Positions 1 through 64,000 of a DNA stretch of 64,000 bases are shown in pieces. The position numbers were made by a program, and so were the translations under genes. The notes below the pieces were generated by a model. That model had not been told where the DNA came from and did not search any database. It worked only from the letters and a program-made list of their open reading frames with translations. How positions within the stretch are numbered: the stretch's first letter is position 1; each line of letters starts with the position of its first letter. The stretch lies in NCBI GenBank assembly GCA_004173475.1, contig SEBU01000005.1, positions 1-64,000 of the forward strand. Direction: 5' to 3'. The stretch comes from Gammaproteobacteria bacterium. Lineage in GTDB: Bacteria > Pseudomonadota > Gammaproteobacteria > Pseudomonadales > Cellvibrionaceae.

Positions 1-41
1 CCACTGCAAGCAGTAAGCTTGGCTAACTCGAACGTCAGTAA

Positions 42-302
42 TTAAGCAGCTGGAACGATGCTTACGTATTGACGGCCAAAAGCGCCTTTAATTTCAAACT
101 TAACATGACCATCAGCCTTAGCGAACAAGGTGTGATCTTTACCGAGACCAACATTCACGCCAGCGTGAAATTTGGTGCCGCGTTGACGAACGATAATGCT
201 GCCTGCTGGGATCAATTGACCACCGAAGGCTTTAACACCAAGGCGTTTCGCTTCTGAATCGCGACCGTTGCGGGTACTACCGCCAGCTTTCTTGTGAGCC
301 AT
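42..302 (-). CDS. rpmA: 50S ribosomal protein L27
   Basis: This 86-residue protein is ribosomal protein L27, a large-subunit protein whose N-terminus lies near the peptidyl-transferase centre. The start [16 protein letters not shown] and the later G-G-Q[14 protein letters not shown] pattern are diagnostic, and the length is the usual one (about 85 residues). It follows rplU by 36 bases on the same strand, the standard rplU-rpmA operon; obgE would be expected just beyond the left window edge. No cleavable N-terminal extension of the Firmicutes type is present. Confidence 0.98.
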
Positions 303-338
303 TTTCTAAACTCCTAATAAATTGAGGGTAATTACCGA

Positions 339-656
339 TTAACCGTTAATCGCGGTGATTTTAACTTCGGTGAACCATTGACGGTGACCTTGACGCTTCA
401 TGTGGTGCTTACGACGACGGAATTTAATAATCTTCACTTTGTCAGCACGGCCTTGAGCGATAACTTCGGCAGTAACAGTAGCGCCAGCTACTACGGGAGC
501 ACCAATCTTGATGTCTGCGCCGTTTGCAACAAGGTAAACCTTGTCAAAACTTATTGAACCGCCGGTGGCGAATTCGATCTTTTCGAGTTTTAGGGTTTCG
601 CCTACTACTACGCGATGTTGTTTGCCACCGCTTTCAAAAATTGCATACAAACTCAT
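339..656 (-). CDS. rplU: 50S ribosomal protein L21
   Basis: This 105-residue protein is ribosomal protein L21, a large-subunit protein that binds 23S rRNA. The start [16 protein letters not shown] and the basic segment [19 protein letters not shown] near residues 75-95 are typical of the family (usual length about 103). It is first in the rplU-rpmA operon and has a good sigma-70 promoter about 100 bases upstream (754-782 on the minus strand). The gene to the right is a divergent peptidase rather than ispB, which is found there in many gammaproteobacteria. Confidence 0.98.
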
Positions 657-753
657 TACTTTGCTCCAATGAACATTCGGACGACACGAAGTAGCTTAGC
701 GATGTGCTTGGGCGTTTGTGACTAATGTCGTATACCTGTTTTCAGGGACGCGG

Positions 754-782
754 ATTGTATGCTGAATGAGCGGAGCTGGCAA
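754..782 (-). promoter_or_regulatory. sigma-70 promoter of rplU-rpmA
   Basis: On the minus strand TTGCCA (complement of 777-782) and TACAAT (complement of 754-759) are separated by exactly 17 bases. This is a near-consensus sigma-70 promoter, placing the start of transcription near 747 and giving a leader of about 90 nt before rplU. Seen in the sequence; activity is inferred. Confidence 0.65.
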
Positions 783-906
783 GACGATAACGGCATGTTA
801 ACAAATAATAAAAACACTCACCTCTCGTTCTATTCGACTAATATGGTTATGGCATGTAATTGCACATATCAATTCGGGAAAAATAACGGAAACTAGGAGT
901 TTTAAC

Positions 907-2892
907 ATGTTTAAATCATTGACGGGGTTCATTAGTGGGCTAATTATCACTATCGGCCTCTTCACCAACAATAGCGCACAAGCAAGGCCCACTTTAAAAG
1001 ACTACGGAACATTACCTGAAATTCAGCATATCGCTATATCACCCAGCGGCGATTTGGTAGCTTTTCGTAAAGTCACCAACGCGTTTGATAGAGTCATCGT
1101 AACCTCTCTTTCTGCGCATAAGCAAATCGCCAATATTGATGTTAAAGAAATTCAACCATACGACTTGTATTTTCTCAACGAAGATCAATTGGTGTTGCTA
1201 GCGTCTGAATATAAAAAAATGGAGCGCGTCAGCGTCAATTTCGATGTCAGTACCGCATTTATGTATAACCTGAACGATAAATCGATTCGACAACTACTTA
1301 TTCCCGGAGAAGAACCTGTTGTAAAAGAACAAGCGGGACTTGGCCATCTTATAGGCCTATCCCCCGATGGAAAATATGCCTATATGCCTGCGTATAGCTT
1401 TGTAAAAGAACTCGGCCCAGATGTCAGTGTAAACTTTGGTAACTCAGAGTTTTCATTACTTAAAGTGAACTTAAAAGAGAAAAAACCACCAGTCATTTTT
1501 AGTAAAGGAACCAAATCCACTTACAACTTTTTTGTGGACGATAAAGATAATGTATTAGCTCAAATAAGCTACGACCAAAAAAGTAATATTCATCGCGTTC
1601 GTGCACGTCAAAATAATGAGTGGGTGGAAATTTTTAAAGAGAATGTAGAAGTGCTTGAAAAAAGTTTTGTTGGTGTTACACCGGATTTTAAATCCCTCGT
1701 AGTCCTAGACACTAATAAAAAAACAGGGCGTATAGCCTACTACACAATGTCGCTCGCTAATGGTTCTCTATCCGAACCAATTTTTGGCCGTGACGACGCC
1801 GATATTGAGCAACCGCTCAGAAGCTTTCAACGAGTTGTTTATGGCGTGCGTTATTCAGGGTTTACGCCCAGTTATCAATTCTTTGATCCAAAACTTAATC
1901 AACGAATGAAAGATATACTGGCCAAATTCCCGGAGCAATCCGTCTATTTGAGCAATTTCAGCGAGGATTGGAAAAACCTCGTGGTAAATGTTGAAGGTTC
2001 GAACTCTCCTAGCGAATACTTTTTATTTTCCGACGGTAAAGAACCTCAATTCCTAACCTCGTCTTATCCAAACATCAAAGCTGAAGATTTGCACCCTACG
2101 GGCAAAGTAACGTTCTCCGCTCGAGATGGACTAAAAATTCCCACATTGCTAACGATTCCTAAAGACAAAGTCAACGCAATGAAAAACTTGCCCACTATTA
2201 TTATGCCGCATGGCGGCCCCGAGTCACATGACACCATTGGTTTCGATTGGATGGCACAAGCTTTCGCCGACAATGGCTATTTAGTCATTCAACCCCAATT
2301 TCGAGGTTCCGATGGTTTTGGCTTGAAACATTTCCAAGCAGGTTTGGGTGAATGGGGCAAAAAAATGCAAGACGACATTTCCGATGCAGTGAACTTTGCT
2401 GTCAAAAAAGGCATCACCGATCCAAGTCGGGTTTGTATAGTTGGTGCTAGCTACGGAGGTTACGCTGCTTTGGCAGGCGGAGCTTTTTCGCCTGAATTAT
2501 ACAAATGCATTGTCGCTATTGCAGGAGTAGGCAATTTAAAATCCATGTTGAACTGGGAAAAAATGGAGAGGGGTAGTGAGAGTTCCGCAGTCAGCTATTG
2601 GAAAAGGCAATTTGCTAACGGTGAAATAAATAACGAAGCGCTCGAATCTGTTTCTCCTGAAAAATTTGCCGAGAATTTCAAAGCACCGGTTCTTCTTATT
2701 CACGGATCTCGTGATAAAACGGTACCAATTGAACAGTCTGAAGATATGAACTCAGCACTGAAGAGCGCAAAGAAACCCGTTAAGTTTATAAAACTAGAAA
2801 AGGAAAACCATTATTTATTAGAAAGCGAGACTAAGCTTAAAACTCTTGAAGAATCGCTTAAGTTTGTAAATTCACACATAGGTCAGATTTGA
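907..2892 (+). CDS. Secreted prolyl oligopeptidase family (S9) serine peptidase
   Basis: A 661-residue S9-family peptidase that should cleave short peptides outside the cytoplasm. Residues 1-26 form a signal peptide ending in A-Q-A. The N-terminal half (about 30-410) fits the beta-propeller region of S9 enzymes, and the C-terminal half is an alpha/beta hydrolase with oxyanion motif PHGGP, nucleophile elbow GASYGG (Ser515), acid in HGSRDKT (Asp603) and His635 in ENHY. A Shine-Dalgarno TAGGAG precedes the ATG. It is a single gene, divergent from rplU and ended by a hairpin at 2902-2930. Subfamily (acylaminoacyl-peptidase, DPP-like or other) cannot be fixed from sequence alone. Confidence 0.9.
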   Translation: MFKSLTGFISGLIITIGLFTNNSAQARPTLKDYGTLPEIQHIAISPSGDLVAFRKVTNAFDRVIVTSLSAHKQIANIDVKEIQPYDLYFLNEDQLVLLASEYKKMERVSVNFDVSTAFMYNLNDKSIRQLLIPGEEPVVKEQAGLGHLIGLSPDGKYAYMPAYSFVKELGPDVSVNFGNSEFSLLKVNLKEKKPPVIFSKGTKSTYNFFVDDKDNVLAQISYDQKSNIHRVRARQNNEWVEIFKENVEVLEKSFVGVTPDFKSLVVLDTNKKTGRIAYYTMSLANGSLSEPIFGRDDADIEQPLRSFQRVVYGVRYSGFTPSYQFFDPKLNQRMKDILAKFPEQSVYLSNFSEDWKNLVVNVEGSNSPSEYFLFSDGKEPQFLTSSYPNIKAEDLHPTGKVTFSARDGLKIPTLLTIPKDKVNAMKNLPTIIMPHGGPESHDTIGFDWMAQAFADNGYLVIQPQFRGSDGFGLKHFQAGLGEWGKKMQDDISDAVNFAVKKGITDPSRVCIVGASYGGYAALAGGAFSPELYKCIVAIAGVGNLKSMLNWEKMERGSESSAVSYWKRQFANGEINNEALESVSPEKFAENFKAPVLLIHGSRDKTVPIEQSEDMNSALKSAKKPVKFIKLEKENHYLLESETKLKTLEESLKFVNSHIGQI

Positions 2893-2901
2893 CATCAATT
2901 T

Positions 2902-2930
2902 CACTCCATTAAGAACATCTTAATGGAGTG
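2902..2930 (+). terminator. Hairpin terminator after the S9 peptidase
   Basis: A perfect 12-bp inverted repeat, CACTCCATTAAG and CTTAATGGAGTG, with a 5-nt loop (AACAT) sits 10 bases after the stop codon. The run following it (CTTCTGTTCC) is pyrimidine-rich rather than a clean U-tract, so its efficiency is uncertain. Confidence 0.6.
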
Positions 2931-3080
2931 CTTCTGTTCCCCTCCAATTCTTCATCCCATCCGCGTCACCTCAAACCGTACGAAAACACACCGACGTTTT
3001 TTCTGCATTTTAAATAAACTTCGAATTTCATTAATTTTCATAACTACATTCTTTTCGCAACCGGACCAATAGGAATGTCT

Positions 3081-4493
3081 ATGAACCATACCAAATACGT
3101 CGATTTTTCGGGAAAAATAATAATGCTCGGGTTTGGCAGCATTGGGCAGGCGGTCTTGCCTTTATTATTTCGGCACATTGATGTCAAACCTGAAAAAGTA
3201 ACTATTTATTCTGCCGATGAAGACACTGACGGAATTGCTGCGAAGTACGGCGTGATTTTCAAAGCCGAGCCCGTGACGCCGGAAAATTTTGAAGCACTAC
3301 TGGATCCTCTTGGTGAAAAAGACCTTCTATTAAATCTGTCGGTAGATGTATCAAGCCTTGCACTTATTTCCTACTGCTGGCGGCGAGGAATACTTTACTT
3401 AGATACTTGTATTGAGCCTTGGCCGGGTCGTTATACGGATCCATCACAACCATTATCCCAACGATCGAATTACAAACTTCGCGAAGAGGTGTTAGCGTTT
3501 CGAATGGATAAGCGCAATGGTCCAACTGCTATTGTTACCCAAGGGGCTAATCCTGGTATGGCCTCGATTTTCGTCAAACAGGCGTTGATCAACATGGCGA
3601 AAGACGCGGAGTTGCGTATCGAAAAACCCGCGTGTTATGAGGATTGGGCAGCAATTGCGAAAGCTCTGGATATTAAATGTATCCATATTGCGGAGCGCGA
3701 TACACAGTTTTCCATGCAACGCAAAAAGCGTAATGAATTTGTAAATACCTGGTCTATCGAAGGGTTCGTGTCCGAAGGTATGCAACCTGCGGAGCTTGGA
3801 TGGGGAACGCACGAGCGTCATTGGCCTGCTGATGCTGAGAGACATGGGTATGGCTGTGATGCGGCTATTTATCTGACTCGTCCCGGCACGGCCACCAAAG
3901 TGCGCAGCTGGACTCCGCTCGAAGGTTCCTACCACGGCTTTCTTATTACTCACAGCGAGTCCATATCGATCGCTGATCATCTTACCTTTCGCGAAACTGG
4001 GATGTGATCTACCGCCCCACTGTTCATTACGCCTATCACCCCCTGCGATGACGCTGTCCTTTCACTGCATGAACTAGCGGGTAAGAATTGGCAGTTGCAG
4101 GATGAGAAACGGATCATGTCCGATGAGATTGTCCACGGCATGGACGAGCTCGGCGTGCTGCTCATGGGTAACTCGAAAGGTGTGTATTGGTATGGCTCGC
4201 GTTTAACAATCGAACAAGCGCGCGAACTCGCTCCAGAAAACACCGCTACCAGTTTGCAAGTTGTTGCAGGTGTGCTTGGCGGCTTGGTTTGGGCCATTCA
4301 AAACCCCGCCTGCGGGGTGGTTGAGCCAGACGATATAGATTATGAAGTCGTGCTTGAGGTTGCCAAACCTTATCTCGGTGAATTAGGCGGGTACTATGGG
4401 GACTGGTCTCCGTTGCATGACCGCAATCCTCTTTTTGAAGAACCCATGGATAAGGATGACCCTTGGCAATTCATAAATTTCAGAGTGAATTAG
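3081..4493 (+). pseudogene. hss: Homospermidine synthase, reading frame broken by two compensating indels
   Basis: This is homospermidine synthase (EC 2.5.1.44, saccharopine dehydrogenase-like fold), which joins aminobutyl groups of putrescine or spermidine using NAD+. The nucleotide-binding motif GFGSIGQ lies near residue 18, and the C-terminal half after base 4044 (CDDAVLSLHELAGKNWQ, then MDELGVLLMG and the end DPWQFINFRV) is clearly the same family. The frame stops at TGA 4005-4007, yet bases 4006-4043 read in the +1 frame as VIYRPTVHYAYHP, exactly the missing family segment. One base is missing in the G-run at 3999-4001 and one is extra in the C-run at 4039-4043; correcting both gives one frame of normal length (about 470 residues). 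ATG 3081 is preferred because AGGA (3071-3074) is well spaced from it. Whether this is mutation or sequencing error cannot be told here. Confidence 0.85.
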
Positions 4494-4503
4494 GAGGCCT
4501 CGT

Positions 4504-5805
4504 ATGCTCCTCAAAAAAGAACTCGGGGTTATTGAAAACTCGTTTTATGAAGCCAGCATTCAGCGCCCTGCCACCTCACCTCCGCTGGCCGAACGCACTA
4601 GTACAGATGTGTGCGTTGTCGGCGGTGGCTATACGGGTATTTCATCGGCAATTGAGTTAGCGGAGCGGGGATACTCCGTCGTGTTGCTGGAGGCTCAACG
4701 TATTGGCTGGGGCGCTTCCGGTCGCAATGGTGGTCAGGTAATTGTCGGGTTTGGCGCAGAAGGTGAAGAAGCTATTGCCAAGCAACTTTCAGCCGACGAT
4801 GCCAGGCGAGCGTGGGACATCTCGGTGGAAGGCATGCAACTGTTAAAAGACCGCATTACCAACTACAAAATTGATTGCGACTACACACCCGGTTACCTGA
4901 ACCTTGCAGTAAAGGCTGGCAAGGTACCGGATCTACGCAAGTGGTACGACACTGTTACCCAAACCTATGGCTACCCACTGCAGTGGATCGAACCCGATGA
5001 AATAGGAAAGTGGATCGCCAGCCCGCGTTTTCATTCCGGCGTTTATGACGATAAGTCGGGTCACATTCATCCATTAAAATATTGTCTCGTCCTCGCAGAA
5101 GTTGCGCGATCAAAAGGTGTGAGGATTTTTGAAAATTCCGCGGTATACGCTGTGGAGCGCGGTGAGCGACCCGTCGTTAAAACTGCGCAGGGCGAACTAA
5201 ACTGTCGATTCCTCGTACTAGCCGGGAATGTATACATCGGAGAGTATGGCGAAATTGCCTCCGATATTTGCGGGAAAATTATGCCTGTAGGAACCTACAT
5301 CATCGCCACCGAACCCATGGATCAAGGTCGTGCTGATGCACTAATTCCTTCACGCGCGGCAGTGACTGACACCAATTTTGTGCTGGACTATTTTCGCTTG
5401 AGCGCCGATAACCGCCTTTTATTTGGAGCCGGTGAAAGTTACAGCGGCACCACGCCCCGCAACTTGATCGCTAATATGCGCAGCAAAATGCTGACCGTGT
5501 TTCCGCAACTGGCCGATTTAAGTATCGAACACTCATGGGGCGGTTTTGTGGATTTGACGATGAATAAAGCCCCGCATTTTGGCCGATTGGGAAACAATAT
5601 TTATTACCTGCAAGGATTTTCCGGCCACGGAATCGCAAGCACAGGTATAGCGGGAAAATTAGTGGCCGAAGTGATTGCAGGGCAAGCTGAGCGATTCGAT
5701 CTTTTCGCTCGACTCAAACACCACACCTTTCCCGGCGGCACTTTGTTGCGCACTCCCCTGTTGGTTTTAGGGATGATGTATTACCAATTACGCGATTTAC
5801 TTTAA
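4504..5805 (+). CDS. FAD-dependent amine oxidase, PuuB/OrdL-like (DAO family)
   Basis: A 433-residue flavoprotein of the D-amino-acid oxidase fold. Residues about 36-70 carry the FAD-binding motif VVGGGYTGISSAIELAERG with the acidic residue of beta-strand 2 in LLEAQRIGWGASGRNGGQ, the signature of gamma-glutamylputrescine oxidase and related OrdL proteins; FAD contacts recur near the C-terminus (GFSGHGIASTGIAGK). The ATG follows a strong AGGAGG, 10 bases after the homospermidine synthase stop, so the two form an operon. This suggests oxidation of a polyamine or its derivative, but the exact substrate is inference. The last 9 bases overlap the convergent esterase gene. Confidence 0.85.
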   Translation: MLLKKELGVIENSFYEASIQRPATSPPLAERTSTDVCVVGGGYTGISSAIELAERGYSVVLLEAQRIGWGASGRNGGQVIVGFGAEGEEAIAKQLSADDARRAWDISVEGMQLLKDRITNYKIDCDYTPGYLNLAVKAGKVPDLRKWYDTVTQTYGYPLQWIEPDEIGKWIASPRFHSGVYDDKSGHIHPLKYCLVLAEVARSKGVRIFENSAVYAVERGERPVVKTAQGELNCRFLVLAGNVYIGEYGEIASDICGKIMPVGTYIIATEPMDQGRADALIPSRAAVTDTNFVLDYFRLSADNRLLFGAGESYSGTTPRNLIANMRSKMLTVFPQLADLSIEHSWGGFVDLTMNKAPHFGRLGNNIYYLQGFSGHGIASTGIAGKLVAEVIAGQAERFDLFARLKHHTFPGGTLLRTPLLVLGMMYYQLRDLL

Positions 5806-6711
5806 TTCACAGCACAACTTATTTTGTTTCATCCACAACTCCAAAGCCTGGGTCCAACTAGAAATAGTACCCTGCCCTTGCACCATGCCTACGCCATGAA
5901 TATTGCTTTGGTAGATGTGAAGTTCTGACTGCTTGTTAAACTTCTGCACTTCGTTGAAAAACATAAGGCTGTTGGCGATTGGGACAGTTTCGTCCGCAAT
6001 GCCATGGAACATAAATATCGGTGGAGTGTCCTGCTTGACCTGATATTGAAGCGAATTTTCACGCACCAATGTCTGGTCGGGATGGCCGCCGAGATAATTC
6101 TTTCGAGTCCCCGCGTGTGAATTCTCGCCTTCCAATGTGATAACCGGATATCCCAACACAGCAAAATCGGGACGCGCACTCACATGGCGTAGCGGGTCAG
6201 TTTCATCAACAGCGAAATCGGACCGGGTGACTACACTAGCGGCAAGATGACCACCTGCCGAAAAACCTACCACGCCGACTTTATTAGGGTTGAGATTCCA
6301 AGCCGCCGCATTGTCACGCACCAGCCGAACCGCTCGTAGCCCATCTAATAAAGTTGCAGGAAAACCATATTCTTTCAGACGATACTTCACCACAAACGCT
6401 GCAATACCTCTGGTATTTAACCAGCGGGCCAGGTCGGCACCTTCATTATCCATCGACAAACGCATGTAGCCTCCACCTGGGAAAATAAGTGTGGATGCAC
6501 CGTTGGCGATTTCAGCCTCAGGCCAAAAAGGGATAAGTGATGGATTATCAACCGAATGAACTCGTTGATCTTTAATCTCCTCGCGATCAGGAGCAACCAG
6601 CGGCTTTTCGGGCCACAAATGTAATGGCGCTTGTGGTTTAATCACGGCAATCGAGCCTCTTAGTTCGGTTGAAGAAAGGGGCAATATAATAGAAGGACGC
6701 TGGCAGAGCAC
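5797..6711 (-). CDS. Alpha/beta hydrolase, xylan-esterase-like (BD-FAE/Aes type); start uncertain
   Basis: A serine esterase of about 300 residues. The oxyanion motif is FPGGGY, the nucleophile elbow GFSAGGH, the acid lies in FHGIADETVP and the histidine in SNIHGVGM, as in acetyl-esterase and feruloyl-esterase-like families that often process plant cell-wall sugars. Relatives usually begin with a signal peptide. Here the only in-frame start is a GTG (6711) without a Shine-Dalgarno, while an ATG at 6718 with a well-placed GGAG is in a different frame and stops after 26 codons. The N-terminus may therefore be frameshifted; the catalytic body is intact. It is convergent with and overlaps the FAD oxidase by 9 bases. 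Confidence 0.75.
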   Translation of the reverse strand: MLCQRPSIILPLSSTELRGSIAVIKPQAPLHLWPEKPLVAPDREEIKDQRVHSVDNPSLIPFWPEAEIANGASTLIFPGGGYMRLSMDNEGADLARWLNTRGIAAFVVKYRLKEYGFPATLLDGLRAVRLVRDNAAAWNLNPNKVGVVGFSAGGHLAASVVTRSDFAVDETDPLRHVSARPDFAVLGYPVITLEGENSHAGTRKNYLGGHPDQTLVRENSLQYQVKQDTPPIFMFHGIADETVPIANSLMFFNEVQKFNKQSELHIYQSNIHGVGMVQGQGTISSWTQALELWMKQNKLCCELK

Positions 6712-6764
6712 GTCGCATTACGAATTCTCCGCACTCTCAAATGCTCTTGATATGAGATATAGAA

Positions 6765-7124
6765 TCAATTCGGCAAAGAGTCTTGGTGATCCCACCAATG
6801 ATTTTGCGACCATTCCACTTGGGTTGGATCAGCCGCTCGAAGAAGCATTTGCCCTGCCGCCAACTCGTAAGGTAACAGGGTGTCTTTGATGGCGGACCAC
6901 ATGTGATTTGCGTCATCTGCCACGTAAGTTCTGACAACGGTTAATTCATCTGAAAGCATTTGTTCTGCGGTTAATTCAAGGGCCACCCAATCTTGTACCT
7001 GGTGATACAAGCCCTGACTCAGCGCAGACTTGGTATTGTCATCCCCAAGCTCAAGCAGATAATCGGGCGCTTTTCCACCCGTAGATTGAGCTGTAAATAC
7101 ATGCGAATTTGTCAGGTTTTTCAT
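6765..7124 (-). CDS. Hypothetical protein
   Basis: A soluble, acidic protein of 119 residues that I do not recognise. The start at ATG 7124 (MKNLTNSHVFT) is chosen because GGAGAAG lies just upstream; an ATG 10 codons earlier lacks such a site. It has no signal peptide, membrane segment or Cys pairs, and contains several Trp residues (DWVAL, MWSAI, WSQNHWWDH). It is divergent from leuS across 146 bases and lies upstream of the esterase on the same strand. Confidence 0.6.
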   Translation of the reverse strand: MKNLTNSHVFTAQSTGGKAPDYLLELGDDNTKSALSQGLYHQVQDWVALELTAEQMLSDELTVVRTYVADDANHMWSAIKDTLLPYELAAGQMLLRAADPTQVEWSQNHWWDHQDSLPN

Positions 7125-7213
7125 AGCCACTTCTCCAAAGATATTTATACCCACTGAGCAGTACAGCCTCTATAATCACGCCTCTTTAATAATGACAACT
7201 AGCAAAAGTATAG

Positions 7214-9865
<2,652 letters not shown>

Positions 9866-9907
9866 TCGTGGCGCCCGTAGTGGCGCCCGTAATTCAGATT
9901 GAATTTT

Positions 9908-10495
9908 ATGAATAAACTCATCGCCAGTTGTTTAATTGCTTTAACTCTCTCCGCCTGCGGTTGGCATATTCGTGGTGCGATCGACTTACCTAAAGATTTA
10001 TCGCAACTTTATATTTCTGCTATCGATAGTAAAGGTGCTCTTATGACCGAGCTGAGGCAGTTATTGAAAACTAATCGAGTATCTTTAGTTGATGATGAAA
10101 GCCAGGCTAATTATTCGTTGAATATTCTTGAGGAAAGCAAAGATCGCCGCACTGCCGGTGTAGGTGGTGACACTCAAAGCAGCTCCTATGAGCTTACGTT
10201 AAAAGCCGTTTATGAAATCAGGTTAAAAAATTCTTCAGAAGTTACCAAGGCAACGGCCATTAGCGTGCGTAGCTACAACTACAATCCTGGCTCTATAAAC
10301 AGCGCAACCCAGGAAGAAATTTTGTTAGATCAAGAAATGCGCCGTGAATTAGCCCAACAAATGTTGCGCCGGTTAAATGCTGTCGTAACTAATCCTCCCG
10401 TCGAAAAAAATACATCCAAGGATGGTAAGTCAAAAGATAGTAAATCTGGCAACCCAACATCCAGCGAAAGTAAAAATGGCAAAGCTTCGCCCTGA
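9908..10495 (+). CDS. lptE: LPS-assembly lipoprotein LptE
   Basis: LptE is the outer-membrane lipoprotein that plugs the LptD barrel and helps insert lipopolysaccharide. The ATG at 9908 gives MNKLIASCLIALTLSACGW, a lipoprotein signal with lipobox L-S-A-C. The following segment (GWHIRGAIDLPKDLSQLYI) is the family N-terminus, and the pattern of alternating strands (SYELTLKAVYEIRL) fits the fold. The C-terminal 30 residues are a Lys/Ser-rich low-complexity tail. It lies 42 bases after leuS and overlaps holA by 20 bases, the usual arrangement. Confidence 0.92.
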   Translation: MNKLIASCLIALTLSACGWHIRGAIDLPKDLSQLYISAIDSKGALMTELRQLLKTNRVSLVDDESQANYSLNILEESKDRRTAGVGGDTQSSSYELTLKAVYEIRLKNSSEVTKATAISVRSYNYNPGSINSATQEEILLDQEMRRELAQQMLRRLNAVVTNPPVEKNTSKDGKSKDSKSGNPTSSESKNGKASP

Positions 10496-11525
10496 ACAAC
10501 TGAGCGCGGCGCTCGCCAAAGGTCTATCGCCCATTTATATTGTCACGGGTGAAGAACCTTTACTGATTCAGGAAACCTGCGATCTAATTCGTACAGCTGC
10601 TCGCAAAGCCGGGTTTGTAGAACGCGATTTGTATCACGCCGATACAAGTTTTGATTGGAGCCAAGTGCTCGCATCGGCGAACAGTATGTCTCTCTTCGCT
10701 GATAAAAAAATTATTGAAGTACGCATCCCAAATGGCAAACCTGGCGATAAAGGCACAAAAGTATTCCAGGAATATGCCCAATCACCCTCTCCGGATAATT
10801 TATTATTAATCGTTACCGATAAAGTCGATAGCGCTACGCAAAAATCCAAATGGTTTACCGCACTGGAATCCGAAGGTGTCCACATCCAACATTGGCCGGT
10901 AACTTCAGAAAATCTATCGCACTGGATTAGCACCCGTTTAAAACAAGCAGGCTTGCAGGCGGACAGTAACGCTGTCGATTTACTAGCGTCACGTATTGAA
11001 GGAAACCTGCTAGCCGCTGTGCAAGAAATTGAAAAATTAAAATTACTTGCACCGACCAATGTCATTAGCATGGAGTTGATGGCGAGTGTAGTAGCTGATA
11101 GCGCGCGCTACGATGTTTTTGGTTTATCCGACAAAGCTTTACACGGCGATGCGCGCGGTGCAGTAAAAACCTTGCATGGATTGAAATCGGAAGGCACCGA
11201 AGCTATTGCAGTATTGTGGGCGTTAACACGCGATATCCGCAGCTTGGTTCAAATATCCCAAATGACCAGCCAAGGGAAAAATTTCGATTGGGCCGCGAAG
11301 CAAGCCGGCGTATGGGACAAAAAGCAACCGCTATTTCGCGGTGCATTGAACCGTATAAAACCCCCGCAACTGCAGCAATTATTACGTAAGGCTAATGGAA
11401 TAGATAAAGCGGTAAAAGGTATGCGCAACGCAGACCCATGGGATGAACTACTCGACCTTGTATTAAACCTGGCAGGAGTTCAGAGTCTTGACTCGGCTAA
11501 CGAAAAATTAAGTTTAAAAATATAA
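10476..11525 (+). CDS. holA: DNA polymerase III subunit delta
   Basis: HolA is the delta subunit of the clamp loader and opens the beta clamp during replication. ATG 10476 (MAKLRPEQLSAALAKGLSP) gives 349 residues, close to E. coli delta (343). The motif YIVTGEEPLLIQE near residue 20 and the central stretch EGNLLAAVQEIEKLKLL are family hallmarks. The start lies inside the end of lptE, so the two are probably translationally coupled. An upstream in-frame ATG at 10422 would lie deep inside lptE and is not preferred. Confidence 0.95.
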   Translation: MAKLRPEQLSAALAKGLSPIYIVTGEEPLLIQETCDLIRTAARKAGFVERDLYHADTSFDWSQVLASANSMSLFADKKIIEVRIPNGKPGDKGTKVFQEYAQSPSPDNLLLIVTDKVDSATQKSKWFTALESEGVHIQHWPVTSENLSHWISTRLKQAGLQADSNAVDLLASRIEGNLLAAVQEIEKLKLLAPTNVISMELMASVVADSARYDVFGLSDKALHGDARGAVKTLHGLKSEGTEAIAVLWALTRDIRSLVQISQMTSQGKNFDWAAKQAGVWDKKQPLFRGALNRIKPPQLQQLLRKANGIDKAVKGMRNADPWDELLDLVLNLAGVQSLDSANEKLSLKI

Positions 11526-11618
11526 TTTTTAGTAGAACGCAGGTTGCAAAGAATAGCTGAGCAAATTAAACAATTTCCTCACCATTTTTATGTTCTTTCT
11601 GAAATTTAGGGCAGTGTT

Positions 11619-12377
11619 ATGAAACCGTTGCAAATAATTGCGCTAATGTTGAGCCTGCTTTTAATTGATTCATTAAGCTTTGCTCTCGACACCAAAGTTT
11701 CCGGGACTACGCCTAGTCCACGAACTCGGGAATATCCCTGGATGTCGGTAGAAACCTGGAACAGAATGCATGCAGAGGATGTGGAGGTCGCTAAAAATGG
11801 CGATGTTGATTTGTTATTTATTGGTGATTCCATAACTGCAGGGTGGAATCGGAATATTTGGCAAAAAACGTTTTCACAATATCGCCCCGCAAATTTCGGT
11901 ATAGGTGGTGACCATACCGGCAATGTTCTGTGGAGACTGGAGCATGGCGACAAGGGTAAATTGAAACCAAAAGTTGTAGTACTGCTAATTGGCGTGAACA
12001 ATTTCGGACACCTCAACGAAACGCCACAGCAGGTTTTTGAAGGTGTAAAAAAAGTCGTTAAAAGAATTCGCAAAAATTACCCTAGCGCAAAAATCCTTGT
12101 GAATGCTATTTTTCCTTTTGAAGCATCACCCAGTAGTCCAAAACGGTTATTGGTTAAAGAAACGAACTCCTTGATTTCAAAGCTCGATGATAATAAGTAT
12201 ATATTTGTAAAAGATTATGGCCCTCTTTTTTTGCATGAAAACGGTAATCTTTCCAAAGAATTGATGGGCGACTTTTTACACCCATCCTATAAAGGTTATC
12301 AAATTTGGGCAGACGCCATGCTCCCTGATATTCAACAGCTTATGGCGAAGCATAAAAGCAATTGGTTTTCTCGATAA
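11619..12377 (+). CDS. Secreted GDSL/SGNH-type esterase
   Basis: A 252-residue SGNH hydrolase exported by a signal peptide (residues 1-22, ending near S-F-A). Block I is FIGDSITAGW with nucleophile Ser71, block II Gly is in GIGGDHTGN, block III Asn in IGVNNFG and block V Asp/His in GDFLHPSYKGY. The arrangement resembles the platelet-activating-factor acetylhydrolase-like group of bacterial esterases, often acting on acetylated sugars in polysaccharide degraders; the substrate is not determined. The gene is monocistronic and is followed by a bidirectional terminator. Confidence 0.88.
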   Translation: MKPLQIIALMLSLLLIDSLSFALDTKVSGTTPSPRTREYPWMSVETWNRMHAEDVEVAKNGDVDLLFIGDSITAGWNRNIWQKTFSQYRPANFGIGGDHTGNVLWRLEHGDKGKLKPKVVVLLIGVNNFGHLNETPQQVFEGVKKVVKRIRKNYPSAKILVNAIFPFEASPSSPKRLLVKETNSLISKLDDNKYIFVKDYGPLFLHENGNLSKELMGDFLHPSYKGYQIWADAMLPDIQQLMAKHKSNWFSR

Positions 12378-12426
12378 GAATTAAACGTTGTTTGTAATAG
12401 GTACCATAAATATTTCGTAAAAAAAA

Positions 12427-12452
12427 TGGGCGCTCAATGCGCCCATTTTTTT
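12427..12452. terminator. Bidirectional intrinsic terminator between convergent genes
   Basis: The stem TGGGCGC (12427-12433) and GCGCCCA (12439-12445) with loop TCAAT is flanked by A6 on the left and T7 on the right, so it can stop transcription in both directions between the GDSL esterase and the MMPL exporter. Confidence 0.9.
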
Positions 12453-12461
12453 GCCTTAAAC

Positions 12462-15038
12462 TTAAGCTTGTAGCTTTTCAGGTCCGAGCGGTTTGAACAT
12501 AAGAATTAACTTCGGTAGTAATGTTAATGTGCCGATAATTGCCGTGAACATCGCAAAGGATGTCAGCACGCCGAAATATATTGACGGAATAAATTGCGAT
12601 AATGCGAGGATGGAAAAACCGATCACAATCGTTGCCGACGAATAAAACATGGCGCGACCAATCGATGCATGCGAACGATGCATGGATTCGATATAACTAC
12701 CGCATGCAGCAAACTCTTCCTTAAAACGATAAATGTATTGGATCGATTGGTCCACACCGACACCAACTACGATTGCTGCGATTGTTGTTGTCATCATATC
12801 CATAGGAATATGAGCCAGCCCCATTCCACCCAATACAATTCCAGCCGCTAAAATATTAGGGAAGATAGCAATTAAGGCGATGCTAAATGAACGGAACAGC
12901 ATAAGCATCATTAGGACAATGGAAATAAACACAACAAAAATTGTTTTTATTTGCGACTCAAACAAGCTGGCGAGCATATTGTTGTAGAGCGTCAACATGC
13001 CAGTAAAATGCACTTGCTCTGGCTGCAACTTCACATCATTGATAGCGTATTGTTTAATACGCTCAACCAACTCAGCGCGACGTAAATTCGGCGTAGTCTC
13101 TTTTACGCGCAAAGTGATTCGGGCTTGTTGTTTCTCGTCAGCTAAATAAGGCGCAATAATAATGTCCTGAATATCTTTCGATAATGCGTTACGCATTACG
13201 CCCAACTCAAAATCATTTAATTTCCCGCCGTTAATATCCTGCGCGACTTGATAGGTAATTGCGAGAGATTGAACCTTACCGACTTCGGGTAGCGACTCCA
13301 AATGATCGTGTAGTTGCTTTATTTGATCCAAACCATTGGTAGTGAACCAGTAGCTATTTACGCGTTTGGGTTTCGCTTCACCCTCCGAAGCAGCTTCAGC
13401 AAATGGATCATCAGATTCGGGTGACGCAGCCTGATTAGCCGTTGGGTTTTCTTCGGCAAATGGATCTTCTTCTGGCTCAGCAGGCGTTTCGTTGGCAGCA
13501 ACAGGTTCAGCTGCTTTGGGCGCATCTAAAATAATTTCCAGCGTTGCAGTGCCGCCGAGCTGCTTATCAATTACTGATAAACCGCGATAAATTTCGCTGT
13601 CGGAATGGAAGTAATCAATAAAGCGATTTTCCACCTCAAGCTTGCTTAAGCCATAAATTGATATTACTGACGCAAGAACTGTAACAGCTAAAACTGTTCC
13701 ACCGTGAAATTCAGCGATACGTGAAAAAGGCAACGTTAACTTTGCCGATTTATCGCCGCGATCTTTTGGTTCACCTTTAGGAAGCAGCATCAAGCCCGCA
13801 GGCACAATCACAAACGATAAAATGAAAGCAACGGTCAAACCTATGGTCATCATCCAGCCGAAATCAATCACAGGGCGAATGCCGCTCATGACTAAGGACA
13901 TAAACGCAACAATAGTTGTTAATGCGGAAAACAGACAAGGTTCAACCATTGCTCTCGCGGTTGCCATTACCAAATCTGCTTGTTCCCAATCCGAATGTTG
14001 CGCATGTATTTCCCTGTATCGCACCACGACATAAATGGTAAATGCGAACGCCATTATTAACAGGAGCGCGACAAAATTGGACGATATAACCGTTAACCGC
14101 CAATCGATCCAACTTAACCAGCCCAACATAAGTGCGACGGAGGTTAAACAGGTTAACAAAGGTAAAATAATAAAACGCCACTGCCGGAAGATAAGCGCGA
14201 GAACAAGAATAATAAAAACAATTAACACGGCACCAAAAATAATTAAATCACTTTTAATATAGGTGAGCATGTCGGAGGTGATCATACTAACACCACCTAA
14301 AAATATTTCGGCGTGGTTACGATATTTATCGGCGATTTGGCGTACTGTTTCGACTCGTTGGCTGTCAGTTGCGGCAGCAGCGGTGCGCAACGTTAAATAT
14401 TCAGCGGTAACTTGTTTTAATTCTTTTTGCTCTTCAGCATTCAAACCTTGATCATCACGCTTTGCACGTAACGCATCCCGTTTACGTACCAATTCGATTG
14501 CTCGGTTATTTACATCAAGGTTCATTAACAAGGCTGTTGTCTTACCATCCGGGCTTAACAACATATTGCGGTATATCGGGCTGGTTAAAAATTCCTGTTT
14601 GGCTTGCGCGCGATCAATATCGGGAGTCATTAATGTGCGTGTAGATTGTTGCTGCTCAGCGAGTGAACGCATTGGGCTATACAAGAGTGGAACATCAATC
14701 ATTGAATTAACGCTTTGTACACCTTCAACCTTGGCGAGGTCATCACGTAAATTTTTAAGCGTATTGATTGACTCATCCGAAAACATATCGGTCTTCGGTG
14801 AGTAGGTAACAACGAGAAAATCGCCGCGTTGGTAGCGTTGATTAATTTCACGAAAATAATCAATCGTCGTATCGTGTTCAAGTGTTAATGAATCGGCGGA
14901 CGCATCCAATTTAAAATTGGGCATTCCAATGATTGCTACGACGGTTAAAATAAATAAACTCGCCAAAATTGCAAAGGGACGTTTAATAATGCTGGCTTGA
15001 TAGAGAGACGAAATTTTATTTTGCAACTGATCCAACAT
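12462..15038 (-). CDS. RND/MMPL family exporter with sterol-sensing-like membrane domain
   Basis: An 858-residue inner-membrane exporter with the MMPL/RND architecture: one N-terminal helix (about 23-42), a periplasmic domain, five helices (about 255-420), a second single helix, a second periplasmic domain, and five C-terminal helices (about 695-850) containing VGVGVDQSIQYIYRF, the proton-relay region. Such proteins export lipids or hydrophobic compounds, driven by the proton gradient. An unusual acidic, Ala/Pro-rich insert near residues 505-560 contains repeated DPFAE units. No partner outer-membrane or adaptor gene is adjacent, so the substrate is unknown. The ATG is at 15036-15038 with only a weak AAAAGG upstream. 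Confidence 0.85.
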   Translation of the reverse strand: MLDQLQNKISSLYQASIIKRPFAILASLFILTVVAIIGMPNFKLDASADSLTLEHDTTIDYFREINQRYQRGDFLVVTYSPKTDMFSDESINTLKNLRDDLAKVEGVQSVNSMIDVPLLYSPMRSLAEQQQSTRTLMTPDIDRAQAKQEFLTSPIYRNMLLSPDGKTTALLMNLDVNNRAIELVRKRDALRAKRDDQGLNAEEQKELKQVTAEYLTLRTAAAATDSQRVETVRQIADKYRNHAEIFLGGVSMITSDMLTYIKSDLIIFGAVLIVFIILVLALIFRQWRFIILPLLTCLTSVALMLGWLSWIDWRLTVISSNFVALLLIMAFAFTIYVVVRYREIHAQHSDWEQADLVMATARAMVEPCLFSALTTIVAFMSLVMSGIRPVIDFGWMMTIGLTVAFILSFVIVPAGLMLLPKGEPKDRGDKSAKLTLPFSRIAEFHGGTVLAVTVLASVISIYGLSKLEVENRFIDYFHSDSEIYRGLSVIDKQLGGTATLEIILDAPKAAEPVAANETPAEPEEDPFAEENPTANQAASPESDDPFAEAASEGEAKPKRVNSYWFTTNGLDQIKQLHDHLESLPEVGKVQSLAITYQVAQDINGGKLNDFELGVMRNALSKDIQDIIIAPYLADEKQQARITLRVKETTPNLRRAELVERIKQYAINDVKLQPEQVHFTGMLTLYNNMLASLFESQIKTIFVVFISIVLMMLMLFRSFSIALIAIFPNILAAGIVLGGMGLAHIPMDMMTTTIAAIVVGVGVDQSIQYIYRFKEEFAACGSYIESMHRSHASIGRAMFYSSATIVIGFSILALSQFIPSIYFGVLTSFAMFTAIIGTLTLLPKLILMFKPLGPEKLQA

Positions 15039-15282
15039 GAGGGGGGAACCTTTTCAAATTAGGCGACTGCTATGATCTGACGAAATCATGAACATTTTGC
15101 TAATAGCAACTGGACGATAGGAAAAATCCGGCTGCCATTATGCGTGAGCAAGTCATTGAAGAAAATCTTTATTCGACTTCCCGGTGCAAGGGGTGACAAT
15201 TATCAATTTCACACCTGAATAGGGTATTAATAGGCAACCTCTAGCTATCGGCCTTGGTGTGACCATCTATATGCCCCAAGGG

Positions 15283-15561
15283 TTAAAGCATATCCCGAAC
15301 CCGTATTTTCAATTCCTTCGCTTCGGGAAAGCCATTATCCCGTTTCCGTTCCCAAATCAATTCACCATTTAACCAGACTTCAAATACGCCCCCAGTGCCG
15401 GGTTTCAATGTTACCTCGTGAAGATCTCCATCAAATGTCGAAAGCAATTCCTGGGCAAGCCATGCGGATCTCAACATCCATCGACATTGATTGCAGTAGT
15501 GAATAATTACTTTATTTTCAGAATCGGAAGATTCTGGCGACAAGTCGTTCGAAATGGTCAT
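15283..15561 (-). CDS. SelT/SelW/SelH-family (Rdx) thioredoxin-like protein
   Basis: A small protein (92 residues from ATG 15561; a longer frame starts at 15609) with the Rdx-family fold. It carries the redox motif C23-N-Q-C26 after a short beta-strand (VIIHYC), followed by RSAWLAQELL, then LKPGTGGVFEVWLNG and the end GFPEAKELKIRVRD, all characteristic of bacterial SelW-like proteins. The selenocysteine of animal homologues is Cys here. Its job is probably thiol redox or oxidative-stress related. ATG 15561 has TTAGG upstream. It is divergent from the FHA gene. Confidence 0.85.
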   Translation of the reverse strand: MTISNDLSPESSDSENKVIIHYCNQCRWMLRSAWLAQELLSTFDGDLHEVTLKPGTGGVFEVWLNGELIWERKRDNGFPEAKELKIRVRDML

Positions 15562-15631
15562 AAACAAACCTAATGTGAGTTGATACAATCGCCCATTATA
15601 AGTCGTCAAATTTGGTTATCGGAAATCGTCA

Positions 15632-16465
15632 ATGCTAAAACTTCATTTCAAGGATAACCGCCAACCCGCGTTTTGGGTGACGGAGAAGTTATATTGCATC
15701 GGCTCAGCTTCAGATAATCAGTTAGTAATCAACGATAAAACAGTAGACGCGCTCCATGCAAAGCTTGTTGTTGAAGACGATAAATATGTTCTAAAGGACA
15801 ATAACAGCTCCAGTGGCTGTTTTATCAACGGCCAGCGCATCACCCAAAAAGAAATATTTCCCGGTGATTTATTGCGCTTGGGCGAAACTGAATTGATTGT
15901 GCTTGATCCGCGCCGACTTCAAGAGGGCGAAGCCACGGTGAGCGCCCCCTGGCGCCTCGTCTCAGATGGTAGTTGGCTCCCAGGAAAAACATTTGTAATA
16001 CCCGCAGAGCGTTCTGTCACCATTGGGCGAACTGAACAGTGCGACATCACCATACCCGGAACCCACCTATCGCGTCGTCATACCGAGCTTTGCATTCAAG
16101 GTTCTAAAATGTTTATTAAAGACTTGGGCTCATCCAACGGTACCTTTCTTAATGAAAAGCAGATTACTGAAGCTTTTGCTGAAAACGGCGATCGTTTACG
16201 GTTGGATGTTTACACATTTCGACTTGTAGCTCCCGATATCCATGCAAACAAAACCCGCGTTCGCGCCTCCATTGATTCCATTAGTAAACCGGTAGAACGC
16301 AAGCAACCCAGCAGCGAACCAAAGCGTTGGAAAACTCGCCCCACCTCCCCCGGAAACCGTATCGAGCCTGTCGACGACGCAGCTCGCGCTTCGATCACAA
16401 AGTGGATTTTGCTTGGCCTCCTTGTTGTTTTATTGGGTGTGATTGGTAGTAAATTCTTGTGGTAG
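15632..16465 (+). CDS. Membrane-anchored protein with two FHA domains
   Basis: A 277-residue protein with two forkhead-associated domains, which bind phosphothreonine peptides, and a C-terminal membrane helix (about 254-276). FHA-2 (about 108-195) is canonical: IGRTEQCDI, SRRH and SSNGTFLN. FHA-1 (about 8-92) is divergent, with GSASDNQL in place of the GR motif, ALHAKL in place of S-x-x-H and NSSSGCFING, so it may not bind phosphopeptides. The linker before the helix is basic and Pro/Ser-rich. It probably docks phosphorylated partners at the inner membrane; no kinase gene is adjacent. Confidence 0.88.
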   Translation: MLKLHFKDNRQPAFWVTEKLYCIGSASDNQLVINDKTVDALHAKLVVEDDKYVLKDNNSSSGCFINGQRITQKEIFPGDLLRLGETELIVLDPRRLQEGEATVSAPWRLVSDGSWLPGKTFVIPAERSVTIGRTEQCDITIPGTHLSRRHTELCIQGSKMFIKDLGSSNGTFLNEKQITEAFAENGDRLRLDVYTFRLVAPDIHANKTRVRASIDSISKPVERKQPSSEPKRWKTRPTSPGNRIEPVDDAARASITKWILLGLLVVLLGVIGSKFLW

Positions 16466-16513
16466 AATCGCCGCCGATCATTTTTACCCAACCTATCTAT
16501 TCAGGAACCCAGT

Positions 16514-17044
16514 ATGAGTTTTGAAAAAATACCGGCAGGCAAAAGCTTGCCAGATGATTTTAACGTTGTTATCGAAATCCCTCTGAACAGCGGTATCAAA
16601 TACGAAATCGACAAAGATGCGGATGCGTTGTTTGTTGATCGCCTGGTTAGTACCTCTATGCACTACCCAGCCAACTATGGCTATATTCCTCAAACCTTAT
16701 GCGGTGATGGTGATGCTGCCGACGTATTGGTGCTTTTCCCGGAAGCGGTACAAGCCGGTTCAGTTATTCGTTGCCGCCCAATAGGCGTGCTTAAAATGAC
16801 TGATGAAGCGGGTGAAGATGCAAAAATTCTTGCCGTGCCTCACGACAAACTCACCAAGCTTTATAGCCACGTAAAAACTCTACAAGACTTGCCCGAGATT
16901 CTTCTTTTGCAAATCGCCCACTTCTTTGAACACTACAAAGATTTGGAAAAAGGAAAATGGGTAAAAGTTGAAGGCTGGGGTGATGTAGAAGCCGCACGTA
17001 AAGAAATTCTGGCTGCGGCAGACCTCTACAAAGCAGCAAAATAA
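16514..17044 (+). CDS. ppa: Inorganic pyrophosphatase
   Basis: A family I soluble pyrophosphatase (EC 3.6.1.1), 176 residues, the same length as E. coli Ppa. Near-identical blocks are [34 protein letters not shown] and [22 protein letters not shown]. The metal-binding signature reads DGDAADVLV instead of the usual DGDP[VL]DVLV: the three aspartates are kept but Pro-Val/Leu has become Ala-Ala. It hydrolyses PPi from biosynthesis, keeping polymerisation reactions forward. A GGA-type ribosome site precedes the ATG, and a terminator hairpin follows at 17053. Confidence 0.97.
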
Positions 17045-17052
17045 TTTTTACC

Positions 17053-17083
17053 AAATAAACGGCCGCTTTGCGGTCGTTTATTT
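17053..17083 (+). terminator. Terminator after ppa
   Basis: A 13-bp stem AAATAAACGGCCG / CGGTCGTTTATTT (one G-T pair) around the loop CTTTG, starting 8 bases after the ppa stop. The arm ends in TTTATTT. Confidence 0.8.
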
Positions 17084-17249
17084 ATGTAGTTAGCAATAGA
17101 AATTGAAAAGTTATAACTCAAAAAATTGAGACACATATTAAAATAAGAGCGCCATGAAAACGCTCGATATAAAGCGATAGGCATGTGCACTATCAACCCG
17201 ATTTAAAAAAATTGGTGCGCATAATACTCAAATAAAGCGGGCGAACAAA

Positions 17250-18548
17250 ATGGCAACTAGTATAAAGAACCCTCTATTGTGGGTGCCGTCTGGCTACTTC
17301 ACAATGGCCCTTACCTACAACATTCTTACCGCAGCATGCGTAATTATGTTCAGCAATTTAGGGATGGATAACGCACAAGCAGCAGGTTACGCCAGCGCAC
17401 TTGGTTTGGCTTACACATTTAAACCTGCATTCGCTGCATTTTTGGAAATGTACAAAACCAAAAAATATTTCGTGTTGTTAACACAAATACTGCAAGGTAT
17501 TGGCTTCATAGGTATCGCACTAATCCTCGGCTTACCCAATTATTTCTTACCTATGATGGTTCTTTTCTGGGTGATTTCTTTTATAGGCTCAGTGCAAGAC
17601 ATCACCAGCGATGGTGTTTACGTAACATCGCTCAACAATAAACAGCAGGCAACATTTTGTGGTATTCAAAGCTTTAGCTGGAACTTGGGCAAGCTGGCGA
17701 TTACCGGCGGTATAGTGATTCTCACTGGATTATTGCATCAGCATGTTTTCAATCACGATCCCAAGGTGAATGGACCTGATTGGATTCAATCCTGGCAGGC
17801 TGCATTTGTTGTGTTGGGTGTTGTTATGTTGGTTATGGCGGCATGGCACTATAAACACATGCCGGATGGTGCAAGGTCTGAACATGCTCCCTCTAATCCC
17901 AGTGAAGCGATGCGAATGTTAGTTGATGCATTTGTGACATTTTTCCAGAAAAAAAGTATTTGGTTAATGATTGGTTTTGCATTTCTTTTCCGCTTGAGTT
18001 ACGGCTTCTTACTTGCCCCCAGTGCGCTATTTATGAAAGACGCGGTAGATAATGGCGGCTTGGCGATGTCCAACCAGGAATTAGGGTTGATCTATTCCGT
18101 CTTCGGCTTGATCGCAAATATTATCGGCTCATTTATCGGCGGACTCTACGTTGCCAAACGCGGGTTAAAAAGTGCTTTATTTCCGCTGTGTGTCTGTATC
18201 AATGTGCCTAACGTAACTTTCCTATTGCTCGCTGTATTCCACCCACAAAGTTATTTCTTTATTGCCAGTGGCGTTATCATTGAACAATTCTTTTTTGGAA
18301 TAGGTTCTGTAGGATTCATGATTTACCTTATGCAGCAATTAGCACCCGGCAAATACGCGACTACCCATTATGCATTTGGTACAGCATTGATGGCGCTGTG
18401 TATGATTCTTACAGGTATGGCAAGCGGGTATTTGCAACAAATGATGGGTTACATTAATTATTTCGTTTTTGTAATGATTGCAACCATTCCCTCGTTTTTA
18501 ATTTGCTGGTATGCACCTTTCCATGTCAAAGATGACGGCAATAAATAA
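17250..18548 (+). CDS. MFS transporter, AmpG/PAT-like
   Basis: A 432-residue major facilitator protein with about 12 membrane helices. The early segment WVPSGYFTMALTYNILTAACVIM and the loop SVQDITSDGVYVTSL resemble the AmpG (peptide-acetyl-CoA/muropeptide) branch, in which QDI-D after helix 4 is conserved. Relatives in polysaccharide-degrading bacteria are often tied to sugar or muropeptide uptake; the substrate here is unknown. It is monocistronic, with 205 bases of leader behind the ppa terminator and a strong terminator downstream. Confidence 0.8.
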   Translation: MATSIKNPLLWVPSGYFTMALTYNILTAACVIMFSNLGMDNAQAAGYASALGLAYTFKPAFAAFLEMYKTKKYFVLLTQILQGIGFIGIALILGLPNYFLPMMVLFWVISFIGSVQDITSDGVYVTSLNNKQQATFCGIQSFSWNLGKLAITGGIVILTGLLHQHVFNHDPKVNGPDWIQSWQAAFVVLGVVMLVMAAWHYKHMPDGARSEHAPSNPSEAMRMLVDAFVTFFQKKSIWLMIGFAFLFRLSYGFLLAPSALFMKDAVDNGGLAMSNQELGLIYSVFGLIANIIGSFIGGLYVAKRGLKSALFPLCVCINVPNVTFLLLAVFHPQSYFFIASGVIIEQFFFGIGSVGFMIYLMQQLAPGKYATTHYAFGTALMALCMILTGMASGYLQQMMGYINYFVFVMIATIPSFLICWYAPFHVKDDGNK

Positions 18549-18561
18549 AAGTCGTGCTTAA

Positions 18562-18590
18562 AAAAACGGCCGCTAAATGCGGCCGTTTTT
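18562..18590. terminator. Bidirectional terminator between the MFS carrier and a convergent gene
   Basis: A perfect 12-bp stem AAAAACGGCCGC (18562-18573) / GCGGCCGTTTTT (18579-18590) with loop TAAAT. A-runs and T-runs on the two sides make it usable from both directions. Confidence 0.92.
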
Positions 18591-18609
18591 GTTTCTGTTC
18601 AATAAATAT

Positions 18610-19452
18610 TTAATCCGCCAAACGAATACCGCTAATATCGGGAGTTACTGCTTTAACCTGCGGTTTTAACTGACCTAAATCTGCTCCAGGCGGTGCAAGC
18701 CCAACATCTGGTATGTGAATAGCTTGTACCGACACTGACGCTTTCTCCGACTGGGAAATTAAATCCTCGCCTAAATCAGCCAACGTCCAATCGGCGAGTT
18801 CCAGTTCGAGCAAGGGCAACTCCATTTTTTCATCTGCCCGGATTAAATCCGTACCCACCGCTGCAATTTCAAAATTGGGGGCAACAACTTGTGCGTGAGG
18901 TGCTTGCGGTTGCTCACTGGCATCGAGAATATTTCCACCTTCGGGACGCAGGCTGATCGCACTAATGTCTACCTCGACAGGTTCCACCACCGCTTTTTCG
19001 GTGGGTTTTAATAAATAGGAACCGACCGGCGCTAAGCTCCAGTCCGTTTTGTTATTCATTATTTCCGGTGTATGAGAAGCTGTTTCTCGCGCGGCTTGCT
19101 CCTTCTGCAGTACGACTTTTTCAGCAGCTTCCTTCTCTGCGGCAGCTTGCTGTTGAAGACGTTGAGCGAGCGACAACGTCCGTTCAGCTGGCTGAGCAAC
19201 GGGAGCGGGTTTTGTATCCCCTACCGCCACTAGATCGACTTGTGCGCCAGCCTTTATTAAAGCGTCTTTGTATTTCAACGCACTGGCTTGATCCAAACCG
19301 CGTTTCAATGGGACCGGGCGCCCACTAAAAAGCGCATCAATTTTCGCTGCATCAGCTTTAAATAAATTTTGCAGCTTTGCTTTTACATCCGCTAGTTGAT
19401 GCCCGAAGACTATGTCGCCTCGAAATATAATATCGAATTGTTGATCGCTCAT
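18610..19452 (-). CDS. Unknown protein: L7/L12-CTD-like N-terminal domain plus degenerate repeats
   Basis: A 280-residue soluble protein with no family name I can give. Residues 5-75 form a compact domain (FDIIFRGDIV, DVKAKLQNLFKAD, PVPLKRGLD, KYKDALIKAGAQVDLV) that also starts the DUF898 protein at 53.6-54.8 kb, and whose beta-alpha-alpha-beta-alpha-beta pattern resembles the C-terminal domain of ribosomal L7/L12. Residues about 85-130 are Ala/Gln/Glu-rich and probably helical. From about 140 to the end, four or five degenerate units of about 25-30 residues follow (SLAPVGSYLL, EIAAVGTDLI, TLADLGEDLI, GLAPPGADLG). There is no signal peptide. It lies alone, convergent with the MFS gene across a terminator. 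Confidence 0.7.
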   Translation of the reverse strand: MSDQQFDIIFRGDIVFGHQLADVKAKLQNLFKADAAKIDALFSGRPVPLKRGLDQASALKYKDALIKAGAQVDLVAVGDTKPAPVAQPAERTLSLAQRLQQQAAAEKEAAEKVVLQKEQAARETASHTPEIMNNKTDWSLAPVGSYLLKPTEKAVVEPVEVDISAISLRPEGGNILDASEQPQAPHAQVVAPNFEIAAVGTDLIRADEKMELPLLELELADWTLADLGEDLISQSEKASVSVQAIHIPDVGLAPPGADLGQLKPQVKAVTPDISGIRLAD

Positions 19453-19640
19453 AATATTGTTCGCCCATTCACAATTTTTTTAAGCATAGCAGCTGACGCG
19501 ACAGGACATCAGGCTGAATAGATTTTTGGCCATATGAATATGATTATATGTTCCAAAAAAATATCACAACTTACTGGCAAGCCGCGAATATCAAACCATA
19601 CTTCACTAATTACTTACGATTTGAAAGGAGCCACCAGGTT

Positions 19641-19874
19641 ATGAATGCGATGTATCAACGTAAAATCATTGTTGAAGGTCAATTGACTGAAGCTTCCAGC
19701 GTACTAACGAAAGTAGAACAGGATATAGCGTTTTTACAGCATCGAATTAATTTAATGAAAAAACAAACCATACCAAACTCGATTGTCATTGAAACTTACG
19801 AGGCCATGTTAAAAAGCCGTCGCTCAGTATTAGCATGGTTGCAAGACGGCAATAACCCGGACGACATGGTGTAA
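19641..19874 (+). CDS. Small coiled-coil protein of unknown function
   Basis: A 77-residue protein if started at ATG 19641 (MNAMYQRKIIVEG), which has AAGGAG about 12 bases upstream; an ATG 31 codons earlier (19548) is in frame but lacks a ribosome site. The middle (EGQLTEASSVLTKVEQDIAFLQHRINLMKK) has heptad spacing of a coiled coil. There are no membrane segments or known motifs. It is convergent with cysE. Confidence 0.5.
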   Translation: MNAMYQRKIIVEGQLTEASSVLTKVEQDIAFLQHRINLMKKQTIPNSIVIETYEAMLKSRRSVLAWLQDGNNPDDMV

Positions 19875-19902
19875 TTTTAGCGGCGAGTTTATGTAAACTA
19901 TT

Positions 19903-20766
19903 TTACGAAACTGGTCCTTGGTCATCTTCAGTTAGACGATGATCCATATTCAACGCAGGCTCGGCCACCACCGGGCGACCAATAGGTTTTGCGGGAACAC
20001 CAGCAACGGTTGTGTGAGGCGCCACAGATTCCAAAACTAAACTTCCAGCTCCAATTTTTGCACCCTCTCCTACTTCGATACGTCCCAATATTTTAGCGCC
20101 AACGCCGATTAGTACGCCGCGACGAATTACCGGATGACGCAAACCTTTCGTGCAACCGCTTCCGCCTAATGTTACTCCGTGTAAGAGCGACACATTATCT
20201 TCGATAATTACTGTCTCCCCCATAACTACCCCAGTGGCGTGGTCGATCATTATGCCCTTGCCAATTTGTGCGCCGGGGTGAATATCCACATCAAATTGTT
20301 GTGAGATTTGATTTTGAAAAAATAATGCCAGACTGCTGCGGCCTTGCAGCCATAACCAATGCGCAATACGTTGCGACTGAAGTGCCTGGTAACCTTTGAA
20401 AAATAACAGCGGCATAGTGTAAGTATTACAGGCCGGATCTCGCTCCCGATGCGCACAGATATCTGCGCGCATAGCAACTTCGATTGTTTTATCGGCAGCC
20501 ATAGCCTCAATGAATATTTCACGAATCATCAGCGCGGGCATAGCCTGTGAATCAAGTTTATTCGCCAAATGAAAACTGATAGCAGCCTGAAAATTACTGT
20601 GATTCAAAATAGCCGCATGATAAAAACTTGCCAACACCGGCTCTTGCTGACTCGCTTCAAGAGCTTCGGTACGAATAATTTTCCATACATCAATTTCATT
20701 TTGCGGAGCTGATGGCAGAATCGAATGTAAATTCGGCGCTAGTGAATGCAAAAGATCATCGGACAT
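19903..20766 (-). CDS. cysE: Serine O-acetyltransferase
   Basis: CysE (EC 2.3.1.30) acetylates serine, the first step of cysteine synthesis. This 287-residue protein (E. coli 273) has the N-terminal helical region (DVWKIIRTEALEASQQEP) and C-terminal left-handed beta-helix hexapeptides, including the catalytic DHATGVVMGETVIIEDN and LHGVTLGG motifs. It is the last gene of a tight minus-strand operon, one base after the HAD phosphatase. The C-terminal tail lacks the terminal Ile that usually interacts with CysK, so complex formation is uncertain. Confidence 0.95.
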   Translation of the reverse strand: MSDDLLHSLAPNLHSILPSAPQNEIDVWKIIRTEALEASQQEPVLASFYHAAILNHSNFQAAISFHLANKLDSQAMPALMIREIFIEAMAADKTIEVAMRADICAHRERDPACNTYTMPLLFFKGYQALQSQRIAHWLWLQGRSSLALFFQNQISQQFDVDIHPGAQIGKGIMIDHATGVVMGETVIIEDNVSLLHGVTLGGSGCTKGLRHPVIRRGVLIGVGAKILGRIEVGEGAKIGAGSLVLESVAPHTTVAGVPAKPIGRPVVAEPALNMDHRLTEDDQGPVS

Positions 20767-20767
20767 A

Positions 20768-21478
20768 TTATTGCTGCGGCTTAAAAATAAGTGGGATTAA
20801 TTCGTTCATATCAAAAAAGCATTCTGCGCCAAGGTTACGCATGTGTTCAAGCAGGCTGTTGGGTTTACCTTCAGCTTCGGGCGGACAATAAGCCAAAGCA
20901 CGCATACCAGCTGCTTTAGCGGCGATGACACCAGTGAGGGAGTCCTCTACCACGATCGCTTGGGACGGTGTAACTCCCATAGTCTTAGCTGCATGCAAAA
21001 ATAAATCGGGCGCCGGTTTTCCAACCTTTACATCTTCAAAACTAAATACATTACCTTCTACATAAGGCAGCAAATTAGTTTTAGCCAAAGTGACTGCCAT
21101 TTTTTCGTGTTTACCATTTGATGCAACACAAAATGGAATTTTTTTAGCTTGTAATTCTTGCAGGACTACTTCAACACCTTTCACTGGAAATAAACGATTT
21201 TCACAGGCCACGAGTGTCTGTAATTGAACTCGTCGCCAGAAGTCTCTACCGCGTTGGTCGCGTTCTGCTTGCGGCAGGTCATGCCAATGCAATTTTTTAG
21301 TAAGCTCATCAGTAATCATTAAAATACAATCAGCGACTGACTTACCGCGATACGATTCCAGGGAGTAATGAGGGCTAACGTGAATATCATAATCTTCCGC
21401 CAGGCACTCAGAAAAAACTTGCGCAGACAATATTTCACTGTCCACCAATACACCATCACAATCAAAAATAATTAACAT
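20768..21478 (-). CDS. HAD superfamily phosphatase (phosphoglycolate/beta-PGM-like)
   Basis: A 236-residue HAD subfamily IA hydrolase from ATG 21478. Motif I is FDCDGVLVDSE (nucleophile Asp6, acid Asp8), motif II VASNG, a Lys in VKVGKPAPD for motif III and motif IV VEDSLTGVIAAKAAGM. The cap domain follows motif I. Likely substrates are small sugar phosphates or phosphoglycolate, but this cannot be settled. It lies 4 bases after the UMF1 transporter stop and 1 base before cysE in one operon. Confidence 0.88.
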   Translation of the reverse strand: MLIIFDCDGVLVDSEILSAQVFSECLAEDYDIHVSPHYSLESYRGKSVADCILMITDELTKKLHWHDLPQAERDQRGRDFWRRVQLQTLVACENRLFPVKGVEVVLQELQAKKIPFCVASNGKHEKMAVTLAKTNLLPYVEGNVFSFEDVKVGKPAPDLFLHAAKTMGVTPSQAIVVEDSLTGVIAAKAAGMRALAYCPPEAEGKPNSLLEHMRNLGAECFFDMNELIPLIFKPQQ

Positions 21479-21482
21479 AAAC

Positions 21483-22883
21483 TTACTCAATCAAATTATT
21501 TACAACTGGATTTTTATCCACCGCGGGATAAGGTGCGGCTAATAACAACAAAAATCCAATCACAAGGAACACGATTAACGCACACATACCAATACGAGCA
21601 GAATGAGTCATGAGCGTAATAGTAGCGACAGAAGCGGGAGCTAAAAAAGATGTTGCTCTACCAGACAGTGCATATAAACCAAAAAATCGCCCCGCTTCCT
21701 CAACACTCACACTGCGAGCAAGGTAAGAGCGCGAGGATGCTTGCGCAGGACCAAAGACCAATCCAACTAATAAGCCGAAAATGATATAGGCTTTTTCCGC
21801 CGCTGTCGCAAATAAACTTTCATTGTCAAACGTAGATAATTCCAGCAAGCCAAAAAAAGTGTAGCCTGGACCGGTCGAAACAATTCCAATAGTTGAAACA
21901 ATTAAACAGACAAGACTTATACAAATAACATTTTTTGACCCAATGCGTGTATCCAATTTTCCTGCGAAATAACATCCAAAAATTGCGCTTACTAATAGGA
22001 GAATACCGTACACACCCATCTCTACAGTTTTCCATCCGAACATACCCGCTGCAAAAGTTCCACCTAAGGCAAGCAAACCGTTTACGCCATCCTGATACAA
22101 CATCCGCGCCGCCAAAAATTTTAAAATAGCAGTGCGATGCTTTAATTCCTTAAGCGTACCGAACAACGCACCCATACCGCTTTTTACAGATTGCTTTAGA
22201 GAAAGACCGCTTGAGGCATCTGGCGTAAACAGAAACATAGGAATGAGAAAAATAAAATACCAGCATGCTGCAAGTGGCCCGGTGATGCGCGCATCCTCTC
22301 CAGCCAAGGGGTCGAGGCCAAATAAAGGATCTAACCCAATCAATGTTTTTCCTGTTGAAGGATTCGCTGCTAGCAATAAAAGTACAATGAATAATGCAAC
22401 TAACCCACCCGTGTACCCTAAACCCCACGCTGTATTTGAAATGCGCCCAACCTCCGCTTTAGTAACAAGTCGTGGCAAAAGGGAGTCATTAAAAACAATA
22501 GAAAATTCAGCGGCAATCGTGGCTAATATAACGCACAACATGGGCATCCATAGTTCCGTGCCCGGTGCCGCAAACCACAACAAACTGAGCGCTAATATTT
22601 TAATAATGGCAAACGCAGCAATCCATTTTTTTCGCGAACCTGAAGCATCGGAAATAGCTCCCAGCACTGGCGATAAAATCGCAATTACAATTCCTGAAAT
22701 AGTAACGGTGTAACCCCAGGCGGCTTGACCCATATCAGGATTGTCTACTAAACGCGATACAAAATAGGGACCAAAAATAAATGTTAACACTACCGTAAAA
22801 AAAGGTTGAGCCGCCCAGTCATAAAACATCCAACTGACAATGCCGCGCCTGGGAACAGCTTGCACTAATTGTGAATTGCTCAA
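21483..22883 (-). CDS. MFS transporter, UMF1/Atg22-like family
   Basis: A 466-residue carrier with about 12 membrane helices. The start RRGIVSWMFYDWAAQPFFTVVLTFIFGPYF is the hallmark of the UMF1 family (bacterial relatives of vacuolar Atg22 amino-acid effluxers), as is VFGPAQASSRSYLARSVSVEEAGRFFGLYALSGRATSF in the second half. The substrate is unknown. It is the second gene of the M15 peptidase-UMF1-HAD-cysE operon, 33 bases after the peptidase gene. Confidence 0.88.
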   Translation of the reverse strand: MSNSQLVQAVPRRGIVSWMFYDWAAQPFFTVVLTFIFGPYFVSRLVDNPDMGQAAWGYTVTISGIVIAILSPVLGAISDASGSRKKWIAAFAIIKILALSLLWFAAPGTELWMPMLCVILATIAAEFSIVFNDSLLPRLVTKAEVGRISNTAWGLGYTGGLVALFIVLLLLAANPSTGKTLIGLDPLFGLDPLAGEDARITGPLAACWYFIFLIPMFLFTPDASSGLSLKQSVKSGMGALFGTLKELKHRTAILKFLAARMLYQDGVNGLLALGGTFAAGMFGWKTVEMGVYGILLLVSAIFGCYFAGKLDTRIGSKNVICISLVCLIVSTIGIVSTGPGYTFFGLLELSTFDNESLFATAAEKAYIIFGLLVGLVFGPAQASSRSYLARSVSVEEAGRFFGLYALSGRATSFLAPASVATITLMTHSARIGMCALIVFLVIGFLLLLAAPYPAVDKNPVVNNLIE

Positions 22884-22916
22884 TATGAGCTCCTTAACCG
22901 CTATTGAATTTAAAAA

Positions 22917-23639
22917 TTATTGGTAGGGCTTTATATAGTTGTTAAAAATTTCATTTATATTTTTTAAAATAGCGTCTTTCAATAAAATATCCGTCGCTTG
23001 AATTTTCTCTCGCAATATATTTTCGCTCAATTGTGTTGCAAAAATACGTGCGAGGGGTGCGTAACTTAGATGCCATGGCTCCGGTGAAATACTGCCAACA
23101 CCTGGAATGTATGGACGATAAAAATCTGATCCTTGCTGCAGTTCTTGCGTCAGCCATTGGTGGAATTCCGCAAACGGACCATTATTTTCTGTTTCTTCAA
23201 GCGTGAGTTGTAATTGATAATCTTTCTGGATTCGCGATGCGTCGTATATATCTATATCCGTTCCCCAATGGTGCCTTGATGCACCCGGCAACGCTGACCA
23301 TTGCAAAATAGCAAAAACTTTTGCTTCATCGTCGAGCGAATTTATATCTATAGCATTGCCCCACTGATCAAGCACGGGGCGAAGACCGGTGGCTTTGTTA
23401 TTCCAAATTAATAATTGCCGCTCAAAACTACGAAACGCGCTGGCAATGCGTAAATCAAAACCTGCGTTATTTGATTTGTCTGTCAAATCAATAAGCGATT
23501 GAATTATTTGTGGATGAACCTTAATGTCCTGCCCTGAGTACTGCACCAAATGTTTTTCAGATGAGCCGAAAAGATCAACATTTCGCGACAAATTTGCGTC
23601 AGCATTTTGACCATTAGGATCTTGCAGAATTTCTTTCAT
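22917..23639 (-). CDS. M15 family (VanY-type) D-alanyl-D-alanine carboxypeptidase-like protein
   Basis: A 240-residue zinc metallopeptidase of family M15. Zinc and catalytic motifs are seen in SRHHWGTDIDIYD (His and Asp ligands, preceded by RSFERQ for substrate binding) and EPWHLSY (catalytic Glu and third His ligand). No signal peptide is visible, unlike many VanY enzymes, so either it acts in the cytoplasm on recycled peptides or it leaves by another route. It is first in the four-gene minus-strand operon ending in cysE; AAGAG precedes the ATG. Confidence 0.87.
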   Translation of the reverse strand: MKEILQDPNGQNADANLSRNVDLFGSSEKHLVQYSGQDIKVHPQIIQSLIDLTDKSNNAGFDLRIASAFRSFERQLLIWNNKATGLRPVLDQWGNAIDINSLDDEAKVFAILQWSALPGASRHHWGTDIDIYDASRIQKDYQLQLTLEETENNGPFAEFHQWLTQELQQGSDFYRPYIPGVGSISPEPWHLSYAPLARIFATQLSENILREKIQATDILLKDAILKNINEIFNNYIKPYQ

Positions 23640-23792
23640 ATTTTTCTCTTAATTTGCGCGAGATACTGGCGCGCAATTGCACAAATCGTTTGCACAGTTT
23701 TATGAACAGGTTACTATAAGAACTTGCTATAAATGGAAATTTATACCACGCAGGAACAATAATCATAACTTAATGTACGGAGCGGGATCTTC

Positions 23793-24089
23793 ATGACGAC
23801 AAGTCACAGTGAATTACTCCAATTAAAAAATCTCGGCATGGCTTCAGTAAATATACTTCACGCAGTTGGTATTAATACTTATGCTGATTTGCATCGAGTT
23901 GGTGCTGTTGAAGCTTATCTTCGCATCAAAGCGCGCGACATCAATGTATCTAAAGTAATGCTTTACGCTCTTCAGGGCGCATTGCTTAATGTACATTGGA
24001 ATGATCTTGCGCCTGAAATGAAATTACAATTAGTTGCCGAAGCAGAACAGGGCTTCAGCGGTGGCCAGGCGCAACAAGCTTACGCTTAA
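23793..24089 (+). CDS. TfoX C-terminal domain protein
   Basis: A 98-residue protein consisting only of the TfoX/Sxy C-terminal domain: LKNLGMASVNILHAVGINTYADLHRVGAVEAYLRIK, helix-hairpin-helix-like, then LYALQGALLNVHWNDL. Full-length Sxy/TfoX co-activates competence genes with CRP, but this protein lacks the N-terminal half, so it should not be assumed to control competence. The ATG has GGAG 10 bases upstream. It is divergent from the M15 operon across 153 bases. Confidence 0.88.
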   Translation: MTTSHSELLQLKNLGMASVNILHAVGINTYADLHRVGAVEAYLRIKARDINVSKVMLYALQGALLNVHWNDLAPEMKLQLVAEAEQGFSGGQAQQAYA

Positions 24090-24220
24090 TTAAGTCAGGC
24101 TCGTTTTACGTATGTATTACCCGCTTACATTAGCATTAAAAGTCTGCGCCTCTGTGCGCAGATTTTCTTTGGTAACCAGCTACACTTAGAAAATATCTGT
24201 GTATCTTTACCGAGGATGCT

Positions 24221-25003
24221 ATGCATTTACCCACCAAACAATCCGATGCTATTACGGACATCGCGATTAAGTCGCGCAGTCTAACCGACTTGTTTCTGCG
24301 CAATCTTATACCTTGCGGTAAGCCGGTTGAAATAACTGTTAGCAACGATATTTTTGAAGGTGCATCTCCGACTCGCCTTTTCCTCATTGCCGAGGGTCAG
24401 ATATTTTATCGTGTGCGTGGCAAATTAGTTGCCGTGTTGGAAGAAGGTGATCTGATTGGACTCACTCGTTCTCTCAATCTCAATGAAGGGCTGTTCAGTT
24501 GCATTGATGATGTGAAGCTTCTTCCTTATGAACGCGACGAACTTATTGCTCATGTAAATCTCGACGGAAGACTGCAGAAAAATTGGGTTCATTATCTTGT
24601 CTGTAATATCGCATTTTTCCAACACGCGCTCGCCCAGGAAATACGGGCTGAATTTCAGCCACAAGCAGGTTTTGTGCATTTCACTAAAGGTGAAATTATT
24701 ATTCAACAGGGCGATGCGGCAGATAAGGTTTACACCTTGCTCGATGGTAGTGCTGATGCAGTGTGCGACGGCGTTAAGGTCGGCGATGTTAATGCCAACG
24801 AAATTTTCGGTGCGCTTGCGGTATTTACCCGGCAACCTCGCATGGCCTCTGTAGTCGCCACTAGCGATTGCACAGTATTGGCGGTGCGCAAAGAAGAGTT
24901 TATTGATTTAATTGATCACCAACCCCAGATTTGTCTGAGCCTGATTGAAGAAATGGCAACCAAGATTAACCAGCTCAATAGCCAACTTCTCGCTAAGCAG
25001 TAA
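24221..25003 (+). CDS. Cyclic-nucleotide-binding-domain protein without DNA-binding domain
   Basis: A 260-residue soluble protein with one clear cNMP-binding fold at about 140-250 (FTKGEIIIQQGDAADKVYTLLDG, then VGDVNANEIFGALAVFTRQPRMASVVATSDCTVLAV) and a weaker, degenerate copy at about 25-115 (RLFLIAEGQIFYRVRGKLVAVLEEGDLIG). There is no C-terminal helix-turn-helix. In the first copy the phosphate-binding cassette is lost, and in the second the usual Arg-Ser/Thr pair is only partly kept (RQPRMAS). It may sense a ligand or act in protein-protein control. A terminator hairpin follows at 25032. Confidence 0.75.
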   Translation: MHLPTKQSDAITDIAIKSRSLTDLFLRNLIPCGKPVEITVSNDIFEGASPTRLFLIAEGQIFYRVRGKLVAVLEEGDLIGLTRSLNLNEGLFSCIDDVKLLPYERDELIAHVNLDGRLQKNWVHYLVCNIAFFQHALAQEIRAEFQPQAGFVHFTKGEIIIQQGDAADKVYTLLDGSADAVCDGVKVGDVNANEIFGALAVFTRQPRMASVVATSDCTVLAVRKEEFIDLIDHQPQICLSLIEEMATKINQLNSQLLAKQ

Positions 25004-25031
25004 CCCTCCTGACATTCAGGTTTCTTAGAAC

Positions 25032-25055
25032 GTCTCTAAACTTTAGAGACCTTTT
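25032..25055 (+). terminator. Terminator after the cNMP-domain gene
   Basis: GTCTCTAAA (25032-25040) and TTTAGAGAC (25042-25050) form a perfect stem with a minimal loop, followed by CTTTT. It lies 28 bases after the stop codon. Confidence 0.8.
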
Positions 25056-25077
25056 CCCTCGCTTACATTTTCATACA

Positions 25078-25105
25078 TTGAATTTCGCCAAACTGAACAT
25101 ATATT
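25078..25105 (+). promoter_or_regulatory. sigma-70 promoter of htpX
   Basis: TTGAAT (25078-25083), a 16-base spacer and TATATT (25100-25105) lie upstream of htpX, placing the start near 25112. No CpxR box (GTAAA-N5-GTAAA) and no clear sigma-32 promoter was seen, although htpX is stress-controlled in E. coli. Confidence 0.55.
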
Positions 25106-25161
25106 AGGGGAAGATTGTCTCAGGGCACTCAAACCATCTTTTATATCCGAGGAGAGTCACC

Positions 25162-26073
25162 GTGTTACGTATAGGACTGTTTTTACTGACCAACCTTGCG
25201 GTCATGCTTGTCGCAGGTGTTGTTATCAACTTGCTAGGCGTGGGCAAGTTCATTAGCAATGGTCAATTGAATTTGCAAAGCCTGCTTATCTTCTGTGCCA
25301 TTTTCGGCTTTACCGGCTCATTCATCTCTTTACTTATTTCAAAGTGGATGGCAAAACGCACTATGGGCGTCGAACTCATTGTGAATCCACGTAATGCGGA
25401 TGAGCGTTGGTTAGTCGATACAGTGGCCGAGCTAGCTCAAAAAGCGGGAATCAAAATGCCGGAAGTTGGTATTTTCCCAGCCGCAGAATCCAACGCCTTT
25501 GCTACCGGCTGGAATCGTAACGATGCTTTGGTCGCTATAAGCCTCGGGATGTTACAACGCTTTGATCGCGATGAAGTGCGTGCAGTTCTGGCTCACGAAG
25601 TCGGTCACGTTGCCAATGGCGATATGATTACCCTTAGCCTTATTCAAGGCATAGTGAACACATTCGTAATGTTCTTCGCACGTATAGTAGGCTTCGCCAT
25701 CGATAGAGCCCTGCAAGGTAATCGCGAAAGCGAAAGCAACAGCGTAGGCATGGGTTACTACATTGGTACCTTCGTTGCTGAAATGGTGTTCGGTATTCTA
25801 GCGTCCATGATAGTTGCAGCCTTCTCTCGTTATCGTGAATACCGTGCTGACGAAGCCGGTGCAAACCTTGCAGACCGCAATTCAATGATTCGTGCATTAC
25901 AGCGTTTGCAATTGGAAAGTGGTCAAACGTCGATGCCAGCCAGTATGCAAGCCTTCGGCATCGCTGGGGGTATGGGCAAATTGTTCGCTAGCCACCCTCC
26001 ACTTGAAGAACGTATCCAAGCTTTACGTAACGGCCACAACAGCCCCGAATCTTTGCGTCAAAGTCTTTCTTAA
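25162..26073 (+). CDS. htpX: Membrane zinc protease HtpX
   Basis: HtpX (M48B) degrades misfolded inner-membrane proteins together with FtsH. The 303-residue protein has two N-terminal helices (about 4-24 and 38-56), the zinc motif HEVGH at 145-149, two further helices, and the downstream Glu in EYRADEAGA. Length and domain order match E. coli HtpX (293). The start is GTG, preceded by GAGGAGAG at a good distance, and [15 protein letters not shown] is the expected N-terminus. An intrinsic terminator follows at 26096. Confidence 0.96.
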
Positions 26074-26095
26074 CTGTATCTGTGTTCCTTAAAAG

Positions 26096-26120
26096 AGAGG
26101 CTGTTAAAGCCTCTTTTTTT
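26096..26120 (+). terminator. Terminator after htpX
   Basis: AGAGGC (26096-26101) pairs with GCCTCT (26109-26114) around the loop TGTTAAA, followed by six Ts (26115-26120). Confidence 0.85.
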
Positions 26121-26165
26121 AACAATCTGTCTTTTGCTAAAAACAGTTTTAAGAGGAATCGTTGA

Positions 26166-27239
26166 ATGCTCGCCAAACTACAATCAATAAGCATTTGGTT
26201 ACGCGGTTTAATCCTGGGTATCGCTACAGCAACTACGACCGTTAACGCTGTCGAATTCGCTACTGATGACGAACGCAACAGCATGCAGGTTTTCGAGCAG
26301 GCGCGCCCTAGCGTTGTATTTGTTACCAACGAAAAACTCGCGCGCGACCCGCGTTCATGGGACATCATGAGCGTGCCCGCTGGATCAGGAACAGGTTTTG
26401 TTTGGAGCACCGATGGCTACATAGTCACCAATTTCCACGTGGTGGAAGGCGCAAACAAAGTGATGATCACTCTGCAAGATCAAAGCTCTTGGCCAGCAAA
26501 AGTTGTTGGCTTGGCACCGGAACGTGACCTCGCGGTGTTAAAAATTATTGCTCCTAATGAAAAGCTTTCAGCACTTAGCCTTGGCGATTCCAGCCAACTT
26601 ACCGTGGGCCGCAAAGTCCTCGCCATCGGCAATCCATTCGGTTTGGATGCGACTCTGACCACGGGCGTTGTCAGCGCCCTGGGTCGTGAAATTGAATCGC
26701 CAAATCAACGAAAAATTGGCAACGTTATTCAAACGGACGCAGCAATTAACCCAGGTAATTCCGGCGGGCCATTATTGAATTCGCAAGGGCAACTCGTCGG
26801 TGTAAACACCATGATTTATAGCCCAAGCGGTGCGAGCGCGGGTATAGGTTTTGCGATTCCGGTTAACACAGTAAAAGATGTAGTTCCGCAGTTAATTAAG
26901 AATGGCCGCATCATTCGGCCAGTAATAGGTTTTGAATCCGCTCCGGAACAATGGGCGTTGCAAAGTGGTATCGAAGGTCTTCCGATTTTACGGGTATTCA
27001 ACAACTCGCCCGCTCAGCAAGCTGGCTTGCAAGGTGTGACGCGCAATCAGTGGGGTCAATTAGTTCTGGGAGATGTGGTCGTTGCTATCGATGGAAAACT
27101 CACACCAAATAATGATGCCTACATGAGCATTTTAGAAACGCATAAACCAGGCGATACGGTAGAAATACAACTAGTCCGCGAAGGCAAGGTGATTAAGCGA
27201 ACCCTCACACTTGCTGCGCCACCTGTTACTAAACCTTAA
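26166..27239 (+). CDS. HtrA/DegS-like trypsin-family serine protease with one PDZ domain
   Basis: A 357-residue S1C protease. Residues 1-28 look like a signal peptide or anchor. The catalytic triad is His91 (TNFHVV), Asp121 (ERDLAVLK) and Ser199 (NPGNSGGPL), and one PDZ domain covers about 245-350 (SPAQQAGLQG, GDVVVAIDGK). With one PDZ rather than two, it resembles DegS-like members more than DegP. Being next to htpX suggests an envelope quality-control pair, although a terminator separates them. The Rieske gene follows 21 bases later. Confidence 0.9.
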   Translation: MLAKLQSISIWLRGLILGIATATTTVNAVEFATDDERNSMQVFEQARPSVVFVTNEKLARDPRSWDIMSVPAGSGTGFVWSTDGYIVTNFHVVEGANKVMITLQDQSSWPAKVVGLAPERDLAVLKIIAPNEKLSALSLGDSSQLTVGRKVLAIGNPFGLDATLTTGVVSALGREIESPNQRKIGNVIQTDAAINPGNSGGPLLNSQGQLVGVNTMIYSPSGASAGIGFAIPVNTVKDVVPQLIKNGRIIRPVIGFESAPEQWALQSGIEGLPILRVFNNSPAQQAGLQGVTRNQWGQLVLGDVVVAIDGKLTPNNDAYMSILETHKPGDTVEIQLVREGKVIKRTLTLAAPPVTKP

Positions 27240-27260
27240 TTTTTCGCTGGTATTTATCGC

Positions 27261-27578
27261 ATGCTGCAAACAGGTATCAATATTCAGGATATTCCTGAAA
27301 ATGGCAGCAAAGGTTTTGAATGTCGTGGTGAAAAATATTTTGCGGTCAAAAAGCAAAATAGTCTGTACGTTTATAAAAACTCTTGCCCTCACATTGGGGT
27401 GGCACTTGAGTGGGTTGAGGACCAGTTTCTCGACAGCAGCCACACCATGATTCAGTGCGCCAACCATGGCGCTTTATTTGTAATCGAAAGCGGAGTTTGC
27501 GTTGCAGGCCCTTGTACAGGACAAAGGCTCGCTCCAGCCAAATTTAACATTGTTGACGATTTTATTTGTTTGGGATAA
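27261..27578 (+). CDS. Rieske [2Fe-2S] ferredoxin-like protein
   Basis: A 105-residue soluble Rieske protein. Cluster ligands are C42-P-H44 and C66-A-N-H69, in the order C-x-H ... C-x-x-H. Such proteins pass electrons to oxygenases or serve in nitrite-reductase-like or maturation systems, but no oxygenase is adjacent. It is 21 bases after the HtrA-type protease and may be cotranscribed with it. No downstream terminator was seen. Confidence 0.9.
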   Translation: MLQTGINIQDIPENGSKGFECRGEKYFAVKKQNSLYVYKNSCPHIGVALEWVEDQFLDSSHTMIQCANHGALFVIESGVCVAGPCTGQRLAPAKFNIVDDFICLG

Positions 27579-27785
27579 AAATTAGACAAATCAAAACCTA
27601 TATCGCCAGCTCCTAAGTAGGTAGATCAAAGCGTCGACACTTGGAAGTTACACGGTAATAAATATTTTAAAAGCAGCTAACGTTGATTATCACTTGGATT
27701 ACTACTTGTAAACATCCGTAAATTAACTCACGCAATTAATTCAGTTCATTTAAATTCGGCACCTTCTCGCCTCAGGAATAAAGCT

Positions 27786-28940
27786 ATGAATAATTTCACT
27801 TTCCACAATCCCACTAAAATTATTTTTGGCGAAGGCCAAATCAGCGCCCTAACAGATTTAATCCCAGCTAACGCACGAATACTGTTAACTTACGGCGGCG
27901 GCTCGATCAAAAAAAATGGAGTTTATGATCAAGTTATTAAGGCACTTGAAGGCAAAGTCTATTTCGAGTTTTCAGGAATAGAACCTAACCCACATTATGA
28001 AACCTGCCAAAAAGCAATCGCACTAATTAAAGAAAAAAATATTGATTTTTTGTTAGCCGTAGGTGGCGGCAGCGTTGTTGATGCAACAAAACTTATCGCA
28101 GCAGGTGTAAATTTTAATGGCGAACCTTGGGATATTTTGGCAAAAAGCGCTCCATTCACTAGCGCCCTGCCGATCGGCTGCATATTAACTTTGCCGGCAA
28201 CAGGCACTGAGAGCAACGGCAATTCTGTAGTCACAAAAGCTGCAACTCAAGAAAAACTTGCGTTTAGCAGTCCGCTGGTTTATCCACAATTCGCCATACT
28301 TGACCCCACTACAACCTATTCGTTACCTACACGCCAAATATCAAATGGCGTGGTAGATGCCTTCGTTCATATCATGGAGCAGTACCTAACTTACCCGGTC
28401 AATGCGAAAGTTCAAGATCGTTTTGCCGAGGGCTTGCTTCTTACACTTATCGAAGAAGGCCCGAAGGTTTTAGCGCAGCCTAAAGACTATCAAATCCGGG
28501 CAAATGTTATGTGGGCAGCCACTATGGCACTCAATGGTTTGATCGGCGTGGGAGTTCCTCAAGATTGGGCAACGCACATGATCGGCCATGAACTCACTGC
28601 AATGCACGGCCTTGATCATGCACAAACTCTTGCAATTGTTTTGCCTTCCGTTATGAATCAGCAGCGCCAACAAAAACGTGACAAATTAATTCAGTACGGA
28701 AGACGCGTTTGGAATTTATCAAATGCAAATGAAGATGATTTAATTGACGCGGCCATCGCAGCAACAAAACACTTCTTTGAACAAATGGGTGTACCAACCA
28801 CCTTTAAAGGTTATGGTTTGGACGGCAGTTCTATTCCAGCATTAGTGGAAAATGTTATTCGCCATAATCCAAATCCGCTCGGAGAAAAAGGCGACATTAC
28901 CGCCGAAGTGACGAAGAAAATTTTGTTAGCTGCGGCTTAA
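27786..28940 (+). CDS. yqhD: NADP-dependent iron-containing alcohol/aldehyde reductase YqhD
   Basis: A 384-residue group III metal-dependent alcohol dehydrogenase, close in length and sequence to E. coli YqhD (387): start MNNFTFHNPTKIIFGEGQI, cofactor loop VGGGSVVDATK with the NADP-type TYGGGS, and metal ligands in SNGVVDAFVH and DWATHMIGHELTAMHGLDHA. YqhD reduces short toxic aldehydes made under oxidative stress. It is a single gene with a 207-base leader; no adjacent AraC-type YqhC regulator is present, so control differs from E. coli. A hairpin follows at 28951. Confidence 0.95.
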   Translation: MNNFTFHNPTKIIFGEGQISALTDLIPANARILLTYGGGSIKKNGVYDQVIKALEGKVYFEFSGIEPNPHYETCQKAIALIKEKNIDFLLAVGGGSVVDATKLIAAGVNFNGEPWDILAKSAPFTSALPIGCILTLPATGTESNGNSVVTKAATQEKLAFSSPLVYPQFAILDPTTTYSLPTRQISNGVVDAFVHIMEQYLTYPVNAKVQDRFAEGLLLTLIEEGPKVLAQPKDYQIRANVMWAATMALNGLIGVGVPQDWATHMIGHELTAMHGLDHAQTLAIVLPSVMNQQRQQKRDKLIQYGRRVWNLSNANEDDLIDAAIAATKHFFEQMGVPTTFKGYGLDGSSIPALVENVIRHNPNPLGEKGDITAEVTKKILLAAA

Positions 28941-28950
28941 TTTCCAACGA

Positions 28951-28982
28951 GGGATTAGGACGCTTGTTAAAGTCCTAACCCC
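28951..28982 (+). terminator. Possible terminator hairpin after yqhD
   Basis: TTAGGAC (28955-28961) pairs with GTCCTAA (28972-28978), extended by GGG/CCC after one mismatch. No U-tract follows, so this may be factor-dependent or an RNA-stabilising hairpin. Confidence 0.45.
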
Positions 28983-29388
28983 AAGTCCTCCGTAAAAGTC
29001 TCACAAAAAATCTATCCCTTCAAAATTTAGCCGCCATTCGTTAAGCGATTACTTCTTGGCATAGCTATAAAGTATTAGCAGTCGTATTCGCAACCAAAGC
29101 TAACCCTTACTTATCCATATTTTTTCATCGTTTGAAAACTCAACGTCCGAGAGCTATACAGCTTGAGTTTTTATTGTTGCAGCAATTTTTGGTTACGTGA
29201 GATCCGAAAACCCAACAAACCTGTTCATTCACCATCGCAATTCAAAAAATGCAAATTTTTACGTCAGCTTTTTTAATAAAAGTTGTTAATCATAAAAAGA
29301 TGATTTTCTCGTGATACTTTCGTGAGGATTGAAATTTTTATTGCGCGCAATCTACCTGTGTCAACACTACCCACACAGGAACTTGATC
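28983..29388. other. Long upstream region of the spondin genes
   Basis: About 400 bases without a gene. It is AT-rich. The only clear structures lie at its right end: a 12-bp palindrome ATTGCGCGCAAT (29340-29351) and a hairpin over the ribosome site (29355-29379). No convincing sigma-70 promoter or small gene was found. Confidence 0.5.
29355..29379 (+). promoter_or_regulatory. Hairpin covering the Shine-Dalgarno of the first spondin gene
   Basis: CCTGTGT (29355-29361) is perfectly complementary to ACACAGG (29373-29379), and the second arm includes the AGG of the ribosome site AGGA (29377-29380) for ATG 29389. Such a fold could lower translation until it is opened. The structure is seen; regulation is inferred. 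Confidence 0.45.
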
Positions 29389-30090
29389 ATGAAAAAATCT
29401 CTTATTGCCGGTTTAATCGCTTTAACGGCCAGCCCCACTCTTTTCGCAGCCACTTATAAAGTTGAAGTACAAAACCTGACGCGCGGCGTTTATTTCGCAC
29501 CACTTCTCGTCTCCGCACATCCGGCAACTGCAAAATTATTTACATCAGGCATGCCTGCTTCCACCAATATCCAAAGTGTTGCTGAGCGCGGCGACATTGC
29601 TGGCGTAACGGCAGATATGATGGGCGTAGCCGCAAAATCTGTCGCCAACCCTGCAGAGGGTCTATTGAGCCCCGGCGCAAGTACTACGGCTGACTTAGGC
29701 GAGCCCGGCGCAGGCAATACCAACCTCACCGTTATTGGAATGATCGTGCCGTCTAACGATGGTTTTATTGCATTGAATAACATTGTACTGCCAACCACCG
29801 CTGGAACTTATATTTACATGGTGAATGGCTACGACGCCGGCACGGAAGGTAATGATGAAATTCGCGGTAGCGGTGCACCAGGCATGGCCGGGTTTGGCGT
29901 GCCTGCGCCTATCGATGATATGGTCGGGCACGGTGGAACTGGTATTCCCGGTGTTACCGCAGAGGGCTTTATCCATATTCACCCTGGCCACATTGGCGAT
30001 CAGGACAAGAATGGCGGAGCCACCGATACGGATGCGAGTATTCATCGTTGGCTGAACCCTGTCGCTCGCGTCACAGTAACTGTGCAATAG
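29389..30090 (+). CDS. Secreted spondin-domain protein
   Basis: A 233-residue secreted protein with a signal peptide (MKKSLIAGLIALTASPTLFA) followed by a spondin N-like domain: YKVEVQNLTRGVYFAPLLVSAH, FTSGMPAS, VAERGD, SNDGFIALNN, NGYDAGTEGNDE, and the end WLNPVARVTVTV. In animals the domain belongs to F-spondin matrix proteins; the bacterial role is unknown. ATG 29389 is chosen over the TTG at 29329 because it has AGGA and starts the signal peptide. The second spondin gene starts directly behind its stop, so the two are one operon. Confidence 0.88.
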   Translation: MKKSLIAGLIALTASPTLFAATYKVEVQNLTRGVYFAPLLVSAHPATAKLFTSGMPASTNIQSVAERGDIAGVTADMMGVAAKSVANPAEGLLSPGASTTADLGEPGAGNTNLTVIGMIVPSNDGFIALNNIVLPTTAGTYIYMVNGYDAGTEGNDEIRGSGAPGMAGFGVPAPIDDMVGHGGTGIPGVTAEGFIHIHPGHIGDQDKNGGATDTDASIHRWLNPVARVTVTVQ

Positions 30091-30099
30091 GTGAACGCC

Positions 30100-30921
30100 A
30101 TGAAAAATATTCCCATTATTTTACCCGCGCTCATAGTGAGCTTGCTCCTTACCGCTTGTGGCGGTGATGACAAAAAAAATCCTAAACCTCCGGTTCGATC
30201 CAGCAGCTCGGCTATGTCCTCAAGCGTGATGTCGAGCTCGCCAGCGAGTTCGGTATCGAGCTCTTTATCAAGTTCGTCAATGAGTAGCGTCATGACGGTG
30301 AAATTATCCGTCGTTGTCACCAACTTAACGGGTGGCCAACCTTTATCACCCACCGCGATTGTTATTCATAAGCCAACTTTCAAGGCATTTTCGGTAGGCA
30401 TGCCCGCTAGTGTTGAACTAGAACATATTGCTGAAAGCGGAAATTCAGATGCATTTCTGACCCAAGCCAATGCGAACGCCGCAACGTTTATTTCTGGCAA
30501 AGCTGACGCAGGAATTCCACCGGGAACGACTGCAACCGTAATGTTGGAAACATCGGTGATGGATGCCGATAAGACCCAGTTGCGCCTTACTGCTCTCTCA
30601 ATGCTAGGCAACACCAACGATGGTTTCACCGGGTTGAACAGTGTCGATATCAGCAAGCTGGCTGTCGGCGAATCCATAACGATCGACACTATCTCTTATG
30701 ATGCTGGCACTGAAAAAAATACGGAGAGCGCCGCGACTGTTCCCGGCCCCGCTGCCGGTGGTGAAGGCTTCAATCTCATGCGCGATGATTCTCCGAGTAC
30801 AGTTGCTATGCATTCAGGCATCATCAGCAAAGACGATGCCCTTCCAACTTCTGCATTGACCAGTATTAACCGCTGGGATAATCCGGTCGCAAAAATTACC
30901 ATCACCCGTTTGGCCCCATAA
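30100..30921 (+). CDS. Spondin-domain lipoprotein with polyserine linker
   Basis: A 273-residue lipoprotein (signal MKNIPIILPALIVSLLLTAC, lipobox L-T-A-C) with a Ser-rich linker at about 30-63 and a spondin domain at about 68-270 parallel to its neighbour: VVVTNLTGGQPLSPTAI, FSVGMPAS, IAESGN, TNDGFTGLN, YDAGTEKNTES, WDNPVAKITI. The start ATG 30100 has AGGTG just upstream; a GTG at 30091 abuts the previous stop and is less likely. The two proteins look like an old tandem duplication in which one copy became membrane-anchored. A terminator follows at 30947. Confidence 0.87.
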   Translation: MKNIPIILPALIVSLLLTACGGDDKKNPKPPVRSSSSAMSSSVMSSSPASSVSSSLSSSSMSSVMTVKLSVVVTNLTGGQPLSPTAIVIHKPTFKAFSVGMPASVELEHIAESGNSDAFLTQANANAATFISGKADAGIPPGTTATVMLETSVMDADKTQLRLTALSMLGNTNDGFTGLNSVDISKLAVGESITIDTISYDAGTEKNTESAATVPGPAAGGEGFNLMRDDSPSTVAMHSGIISKDDALPTSALTSINRWDNPVAKITITRLAP

Positions 30922-30946
30922 GAAAGTTTGCAGTCATCAACCCTTT

Positions 30947-30981
30947 GCAGTTATCAATCATTAGGTTGATAACTGCGTTTT
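30947..30981 (+). terminator. Terminator after the spondin operon
   Basis: GCAGTTATCAA (30947-30957) and TTGATAACTGC (30966-30976) form a perfect 11-bp stem with loop TCATTAGG, followed by GTTTTA. Confidence 0.8.
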
Positions 30982-31037
30982 AAAATAAATCCGCTCGATT
31001 GAAACAAATAACGTCGCCATTCATCTAGTTACTATTG

Positions 31038-31077
31038 ATTGATTTCTACCTACTCGTCATTGATTTCTACCTACTCG
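31038..31077 (+). repeat. 21-bp tandem repeat upstream of the response regulator
   Basis: Two copies of ATTGATTTCTACCTACTCG (31038-31056 and 31059-31077) with a 21-base period lie 18-57 bases before the ATG at 31095. Two helical turns apart, they could be a direct-repeat binding site for the OmpR-type regulator itself, or simply a recent duplication. Confidence 0.7.
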
Positions 31078-31094
31078 ATACCCAAGGCGTGAAT

Positions 31095-31832
31095 ATGTCA
31101 TTAGCAACTATTAGTCACTTAAACCCCGTGCGGCAACGTCGTTTTTTAGTAGTGGAAGATGAGCTGGATCTCGCTAATTTAATTCAGCTACATTTACAAG
31201 ATTTTCGCGCAGACATCACGCATGTGGACCGTGGCGATGTCGCACTACAAAAAGCGTTAAATGAACATTGGGATTTAATGATTTTAGATCTACGTTTGCC
31301 GGGGCTGGACGGTTTGGATGTTTGCCGCGAATTACGCAGCAGCGGCATGGAATTTCCCATCATGATGCTGACCGCACGCACTACAGAATTAGATCGTGTG
31401 CTTGGTTTGGAATTGGGTGCGGACGATTACTTAACCAAACCCTTCAGTTCACTGGAATTAGTCGCACGTGTAAAAGCTTTATTGCGACGTAGCGAACGCA
31501 AACACCAACATACATCTGCAAGCGCAAACCAACTCACCATCAAACATCTAACGATTGATAAATTACAACGCAATGTCTCCAACTACAAAATGCCAGTTGA
31601 ACTCACCGCACGCGAATTTGATTTACTGTGGTTTTTCGCCAACAACCAGGGCCGCGTATTTCGCCGTACAGAACTATTAGATTCTGTGTGGGGTTATGGC
31701 CACGAAGGTTATGAACACACAGTCAACAGTCATATCAATCGCTTGCGCGCAAAGATTGAACCAGACCCAGCCAACCCGCAGTTGCTTCATACCGTTTGGG
31801 GTGTGGGTTATAAATTTTGCGAGATAAATTGA
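31095..31832 (+). CDS. OmpR-family response regulator
   Basis: A 245-residue two-component regulator. The receiver domain (about 15-130) has the acidic pair in VVEDE, the phospho-acceptor Asp in LMILDLRLPG, Thr in MLTARTT and Lys in YLTKPFS. The winged-helix DNA-binding domain (about 150-243) shows LTAREFDLLWFFANNQGRVFRR and the end VWGVGYKF. ATG 31095 is preferred (AAGGCG upstream); a longer frame from 31035 only translates the tandem repeat. The sensor kinase follows 8 bases later. Its targets may include the spondin genes just upstream, but this is inference. Confidence 0.92.
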   Translation: MSLATISHLNPVRQRRFLVVEDELDLANLIQLHLQDFRADITHVDRGDVALQKALNEHWDLMILDLRLPGLDGLDVCRELRSSGMEFPIMMLTARTTELDRVLGLELGADDYLTKPFSSLELVARVKALLRRSERKHQHTSASANQLTIKHLTIDKLQRNVSNYKMPVELTAREFDLLWFFANNQGRVFRRTELLDSVWGYGHEGYEHTVNSHINRLRAKIEPDPANPQLLHTVWGVGYKFCEIN

Positions 31833-31840
31833 GATAATTA

Positions 31841-33319
31841 ATGAACCGTTTATTTGCCGGGTTATACGCACGTTTAGCGCTAGCATTTGCAACATTATTT
31901 TTTATTGTTGGCTTCGCATTTTTAGCGCTAACCAATTGGAGCAACAATCGCTACTATCAGGAAATCACCCAGAATATGAACAAGAGCCTGGCAATGTACA
32001 TTGCACAACGCGAACCTTTGATTCATAACGGAATTGTAAATGACCGCGCCATGAAAGATCTTGGCTCATTGGTGATGGTAGTAAATCCCATCGTTGAAGT
32101 TTATCTAATCGACACACAAGGTAAAATTCTATCTTATGCTGTACCTAAAAATACGCTCGTGCGCACTCACGTCGCCACTAAACCCATTCAAACATTATTA
32201 TCAAGTAAACAACCCTACCCGATTACCGGCGATGATCCCCGCGCACTTAACAGTGACCGAATTTTTTCCGCATTTCCAGTAACAGATGGCTCAACGACGG
32301 CAGGATATTTATATGTCATTTTAGGCGGACAAAGTTATCAAACGCTGACCCAGTCAATTCGTAGCAGTTATATAGTGCAACAAAGCCTTGCAGGTTTAGT
32401 GGCGCTCACCTTATTCGCGATTGCCAGCGCGCTACTGATTTTCGCAGCATTAACAAGCCCATTGCGAAAGCTTGCAAAAGCAATGAATGAGTTTCAACTC
32501 AACGAATTAAAATCACCCACACTTAAACCTAACGAGGGTGATGAGATAAGTTATTTATCTGCAACCTTTTCCGCTATGCGTCAGCGTATCAATGAGCAAT
32601 TGGAAAAACTGCAAGAAACTGATCGCCTAAGACGTGAACTTATTTCCAACGTTTCCCACGATTTACGCACGCCCATGTCGTCCATGCAAGGCTATCTAGA
32701 GATGCTAATGCGTCCAAGTATTACTGCTCAAGAGCGAAAGAGTTATATTGAAATTGCCTACAAACATTGCAATCGTCTAACGCAACTTGTAATAGAACTA
32801 TTTGAATTAAGCAAACTGGATGCAGGGCGAATCAATCCAAACTATGAAAATTTTTCGTTGGCTGAACTATTACAAGACGTCGCGCAAAAATTTTCACTCA
32901 CGGCAAAACAAAAAAATATTTACATCGCCACACCCGAAAGCTCACATCTTTTTATGGTAAATGCCGATATAGGTTTGATTGAAAGAGTGCTTGAAAATCT
33001 GATTGATAACGCGCTTCGCTACACCCCAAAAGGTGGAAAAATTAAGTTGTCACTTTCGCAACAAAAAAATCAAGTTGAAGTGGGTATTCAAGACACTGGA
33101 ATTGGTTTGACGGAGGATGATTTGCCACACATTTTTGAACGCTATTATCGCGGCCAAAAGCCGACGGAGTATCAACAGCAAAGCACAGGGCTTGGGCTAG
33201 CGATTGTGAAACGAATATTGGAATTGCATAACAGCGTTATCAGCGTTGAATCACAACTTAATCGAGGAACTTGTTTTAAATTTCCATTGCCGATAGTTCA
33301 GCAACACAAAGCCGCTTAA
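31841..33319 (+). CDS. Sensor histidine kinase paired with the OmpR-type regulator
   Basis: A 492-residue inner-membrane kinase: helix 1 (about 12-33), a periplasmic sensor region of about 140 residues containing IVEVYLIDTQGKIL, helix 2 (about 180-203), HAMP (about 205-260), HisKA with H-box NVSHDLRTPMSSMQGYLE, then the ATPase domain (N-box ENLIDNALRYTP, G1 DTGIGL, G2 TGLGLAIVKRI). It is transcribed with the regulator. The signal is unknown. It ends 4 bases from the convergent sfsA stop. Confidence 0.92.
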   Translation: MNRLFAGLYARLALAFATLFFIVGFAFLALTNWSNNRYYQEITQNMNKSLAMYIAQREPLIHNGIVNDRAMKDLGSLVMVVNPIVEVYLIDTQGKILSYAVPKNTLVRTHVATKPIQTLLSSKQPYPITGDDPRALNSDRIFSAFPVTDGSTTAGYLYVILGGQSYQTLTQSIRSSYIVQQSLAGLVALTLFAIASALLIFAALTSPLRKLAKAMNEFQLNELKSPTLKPNEGDEISYLSATFSAMRQRINEQLEKLQETDRLRRELISNVSHDLRTPMSSMQGYLEMLMRPSITAQERKSYIEIAYKHCNRLTQLVIELFELSKLDAGRINPNYENFSLAELLQDVAQKFSLTAKQKNIYIATPESSHLFMVNADIGLIERVLENLIDNALRYTPKGGKIKLSLSQQKNQVEVGIQDTGIGLTEDDLPHIFERYYRGQKPTEYQQQSTGLGLAIVKRILELHNSVISVESQLNRGTCFKFPLPIVQQHKAA

Positions 33320-33323
33320 CACA

Positions 33324-34055
33324 CTATGCGATCGTAGTCCCTTTTACCGGCAACTTTTTCAGGAGCACAATTTTATCCGCTGCTGGATTGATGCCCGCTC
33401 CGTAGGCAATCACTTCAACACCCGCAGCCACAGCTTCGCGAAATGTTTTGGCGTAAAGTGGATCTATTGCCTCCGCAGGTTCAACCCATTCAATTCCGGT
33501 GTGCTGTACACAATAGAGTAAAACAGCTCGGTGTCCTTCGCGTTTCATTTGCATTAATTCGCGCAAATGTTTTGTACCGCGCTCGCTAACAGCATCAGGA
33601 AATAAACCCTGCCCTTTGTTTTCCATAAGCGTCACATTTTTAACTTCGACAAAACATTTCTCGTCAGCATTTTCTAACAAAAAATCTATGCGCGATTTTT
33701 CATTGCCGTAAGGTACTTCGCTGCGAATATTCTCGTAGCCCTGCAACTCTTCGATAATTCCACCGCAAATTGCATCTGCGACTAGTTTATTTGAGCGAGA
33801 GGTATTTATTCCCGCTAAATCGCCGTTCGGCGTTGTAATAATTTCAAGTGTGTGAGGATATTTCCGGGCAAGACTTTCGGAAGTGGAATACCAACAATTG
33901 CTACCGGGATAAATGCAATTTTTCATCGACCCTGTGTTAGGACAATGAACGGTGATTGCTTCACCAGTGGGCAAAACAACGTCCGCTAAAAAACGTTTGT
34001 AACGTTGGACTAACTGTGCGGGAAATAACTGAAGTGGTTTATGGTGTTTAGGCAT
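33324..34055 (-). CDS. sfsA: Sugar fermentation stimulation protein homologue
   Basis: SfsA-family protein with a nuclease-like OB plus PD-(D/E)XK fold; its function in cells is still unclear. ATG 34055 gives 243 residues (E. coli 234) and the expected N-terminus [31 protein letters not shown]. The catalytic-like residues lie in [22 protein letters not shown]. An in-frame ATG 22 codons earlier would add a segment not found in the family. Its position next to dksA-gluQ is conserved in pseudomonads. Confidence 0.93.
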
Positions 34056-34316
34056 ACTAAATAAGCGAGAAATTAAGGAAGCTAATAAGCATAAGTTACG
34101 AATTGCACAGGATTGAACCACATTTCCGGCATTTTTGGACTATCTTTGACGCTTATAAAGCACGAGGCGAAAAATCGCTGGCACCCTGTTTTATTATCTG
34201 GTAGCTTGCCTCCCCTCCAAATTCTCTGTGGGTTGCAACTGCACTCACTCTACCGTGACTAGGCGCTAGCCGGTTTTTCAAGAACGAGATAATTAGCACT
34301 ACGAGGCGCTACAGCT

Positions 34317-34760
34317 ATGGCGAAAAAAACTCCTTCAACCGAAACTTTTGCTCTACGCCCTTTTACTCCTTATGAGGAGAAAAAAGGTGAAGAGTATATG
34401 AATGACAACCATAAACAGCATTTCCGTAATTTGTTGTTGAACTGGCGCTCTGAGTTGATGGAAGAGGTTGATCGTACTGTGACTCATATGAAAGATGAGG
34501 CAGCGAACTTCCCTGACCCAGCCGACCGCGCCAGCCAAGAAGAAGAATTCAGCTTGGAACTGCGTACCCGTGACCGTGAACGTAAACTTATCAAGAAGAT
34601 CGACAGTACTCTCGAACTTATAGAGAACGACGATTACGGTTACTGCAATGCCTGCGGCGTTGAGATTGGCATTCGCCGTCTTGAAGCGCGTCCAACTGCA
34701 ACACTCTGTGTGGACTGCAAAACTCTTGCAGAAATTAAAGAAAAACAAATCGGCGGTTAA
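34317..34760 (+). CDS. dksA: RNA polymerase-binding transcription factor DksA
   Basis: DksA enters the secondary channel of RNA polymerase and works with ppGpp in the stringent response. The 147-residue protein (E. coli 151) has the coiled-coil with tip residues D-P-A-D-R-A-S (FPDPADRASQEEE) and the four-Cys zinc finger C-N-A-C ... C-V-D-C. It is followed by a terminator and then gluQ, an arrangement also known in enterobacteria. Confidence 0.97.
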   Translation: MAKKTPSTETFALRPFTPYEEKKGEEYMNDNHKQHFRNLLLNWRSELMEEVDRTVTHMKDEAANFPDPADRASQEEEFSLELRTRDRERKLIKKIDSTLELIENDDYGYCNACGVEIGIRRLEARPTATLCVDCKTLAEIKEKQIGG

Positions 34761-34787
34761 TCCCGTAGATTCAAGAAACAAACGAGG

Positions 34788-34814
34788 CGGCGAGAGAAAT
34801 CTCGCCGTTTTTGT
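34788..34814 (+). terminator. Terminator between dksA and gluQ
   Basis: CGGCGAG (34788-34794) and CTCGCCG (34801-34807) form a perfect stem with loop AGAAAT followed by TTTTTGT, which ends directly at the gluQ ATG (34815). A dksA-gluQ terminator that limits gluQ expression has been described in Shigella/E. coli. Here no Shine-Dalgarno lies between the hairpin and the start codon. Confidence 0.9.
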
Positions 34815-35747
34815 ATGTCTTCAGTAAACATCGACCGCCCAGCCTACGTTGGCCGATTCGCGCCTTCTCCCACCGGTCCATTACATTTCGGTTCACTGGT
34901 TTCAGCCCTTGCAAGCTATCTGGACGCTCACCATAACCAAGGCAAATGGTTGGTTCGCATGGAAGATCTTGACCCACCTCGCGAGCAAGTGGGAGCTGCC
35001 GACGCAATTTTGCGCTGTCTCGAAAATTACGGGTTAGAGTGGGATGGCTCGGTGTTGTACCAAAGCCAGCGGTGGGACACTTACGAAACATATCTTGAAC
35101 AGCTTCGCCAACAGGGTTTGATATACGCCTGCAATTGCACCCGTCAGGATTTACAAGCCATGGGCGGAATCTATAACGGCCGCTGCCGTAACCGATCCGT
35201 TGATCCTAGCAAACCACATGCTTTACGCCTGAAACTTTATGATTTGCCCTCAGAGTTTTCACAGCAAGACGAACTAATATTTACCGACATAATTCAGGGT
35301 ACGCAGATTCAAAACTTGCGCATTCATGCCGGCGACCAAATACTGAAACGCAAAGACGGTTTCTACGCATATCAGCTCGCGGTAGTGGTAGACGATATTG
35401 CGCAAGCTATTACCCATGTTATTCGCGGTAGCGATTTGTTAGAGGTTACGGCGCGTCAGATTTTTTTATTTCAACTATTGAAAACCTCCGTTCCCGCATT
35501 TGGGCATGTCACGCTCGCCAGCCAACCGAACGGGCAGAAGCTCAGCAAACAAAACCTTGCACCAGCGCTTGAATTAAAAGACGCAGAAAAAAACCTCTGG
35601 CATGCGTTGGCGTTCTTAAATCAGAATCCCCCACAAGAACTTTTGGGGACCAAATTTGAATTACTTAGCTGGGCAAAAGTTCATTGGCAGCGCTCCAATG
35701 TTAGCGGTTTGAGTGCAATCTACTCATCCACTAACTTTCCGCTATAA
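34815..35747 (+). CDS. gluQ: Glutamyl-Q tRNA(Asp) synthetase
   Basis: GluQ attaches glutamate to the queuosine base in the anticodon of tRNA-Asp. The 310-residue protein is a GluRS catalytic domain without the anticodon-binding part. The HIGH motif is in RFAPSPTGPLHFGSL, the zinc-site Cys residues are in YACNCTRQDL and NGRCR, and the KMSKS equivalent is GQKLSKQN. The start is inferred from family alignment; ribosome binding must occur at or through the terminator stem, which is odd. Confidence 0.95.
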   Translation: MSSVNIDRPAYVGRFAPSPTGPLHFGSLVSALASYLDAHHNQGKWLVRMEDLDPPREQVGAADAILRCLENYGLEWDGSVLYQSQRWDTYETYLEQLRQQGLIYACNCTRQDLQAMGGIYNGRCRNRSVDPSKPHALRLKLYDLPSEFSQQDELIFTDIIQGTQIQNLRIHAGDQILKRKDGFYAYQLAVVVDDIAQAITHVIRGSDLLEVTARQIFLFQLLKTSVPAFGHVTLASQPNGQKLSKQNLAPALELKDAEKNLWHALAFLNQNPPQELLGTKFELLSWAKVHWQRSNVSGLSAIYSSTNFPL

Positions 35748-35826
35748 CAACGCGATACAAATTGACCAACCTTCGCATTAAAAGCGCTATAGTTAGCGGC
35801 AAGAAAATTTGCTATCGAAAAAGTCT

Positions 35827-36009
35827 ATGAATCATCAGCGCCTTATCATCCTGCTACTCCTTATCGCATACCTTTTTTCGCCTTCCCTGTTTACGTGGAT
35901 TATCAGCCCCAATGGTGTTTGGTATCGTCCCTATATTTTTTGGATGGGGCTGGTACTGGTGACCTTTATTTTTCAATGGCGCCGTAAAAAACCACAAAAT
36001 CTCGACTAA
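35827..36009 (+). CDS. CbrX-like small membrane protein
   Basis: A 60-residue protein with two predicted membrane helices (LIILLLLIAYLFSPSLFTWI and FWMGLVLVTFIFQW) and a basic C-terminus (RRKKPQNLD). It sits 30 bases upstream of cbrA on the same strand. In Pseudomonas a small gene called cbrX precedes and is coupled to cbrA, so this is probably its counterpart; the assignment rests mainly on position, size and topology. ATG 35827 is preferred over a TTG six codons earlier. Confidence 0.65.
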   Translation: MNHQRLIILLLLIAYLFSPSLFTWIISPNGVWYRPYIFWMGLVLVTFIFQWRRKKPQNLD

Positions 36010-36039
36010 TTTTTTATAACAACAATTGAACCTCCGTTT

Positions 36040-39009
36040 ATGAATTTTGATTTCAGCCTGGTTGCCCTGATTGGCATTAGCTACCTTCTGCTGCTCTTCG
36101 GGATAGCCTACGTCACCGAGCGCGGCTGGATTCCAGAACGCATAACGACGCATCCGATTACCTATATTCTTTCACTAGGAATTTTTGCGAGCGCCTGGGC
36201 GTTTTACGGCGTTATCGATTTAGCGTTCCAGTTCGGCTATGGCGCCCTTGCTTATTATCTTGGAACCGGTGCCTTGTTTTTATTTGCACCTGTCGCACTC
36301 GCACCGCTGGCGGAGCTAGCACGCAGACATCAGGTTCACTCACTCGCTGACTTACTAGTCTTTCGTTATCACAGCAACACCGTTGGTGCGCTTACTACCC
36401 TCTGCATGTTGCTCGGCATAATGCCATTGATGGCTCTGCAAATTCAGGCAATCGCGGACACCATGCATATTCTGGTTGTTAGCGGCAGTGGCAGCCCATC
36501 CCTGACTGTTGCAGATGGCCTCTCCTTTAAAGATGTGATGGCGCTTTGCTACTGCGCCATTCTCGCCCTGTTTACCATTTTGTTCGGCTCTAACCGCGAC
36601 CAACATCGCGGCTTGATTACTGCCATGGCGTTTGAAAGCATGCTTAAAGTGTGTGCCATGTTTGCAGTGGGAATGGTGTCAGTATTTGGTGTATTCCACG
36701 GCATAGACGGCCTCAACGAATGGCTCGCGGATCATCCTGAAAACCTCGCTTTATTGCATACACCCATTCAGGACGGCTCATCACACACCCTCTTACTGGT
36801 GTTCGTGGCTACCGCAGTGACTATGCCGCACATATTTCACCTCGGTTTGGCAGAAAACCCGCTCATGCGCAATTCACGGACTTTGACTTGGGCATTCCCC
36901 CTGTTCCTACTGTTACTCGCCCTGCCAATATTCCCTATTCTCTGGGCCGGTTCTGAACTCGCCGTACCGCTGGATCCGCAGTACTTTACCCTCGGCGTGC
37001 CTATTCTTCTTAATTCGCCCACGCTCACGGTGCTTGCCTTTATTGGCGGATTATCAGCCGCGACCGGAGCAATGATTATCATCACTCTCGCGCTGGCAAC
37101 GATGGTGATGAATCACTGGCTATTACCGAGTTTGCGGCTCGCGGCGCGTAAAGATCTTTACAGCCAATTATTATGGATACGCAGGGCGCTGATTGCGGCT
37201 ATCTTCCTAGGGGGCTATTTCTTTTATTGGGTCCTCAATAATCGCTTCAGCCTCACTGATCTCGCATTTGCTGCCTTCATCGAGACACTTCAGTTTCTAC
37301 CTGGAACCTTTGCGATAATTTTCTGGAGCCCCGGGAATCGTCGCGGCTTGATTGCTGGACTGATAGTAGGTACGACAATATGGTTTATTGGCTTGCTCTT
37401 ACCCATTTTGACCGGCATTAAACTGCTCCATATCCCCTTTTCCGAATTTTACATCCCGGTCGGCAATGAATATTGGAATAGTATTACGCTGTTTTCACTC
37501 GGTCTAAACACGACCATCTTTATTGTTGTTTCTTTAGCGACCCAACAATCTGAGGAGGAGCAATACAGCGCTGACCTCTGTGCCGCAGACGAACTAAGTC
37601 ATCCTGTGCGCCAAGCCTTGGACGTCCATTCGGCCGCGGAATTTAAAGACCGTCTAGCCAAACCGCTCGGTAAAGTAACTGCCAGCCGCGAGGTTGACAA
37701 CGCGCTCAAGCAGCTCGATCTCAGCATCAGTGAGCGCCGTCCTTACGCGTTGCGTCGTTTACGCGATCAGCTTGAGGGCAATCTATCGGCATTGATGGGG
37801 ATTCACGTTGCCAGTGAAATTATGGATGCGCACTTGCCGTTTAAGGTCGCTGATTCACGCGAAACCCTAGATATCAATCTCATCGAAAATCGCCTCGCCC
37901 AATATCAAAATCACCTAACAGGTATGGCTGCTGAGCTGAATAACTTGCGCCTTTATCATCGCAAAACCTTGCAGGAACTCCCCATGGCGGTGTGCTCACT
38001 TGGGCCAGACACTGAGATCCTCATGTGGAACCACGCCATGTCAGCGCTCACCCATACCCCCAGCGAAGAGGTGACGGGCTCTTACCTGGATGGTATTGGC
38101 GAACCCTGGCGCACCCTTCTCACCGACTTCAGTAAGAGCCGTGAGATGCACTACTACCGTCGCGAAATCACGCTGGACGGTCGCCCCCATTGGATTAGCT
38201 TACATAAAGCGACGATCGAGGGCCCGATTACGGAGGGCGTATTCGATCAGGTGATGATGTTGGAAGACGTGACCGAGACCCAACTATTGGAACAAGAGCT
38301 GGTTCACAGCGAACGCTTGGCATCCGTAGGCCGCCTTGCAGCCGGTGTTGCACATGAAATTGGCAATCCCATAACCGGTATCGCCTGCCTGGCACAAAAC
38401 TTACGCTACGACTCAGACAATCCCGAAGTGCTTGAAACGGCGGAGCAAATCCTCAGCCAAACAGACCGTGTGACGCGCATCGTGCAATCGCTCGTGGGCT
38501 TTTCCCATACTGGTCACACTGCTAAAAGCGAATTCCAAGCCGTAATCTTGCGCGACTGCGCTCAAGAGGCTATAAGCTTGTTGTCTTTGCAAAAGGACAA
38601 ACAACAGGTGCGCTTTGTTAATGAAATCGCCCAAAATGCCGTTATAGCAGGTGATGCCCAGCGTATGATTCAAGTATTCATAAACCTGCTCTCAAATGCG
38701 CGCGACGCAAGCCCTGAGAATGGTCTCGTCATACTTGCCAGCAGCGAAGATGAATATTCGATAGACATCAGTGTCACGGATGAAGGCAGCGGTATCCCGC
38801 CGGAAATCCAGGATCAGATTCTGGAACCTTTTTTTACCACCAAGGAACCCGGTGAAGGCACAGGCCTTGGCTTGGCTATGGTTTACAGCATCGTGGAAGA
38901 TCACGGCGGTTTGCTGGAAATTATCAGCCCGGTAGATACAGAGCGTAATCGCGGTGCGCAATTCATCGTCAAATTACCACGCCATGTTGATTCTTTGGCC
39001 GATATTTGA
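36040..39009 (+). CDS. cbrA: Sensor histidine kinase CbrA with transporter-like domain
   Basis: A 989-residue kinase with the CbrA architecture: an N-terminal sodium-solute-symporter-like (SLC5) domain of about 13 helices (1-500), a linker, a PAS domain (about 645-750, LPMAVCSLGPDTEILMWNHAM), HisKA with VAHEIGNPITGIACLAQNL, and an ATPase domain (N-box NLLSNARDAS, G2 EGTGLGLAMVYSIV). In Pseudomonas CbrA (about 983 residues) and CbrB control carbon/nitrogen balance, histidine use and the small RNA CrcZ. The gene order around it (dksA-gluQ-cbrA-cbrB-pcnB) is the same here. Confidence 0.93.
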   Translation: MNFDFSLVALIGISYLLLLFGIAYVTERGWIPERITTHPITYILSLGIFASAWAFYGVIDLAFQFGYGALAYYLGTGALFLFAPVALAPLAELARRHQVHSLADLLVFRYHSNTVGALTTLCMLLGIMPLMALQIQAIADTMHILVVSGSGSPSLTVADGLSFKDVMALCYCAILALFTILFGSNRDQHRGLITAMAFESMLKVCAMFAVGMVSVFGVFHGIDGLNEWLADHPENLALLHTPIQDGSSHTLLLVFVATAVTMPHIFHLGLAENPLMRNSRTLTWAFPLFLLLLALPIFPILWAGSELAVPLDPQYFTLGVPILLNSPTLTVLAFIGGLSAATGAMIIITLALATMVMNHWLLPSLRLAARKDLYSQLLWIRRALIAAIFLGGYFFYWVLNNRFSLTDLAFAAFIETLQFLPGTFAIIFWSPGNRRGLIAGLIVGTTIWFIGLLLPILTGIKLLHIPFSEFYIPVGNEYWNSITLFSLGLNTTIFIVVSLATQQSEEEQYSADLCAADELSHPVRQALDVHSAAEFKDRLAKPLGKVTASREVDNALKQLDLSISERRPYALRRLRDQLEGNLSALMGIHVASEIMDAHLPFKVADSRETLDINLIENRLAQYQNHLTGMAAELNNLRLYHRKTLQELPMAVCSLGPDTEILMWNHAMSALTHTPSEEVTGSYLDGIGEPWRTLLTDFSKSREMHYYRREITLDGRPHWISLHKATIEGPITEGVFDQVMMLEDVTETQLLEQELVHSERLASVGRLAAGVAHEIGNPITGIACLAQNLRYDSDNPEVLETAEQILSQTDRVTRIVQSLVGFSHTGHTAKSEFQAVILRDCAQEAISLLSLQKDKQQVRFVNEIAQNAVIAGDAQRMIQVFINLLSNARDASPENGLVILASSEDEYSIDISVTDEGSGIPPEIQDQILEPFFTTKEPGEGTGLGLAMVYSIVEDHGGLLEIISPVDTERNRGAQFIVKLPRHVDSLADI

Positions 39010-39105
39010 GGTAGGATAGCCAACCAACGTTTTTAGCTTGGATGATTTGCCCTCAACGAATCGCCGGGCTAAGCCACAGACAACCGTTTAGACAAGTCGA
39101 TCGCT

Positions 39106-40524
39106 ATGAGTAAGATTCTGATTGTTGAAGATGAAAGCATTATTCGTAATGCGTTGCGCAAATTGTTAGAGCGCAATCAGTATGAGGTCAACGAAGCTCC
39201 CTCGGTTAAGGAAGCCACATCCAAATTTAACCTCAAAGATTTCGACCTCATTATTAGCGACCTGCGACTACCTGGCGCCCCAGGTACAGACCTTATTAAA
39301 CTCGCCGGTGACACACCAGTATTGATTATGACCAGCTATGCGAGCCTGCGCTCTGCAGTAGATTCCATGCGCATGGGCGCGGTGGACTATGTTGCCAAAC
39401 CTTTCGATCACGATGAAATGGTTAACGCCGTTAAGCGCGTGATAGGAAAAGCCAAAGCCGCCAATAAGGTGACTGCTCAGGGCCTTACCGCGAGCAAGGC
39501 GATCGCCGGCATGATCGGCAGTAGCGATGTCATGCAAGACCTCTATAATCGCATCCACAAAGTCGCTCCAACCGCCGCGACAGTTCTTATTCACGGAGAG
39601 ACGGGGACTGGTAAAGAACTGGTCGCCCGCGCGCTACATGAAGAGAGCCAGCGCAATAATCACCTGATGATCTCCGTAAACTGCGCTGCGATTCCTGACA
39701 CCCTGATTGAATCCGAACTCTTTGGTCACGAAAAAGGCGCCTTCACCGGCGCAGCAACTAACCGTGAAGGTCTGGTTGCTGCTGCTGACGGTGGAACTTT
39801 ATTCCTGGATGAAATTGGTGAGCTGCCACTTGAAGCACAAGCGCGTCTGCTACGTGTATTGCAAGAAGGCGAGGTTCGCCCTTTAGGTTCCGTTGAGTCT
39901 CGCAAGGTGGATGTTCGTCTTGTCGCCGCAACCCATAGAGATCTACGCAAATTAGCTAAAGAAGGCAAATTTCGTGAGGATCTTTATTTCCGTATTAATG
40001 TGGTCCAACTCAGCCTCCCTCCGTTGCGTGAACGGGGAAGAGACATTATCAACATCGCAGAATCCTTGTTACAACGTTATTGCACCCAGTTTGGTAAACC
40101 GCAACTGCGGCTATCAACCGATGCTGTCGATGCGATAATGGCTTACGCTTGGCCCGGCAATGTTCGGGAGCTTGAAAATGCTATGCAACGCGCCGTTATA
40201 CTTTGTGAAGATAGCAATGAAATTAGCTCTCTGTTGTTATCCATAGATACGGATTCATCAACGTCGCCTGACACCTTAGACACAGGCAATACGATTTTCG
40301 GACAGCCACGCACTTTAGGTGGCTCTTTACCGCGCACGGCTAAAGAGCCGGAAGATCTCTCCCTCGAAGATTATTTCCAACGGTTCGTGATTGAGCATCA
40401 GGACTCTATGAGCGAAACGGAGTTGGCGAGAAAGCTGGGCGTAAGTCGTAAATGCCTATGGGAAAGACGTCAGCGGCTCGGCATTCCGCGCACTAAAAAT
40501 AGTGCATCCAGCCTCGCTAAATAA
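39106..40524 (+). CDS. cbrB: sigma-54-dependent response regulator CbrB
   Basis: A 472-residue NtrC-family activator (Pseudomonas CbrB about 478). The receiver domain (1-120) has IVEDES and phospho-acceptor Asp in [10 protein letters not shown]; the AAA+ domain (about 140-370) has Walker A GETGTGKE, the sigma-54-contact loop GAFTGA (residues 211-216), Walker [13 protein letters not shown] and an R-finger region; the Fis-type helix-turn-helix is at the C-terminus ([23 protein letters not shown]). It should activate the sigma-54 promoter found 275 bases downstream, through the TGTTAC-N14-GTAACA site there. Confidence 0.95.
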
Positions 40525-40638
40525 ATACCGTTATATTCGAAGTTGATTAAATTGTCGCATGGACGCTAGGTTAGGCCTGACATCCACGTTACTCAATTTA
40601 CAGGCTTTCGAAGCCAATCGTTGAATGACATGCCAGTC

Positions 40639-40723
40639 CGTTACCCCCAGTCACGAAACTGTTACCTCCCGAAAAAGTGTTACCGCCCCCAAGTTAAGTA
40701 ACAAACTTCCAGAATTTTGTAAC
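40639..40723 (+). promoter_or_regulatory. Cluster of CbrB-type half-sites upstream of the small RNA
   Basis: Besides the perfect palindrome at 40678-40703, the region holds CGTTAC (40639-40644), TGTTAC (40660-40665) and TTGTAAC (40717-40723, read as an inverted half-site). The half-sites are spaced roughly 12-16 bases apart on a segment 75-160 bases before the -24 box, where enhancer sites for sigma-54 activators lie. Binding is inferred from the known Pseudomonas CbrB site. Confidence 0.7.
40678..40703 (+). promoter_or_regulatory. CbrB upstream activating sequence TGTTAC-N14-GTAACA
   Basis: TGTTAC (40678-40683), exactly 14 bases, then GTAACA (40698-40703). This matches the CbrB binding site defined at Pseudomonas crcZ-type promoters. 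It lies 97 bases before the -24 element. Seen directly in the sequence; function follows from the presence of cbrB next door. Confidence 0.82.
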
Positions 40724-40797
40724 CCTTAGAAATAACGAAAAGTTATAAAGGATTAGCAAAAATAATTAAGTTGATGAAAGCAAAGGATATTTTTTTA

Positions 40798-40813
40798 TTG
40801 GCACAGGAAGTGC
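40798..40813 (+). promoter_or_regulatory. sigma-54 (RpoN) promoter of the CrcZ-like RNA
   Basis: TTGGCAC-AGGAA-GTGC has GG at 40800-40801 and GC at 40812-40813, the exact 12-base step of -24/-12 promoters; only the first base of the -12 TTGC differs (G for T). The predicted start is near 40825. A 7-bp inverted repeat AGTGCTC/GAGCACT (40809-40815 and 40822-40828) spans the -12 box and start site. Confidence 0.82.
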
Positions 40814-40828
40814 TCTATGTCGAGCACT

Positions 40829-40963
40829 AAAAACAATAAATAATAATAAAAACGACATAATAAAAATAACAACAATAAATAATAAAAAATTGACAATATT
40901 TATAATAACAACAACAAACAATAAAAAACTGACACTTTTAATAACAACAAAAAACAATAATAA
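40829..40963 (+). repeat. CA-motif repeat block inside the CrcZ-like RNA
   Basis: Four A-rich units (40829-40852, 40859-40889, 40904-40928, 40940-40963) separated by short GACA-containing spacers. The junction AATAAAAA(A)n-TGACA/CGACA recurs at 40845, 40881 and 40920, giving a period of about 36-39 bases, as if the block grew by tandem duplication of a CA-motif unit. Confidence 0.75.
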
Positions 40964-41153
40964 GCAGAAAATATAAAAATTAGATTTAGCTAGACAGATT
41001 GAGCAAGACCAGCGCTAGAAGACAAAAGCAATAAGATACTAGAATAAAGCGGAAAACCAAGTGGCAGCGGATGGGATAGCAAGCGAGTTGGAAATGGGCA
41101 CGGAAGCACCCCATTGAATGCCTGAATGAGCACCTAAGTTGTGCTACCCTCCC

Positions 41154-41187
41154 AACGGGAAAGCCAAAAGCTTTCCCGTTTTGCTTT
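41154..41187 (+). terminator. Terminator of the CrcZ-like RNA
   Basis: AACGGGAAAGC (41154-41164) and GCTTTCCCGTT (41170-41180) form a perfect 11-bp stem with loop CAAAA followed by TTGCTTT. It separates the RNA from pcnB. Confidence 0.9.
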
Positions 41188-41350
41188 AAAGATTATTCAT
41201 TATCTGTTTCGCCTACCGTCATTCCAGAAAGCGAAATAATCATTGAGCACTCCAATTTCCCCTGTCAGATGGCTTCTGCTACACTCCGCCCACTATAAGG
41301 CCTGATTCCACAATCCCGTCTCGGCCAACCTCCATTGCCAAATTGATATT

Positions 41351-42703
41351 ATGCTGAAACGTTTGTTAAATTTTATCTCTACCCGCCAATCCACCCCTAA
41401 GTCTGGGGGCCCGTTGGTGATACCGCGTGATCAGCACAACATCTCCCGTAAGAATATAAGCCCCGCTGCTATCAAGTTAATTAAGCAAATCGAAGATGCC
41501 GGTTTTAACGCTTATTTAGTTGGCGGAGGTGTACGGGATTTACTGCTTGGCAATCATCCTAAAGATTTCGATATAGCGACCGACGCCAAACCGGAAGAGG
41601 TGAAGAGAATTTTTCGTAGCGCACGCATCATCGGTCGGCGGTTCCAGATTGTGCATGTACGAATTGGACGCGAAATTTTTGAAGTAACGACCTTTCGCGG
41701 ACACCATGAAGATGCAGCTCATACAAAGTCCAAAACTGACGAAGGTATGCTTCTACGCGATAACGTTTACGGCACTATTGAAACAGATGCGGCTAGACGA
41801 GACTTTACCGTAAACGCGCTTTACTACACGCTTCGTGATTTCTCCGTACATGACTACTGCAATGGTCTCCAAGACATCAAAACGCGCACCTTGCGCATTA
41901 TTGGCGATCCTGCGACCCGCTATAAGGAAGATCCGGTACGCATGCTTCGGGCGGTGCGTTTCGCTGGAAAACTTGGCTTTACGATCGAACCTAATACTGC
42001 CAAACCTATTTTTGAATTAAGTAGTTTGCTAGGCAACATCTCTGAGGCCCGTTTGTTTGAAGAGGTGCTCAAATTGTTCCTGGGTGGGTCTGCCACCGCG
42101 ACTTACCATTTGTTGCGAGAATACGATCTATTGAAACAACTGTTTCCTGGCGCAGATGCAGCGATAAAAAACGGGGATGAATTGGGTTCAGCTCTAATCG
42201 AGCGCTCAATGATCAATACCGACAAGCGCATTCGCAGTGAAAAAACAGTGACGCCCGCGTTTATCTACGCCGCCTTGTTGTGGCCTGCCTTACAGCAAGA
42301 ACAAAAACGCCTGGCAGAAAAACTGCCACCGCAAGCAGCCTATCTCGAGGCTTGCCAAAACGTCGTTAGTCAGCAACTGGCGCGCACATCTATTCCAAAA
42401 CGCTTCTTAATTCCCATGCGTGAGATTTGGGATTTGCAACACCGTTTACCCGGTCGTCAAGGCATGCGTGCATTGCGTTTATTGGATCATCCAAGGTTTC
42501 GAGCTGCTTACGATTTTCTTTTGATGCGTGAAGATGCCGGTGAAAAATTAAATGGATTGGGAAGTTGGTGGACGAGCTTCCAATCTGCTAATGATGAAGA
42601 TCGAGAGCAAATGGTGAAAGACCTCGGAAAGCAAAATACAACCAGCCGTCCGCGTCGACGTCGCCCTCGTAAGCCCAAAGACGCAGCGCCCAGCGCCGAA
42701 TAA
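41351..42703 (+). CDS. pcnB: Poly(A) polymerase I
   Basis: PcnB adds poly(A) tails to RNA 3' ends and promotes decay. The 450-residue protein has the nucleotidyltransferase core: AYLVGGGVRDLLLGNHPKDFDIATDA (GG and D-x-D catalytic aspartates), RRDFTVNALYY, and the RNA-binding helix region YKEDPVRMLRAVRFAGKLGF. The C-terminus is Arg/Lys-rich (TSRPRRRRPRKPKD), as in E. coli PcnB. It is followed by folK two bases later, the same order as in Pseudomonas. Confidence 0.96.
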   Translation: MLKRLLNFISTRQSTPKSGGPLVIPRDQHNISRKNISPAAIKLIKQIEDAGFNAYLVGGGVRDLLLGNHPKDFDIATDAKPEEVKRIFRSARIIGRRFQIVHVRIGREIFEVTTFRGHHEDAAHTKSKTDEGMLLRDNVYGTIETDAARRDFTVNALYYTLRDFSVHDYCNGLQDIKTRTLRIIGDPATRYKEDPVRMLRAVRFAGKLGFTIEPNTAKPIFELSSLLGNISEARLFEEVLKLFLGGSATATYHLLREYDLLKQLFPGADAAIKNGDELGSALIERSMINTDKRIRSEKTVTPAFIYAALLWPALQQEQKRLAEKLPPQAAYLEACQNVVSQQLARTSIPKRFLIPMREIWDLQHRLPGRQGMRALRLLDHPRFRAAYDFLLMREDAGEKLNGLGSWWTSFQSANDEDREQMVKDLGKQNTTSRPRRRRPRKPKDAAPSAE

Positions 42704-42705
42704 GC

Positions 42706-43185
42706 ATGTTAGCCTACGTCGGTCTTGGCAGTAATCTAGATGATCCCATAGCGCACGTAATACGAGCATTCAGAGAGCTGGAGGAAGTTCCTGATACGAA
42801 ACTAATTAAACGCTCGGCAATTTATCGTAGTCGGCCGGTTGGTCCAGGCAACCAACCAGATTACATTAACGCGGCTGCATTGTTACAAACAGAACTGGAA
42901 CCTCTCGCGTTGTTGGATGCGCTACAAGCCATCGAACATTCGCACGATCGGGTCCGTATCGAACATTGGGGGCCACGGACCCTGGATCTAGATATATTGC
43001 TGTTGGATAACCGCACCATAACGAGTGATCGTTTAAATGTGCCTCATCCTTATCTGGCCCAACGCAATTTTGTACTTTATCCTTTGGCCGATATAGAACC
43101 CGACCTTAAGCTGCCAAACGGGACTTCATTGCGCGAGCTTATTGCTGCTTGCCAGCACGACGGTCTTGAACGTCTCGAAAGCTGA
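42706..43185 (+). CDS. folK: 6-hydroxymethyl-7,8-dihydropterin pyrophosphokinase
   Basis: FolK (EC 2.7.6.3) transfers pyrophosphate from ATP to the pterin in folate synthesis. The 159-residue protein has the N-terminal YVGLGSNL, the substrate-binding segment YRSRPVGPGNQPDYINAA and the signature HWGPRTLDLDILLLDN; all key residues are present. It starts 2 bases after pcnB, pointing to one transcript pcnB-folK-deoxynucleoside kinase. Confidence 0.97.
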   Translation: MLAYVGLGSNLDDPIAHVIRAFRELEEVPDTKLIKRSAIYRSRPVGPGNQPDYINAAALLQTELEPLALLDALQAIEHSHDRVRIEHWGPRTLDLDILLLDNRTITSDRLNVPHPYLAQRNFVLYPLADIEPDLKLPNGTSLRELIAACQHDGLERLES

Positions 43186-43215
43186 AGCTTGCACCCAACA
43201 AACCAGGAGCCGATT

Positions 43216-43899
43216 TTGAACCCTGTTTTTGAAGATTTGTCGCTGGATTTAAGTAACGTTACTCTGCCGCGCTACATCGCCGTTGAAGGCTGCATAGGCG
43301 TCGGAAAAACAACGCTTGCTCGCAATATCGCAAAGCTATTCAACTACGATATGCTACTTGAACAACCGGAAGAAAATCCGTTTCTGGAGCGTTTTTATAA
43401 GGACCCGAAATCCACAGCGCTGCCTACTCAATTATTCTTTTTATTTCAACGTGCCAATCAACTGCAAAGCCTCCGCCAAAACGACATGTTTGAACCTGTG
43501 CGGATCGCGGATTTCTTGATCGAAAAAGATCAATTATTTGCACGTGTCACACTAGACGACGACGAGCTGAATATTTACCGACAGGTATACGCGAAGCTTT
43601 TAATAGATGCGCCGCGCCCGGATTTAGTAATTTATTTGCAAGCTCCCCTGGACGTACTGCTCGATCGAATCCGCCAACGCGGAATTGGAAGCGAACAGCA
43701 TATCAGCACTGAATATCTCAAAGCTCTCAATGACGCTTACACCGAATTTTTTCATTATTACGATGGCGCACCGCTGCTTATCGTGAATGCCAAAGACTTA
43801 AATCTCGCGCAAAATCGCGAACACTTTAAACAGTTGGTGGAATACATTCTGACTATTAAAAGTGGTCGACACTATTACAATCCAACTCCCGCATTGTAA
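43216..43899 (+). CDS. Deoxynucleoside kinase family protein
   Basis: A 227-residue dNK/dGK-family kinase that phosphorylates deoxynucleosides for salvage. The P-loop is VEGCIGVGKTT, the lid and specificity segments include ENPFLERFYKDP, LFFLFQRANQL, the DRS-like motif appears as ADFLIEKDQLFA, and LDRIRQRG is the Arg-rich lid. The start codon is probably TTG 43216, because AGGAG lies 7 bases upstream and no ATG is available; an earlier TTG (43189) lacks such a site. This gene between folK and panB is common in this lineage. Confidence 0.88.
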   Translation: MNPVFEDLSLDLSNVTLPRYIAVEGCIGVGKTTLARNIAKLFNYDMLLEQPEENPFLERFYKDPKSTALPTQLFFLFQRANQLQSLRQNDMFEPVRIADFLIEKDQLFARVTLDDDELNIYRQVYAKLLIDAPRPDLVIYLQAPLDVLLDRIRQRGIGSEQHISTEYLKALNDAYTEFFHYYDGAPLLIVNAKDLNLAQNREHFKQLVEYILTIKSGRHYYNPTPAL

Positions 43900-43967
43900 T
43901 TTGCAGATCGCTTTATAATTCTAATAAGCTTTTAGCATTCCTATTTCTCTACCAAGATGATTCTACT

Positions 43968-44816
43968 ATGACCTACGGTACAATTCCTTCCGCCGCCCAT
44001 AGCACATCAACGGCCACCAGCGCGCTAACCAAATCTGTCACCATATACACGTTGCAAAAGTTAAAAAAGAGTGGCGAAAAATTTGTCGTGATTTCCCTTT
44101 ATGATGCGCACATGGCAAATATGGCTCAGCGCTGCGGCGTTGAAGTTGTATTAGTTGGCGACTCTTTGGGAATGACCGTTTTAGGTTACGACAGCACTAT
44201 TCCCGTCACTATGGAACACATGATTTATCACGTCGAAGCGGTGGCACGCGGCAACAAAAAATCGTTGATTATGGGCGATCTCCCTTTCATGACTTACGCT
44301 ACACCTGAAGACGCCTTACACAACTGCGCGCGCATTATGCAAGCCGGTGCACACATGGTAAAACTCGAAGGCGGTGCCTGGTTGGCCGAGACTATTCGCA
44401 TGCTGTCCGATCGTGGTGTACCCGTGTGTGCGCACATTGGATTAACGCCACAATCTGTGAATAAATTTGGTGGATTTCGTGTACAAGGACGGAATCAGGA
44501 ACAAGCAGATAGGCTACTTGCCGATGCTGAGTTATTGGAACAATCTGGCGCGGATCTACTTTTGATGGAATGTATTCCCGCGACTTTGGCGGCGCAAATT
44601 ACGCAGGCGATCAACATCCCCACGATTGGCATTGGCGCGGGTAAAGATACAGACGCCCAAGTCCTGGTGATTAACGATATTTTGGGTCTGACGGAACAGC
44701 CACCCAAATTTTCCAAAAACTTTTTATTAGAAAGTAACGACATCCCCGGTGCCATGCAAAAATATGTTGCGCATGTAAAAGCAGGAATCTTCCCCGCCGA
44801 AGAAAATACTTTCTGA
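43968..44816 (+). CDS. panB: 3-methyl-2-oxobutanoate hydroxymethyltransferase
   Basis: PanB (EC 2.1.2.11) makes ketopantoate, the first step of pantothenate synthesis. The 282-residue protein has VVISLYDAHMANMA, LVGDSLGMTVLGYDSTIPVT, the metal/substrate motif GDLPFMTYATPE, MVKLEGG and IGIGAGKDTDAQVLVINDILG. Compared with E. coli PanB (264) it has a Ser/Thr/Ala-rich extension of about 20 residues at the N-terminus, where a later start is possible. Unusually, panC does not follow; the next gene is convergent. Confidence 0.95.
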   Translation: MTYGTIPSAAHSTSTATSALTKSVTIYTLQKLKKSGEKFVVISLYDAHMANMAQRCGVEVVLVGDSLGMTVLGYDSTIPVTMEHMIYHVEAVARGNKKSLIMGDLPFMTYATPEDALHNCARIMQAGAHMVKLEGGAWLAETIRMLSDRGVPVCAHIGLTPQSVNKFGGFRVQGRNQEQADRLLADAELLEQSGADLLLMECIPATLAAQITQAINIPTIGIGAGKDTDAQVLVINDILGLTEQPPKFSKNFLLESNDIPGAMQKYVAHVKAGIFPAEENTF

Positions 44817-44846
44817 TGTTTAAGTGCGTTCAAAAATGATGGACAT

Positions 44847-44877
44847 AAAAAAGCCGGTACTGATAACAGGACCGGCC
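44847..44877 (-). terminator. Terminator for the minus-strand gene at 45.1-45.4 kb
   Basis: Read on the minus strand, GGCCGGT and ACCGGC(C) enclose a 12-nt loop and are followed by six Ts (44847-44852 are As on the plus strand). No T-run follows on the plus strand, so it serves the minus-strand gene rather than panB. Confidence 0.65.
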
Positions 44878-45094
44878 AAGACCATACTAGAGTACAAAAT
44901 AAAGGGGAAATCCAACTGGGCAACTGTAAAACCCACCTGATGCCAACAAGCAACTTAATACATCATCAGTAACTTAATTATTGTCGCTGATCAAAAAATT
45001 GCCAGTTTATAAATAACTTTTTTTACATTGATTCGCGATAAACCGGTAAAAATCATTTAGAAAAGCTATAAAAATTACATCTAGGCGCAAAAGG

Positions 45095-45424
45095 TTAGCG
45101 AATTGGTAAAGAAATCGCATCTTTTATCAAGGTTTCCAACCGCGAAGCAGTAGACGAGCGAACCACAAATTCGTCCAACAAATTAGACAACTTGCTCAAT
45201 TTCACCCGGGCCGCACGAAACTCTACGGTAATGGGTTCATAGATCAAATCATGATCCAGCACACTTAACTTTCCGATCTCTGACAATTCAGACCGCACGG
45301 CGCTGATAATGTCGTAGAAAAAATCCTTACGTTCTATGCTATTGGCTTCCCAATAAGCTTCATCAAGTCCGGTTGATAATTCCTCTAATACCCTCACCGC
45401 TTGCGCAATACTATCGTTGGCCAT
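45095..45424 (-). CDS. Hypothetical helical protein
   Basis: A 109-residue acidic protein, predicted mostly helical, without signal peptide, membrane segments or a family I recognise. AAAAGGTGAG stands before ATG 45424, a clear ribosome site, and a terminator lies downstream, so the gene is probably real and monocistronic. It is divergent from the LysE-type exporter. Confidence 0.65.
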   Translation of the reverse strand: MANDSIAQAVRVLEELSTGLDEAYWEANSIERKDFFYDIISAVRSELSEIGKLSVLDHDLIYEPITVEFRAARVKLSKLSNLLDEFVVRSSTASRLETLIKDAISLPIR

Positions 45425-45644
45425 AACTCACCTTTTATATCTGGCTGCCACACATTTACTCTCGTCGTATCGGGCTCATAAATAACCTGACAATCACTAT
45501 AAAGATCGCTGCCAAACCAGCGCTCAACTGAGTATAGAAGAGAATCCGAACAGGAAGCCTACGAATCGCGTATCAAAGCGCAACTTAGACTGGCTCACAA
45601 ACATGGGCTCGACTAATATAGCCATCCTGTTTGAGACTTCATTA

Positions 45645-46265
45645 ATGCCTATAACAAACTTCACCCTGTTTCTCTCCATTACTTTTATTGTTTCTGCGAG
45701 TCCGGGGCCGGTCATGCTGTCATGCATGGCCAACGGCGGACGCCTTGGCATGCGTAAAGCATTTCTGGGAATGTTGGGAGCTTGTAGCGGCAATTTAGTA
45801 TTGGTTGGACTCTCCGCCCTGGGCCTGGGGCTTATAATCAGTCAAAACGACACATTGTTTAATATTGTTAAATGGGCCGGCGCAGCGTACCTGGCATTTT
45901 TGGGGCTGCAAATTATGCGGAAACCCATAAAGGGCGATCAGTTAAATACTGGTGAAATTACCTCATCAAAATCAGTGCTGTTAAATTCATTTCTAGTTGC
46001 GATTGGCAACCCTAAAGGTCTAATTTATTTCGGCGCACTTTTCCCCCAATTTATTTCCTACCAGGAACCCATAGGACCCCAATTTTTAATATTAACAGTT
46101 ACTTTTTTAACAATGGATTTGATGTGGATGTTTGCTTACGCTGTTGCCGGCAATAAAATCATGCGCTGGCTAAAATCACCAAAGCATCAAATTTGGTTCA
46201 ATACGCTGTCAGGTCTTGTATTAATTATCGCTGCAATTTTTATGGCACTTTCAGGAAAAGCTTAA
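45645..46265 (+). CDS. LysE/RhtB-family amino-acid exporter
   Basis: A 206-residue inner-membrane exporter with about six helices. The start FLSITFIVSASPGPVMLSCMANGGRLGMRKAFLGMLG is the LysE/RhtB hallmark (SPGP), as are YLAFLGLQIMR and VAIGNPKGLIYFGALFPQF. It probably expels an amino acid, but the substrate cannot be named. ATG 45645 is preferred over an earlier in-frame ATG (45603) because the family starts here. Its stop overlaps the next start (TAATG), so the lspA-like gene is coupled. Confidence 0.9.
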   Translation: MPITNFTLFLSITFIVSASPGPVMLSCMANGGRLGMRKAFLGMLGACSGNLVLVGLSALGLGLIISQNDTLFNIVKWAGAAYLAFLGLQIMRKPIKGDQLNTGEITSSKSVLLNSFLVAIGNPKGLIYFGALFPQFISYQEPIGPQFLILTVTFLTMDLMWMFAYAVAGNKIMRWLKSPKHQIWFNTLSGLVLIIAAIFMALSGKA

Positions 46266-46750
46266 TGAATAATAAAATTTTACTTATTGGTGTGACTTCA
46301 GTTATTTCTATAGCGCTCGATCAATTCACCAAATATCTCGCCACTAAACACCTGATGATGCATGACCCAATAAGCTGGTGGAATGATTTTTTCGTGCTCA
46401 CTTATTCAATAAATCACGGAGCATTTTTAGGCTTGGGCAACAATCTTCCAGAAGGTGTTCGCAATTTAATTTTTAGCGGTTTGGTGGGAATATTTTTAAT
46501 TGGATTTAGCATCTACGCCGTCCGCGATAAACACATGAACAAACTGCAAAACTTGGCGTGCGGTTTGGTTTTAAGCGGTGGATTTAGCAATCTCTATGAC
46601 CGTATCACTAATAATGGTGGAGTTGTAGATTTTATGAATATGGGAATCGGAAGCTTACGTACCGGAATTTTCAATGTTGCGGATATGGCGATAATGGCTG
46701 GTGTGTTTATGTTAGTCATCTATTCATATAAAACAGACGATAAAAAATAA
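46265..46750 (+). CDS. Atypical LspA-like signal peptidase II
   Basis: A 161-residue four-helix membrane protein with signal peptidase II motifs: DQFTKYL (Asp19), NHGAFLGLG in place of the canonical N-x-G-A-A-F-S, GGFSNLYDRITNNGGVVDFMNMG and FNVADMAI. The catalytic pair would be Asp122 (VVDF) and Asp140 (FNVAD), so activity is plausible. The usual lspA lies beside ileS, not here, so this is probably a second, divergent copy. It shares a TAATG junction with the exporter and is translationally coupled to it. Confidence 0.82.
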   Translation: MNNKILLIGVTSVISIALDQFTKYLATKHLMMHDPISWWNDFFVLTYSINHGAFLGLGNNLPEGVRNLIFSGLVGIFLIGFSIYAVRDKHMNKLQNLACGLVLSGGFSNLYDRITNNGGVVDFMNMGIGSLRTGIFNVADMAIMAGVFMLVIYSYKTDDKK

Positions 46751-46840
46751 TTTACTTGAATTTAAATGCTGCTGACATCTAAACGTTGAAAGCAAAAAAT
46801 AAAGGACTTCTTTTGCTCGCACATCACTTCCTCACCAAAT

Positions 46841-46865
46841 GAAGACAATTAATTTAATTGTCTTC
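46841..46865. terminator. Palindrome between convergent genes
   Basis: GAAGACAATTA (46841-46851) and TAATTGTCTTC (46855-46865) form a perfect 11-bp stem with loop ATT between the lspA-like gene and the TPR lipoprotein gene. U-tracts are weak on both sides. Confidence 0.6.
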
Positions 46866-46877
46866 ATAATCAAAAAA

Positions 46878-47369
46878 TTATTTAGCTAAAGAATCGCGAA
46901 CTTGGGCCAAGGTTTTTGCCAAGTCTGTTCCCGTTTGTGAATAACGAATGCCCTGTTGTGCAAATTGCAATGCCAATTGCTTGTTAGCTAACTGCACATA
47001 GCTTTGCGCCAATACGAGATAAACTTCCGGTGAGCGTCTATCGATACGCAAGGCTCGCTCTGCAGTCGCTATAGCACCTTGATAGTTTTTGGCTTGGTAT
47101 TGAGCTCGCGCTTGGCTTACCAGACTTGCAGTGGCATTGCTTGTTGCAGTCGGCGCGCTTGGCGCTAGAATATGTGGAGTAGATGGCGCCGGAGTTACCG
47201 GCTCAACTGGTTTTTCAGGTAATTTATCCTCTGGTCTTGGTATTGGTTCTGAGCTTCCAATCACAGGCGGCTCAGTTTGAGGCCTGACATTACTTGCACA
47301 CCCAACAATTTGAGTAGTGATAAAAAGGAAACTTGCCAGCAAAAAGATTTTTTTCACAATCGATCCCAT
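46878..47369 (-). CDS. TPR lipoprotein, LpoP-like partner of PBP1b
   Basis: A 163-residue lipoprotein with signal and lipobox (FITTQIVGC), a Pro-rich linker (about 30-80) and a C-terminal tetratricopeptide region (about 85-160: ARAQYQAKNYQGAIATAERALRID, PEVYLVLAQSYVQL). It follows mrcB by 48 bases on the same strand. In P. aeruginosa the TPR lipoprotein LpoP activates PBP1b, so this is probably its counterpart; that is inference from position and domain. A GTG four codons in (VKKIFLL) is an alternative start. Confidence 0.8.
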   Translation of the reverse strand: MGSIVKKIFLLASFLFITTQIVGCASNVRPQTEPPVIGSSEPIPRPEDKLPEKPVEPVTPAPSTPHILAPSAPTATSNATASLVSQARAQYQAKNYQGAIATAERALRIDRRSPEVYLVLAQSYVQLANKQLALQFAQQGIRYSQTGTDLAKTLAQVRDSLAK

Positions 47370-47417
47370 TATTTTTTAATTGTTAATAACACGTCAGCTA
47401 AAGACCTTTGAATATTT

Positions 47418-49760
47418 TTAGTTGAATATTTTTTGCCACCAATGTTCTCCACTGCCCTCTTTAATTTTACATTCCGCAGACTCTTTTGGTTTGTAGTCAT
47501 TGTGCAACGGCAGCCACATCGCACCTTCACATTGTTCCGCGCTCAGCAAACCCGTAGCAGTATCGATCCAATCATAGCTGACACCTTCCGGAGGTTGCTG
47601 GTTCACACCTTGAGTAGGAAGTTGTCGCATTAAATCAGCCCACACCTGCAAAGCTCCACTTGCGCCGCTCAATGGCGTTTTAGAATTATCATCTTTACCA
47701 ACCCATACTACCGCTAAATGCTCACCACTAAAACCAGCGAACCAACTATCACGCTGATCATTGGTCGTACCGGTTTTTCCTGCAAGAGGAAGCGATTGTG
47801 GAAAAGAGTTATAAACGCTGCGCCCTGTGCCTTCACGCAATACCGCTTGTAACGCATGCTGCAATTCAAAAGTACTTTGTGGTGAGAAACGTTGATCCAA
47901 TTCAATCGCGTAACGTTTAAGGGGCTGGCCTTCGGCATTTAATACTTCGCGAATAGCATGCAAAGGCGTGTGCACCCCTTCCGCTGCAATTGTGTGGTAC
48001 ATGTTAGTGACTTGAATCGGCGACATATCTACTGCGCCAATTAATATAGACGGCACTTGTGGAATTTCACCGTCGTAACCGGCGGCCTTAATTGTTTTAA
48101 CAACAGATTTAACAGTGAGCTGCATACCCAAACGCACAGTGGCCTGGTTTTCGGATTGTGCAAGCGCGAGATAAAGCGGCATATTTCCGTGACTCAAATT
48201 ATCCGCATTTTTAGGCTCCCACAATTTTCCGTCGCCACCTTTTATGCTGACGGGGTCATCGCTAATCAAGGTTCCTAAATTATAAGTTTGCGGCTGATCC
48301 AGTGCCGTTAAATAAACAAAAGGTTTCATTAAAGAACCAATTTGACGGTTAGCATCCAGCGCCCTATTTAAACCGGGGAAGCGCGGATTTTTATCGCCAA
48401 TCAATGCGAGAATTTCTCCACTACCCACTGAAGTCACAACCATACTGACTTGCAAATCTTTTATTTTGTATTGCTTTTCCAATTGTGCAATTCGCGTTGC
48501 AACAGATTTTTCTGCGAGGCGCTGCACCATAGGTGCAATAGTCGTAAATATACGCAGACCTTCTTTGCGCAAATCGTCTTCCTTATAATCTTGCTTTAAT
48601 TGCCGTTTCACCAAATCGACAAATGCAGGGTAATTAATCAAACTGGTTTCTGTTTCTGCAGCTAAACCCAGTGGAGACGCTTGCGCAGCTTTAAATTGTT
48701 TCTCATCAATCAAGCCTTCAGAATGCATCACTCCAAGTACGACATTTCGACGCGCTTTTGCGCGCTCTGAATTTCGCCAGGGATTATAAAAAGATGCACC
48801 TTTAACCAGGCCTACTAACAAAGCCACTTCCTGCGCATTCAATTCACTGAGCGGTTTGCGGAAATAATGTTGCGATGCCAAACCAAAACCATTTATCTCG
48901 CGGGAGCCGCTTCGGCCCAAATAAACTTCGTTGACATAGGCTTCTAAAATTTCTGATTTTGTATAATGCAATTCAAGCAAAATCGACATGATTGCTTCAG
49001 GAATTTTTCGCGTTAAACTTTGTTTCGATGTTAAATAAAAATTTTTGACCAATTGTTGTGTGAGTGTACTTCCACCCTGCACGACTTCACCTTCACGTGC
49101 GTTCACCCACATAGCACGCAATATAGCTTCTGGTGAGACACCATGATGTTCGAGGAAATGTTTATCTTCTACGGCCAATAAAGTCTCACCAAGAAGCGGC
49201 GGCAATTGGTCCAGCTTCACCAACACACGGTCTTCAATATTGTTGGGATAGATGCCGCCAATTTCTTCTGGCTCCATGCGCACTAAAGGCAATGCAACAC
49301 CTTTAGGGTCCATTAAAGATGCAACTTTTCCTTCATCAATACGCACAGTAAATTTTTGCGGCTCTTCGCGTTTATCCCAAAAATCAAAACCGCGTGTGAG
49401 TACTTCGTAAGTGACTTCGCGAGCACTCGCGGCCCGACGTGAAACTTGCCCCGATGAGGTTATCGTTGGCATTGTGCGGTAGCCTAATGCTTCCAATTCT
49501 TTTTCGAAAAGTATTGGAGTCAAAGGTAAGCCTTCATAAAGCTCTAAGGGACGAGAGTAGACTCGTGAGGGCAAAGACCATTTTTTCCCCTCAAATTTCT
49601 CGCGCACTACTTTATCGAGATAAATACTCCAAACACCCAGGATCAAAGTGGCAAGTATTACGAAGCCGAGGAATACCCAAAGCACTAACATCCATGGAAA
49701 ATGGAAAGAGCCGTTACCAGAAGGTTTTTTCGTGCGACTTAAAAAACGACGTTTGGTCAT
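47418..49760 (-). CDS. mrcB: Penicillin-binding protein 1B
   Basis: A 780-residue bifunctional peptidoglycan synthase anchored in the inner membrane by helix about 24-46. The UvrB-like UB2H region follows (about 60-150), then the glycosyltransferase domain (EDKHFLEHHGVSPEAILRA with catalytic Glu; GGSTLTQQLVKNFYL; KIPEAIMS) and the transpeptidase domain (S-x-x-K in GSLMKPF, S-x-N in SENQAT and KTGTTNDQRDSWFAG). Length and order match gammaproteobacterial PBP1b. It is first in an operon with the LpoP-like gene. Confidence 0.96.
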   Translation of the reverse strand: MTKRRFLSRTKKPSGNGSFHFPWMLVLWVFLGFVILATLILGVWSIYLDKVVREKFEGKKWSLPSRVYSRPLELYEGLPLTPILFEKELEALGYRTMPTITSSGQVSRRAASAREVTYEVLTRGFDFWDKREEPQKFTVRIDEGKVASLMDPKGVALPLVRMEPEEIGGIYPNNIEDRVLVKLDQLPPLLGETLLAVEDKHFLEHHGVSPEAILRAMWVNAREGEVVQGGSTLTQQLVKNFYLTSKQSLTRKIPEAIMSILLELHYTKSEILEAYVNEVYLGRSGSREINGFGLASQHYFRKPLSELNAQEVALLVGLVKGASFYNPWRNSERAKARRNVVLGVMHSEGLIDEKQFKAAQASPLGLAAETETSLINYPAFVDLVKRQLKQDYKEDDLRKEGLRIFTTIAPMVQRLAEKSVATRIAQLEKQYKIKDLQVSMVVTSVGSGEILALIGDKNPRFPGLNRALDANRQIGSLMKPFVYLTALDQPQTYNLGTLISDDPVSIKGGDGKLWEPKNADNLSHGNMPLYLALAQSENQATVRLGMQLTVKSVVKTIKAAGYDGEIPQVPSILIGAVDMSPIQVTNMYHTIAAEGVHTPLHAIREVLNAEGQPLKRYAIELDQRFSPQSTFELQHALQAVLREGTGRSVYNSFPQSLPLAGKTGTTNDQRDSWFAGFSGEHLAVVWVGKDDNSKTPLSGASGALQVWADLMRQLPTQGVNQQPPEGVSYDWIDTATGLLSAEQCEGAMWLPLHNDYKPKESAECKIKEGSGEHWWQKIFN

Positions 49761-49912
49761 TAATTACATCCAACTAGGATAAACATACTAAAACAGGGCA
49801 AATACAAAATAGCAGGCATTTTACGGGTTAGATAAACCTTTATCGAGTGAAACATTTTTTGCATAATGTCCGCCCACACGTTGATCACACTCTAATCCAT
49901 TAAGGTTTAACC

Positions 49913-50914
49913 ATGAGCAAGCGATTTCACATTTATGGCATAGGCAATGCCTTGGTCGATACCGAAATTACCGTAAACGATGCCGATCTCGCGGCAATGA
50001 AAGTTGCTAAAGGCGTTATGACCTTAGTGGATGAAGCTCGTCAACGCGAACTTATCGAATATCTGGACAATCACCTGGTTGCCTCTCACAAAGCCAGTGG
50101 TGGTTCAGCAGCCAATACCATTATCGCGGCCAGCTACTTTGGTTGTAACAACGTTTATTCATCCAAAGTTGCTGACGATGAAAATGGTCATTTTTACATC
50201 AACGATATCAAAGCCGCTGGCGTCACTTATCCGGAGCACATTACTCCGCCTGCAGGCACTACGGGCAAATGCCTGGTTATGATTACACCTGACGCTGAAC
50301 GCACTATGAATACTTTTCTCGGCATCAGCGAAACTATATCGGTGGATGAATTAGATCTGTCTGCTATTGCACAATCCCATTTTGCATACATTGAAGGCTA
50401 TCTGGTTACGTCCCCAACTGGCCGCGCGGCCGCAATTGCTTTGCGCAACCACGCTAAAGCCAATGGAACCTTGACCGCACTGAGCTTATCTGATCCTGCA
50501 ATGGTGCAATTTTTCCGCGAAGGATTAGTGGAAATGATCGGCGACGGAGTGGATATTTTATTTTGCAATAGTGACGAAGCGCTTGGTTTTACACAGACTA
50601 ACAGTATTGAAGCGGCTGCGGATGAATTGAAAAAAATAAGTAAAAGTTTTGTTATTACCCGCGGTAGTCAGGGCGCGCTCGTGTTTGACGGTAAGGATTT
50701 TATTCAGATTGCCGGGCATAAAATAACGGCCGTCGATACAAATGGTGCGGGTGATATGTTTGCCGGCGCATTTTTGTATGGTTTGTCTCAAGGTAAGGAT
50801 TATAAAACGGCTGGAGACTTTGCAAGTTTGGCCGCCGCAAAAGTTGTTTCGCAATTTGGACCGCGATTAAAAGCTGAACAACATGCTGAATTGAAGAAAC
50901 AATTTTTTCATTGA
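49913..50914 (+). CDS. PfkB-family kinase, adenosine kinase-like
   Basis: A 333-residue ribokinase/PfkB-family enzyme. Signature 1 is SGGSAANTIIAASYFG and signature 2 is DTNGAGDMFAGAF, with the catalytic Asp in it. The start FHIYGIGNALVDTEI and IEGYLVT fit the bacterial adenosine-kinase-like group, which phosphorylates adenosine or a related nucleoside; the substrate is not certain. It is monocistronic, divergent from mrcB, and followed by a bidirectional terminator. Confidence 0.85.
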   Translation: MSKRFHIYGIGNALVDTEITVNDADLAAMKVAKGVMTLVDEARQRELIEYLDNHLVASHKASGGSAANTIIAASYFGCNNVYSSKVADDENGHFYINDIKAAGVTYPEHITPPAGTTGKCLVMITPDAERTMNTFLGISETISVDELDLSAIAQSHFAYIEGYLVTSPTGRAAAIALRNHAKANGTLTALSLSDPAMVQFFREGLVEMIGDGVDILFCNSDEALGFTQTNSIEAAADELKKISKSFVITRGSQGALVFDGKDFIQIAGHKITAVDTNGAGDMFAGAFLYGLSQGKDYKTAGDFASLAAAKVVSQFGPRLKAEQHAELKKQFFH

Positions 50915-50934
50915 TTTTAAAATAAATAAAAAAA

Positions 50935-50956
50935 GCGCGCTTTTCAGCGCGCATTT
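50935..50956. terminator. Bidirectional terminator between convergent genes
   Basis: GCGCGC (50935-50940) and GCGCGC (50947-50952, self-complementary) form a stem with loop TTTTCA, with seven As on the left and TTTT on the right. It serves the kinase gene and the large lipoprotein gene. Confidence 0.85.
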
Positions 50957-50960
50957 TCTC

Positions 50961-53198
50961 TTACTTAGCTTCTTGCTGACCTTGATAAATACTATTGATT
51001 TGACCGATAACTCCTTTCGAATCTTTAATTTCACCCACGGCCGTATAGCCTAAAGGATTTTCTATTTGTTCATCGGTAAGATGATGATCAATTTTGATTT
51101 CAGCGTAACCAAAACCTTCCTCACCGTCGATTTTAAAATCTCCTTCAGTTATGGTGCCAGAATACTGACCGAGCACGGCTGAATTTGTATCTTTTATAGA
51201 GAAATTATAGGTGAGAGGGAAATCTGTCCCAGCGTATACGACTAACAAACTTACCTGCGTTAATGAATCATCCGTTGGATATACATAGGCGGTAGGCTTG
51301 GTTGATACCACTAAATCTTTCATAACCGCACTAGAACTGTTGTCGGAAGCCTCTGATAAATCGACAGCGCCATTCACGTTCACTTCAAAATCCATCGTGG
51401 GTGACGGGGGATAGCTAAAAATATAGGAATACCAATCTATAACCTGATATTTCTGCTTACATTGCAATGAAAGCTCGTAACGACCATCGGCATCTGTTAA
51501 TGCGAAAGCAGGAATTGCATTGCCCGTTTCCGAAAAGTCCGCTGCAAAAATATAATGTTTCGCTAAAGGGGAACTGTTTGTATTTATCACTCGACCGTCT
51601 ACTTTACACATTTCCGGAACTTCCAGATTAACAACCACTGGTGGTTGACTCATATTACAGGTAGTAGATAAAGCAACATTAAACTCCGAATACCCCGTAT
51701 AGAGCGCGGAATTATACGTGTGAGCAGTCGCAGTCAAATCTAAGCCATCATCGAGCGAAATAACTTCTACATGCACACGTCCATTCTCATCAGTTACAAA
51801 ACTTCCTTCAGAGAAACTACGCAAATCATCGTCATCAGTAACGAAGAGCACATTACCCGCAAGCGGTTTACTACCCTCGTCACGCAATTCAAGATCAGCA
51901 CAAAGCTTAACGGGTTGAGTGAAAATCAATGGATAATCCAGATTCCACCAATTACTTAAAAATATTTCATTAGTTGCTTCAATTTCCAGAACGTAGGTAT
52001 TTTCCGCACAATTAAATGTTTTTTGGTCAGCAGCAACTAGATTTCCCGTCTCATCAAAAAGAGTTCCGTAACCTAATAAATCCCAAAGGCCGTTAGTCGT
52101 GTTGTAGGTATACACCGGCACTTGGAAACCAGCCTGGGTACTATTAGCATCACCTAATTGCGACAAGGACGCGCAACTGTCTTCAGGAATTTTTCGGTTG
52201 ATAATGACAGGCTCTAAGGTCTCACCTGCTTTTTGCGATTTCTCTCTAGCAAATTGCATCGGTGATAAAGCTCTACCTGATTTCTTTTGCAGCGCCAAAC
52301 GTTCGTCGCGCGCGCCTTCCGCAATCTGCTTCAAACTTGTTCCTGTATCAGTTTTTACATCCGTGTAGTTGAAGGCAACCGACAACAATTTATTGCCCGT
52401 ACTGTCTTGATATGCACCAGGGAAACTTTGCGCTTCTTCAGGGTCATTAGGATTAAACGCTTGCATAGTCACATCGACACTGCTGGTGCCAACAGGCAGA
52501 GCTGATTGCGGAATGGATACGCTGAGATCGGTAATGCTACCTGCATCGCCCTCAATGATTTCTTCATTTCCATTCGAGTTGTTCACGCTAACGTTAAAGC
52601 CCTCAAGCGCCTTGCCTGAAATTGAAGTCACCTGCGAAGGAGCAATAGTTATTTCCTGCAATTTTTTTAAGCTAGCGGTCAGCTTAACAGCCGATGAAAA
52701 TTCGAAACGTCTAGCGAAATCGCTAAAGCCGGGTGTGGAAACAGTAATCACAAGTGTTTTTGGATTAGCGCCCGCAATCTCCGCAGAAAATGGCACACCT
52801 TTATCAGAAGCGAATCCACCCATATCCACTAATGTCGGTGAACTCGTCGCTACCTCGTTACCCTGAGAATCTAATAACGACAATTTTATCTTGATAGATT
52901 CAGGTGAACCCACGTCAAGATTTTCGTTATCGCTATTCTTTAAATAAACCGTGCCCGAAACCTTCGTAGCTGTTTTCACCACGGAAGACGATGACGATGA
53001 AGATAAAGACGAAGATAATGATAATGCTGAGGAAATACTCGACGACGACAGAGATGACGTCACTGCCGAAGATAACGAAGAAGACAACGACATGGACGAA
53101 GACTTCGTTGGACTTGGTTTAGAATTAGAACCCCCTCCACATGCTGTGAGACCAGCAATTAAACCGCAGGTGGCTAAAAAACGAAGTTTATATTTCAT
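50961..53198 (-). CDS. Large polyserine-linker lipoprotein of unknown function
   Basis: A 745-residue lipoprotein (signal ending GLIAGLTAC; GGGSNSK after the Cys) with a Ser-rich linker at about 28-72. The rest is extracellular-type beta-rich sequence with possible carboxypeptidase-regulatory or Ig-like folds: SGTVYLKNSDNENL (about 81), SGKALEGFNVSVNN (about 194), DENGRVHVEVISLDDGLD (about 475) and VDGRVINTNSSPLAKH (about 540), plus several Cys that may form disulfides. No catalytic motif is seen. It probably stands on the outer membrane, with the linker projecting the folded part outwards. No neighbour suggests a role. Confidence 0.75.
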   Translation of the reverse strand: MKYKLRFLATCGLIAGLTACGGGSNSKPSPTKSSSMSLSSSLSSAVTSSLSSSSISSALSLSSSLSSSSSSSVVKTATKVSGTVYLKNSDNENLDVGSPESIKIKLSLLDSQGNEVATSSPTLVDMGGFASDKGVPFSAEIAGANPKTLVITVSTPGFSDFARRFEFSSAVKLTASLKKLQEITIAPSQVTSISGKALEGFNVSVNNSNGNEEIIEGDAGSITDLSVSIPQSALPVGTSSVDVTMQAFNPNDPEEAQSFPGAYQDSTGNKLLSVAFNYTDVKTDTGTSLKQIAEGARDERLALQKKSGRALSPMQFAREKSQKAGETLEPVIINRKIPEDSCASLSQLGDANSTQAGFQVPVYTYNTTNGLWDLLGYGTLFDETGNLVAADQKTFNCAENTYVLEIEATNEIFLSNWWNLDYPLIFTQPVKLCADLELRDEGSKPLAGNVLFVTDDDDLRSFSEGSFVTDENGRVHVEVISLDDGLDLTATAHTYNSALYTGYSEFNVALSTTCNMSQPPVVVNLEVPEMCKVDGRVINTNSSPLAKHYIFAADFSETGNAIPAFALTDADGRYELSLQCKQKYQVIDWYSYIFSYPPSPTMDFEVNVNGAVDLSEASDNSSSAVMKDLVVSTKPTAYVYPTDDSLTQVSLLVVYAGTDFPLTYNFSIKDTNSAVLGQYSGTITEGDFKIDGEEGFGYAEIKIDHHLTDEQIENPLGYTAVGEIKDSKGVIGQINSIYQGQQEAK

Positions 53199-53554
53199 AG
53201 AATAATCCTTTTATTCTGCGCATCGCGCGATTTGTTAATAGATAAAAAATTCAAATACCTGACGTAAACGACAATCTATACACATAGGATTGCTAGTACA
53301 CCGCGATTAAAAGTGTAATAGGCTGCAAGCGTACTCTGTTGCAAGCGCAACTCGTCGATAGTGTAACGTCGATTAATTAAGGCTAGATGACCAGAACCTA
53401 AGAATGGACAAACATCTACTCTCCGCCGTTTCAACATGCACTTTCAGCGGCAGAGACTAATAGTAAACAATTGCAACTATGAGAGACAACTTTACACTGA
53501 GTCAAATTTGTAATTTTTTGCATAAATAGCTTAATTTTACGACAGCCATCTGAC
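53199..53554. other. Gene-free stretch upstream of the lipoprotein gene
   Basis: About 356 bases with no supported gene. It should hold the minus-strand promoter of the lipoprotein. The only repeat seen is GCAAGCG twice, 15 bases apart (about 53327-53348). I see no RNA gene or strong hairpin. Confidence 0.45.
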
Positions 53555-54826
53555 TTATGGTTTATTCAGCGCCTTTTGCCACTTGCTAAAACCAGGGTTT
53601 GCAAAAAATGCCAAGTGCTGCGCTTTGTACCGGGTGACATTGATTTTCACCCAAGGCCAATAGAGCCCAAACGTAATTAACGAAATAAAAGAATTTTGTA
53701 ATATAAGTTTTCCATAACTGATAAAACTCCATGAGCATAGAAAATACCCTATGGGCGACACTAAATTATTCCATCGCAATTTTTCCAAAGTAACACGCCA
53801 ATGAATGAAAACCAGAAAAATTGCACTTAAAACAATAGGCGCATTGTAAAAAGCAGGAATTACAGTTCGCCAACACACACAACCAATAATAATTAACTCT
53901 GCAACCAGCAGAGAAGGAAGCAAACGACGGTATTTTTCAGGACTGGTTAAAAATTTGAATTCACAATTTCCAATATATTTTTTTTGCAATCTACTGCAAT
54001 GAATGCGATATGCCGCATACGGAACCAAAATACCGAACGTTAACACAGCTAAAAGAGGCCATACCAAAGCCGAAAAGTAAGTGTCTCGCAAACTAGCACT
54101 CGGACGAACATCAAGATCACAAAATAAAAATTGGCCATACTGCAGCTGATTGCATTTGTATTGGTAGTAAGGAAACAAGCCGACGAAAACAATGATGGCT
54201 GTCAGAAAATACACGAATGAATACAAAAAGCTGGCAGCTAACGCAACCACAAATGCTAGCAAAGTACAGTGCAAGTAGTATATTTTTTTTGAATTTTCTA
54301 CACACCTGAAATTTATATTATCGAAGCACATGTGCTGACATAGATAAGATAATGACCGAGTTTTTGCCCAGGGATAAAGTATCCCCACGCTCAATGTGCA
54401 GACCAACAGGTTGATCAGCCACAACTTGCAATAAGCAAGGCCATCACCTGTAAAAATAAATGGAATTCTGCGTTCATGCGCGGCGTAAAAAAAATCCACG
54501 GGTTGATGCATCGCACTTGCATCGCTGGATGTTTCGCCACTGTCTTTGTAATAAATAGCTTTCGAAACACTGGCATTTGATAGCAGCGGCGCAGTTTCAA
54601 CATTTACTTTTTGTACTGATACGCCTATTGCTGATAATCGCTTTACGAGGCTGTTTGCGAAATCTTCGGGGATGTTGCGCCTTAATATGATCGGTGTAGC
54701 ATTGAAAACTCGCTCCACGTGCGCGGCTTCCAATCTAAACATTTTTGAGAATTTTGCTTTAACTTCCGCAGGATCAACGTTCTTAAGAAATCCGCAAACA
54801 ACTAGATTAAATAAGCCATCCGCCAT
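53555..54826 (-). CDS. DUF898 (YjgN-like) membrane protein with extra N-terminal domain
   Basis: A 423-residue protein. Residues about 100-420 are a DUF898 membrane domain: two repeats of the pattern F-x-G-D-G-L-A-Y-C-K-L-W-L-I-N with SVGILYPWAKTRSLSY, and LITFGLYWPWVKINVTRYK near the end, with about eight helices. Residues 1-75 are a separate soluble domain (FNLVVCGFL, VKAKFSKMFRLEAAHVERVF, TPIILRRNIP, LSAIGVSVQKV) shared with the unknown protein at 18.6-19.5 kb. E. coli YjgN lacks this. Function unknown. ATG 54826 is preferred to one four codons earlier. Confidence 0.8.
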   Translation of the reverse strand: MADGLFNLVVCGFLKNVDPAEVKAKFSKMFRLEAAHVERVFNATPIILRRNIPEDFANSLVKRLSAIGVSVQKVNVETAPLLSNASVSKAIYYKDSGETSSDASAMHQPVDFFYAAHERRIPFIFTGDGLAYCKLWLINLLVCTLSVGILYPWAKTRSLSYLCQHMCFDNINFRCVENSKKIYYLHCTLLAFVVALAASFLYSFVYFLTAIIVFVGLFPYYQYKCNQLQYGQFLFCDLDVRPSASLRDTYFSALVWPLLAVLTFGILVPYAAYRIHCSRLQKKYIGNCEFKFLTSPEKYRRLLPSLLVAELIIIGCVCWRTVIPAFYNAPIVLSAIFLVFIHWRVTLEKLRWNNLVSPIGYFLCSWSFISYGKLILQNSFISLITFGLYWPWVKINVTRYKAQHLAFFANPGFSKWQKALNKP

Positions 54827-55037
54827 GAAACTTACCAACCTGTCCTTCGTACCCTGCGTGTTTTGCGGGTGACGTATTTTTTGGCAGAATCCTGGCGAAC
54901 TCCATTTAAAGAAATTTCAGATGCGTTTACAGAATCGAAACCAGCCGCCCCCTGGCGAACAAAGTTGAAGTGCGAATCGGACATGCGAAACCCATATGAT
55001 GTTGAAGCGAAGTTTTTTAATTACAAACGAAACATTA

Positions 55038-55784
55038 TTAACACTTACCGCATACAGGGCAATTTTTATCTTTCGGTAAAATAAGTTCGCGCCATTGACT
55101 GTAACGTGCATCAAATACTAATAATTTTCCTGCGATAGATTTGCCAAAACCACAAACTAATTTAATCGTTTCCAGAGCTTGCATGCTGCCAATAATACCC
55201 ACTAAAGGCGATAGGACACCGTTCGCCGCGCAGCTGGTGTTTTCTTCGGAGTCTTCATCATATAAGCAGCGGTAACAGGGACTGGAATCGTCGCGATTAT
55301 CGAATACTGAAACCTGTCCTTCCAACCGAATAGCCGCTCCCGACACCAGTGGAACTTTCGCTGCGACACAAGCAGCGTTAACAGCAAAACGCGTTGCGAA
55401 GTTATCACAACAATCTACCACTACATTTACCTGAACAATTTGCGCTCGAAGCTCATCTGCACTCAAAATTTCAGTGACAGTAGTAATTTTTGCATCTGGA
55501 TTTAACGCTAATAATGTTTTTGCAGCAGACTCTACTTTTGATTGACCAATGCGATCCGTAGTGTGCGCAATTTGCCGCTGAAGATTGCTTAGGTCAACCG
55601 TATCAAAATCAGCAAGAATTAAATGCCCTACGCCAGCGGCAGCCAAATACATAGCAACGGGTGAACCCAATCCACCCAAGCCAATGATTAGCACGCGTGC
55701 TGCCAATAATTTTTCCTGCCCTTCGATATCTACATCGTCGAGCATAATTTGGCGTGAGTAGCGTAAGAGTTGCTGATCGTTCAT
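55038..55784 (-). CDS. moeB: Molybdopterin-synthase adenylyltransferase MoeB (ThiF-like)
   Basis: MoeB adenylates the C-terminus of MoaD for molybdopterin synthesis; ThiF does the same for ThiS, and the two cannot always be told apart. The 248-residue protein has the nucleotide motif IGLGGLGSPVAMYLAAAGVG, DFDTVDLSNLQRQ (the R in NLQRQ is catalytic), CCDNF and zinc Cys pairs CYRC and CPVC. It follows prmC by 39 bases; hemA-prfA-prmC-moeB is the usual order in Pseudomonas. Confidence 0.92.
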   Translation of the reverse strand: MNDQQLLRYSRQIMLDDVDIEGQEKLLAARVLIIGLGGLGSPVAMYLAAAGVGHLILADFDTVDLSNLQRQIAHTTDRIGQSKVESAAKTLLALNPDAKITTVTEILSADELRAQIVQVNVVVDCCDNFATRFAVNAACVAAKVPLVSGAAIRLEGQVSVFDNRDDSSPCYRCLYDEDSEENTSCAANGVLSPLVGIIGSMQALETIKLVCGFGKSIAGKLLVFDARYSQWRELILPKDKNCPVCGKC

Positions 55785-55823
55785 ATTAATTTCGACATTA
55801 ATTAAACAGCGGATGATGAAGGG

Positions 55824-56690
55824 CTAACTTGCGTTAAGTTTGCCAACAGTAACACGTTCATTGCGACCGAAATCGCGGAAGGTATTTATGTCATCAAAAT
55901 GATTGGCTGTAAATAAATCGCGTACAGCTGCGCCTTGATCGTGACCGTGCTCTACCAGTAGAAAACCGGTGGGTGTTAGATATTTCGGCGAATGGGTAAT
56001 AATATATTCCAAATCAGCCAGCCCCTTTTTATCAGCAATCAAAGCTGACAAAGGTTCAAAACGCACATCACCCTGGGTTAGATGTTCGTCAGCGGGATCT
56101 ATGTAGGGCGGATTGCCGACGATAATATCAAAAGACCCTTCGCTGGTAAGCGAGGCAAACCAATCGCTTTGAAGGATTCTTACATTATCCAGTTTAAATT
56201 TTGCGCGATTTTTTTCTGCGAGCTCAACAGCCGCGATTTCTTTATCTACACCTGTGCATTGCCAGGATTTTTTTTCGTTCGCTAGCGCCAAGACTATTGC
56301 CCCAGTGCCAGTTCCTAAATCTAACAAACGACGTGATTTTTTTTCATCGTCCTCTGCAAATAATCCTAAGACTGCTTCGACCAAAAGCTCAGTATCTGGG
56401 CGAGGAATTAAGGTGGAACTGTTTACCGTTAAAGGAAGCGACCAGAACTCACGCTGACCAATAATATGTGCAACAGGCTCTCCGGCCAGTCGGCGAGAGA
56501 AGAACAGATTAAATTGATTCATCTGTTCTTCGGTGAGTTCTTTTTCAGGCCATGTAAAAAGATAGGTGCGATCTTTTTGTAGAATGTGGGCGAGAAAAAT
56601 TTCTATATCAAGGCGAGGACTATCGCTGATATCGTTTAGTTGCGAAGACTTTTTTAGGCAGTCGGCGACAGTAAGAGTAAGGAAAGTCAT
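55824..56690 (-). CDS. prmC: Release factor glutamine methyltransferase
   Basis: PrmC methylates the Gln of the GGQ motif in release factors 1 and 2. The 288-residue protein (from ATG 56690; family about 277) has an N-terminal helical domain, SAM-binding DLGTGTGAIVLALANEK and the catalytic NPPY motif (VGNPPYIDPAD). An in-frame upstream ATG (56738) would run through a repeat-like segment and is not preferred. It normally follows prfA directly; here a small monooxygenase-like gene and a palindromic element intervene. Confidence 0.95.
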   Translation of the reverse strand: MTFLTLTVADCLKKSSQLNDISDSPRLDIEIFLAHILQKDRTYLFTWPEKELTEEQMNQFNLFFSRRLAGEPVAHIIGQREFWSLPLTVNSSTLIPRPDTELLVEAVLGLFAEDDEKKSRRLLDLGTGTGAIVLALANEKKSWQCTGVDKEIAAVELAEKNRAKFKLDNVRILQSDWFASLTSEGSFDIIVGNPPYIDPADEHLTQGDVRFEPLSALIADKKGLADLEYIITHSPKYLTPTGFLLVEHGHDQGAAVRDLFTANHFDDINTFRDFGRNERVTVGKLNAS

Positions 56691-56704
56691 ATTTATATAT
56701 CCGT

Positions 56705-56781
56705 CGTCATTCTCGCAGGGAATCCAGCTTCGCACCATATAATCAATAAATCCTGCGGGACGCCCGGTTAGGGACGTGACG
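56705..56781. repeat. REP/MITE-like palindromic element between prmC and the ABM gene
   Basis: CGTCA (56705-56709) and TGACG (56777-56781) are inverted ends, with an inner pair CGCAGG (56714-56719) and CCTGCG (56752-56757). The left arm CGTCATTCTCGCAGGGAATC resembles the CGTCATTCCCGC...GGGAATCC repeats widespread in gammaproteobacteria. It has only this one copy in the window and appears degenerate. Confidence 0.45.
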
Positions 56782-56812
56782 CTAGTTTACAAAGACATCT
56801 CTCAACAAAAAA

Positions 56813-57142
56813 TTATGGGTTTACAAATAGCTTTGCCGGATGATCAAAAATTTTATCACCATAAGCACGCACAACCTGTGCAATGACAACTTGATACCCA
56901 TTCAACCATTTACTTTGCTTTTCTTTTGCTTCGATGTGTTTTGGATGTTTAATCAATTGCTGAAGTGCGGCCATAGTCTCCCAATAATAAACATTAGAGA
57001 TGCGGCCTGTCGTCCGATTTTCCCAAGATTCCTCGCCCAAGTAGCCGGGAATATTGCGAGCAACTTCTGCAATTTGCTCATCGAGCGTGTAAAACTCTTC
57101 GTCATATTGCCCGGCGGAAAAAATAAATGTGGATGAGTACAT
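56813..57142 (-). CDS. Antibiotic-biosynthesis-monooxygenase-like (ABM) protein
   Basis: A 109-residue protein with the ferredoxin-like ABM fold pattern: FIFSAGQYDEEFYTLDEQIAEVARNIPGYLGEESW, then ISNVYYWETMAALQQLIKHPKHIEAKE and VVIAQVVRAYGD. Relatives include small haem- or quinol-modifying monooxygenases, but many are uncharacterised. It starts 8 bases after prfA and is probably cotranscribed with hemA-prfA, so a link to haem or translation termination is possible but unproven. Confidence 0.75.
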   Translation of the reverse strand: MYSSTFIFSAGQYDEEFYTLDEQIAEVARNIPGYLGEESWENRTTGRISNVYYWETMAALQQLIKHPKHIEAKEKQSKWLNGYQVVIAQVVRAYGDKIFDHPAKLFVNP

Positions 57143-57150
57143 GGAAACTC

Positions 57151-58233
57151 TTAATCCGAAATCGCTGCTAACTGATCTGCCTGGAATTCGTTAGAAAGCG
57201 GTTGAATAATTGCCGCCAAGTCACCTTGCATGACCGCATCTAACGAATAAATCGTTAAGTTGATGCGATGGTCAGTTACACGGCCTTGTGGATAATTATA
57301 AGTACGAATACGCTCTGAGCGATCACCGCTTCCTACCAAGCTTTTACGTTCGTCCGCCATTGATTTATGCGCAGCATCTTCTTGCATAGCTTTTAATCTC
57401 GACGCCAAAACACTTAACGCGCGCGCGCGATTTTTATGTTGTGAACGCTCGTCCTGACATTCCACAACCAAGCCCGTTGGGATGTGCACAATACGAATCG
57501 CGGAATCAGTTTTGTTAACGTGCTGACCACCCGCCCCGGACGAACGGAAAGTATCAATACGCAAATCTGCTTTATTGATATTAATTTCTTCCATCTCGTC
57601 AGCTTCGGGCATTACAGCAACCGTACAAGCAGACGTATGAATACGGCCCTGGGTTTCGGTGGCAGGTACGCGTTGTACACGATGCGCGCCCGACTCAAAT
57701 TTCAATTTCGAGTAAACGCCCTGCCCGGTCACCAACGTAATAATTTCTTTAAAGCCGCCATGTTCACCGTCACTTTGACTCAGCACTTCTACGCGCCACC
57801 CTTGGCTTTCAGCGTATTTGGAATACATGCGGAATAAATCGCCAGAAAAAATTGCTGCTTCGTCGCCACCGGTACCAGCGCGAATTTCTAGATAGCAATT
57901 TTTTTCGTCGTTAGGATCTTTCGGCAATAATAAGCGCTGAAGCTCAAGCTGAGTTGGATCTAGCTGCGCTTCACATTCGCGCAACTCCTCTTCCGCCATT
58001 TCTTTCATATCCGCATCGCCACTGGCGATCAGATTTTTTGCTTCTTCAATGTTATCCAACAATTGCTGATATTTTTTGTAGCCGATAACAACCGGTTCCA
58101 GCTCCGCATATTCTTTAGATAATTCACGAAACTTATTTTGATTGTTAATGACTTCAGCTTCAGATAGAAGTGCGCTCACTTCTTCATAGCGTTCTTTGAG
58201 GCGATCTAACTTTTCTAAAATCGATGCTTTCAT
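57151..58233 (-). CDS. prfA: Peptide chain release factor 1
   Basis: RF1 reads UAA and UAG stops. The 360-residue protein has the codon-reading P-A-T tripeptide in [14 protein letters not shown], the catalytic GGQ in [12 protein letters not shown], and the usual coiled N-terminal domain. Length equals E. coli RF1 (360). It lies 52 bases after hemA in the same operon. Confidence 0.98.
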
Positions 58234-58285
58234 TGGTTTTCCGTTAAGAGATACTTTTTATTAAGTTATCTCTGAGAATGTAAAA

Positions 58286-59548
58286 TTATTCCAGGTCATC
58301 TGGTTGCAAATCAAATAATGCTTGCGCCAATTGCACCACTTGCATTTGGCCGCTTGCGCTAGCCTCCTTTAAATGAGTGGTGGGCGAATGAATTAGTTTG
58401 TTCGTTAGGTTGCGTGCGAACTGTTGAAGAACTTGCTCAGGATTATTACCAGCCTCTAACGCGCTCAGGGCCTTCTGTAATTCAAGGTCACGCAAGCTTT
58501 CTGCTTTTTTACGATAGGCCTTAACAGTAGCTAAGGCATTTAATGAGCGCTGTTGGCGACGATAAATCTCCACACCTTCTTCAATAATTTCTTCCGCTTT
58601 ATCTGCCGCAGCAACACGAGACCTTTTATTTTCGTCGATGACCGCGTGCAAATCGTCAACAGTGTAGAGGTACACATCGTCTAATTCACCAACCTGCTCT
58701 TCGATGTCGCGCGGTACGGCAATATCCAACATAAACATGGGTTTGTGTTTACGTTTTTTTAATGCACTTTCTACAGCGCCTTTACCTAACAGCGGTAACT
58801 GACTTGCGGTCGACGAAATAACGATATCCGCACGGTGCAAATGCTCCGGAATGTCTGCAAGTAAAATCGCTTCGCCGTTAAATTCGCGCGCTAAACGCTG
58901 AGCGCGATCCAAGGTTCTATTCGCAACAATAATGCGATGGATTCCGTGGTGCGCCAAATGCCGTGCTACCAATTCAATCGTTTCACCTGCACCGATTAGC
59001 AAAGCAGTATCTTGTTTTAAATCCGAAAAAATTTGTTGCGCCAAACTCACTGCGGCATAAGCAACGGATACGGGATTTTCACCAATTGCTGTTTCAGTGC
59101 GCACACGTTTGGCAATGCTAAAAACATGCTGAAACGTTGCGTGTAATTCGCCGCCTATGGTTCCTGCTTCGCAGGCTACGGCGTAGGCCGATTTCATTTG
59201 CCCGAGGATTTGTGGTTCACCGAGAACGAGAGAGTCCAACCCACCCGCGACTTTCATCATGTGGCGCACGGCTTCGTCGTTTTGGTGACAGTAAAAGCAA
59301 TTTGCCAATTCGTCAGGTTTGATATTCGTGTGCGCGAGCAACCAGTCGGTTAATCGTTCTAGCTCAAGCTCACTCTTGGCGTAGATTTCTGTGCGGTTAC
59401 AGGTCGATAAAATAGCGACCTCATCCAATCCTGCCTGCTCAACGGCAGAGCGCAACGAAGCCTCAGCCACTTCCGGCGCAAACGCCATACGCTCGCGAAC
59501 CGAAAGCGAGGCGGTGGTGTGATTAATGCCGAAAGCAAGTAGAGTCAT
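58286..59548 (-). CDS. hemA: Glutamyl-tRNA reductase
   Basis: HemA (EC 1.2.1.70) reduces Glu-tRNA to glutamate-1-semialdehyde, the first step of haem synthesis. The 420-residue protein has [17 protein letters not shown], the active-site Cys50 in [10 protein letters not shown], substrate-binding [22 protein letters not shown] (read across about residues 95-117) and the NADPH domain with [13 protein letters not shown]. It is first in hemA-prfA-ABM-prmC-moeB. Confidence 0.97.
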
Positions 59549-59681
59549 AAAGGGTCAGAATCGGTGCGCGCGAAGGGCGGTATTGTCCGGTTCTGGCCGC
59601 ACTATGACAAGGGGGAATTGGCTGCCAGAAAGAAAAAGCCGCTCCTGGCGTGTATGGCCATCATCCGAACCTTTAGGTACG

Positions 59682-61487
59682 CTAAAGCACTATGTCCTTC
59701 GCGAAGAGTTCCTTCAACTCCTTACGGCCTTCTTCGGCGACCTTAATTAACGCTGCCAAATCATTATGCAAGGGCGTGGATTTCTGCAGTATCTGCTCAT
59801 CGTGCGCGCGGAAAATATCAATATTATTTTGCGATTGCGCCTCAGGAAATCCAAGCTCTACCAAGGTATACATAGCCGCAAGCAAACTGGATTCGTAAAT
59901 CTCACGCACGGGTTTTGTCACGCCCAACTCGGCCAATTTATAGACATGAGAGCGGTCGCGCGCGCGAACTATGAGCGAAACATGAGGGTAATGTTCTTTA
60001 ACTTGCTCGACGATCTTGAGCGATTCATCGACTCCATCTACTGCAACGACCAATACCTTTGCATCGCGAATGCCAGCGGCCTCTAATAAATCCAGGCGCG
60101 CCGGGTCACCATAATAACTATCCACGCCGAACTGCTTGAGAAATTCAATGTAATCGGAGTTTTTATCCAGGGCGTTATAGGGAATATTGTTTGCAGTAAG
60201 AATACGACCAATGATTTGCCCGAACCGGCCAAAACCGGCAATGATGACTTCCGGTTTACTTTCACTGGGCTTTTCCAAGGCCGCCACTGTTTCCTGATGC
60301 CGCTCCATATCCTGCAAAGCCTTTTCTTGTAACGTCATGCGACGCAAGATTCGCTCGAACACAATAACGGCAGGCCCGGTTAAAGCCATGGATATACCGA
60401 CCACCAACACTACGTAGTTGGCAATTCCAGGCGGTAAAAAATTCAGCTCTTCGGCAGACGCCATCAATACGAATGCAAATTCGCCTCCCTGGGCTAGCAT
60501 GGCTCCAAGGAAAATACCCTCTCGAAATGAGCAGTTACGTAATTTGAGGATCAACGCAATCACTCCCACTTTTACCGCCATAAGTGCGATAGCCAGGAAT
60601 ACGACCATAAACGGATGCGCGAAAAATAGCTTCAGGTCTAGCGACATTCCTACTGCAATGAAAAATAACCCCAGCAATAGGCCTTTGAAAGGCTCGATAT
60701 CGGCAGCTAATTGGTGGCGATAACTGGACTGTGCGAGGAGCAAGCCGGCCAAAAATGCGCCCAAGCTCATGGATAAGCCCACCATGAGCATCAACAGAGA
60801 AACGCCGAGTACAATCAACAAGCCCGCCGCGGTTAAAATCTCACGACTACCGTATTTTGCAGCGAGTTTAAGCAGCGGATTGAAAAGCACGCGAGCGGCA
60901 ACAATCACCCCCAGCACCGTTAATACCCCAACCCACCAAGGCAAACGCTCGCCGTGATCATTGGCAACAGGTGACCAGCTCGCCAGTAATAACAGAATTG
61001 GAATAACTGCCATATCCTGGAACAGCAACATGGAGAAGCCTTTGCGGCCCAAGGGAAGACCCATCACTTTTTGCTCTTCCATCAAGGGCACGGCAAAAGC
61101 GGTGGAAGAAAGTGCAAGGGTCAAACCAATAATAAAGCCCTGCTGCCAACTCAATGAAAAACCCAGCACTAGCACCGCCGCAATAATCAGCGCGCTGATG
61201 AGCATTTGCGCACCACCGAGCAGCCCCACCTCAAGTCGCATTTTCCATAACTGATCGGGATTGAGTTCAAGACCTATCACGAATAGAAGCATGACTACGC
61301 CAAATTCCGATAAATGCAAGGCAGCCTGGGGTTCAAAAATCAGACCGAGAACTTGTGGGCCAATCACGACGCCGGCTATTAAATAACCCAATATAGCGCC
61401 CAACCCTAAACGGCGAAAAAGTGGCACCGCAATCACTGCAGCGAGCAAATAATAAATGGCGTGAAGTAAGCTTTGATGTTGTTCCAC
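59682..61487 (-). CDS. KefB/KefC-type monovalent cation/proton antiporter (CPA2)
   Basis: A 601-residue antiporter with about 12 membrane helices (1-385; motifs GYLIAGVVIGPQVLGL, LFVIGLELNP, LALSSTAFAVPLM, LLFQDMAVIP) and a C-terminal RCK/TrkA-N NAD-binding domain (about 412-530; IAGFGRFGQIIGRIL). Kef proteins let K+ out in exchange for H+ under electrophile stress. The glutathione-binding residues cannot be checked confidently here, and no KefG/KefF partner is adjacent. It sits between hemA and the TPR-lolB genes, where Pseudomonas has no such gene. Confidence 0.9.
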   Translation of the reverse strand: MEQHQSLLHAIYYLLAAVIAVPLFRRLGLGAILGYLIAGVVIGPQVLGLIFEPQAALHLSEFGVVMLLFVIGLELNPDQLWKMRLEVGLLGGAQMLISALIIAAVLVLGFSLSWQQGFIIGLTLALSSTAFAVPLMEEQKVMGLPLGRKGFSMLLFQDMAVIPILLLLASWSPVANDHGERLPWWVGVLTVLGVIVAARVLFNPLLKLAAKYGSREILTAAGLLIVLGVSLLMLMVGLSMSLGAFLAGLLLAQSSYRHQLAADIEPFKGLLLGLFFIAVGMSLDLKLFFAHPFMVVFLAIALMAVKVGVIALILKLRNCSFREGIFLGAMLAQGGEFAFVLMASAEELNFLPPGIANYVVLVVGISMALTGPAVIVFERILRRMTLQEKALQDMERHQETVAALEKPSESKPEVIIAGFGRFGQIIGRILTANNIPYNALDKNSDYIEFLKQFGVDSYYGDPARLDLLEAAGIRDAKVLVVAVDGVDESLKIVEQVKEHYPHVSLIVRARDRSHVYKLAELGVTKPVREIYESSLLAAMYTLVELGFPEAQSQNNIDIFRAHDEQILQKSTPLHNDLAALIKVAEEGRKELKELFAKDIVL

Positions 61488-61557
61488 TGAATAACTCCTA
61501 AATTCGTGCGCGGCGAGAATATATCACTCGCGCTAGCAAGCATGGATGTTTATTATG

Positions 61558-61582
61558 GGCAGCCCGCCGGGCAGCCTTTTTT
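61558..61582 (+). terminator. Terminator-like hairpin upstream of the TPR gene
   Basis: GGC-A-GCCC (61558-61565) pairs with GGGC-A-GCC (61569-61576), with one A-A mismatch and loop GCC, followed by six Ts (61577-61582). It lies only 33 bases before the likely ATG 61616, on the sense strand, so it could act as an attenuator or end a short leader RNA. Confidence 0.6.
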
Positions 61583-61615
61583 GAGGCTCCAGTCTTTTTG
61601 TTACCGAATATCTTC

Positions 61616-63307
61616 ATGACATTGCGCACTTTCACATTGTTTATCTCGCTTACTAGCTACGCATTTTTTTGCAGCTATAGCGCGGGGTCTTATGCGCAAA
61701 CACCTTCCAGCAAATCGACGGAACGCCAATTTCCAGCCGATACTTTGTACGCATTGCTTACCGCCGAAATCGCGGGCAGTCGACAACAATATGATGTAGC
61801 CCTCGCTCAATACTCACAGCAAGCCAGAATTACTCGCGATCCTCAAGTTGCGGCACGTGCCACAATGATTGCGCGATACATTGGCGCGGCTCAAACCGGT
61901 TTGGAAATGTCGCTACTTTGGGCTGAAAAAGCGCCTAAAGATAAGGAAGCGCTGGCGAACGCATCGCTTGCTCTTATGCAGGCGGGACGACTTAATGAAG
62001 CCTTCGAAATGTCGAGGCGGTTGTATCTTCAAGGTGGCGAGCCGTTGTTTCAAAATATTGCCGCCAGCGCGCAGAACCTGACAAAACCGCAACGCGAACG
62101 ACTACTGAATAATTTTAAGAATCTATTGCCGAACTACAACCACGATGAGCAAGTTTTGGTAGGAATCGGTTTGTTGTTACAACAGCAAAATAATTTTGAC
62201 GAAGCAATGACCTTCGCTGAAAAAGCGTTGGCACTTTACCCGCGCAGTATTCCTGCCGCAATTCTGGAAGCAAATTTATTACACGAACTGAAACGTGACC
62301 GCGAAGCTATCGCCAAAATGGCAGACTTGCTTACGTTCTATCCCGACAATATCAGCCTGCGCAACCAGTACGCACACATACTCACACGTTACGATTTAAC
62401 ATTAGCCCAGCAACAGTTTGCGATCATCGCCAAGCAGCAACCCAAGAATGCCGATGCAATTTTATCGCTGGGCATAATTGCTATGGAGCGCAAAGACTAC
62501 CGCGCCGCGAACAAAGCTTTCGAAAGATTGCTCGAGACTGAAACCCATACTTCAACCGCACATTATTATTTGGGGCGGTTAGCCGAAGCCCAGAGTAACT
62601 GGCAAGAAGCCATTTATAATTATTTGCAGGTAGAACGTGGCAATGACTTTTTGTCCGCGACGATTAGCTTGCTGGATATTTTTATTCGCCAGGGTGATTT
62701 CATCAGTGCGCAACAACATATGAATCGAGTGCGCACTCGTTTTCCGGATCAATCCGAAAGCCTTTATTTACTGCATTCCCAGGCACTTATAAAACATAAG
62801 TATCCCGCTGAAGGTGAAAAGGTGCTGAACGAAGCACTTTCCAGCTTGCCTAATAACAGCAAGCTTCTGTACGCGCGGGCGATGTTGAATACTCAACGCA
62901 ATCAAAAAAACGAATCAGAACGCGATCTACGCCAAATTTTACAATTTGAACCTGAAAACATCGTTGCGCTTAACGCCTTGGGCTACATGCTTACCGAGGA
63001 CAGTCAACGCTACCGTGAAGCGGAGCAATTGTTGACCAAAGCTCATAACCTGAAACCGGATGACCCCGTCATTTTGGACAGCCTCGGCTGGTTACATTAC
63101 CGCCAGGGCAACTACGTAGATGCTATCCGCGAATTGCGTCAAGCTTATTCCAAATACCAGGAGCCTGCCGTGGCTGCGCATCTAGGTGAAGCTCTTTGGG
63201 TAACAGGCGCGCAGGAAGAAGCTCGTCAGGTTTGGCGAGAGGGAATGAAGCAAACACCCGATGACACCACCATTCCGGCGGCCATGAAACGGCTGAAAGC
63301 CGAATAA
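61616..63307 (+). CDS. Exported TPR-repeat protein upstream of lolB
   Basis: A 563-residue protein with a signal peptide (MTLRTFTLFISLTSYAFFC... SYAQ) and tetratricopeptide repeats through most of its length (for example DEAMTFAEKALALYPRSIP, PKNADAILSLGIIAMERKDY, DAIRELRQAYSKYQEPAVA). It matches the conserved TPR gene beside lolB in Pseudomonas (PA4667 type), whose function is not settled. ATG 61616 is preferred over TTG 61598 because the signal peptide starts there. It is followed by lolB after 13 bases. Confidence 0.85.
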   Translation: MTLRTFTLFISLTSYAFFCSYSAGSYAQTPSSKSTERQFPADTLYALLTAEIAGSRQQYDVALAQYSQQARITRDPQVAARATMIARYIGAAQTGLEMSLLWAEKAPKDKEALANASLALMQAGRLNEAFEMSRRLYLQGGEPLFQNIAASAQNLTKPQRERLLNNFKNLLPNYNHDEQVLVGIGLLLQQQNNFDEAMTFAEKALALYPRSIPAAILEANLLHELKRDREAIAKMADLLTFYPDNISLRNQYAHILTRYDLTLAQQQFAIIAKQQPKNADAILSLGIIAMERKDYRAANKAFERLLETETHTSTAHYYLGRLAEAQSNWQEAIYNYLQVERGNDFLSATISLLDIFIRQGDFISAQQHMNRVRTRFPDQSESLYLLHSQALIKHKYPAEGEKVLNEALSSLPNNSKLLYARAMLNTQRNQKNESERDLRQILQFEPENIVALNALGYMLTEDSQRYREAEQLLTKAHNLKPDDPVILDSLGWLHYRQGNYVDAIRELRQAYSKYQEPAVAAHLGEALWVTGAQEEARQVWREGMKQTPDDTTIPAAMKRLKAE

Positions 63308-63320
63308 CCCTGAGTAATCT

Positions 63321-63986
63321 ATGCGAATTTTCCAGGTATTTTCATCACGGATTTCATGGCTACAGATTATTTTCGTTGCTTTGATCCTGAGCGGTTGTAC
63401 GCATCACCAGACAAAAGCTCCGGTAATAAGCCAAAACTGGGCAGCGCATAAGGAAAAAGTAGAATCGATCCAAAACTGGCAGGCCACTGGCAAGCTTGCA
63501 GTTAAGGTTCCAAACGATGGCGGTAGCGCCAGCGTGAAGTGGCAGCAATCCGGTAAGACTTATCAAATTGATCTCAACGGCCCTTTCGGTTCAGGCAAAG
63601 TTACTATTAATGGATTACCAGACGGTGTCGCCCTCACCGAAGCTGGCCAAGCACCTCAACATGCTAAAACAGCTGAGGAATTAGTTCGTAAAAATACCGG
63701 ATGGAACATCCCTGTTACACAGCTCGCCTTTTGGGTGCGAGGTCTTCCAGATCCCAACTCCAAAATTATTCGTTTCGCTCCTAACGAGCAGGGTTTAATA
63801 GGTGAGCTTGAGCAACTTGGCTGGAAGGTTTCCTACGGTGAATATCTGAACGCCACCGCGCTTAACAACAACATTCCAATGCCGGGCCGCATAATCGCAG
63901 AATACAATGATGTACGCCTGACCTTGGTCGTACGTGAGTGGCAATTCGACGCTCTTGAATCACCCCTATCCCAGCCTGTGCCTTAA
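63321..63986 (+). CDS. lolB: Outer-membrane lipoprotein insertion protein LolB
   Basis: LolB receives lipoproteins from LolA and inserts them into the outer membrane; it is itself a lipoprotein. The 221-residue protein has the signal and lipobox ILSGC (Cys near residue 27), and family blocks NWQATGKLAVKVP, GSASVKWQQSG, YQIDLNGPFGSGKVTINGLPDGV, GWNIPVTQLAFWVRGLPDP and the end RLTLVVREWQF. The TPR gene is 13 bases upstream; ispE normally follows and is outside the window. Confidence 0.95.
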   Translation: MRIFQVFSSRISWLQIIFVALILSGCTHHQTKAPVISQNWAAHKEKVESIQNWQATGKLAVKVPNDGGSASVKWQQSGKTYQIDLNGPFGSGKVTINGLPDGVALTEAGQAPQHAKTAEELVRKNTGWNIPVTQLAFWVRGLPDPNSKIIRFAPNEQGLIGELEQLGWKVSYGEYLNATALNNNIPMPGRIIAEYNDVRLTLVVREWQFDALESPLSQPVP

Positions 63987-64000
63987 AACATGTCGAACTC

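What the first reader, a model, noticed from the sequence alone, without database searches (positions are those of the whole stretch)
40525..41350. A CrcZ-type small RNA locus outside Pseudomonas, completing a CbrAB-CrcZ module
The cbrB-pcnB gap contains, in the right order and spacing, a CbrB binding palindrome, a sigma-54 promoter, an A-rich block made almost wholly of AAnAAnAA Hfq/Crc motifs, and a strong terminator, giving a predicted RNA of about 363 nt. This is the exact position and design of Pseudomonas crcZ, yet the host appears to be a Cellvibrio-like bacterium. To my knowledge CrcZ/CrcY/CrcX have been described only in Pseudomonas and close relatives, so this may be an undescribed homologue that controls sugar-versus-preferred-carbon choice in a polysaccharide degrader.
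Basis: partly seen in the sequence, partly recalled or inferred. Interest (0 to 1): 0.93.

Follow-up and report, generated by a model that had tools for sequence, protein, structure and literature searches.

The report
CrcZ-type regulatory RNA outside Pseudomonas
A probable polysaccharide-degrading relative of Pseudomonas carries, in the same place and with the same switch, a small RNA like Pseudomonas CrcZ that probably soaks up the Hfq/Crc repressor to free less-favoured food genes, and the module is spread over many families instead of one.

Summary
The cbrB-pcnB gap carries CbrB half-sites (F1-R1-R2), a sigma-54 promoter, a 157-nt A-rich block of AAN triplets and a terminator, predicting an RNA of about 363 nt. 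Rfam's CrcZ model does not recognise it (12 bits; cut-off 95), although it finds 4 of 5 Pseudomonadaceae control loci. Yet position, CbrA (49% identity), CbrB (65%), half-site spacing and promoter match Pseudomonas crcZ, and the genome encodes Crc, Hfq and RpoN. The strict signature occurs in 91 of 100 sampled family genomes (97 with four -12 variants and two moved copies) and in 30 of 40 chosen loci from 33 other families of the order; 0 of 2,800 shuffles. CbrB relatives read outside the order lack it (0 of 14). A 2022 review calls CbrAB exclusive to Pseudomonas and Azotobacter. New details: tandem ~37-nt A-rich modules; a UUGGA-type motif plus ANGGA hairpin (site types that bind Rsm proteins in P. 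aeruginosa CrcZ) in 12 of 13 genus members; two to four tandem copies in some other families. Function is inferred: no transcript data, and no CA-motif enrichment at start codons in an 845-kb sample.

The parts
36040..39009 (+). cbrA, sensor kinase with N-terminal transporter-like region
   Evidence: 49% identity end to end (484/995) with the CbrA-position protein of Pseudomonas fildesensis; HisKA and HATPase domains
39106..40524 (+). cbrB, sigma-54-dependent response regulator
   Evidence: 65% identity with P. fildesensis CbrB; receiver and sigma-54 activation domains; match in 100 of 100 family genomes
40660..40665 (+). extra forward CbrB-type half-site TGTTAC
   Evidence: sequence
40678..40683 (+). 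CbrB subsite F1 (TGTTAC)
   Evidence: 6/6 in 85 of 91 family loci
40698..40703 (+). CbrB subsite R1 (GTAACA)
   Evidence: 6/6 in 82 of 91 family loci
40719..40724 (+). CbrB subsite R2 (GTAACC)
   Evidence: at least 5/6 in 90 of 91 family loci
40799..40813 (+). sigma-54 promoter TGGCACAGGAAGTGC
   Evidence: conserved in the family
40826..41188 (+). predicted small RNA of the CrcZ type, about 363 nt (start inferred from promoter spacing)
   Evidence: in L138, L139 and L163 the Rfam CrcZ match starts 27 nt after the first base of the promoter, the offset that gives 40826
40829..40985 (+). A-rich Hfq/Crc block, tandem modules spaced 36-39 nt, made of AAN triplets
41088..41092 (+). UUGGA motif
41093..41115 (+). 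hairpin AAUGGG(CACGGAAGCAC)CCCAUU presenting ACGGA (ANGGA), candidate CsrA/Rsm site
   Evidence: ANGGA hairpin in 12 of 13 genus members
41154..41188 (+). Rho-independent terminator with interrupted U-tract
   Evidence: two compensated pairs among 13 genus members
41351..42703 (+). pcnB, downstream gene
   Evidence: TIGR01942, 540 bits, cut-off 306

Best explanation
The gap encodes a CrcZ-type small RNA, a diverged homologue of Pseudomonas crcZ. When carbon is limiting, CbrA/CbrB with sigma-54 RNA polymerase switches it on from F1-R1-R2. Its A-rich modules bind the distal face of Hfq together with Crc at several places along one RNA and so titrate the Hfq/Crc repressor from catabolic mRNAs. 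Shown here: anatomy, conservation, synteny, presence of CbrAB, RpoN, Hfq and Crc. Inferred: transcription, binding, titration, and which substrates are repressed.
For: Order gluQRS-cbrA-cbrB-RNA-pcnB-folK. CbrA 49% and CbrB 65% identical to Pseudomonas. Crc: best solved-structure match 4jg3, 'Catabolite repression control protein', E 3.5e-75; match in 98 of 100 family genomes, one of them only a 37% hit. Hfq: 1u1s, E 2.6e-39. RpoN. F1/R1/R2 at about -122/-102/-80 from the promoter in 13 of 13 genus, 83 of 91 family and 3 of 3 f20 (Pseudomonadaceae by their Rfam CrcZ hits) loci; 0 of 591 shifted windows. Signature in 91 of 100 family genomes, controls zero; six more by variant or moved loci. 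One AAN run is 21 nt, longer than the 18-mer with six ARN motifs used in the Hfq/Crc structure (PMC6422490 passages). First 150 nt mostly unpaired in 13 genus RNAs (mean 0.81-0.90). A TTGGAGAGGGTTTGC-like element is shared by 41 of 78 family RNAs outside the genus and 3 of 3 f20 RNAs (9 of 2,420 shuffles).
Against: Rfam CrcZ not met: 12.1 bits against 95. The TTGGAGAGGG element is absent as such in the window's own genus (0 of 13) and in 27 RNAs of other families; the link to the genus is only by intermediate-looking forms in genera g20 and g25. No enrichment of AANAANAA around 676 predicted starts in 845 kb of this genome; only 4 had four or more AAN triplets. Covariation is weak: 2 of 32 pairs, both in the terminator. 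No transcript or binding data. Three of 100 family genomes show no locus, one because the contig ends; 10 of 40 chosen order loci miss the strict rule.
Confidence: 0.84

Rival explanations
1. The RNA is a homologue of CrcZ by descent but in this family mainly titrates Hfq (or CsrA/Rsm) and has little to do with Crc-type catabolite repression of sugars.
For: No CA-motif enrichment at starts in the sample. The A-block of the genus is denser (13 RNAs, median 12 CA motifs, A fraction 0.48) than that of the one f20 RNA that could be measured (6; 0.34). UUGGA-type motif plus ANGGA hairpin in 12 of 13 genus members and three CsrA genes.
Against: crc match in 98 of 100 family genomes; Hfq core nearly identical to P. 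aeruginosa Hfq; promoter wiring to CbrAB unchanged.
Confidence: 0.25
2. The region is a long 5' leader or attenuator of pcnB and not a separate small RNA.
For: It lies just upstream of pcnB and stays with pcnB when cbrB is separated from it (2 genomes).
Against: Terminator at 41154-41180, about 170 nt before the pcnB start; CbrB half-sites and a sigma-54 promoter in front; the Pseudomonas counterpart at this place is a known separate RNA (Rfam hit).
Confidence: 0.05
3. The resemblance is convergent: an unrelated A-rich RNA fell under CbrB control.
For: No Rfam match; outside the A-runs no alignable similarity of this genus's RNA to Pseudomonas CrcZ was found.
Against: Same gap, same half-site and promoter spacing, and a TTGGAGAGG element shared by other genera of the family and f20.
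Confidence: 0.06
4. Chance A-rich spacer with a chance promoter.
For: The gap is AT-rich.
Against: 91 of 100 family genomes, 30 of 40 chosen order loci, zero in the controls made.
Confidence: 0.01

Closest known systems
CrcZ of Pseudomonas (Rfam RF01675)
   Same: Gap after cbrB and before pcnB, CbrB F1-R1-R2 sites, sigma-54 promoter, several CA/ARN motifs, length (363 nt here; Rfam match spans 375-401 nt in four control loci).
   Different: 12 bits against a cut-off of 95; A-rich motifs form a nearly continuous tandem of ~37-nt modules; the 3' half has a sequence of its own in this genus.
CrcY and CrcX of Pseudomonas and Azotobacter
   Same: Similar RNAs that antagonise Crc/Hfq, with CbrB control (PMC8871633 and PMC6292655, passages).
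   Different: Those genes lie at other chromosomal places (recalled); no second perfect CbrB site was found in this genome. In some other families extra copies stand in tandem in the same gap.
RsmY/RsmZ-type CsrA sponges (recalled)
   Same: ANGGA in a hairpin loop.

Membership tests
Rfam RF01675 CrcZ | covariance model score at or above 95 bits | tested here: not met
   12.1 and 10.9 bits in the locus; 0 of 10 genome matches over cut-off; control: 4 of 5 Pseudomonadaceae loci hit with 309-361 bits (the miss is a MAG, L167), 0 of 15 others
CrcZ-type RNA (functional type) | gene directly downstream of cbrB | tested here: met
CrcZ-type RNA (functional type) | CbrB subsites F1, R1, R2 spaced 12-16 nt | tested here: met
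   N14 and N15 here; conservation; definition from PMC6296734 passages
CrcZ-type RNA (functional type) | sigma-54 GG-N10-GC promoter and rpoN in the genome | tested here: met
CrcZ-type RNA (functional type) | several A-rich CA/ARN Hfq motifs | tested here: met
CrcZ-type RNA (functional type) | Hfq and Crc encoded in the same genome | tested here: met
CrcZ-type RNA (functional type) | CbrB- and RpoN-dependent transcript | not testable with these tools
   no expression data at hand
CrcZ-type RNA (functional type) | binds Hfq/Crc and relieves repression of target mRNAs | not testable with these tools
   needs binding and reporter assays; an indirect start-codon motif test gave no enrichment
CrcZ-type RNA (functional type) | Rsm-type UUGGA and ANGGA sites as in P. 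aeruginosa CrcZ | tested here: inconclusive
   UUGGA-type motif (UUGGA, CUGGA or UGGGA) near an ANGGA hairpin in 12 of 13 genus and 33 of 78 other family RNAs, 10 of 1,820 shuffles; but only 1 of 3 f20 and 0 of 27 other RNAs; binding untested; motif chosen after looking at the sequences
CbrAB two-component system | CbrA with transporter-like N-terminus fused to a histidine kinase, next to CbrB | tested here: met
   end-to-end alignment with Pseudomonas CbrA, 49%; CbrB 65%; Pfam reports only the kinase domains, no transporter domain, at the threshold used
CsrA/RsmA sponge RNA | several GGA hairpins that titrate CsrA | tested here: inconclusive
   one ANGGA hairpin and one UUGGA

The most novel reading that the evidence does not exclude
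A CbrAB-CrcZ module arose near the base of the (GTDB) order that holds Pseudomonas and Cellvibrionaceae and is that order's general carbon-limitation switch. In Cellvibrionaceae its RNA is a two-sided sponge: tandem ARN modules load rows of Hfq/Crc, and a UUGGA/ANGGA element binds CsrA-type proteins, so one RNA ties catabolite repression of polysaccharide use to the Csr/Rsm network. Other families raise the dose by tandem copies (two to four) in the same gap.
Probability: 0.35. Interest if true: 0.75.

Novelty: new variant of a known kind. Interest (0 to 1): 0.62.

Why it matters
A 2022 review and a 2018 paper state that CbrAB, with crcZ behind it, is exclusive to Pseudomonas and Azotobacter (PMC8871633, PMC6296734; passages). 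Here cbrB is in 100 of 100 and the RNA locus in 97 of 100 sampled genomes of another family, and the strict signature is in loci from 27 of 33 further families sampled, Pseudomonadaceae being one of them. That changes the picture of how the system arose and gives a concrete, testable candidate for catabolite repression in Cellvibrio-like polysaccharide degraders; a 2024 review on hemicellulase regulation contains neither 'Crc' nor 'Hfq' (PMC10766802, term search and passages). Rfam's model missed all seven loci of the family that were tested (the window and six relatives), so annotation that relies on it will not see the RNA.

Tried and rejected
Rfam at gathering and permissive: no CrcZ over cut-off; the best permissive hit is an lncRNA model (ST7-OT4_3) on the other strand, taken as chance. 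RF01675 over the whole genome gave 10 weak matches, none over cut-off, and rings in 9 of 14 control genomes, so it is not informative. The single genome-contig scan used AAA+ motifs and returned mostly NtrC paralogs: 75 of 80 loci. Of the other five, Gilvimarinus, Dasania and P. fildesensis showed the RNA locus, L166 ends 355 nt after cbrB, and L167 (a Pseudomonadaceae MAG) showed nothing. The 75 paralogs were reused as negative controls, plus strand only. A start-codon CA-motif search for targets found no enrichment (simple ORF caller, 845 kb of 4.73 Mb). A one-mismatch CbrB site near crc is not clearly above background (15 places against 11 in the reversed-pattern control). Three paper searches were not followed beyond their listings.

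My strict criterion misses real loci: the four sampled g29 genomes have GT instead of GC at -12, and two genomes have the locus next to pcnB but away from cbrB. They are counted apart. The terminator finder used for RNA length failed on 40 of 121 RNAs, which were left out of the length and composition medians; only one of three f20 RNAs entered that comparison.

Full report
WHAT IS THERE. The gap between cbrB (39106-40524) and pcnB (41351-42703) contains TGTTAC at 40660 and 40678, GTAACA at 40698, GTAACC at 40719, a sigma-54 promoter TGGCACAGGAAGTGC at 40799-40813, an A-rich block at 40829-40985 (102 A of 157), and a terminator at 41154-41180. The predicted RNA runs from about 40826 to 41188, 363 nt. 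It has no long open frame: the longest stop-free stretch in its three forward frames is 49 codons. The F1-N14-R1 pair without mismatch occurs at one place in the 4.73-Mb genome, here.

THE NEIGHBOURHOOD. gluQRS, cbrA, cbrB, the RNA, pcnB and folK follow each other (the ORF before gluQRS looks like dksA and one further on like panB, from recall). CbrA is 49% identical end to end and CbrB 65% identical to the proteins of Pseudomonas fildesensis. Elsewhere in the genome are crc (best solved-structure match 4jg3, Catabolite repression control protein, E 3.5e-75), hfq (1u1s, E 2.6e-39), rpoN and three csrA genes.

HOST. The family of the window contains G089, whose contig of 142,866 bases matches the Gilvimarinus gilvus contig in length and in the place of cbrB; Gilvimarinus is Cellvibrionaceae. 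The genus itself could not be named with the tools; Cellvibrio is likely. 'Order' below is the order of the genome tool (GTDB); NCBI taxonomy puts Cellvibrionaceae in Cellvibrionales, so by NCBI the gap to Pseudomonas is wider. Family f20 of the tool is called Pseudomonadaceae here because its three loci read match Rfam CrcZ with 309-361 bits.

SPREAD IN THE FAMILY. CbrB matches in 100 of 100 sampled family genomes, 32 genera. All 100 gaps were fetched. A strict rule (TGGCAY-N6-TGC followed within 320 nt by at least three non-overlapping CA motifs in the gap) is met by 91 of 100. Controls: 0 of 100 reverse strands, 0 of 2,000 shuffles. Of the nine misses, four (the four sampled genomes of genus g29) have the sites and the A-block but GT at -12, two have the locus 2.4-2.6 kb from cbrB still next to pcnB, one contig ends after 415 nt, and two (G030, G071) show nothing in the stretches read. 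A Crc match at E 1e-40 or better is in 98 of 100; the two misses are genomes of 68% and 84% completeness, and in one further genome (G076) the only match is 37% identical and may be a paralog.

SPREAD IN THE ORDER AND CLASS. CbrB at E 1e-140 or better is in 204 of 293 order genomes, 13 of them of the own family. I chose 40 loci from 33 other families, all with places listed in that answer, so this is not a random sample: 30 of 40 meet the strict rule, in 27 of 33 families (26 of 32 without Pseudomonadaceae); 0 of 40 reverse strands, 0 of 800 shuffles. Of the ten misses one contig ends 365 nt after cbrB; G107, G138 and G274 show a promoter with two CA motifs, G200 has a -12 variant, G105 has CA motifs without the promoter, and G108, G215, G298 and G335 show no unit of promoter and CA motifs in the stretch read. 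In the class sample 18 of 274 genomes have such a CbrB, 15 of them outside the order; 14 of those 15 were read over stretches of 2.1-4.9 kb, and none shows the RNA or pcnB behind cbrB; the same holds for one order genome read with them, G133. So the RNA seems younger than this type of regulator and specific to the order (inference). Matches to Crc at E 1e-70 are in 132 of 293 order genomes; f20 scores only between about 7e-72 and 1.5e-74 there, and family f26, with no listed CbrB match, scores the same, so at that level Crc proper and related exonucleases cannot be told apart and I draw no conclusion from it. Negative controls: 0 of 75 NtrC-type loci (589 kb, plus strand) and nothing in 800 kb of stretches of the same genome, both strands.

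PROMOTER. F1, R1 and R2 stand at about -122, -102 and -80 from the promoter start. All three score at least 5/6 in 13 of 13 genus loci and 83 of 91 family loci; among 28 loci of other families with enough upstream sequence the number is 8, of which 3 are the three Pseudomonadaceae; 0 of 591 shifted windows. So outside these two families the half-sites are less regular. The arrangement is that reported for P. putida crcZ and crcY (PMC6296734, passages).

RNA BODY. The A-block is a tandem with spacings of 39 and 36 nt and runs of AAN triplets of 12 to 21 nt. The Hfq/Crc complex was solved with an 18-mer of six ARN-type motifs, and a beads-on-a-string model is proposed for CrcZ (PMC6422490, passages); the window RNA fits that model more fully than the one Pseudomonadaceae RNA measured. 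Beyond the A-block, 41 of 78 family RNAs outside the genus and 3 of 3 Pseudomonadaceae RNAs share a TTGGAGAGGGTTTGC-like element (12 of 15 or better; 9 of 2,420 shuffles); the window's genus does not (0 of 13), nor do 27 RNAs from other families. Genera g20 and g25 carry forms that look intermediate. A UUGGA-type motif (UUGGA, CUGGA or UGGGA) within 60 nt of a hairpin with ANGGA in its loop is in 12 of 13 genus members and 33 of 78 other family RNAs, 10 of 1,820 shuffles; but in only 1 of 3 Pseudomonadaceae RNAs (3 of 60 shuffles) and 0 of 27 others. Within the genus the stems differ (AUGGG/CCCAU, UUGCC/GGCAA) while ANGGA stays. P. aeruginosa CrcZ was reported to bind RsmN through UUGGA and RsmA through AGGGA (PMC6061880, passages). 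The motif here was chosen after seeing the sequences, and the f20 RNAs have two or three UUGGA-type candidates, so the match to that site is not certain.

WHAT SPEAKS AGAINST. The Rfam CrcZ model fails (12.1 against 95 bits), though it finds 4 of 5 Pseudomonadaceae loci with 309-361 bits and none of 15 others. AANAANAA is not enriched at starts of 676 predicted genes in 845 kb, so the target list is unknown. Covariation is weak: 2 of 32 pairs, both in the terminator. There is no expression evidence.

NOVELTY. The held library (open-access PMC) gave no paper with CrcZ and Cellvibrio, CbrAB and Saccharophagus (17), CrcZ and Marinobacter (35), CbrB and Cellvibrio (36), or CrcZ with Gammaproteobacteria, conserved and synteny (37). 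Two papers hold CrcZ and Halomonas and two hold CbrA and Marinobacter, seen as listings only. A search for at least two of CbrAB, CrcZ and Cellvibrionaceae gave 49 papers; the ten listed, ranked with more terms first, have no Cellvibrionaceae. A review and a paper call the system exclusive to Pseudomonas and Azotobacter. Subscription journals are largely not covered.

VERDICT. A conserved, CbrB/sigma-54-wired A-rich RNA gene that most likely works like CrcZ and descends from the same ancestor, but is not a member of RF01675 as modelled. The wide spread over the order is the main new point; the Rsm-type element and the tandem copies are leads.

Noticed in passing
L162 (G200, family f38), cbrB-pcnB gap, reverse strand: Four GG-N10-GC promoter-like sites with CbrB-type half-sites in front of each in one 2.1-kb gap: apparently four tandem CrcZ-type units.
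   Followed up: partly
L168 (Dasania sp. GY-MA-18), 5446-6900: Two tandem units, each with its own F1-R1-R2 set, sigma-54 promoter and three CA motifs. Similar doubles (two promoters, each with at least three CA motifs) in G110, G127, G135, G143, G165, G172.
   Followed up: partly
L057, L061, L062, L063 (genus g29): The four sampled genomes of the genus have GT instead of GC at -12 of the otherwise conserved promoter.
   Followed up: no
L116-L123, about 60 nt upstream of crc: A GTAACA half-site at -60 from the crc start in 8 of 8 genus members read; in the window's genome it forms a one-mismatch F-N14-R site. Possible CbrB feedback on crc, or chance.
   Followed up: partly
window 40810-40827: Inverted repeat GTGCTC-N6-GAGCAC across the -12 element and the predicted start; conservation not tested.
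   Followed up: no
L244-L249, L251-L258 (genomes of the class outside the order): CbrB relatives (55-61% identity) outside the order show neither pcnB nor an A-rich RNA behind them in the stretches read, so the regulator may be older than the RNA.
   Followed up: partly
own genome C42:330030-331301, minus strand: An ORF that looks like glgC (from recall) has AATAAGAAGAAA just before its predicted start, a candidate Hfq/Crc target.
   Followed up: no
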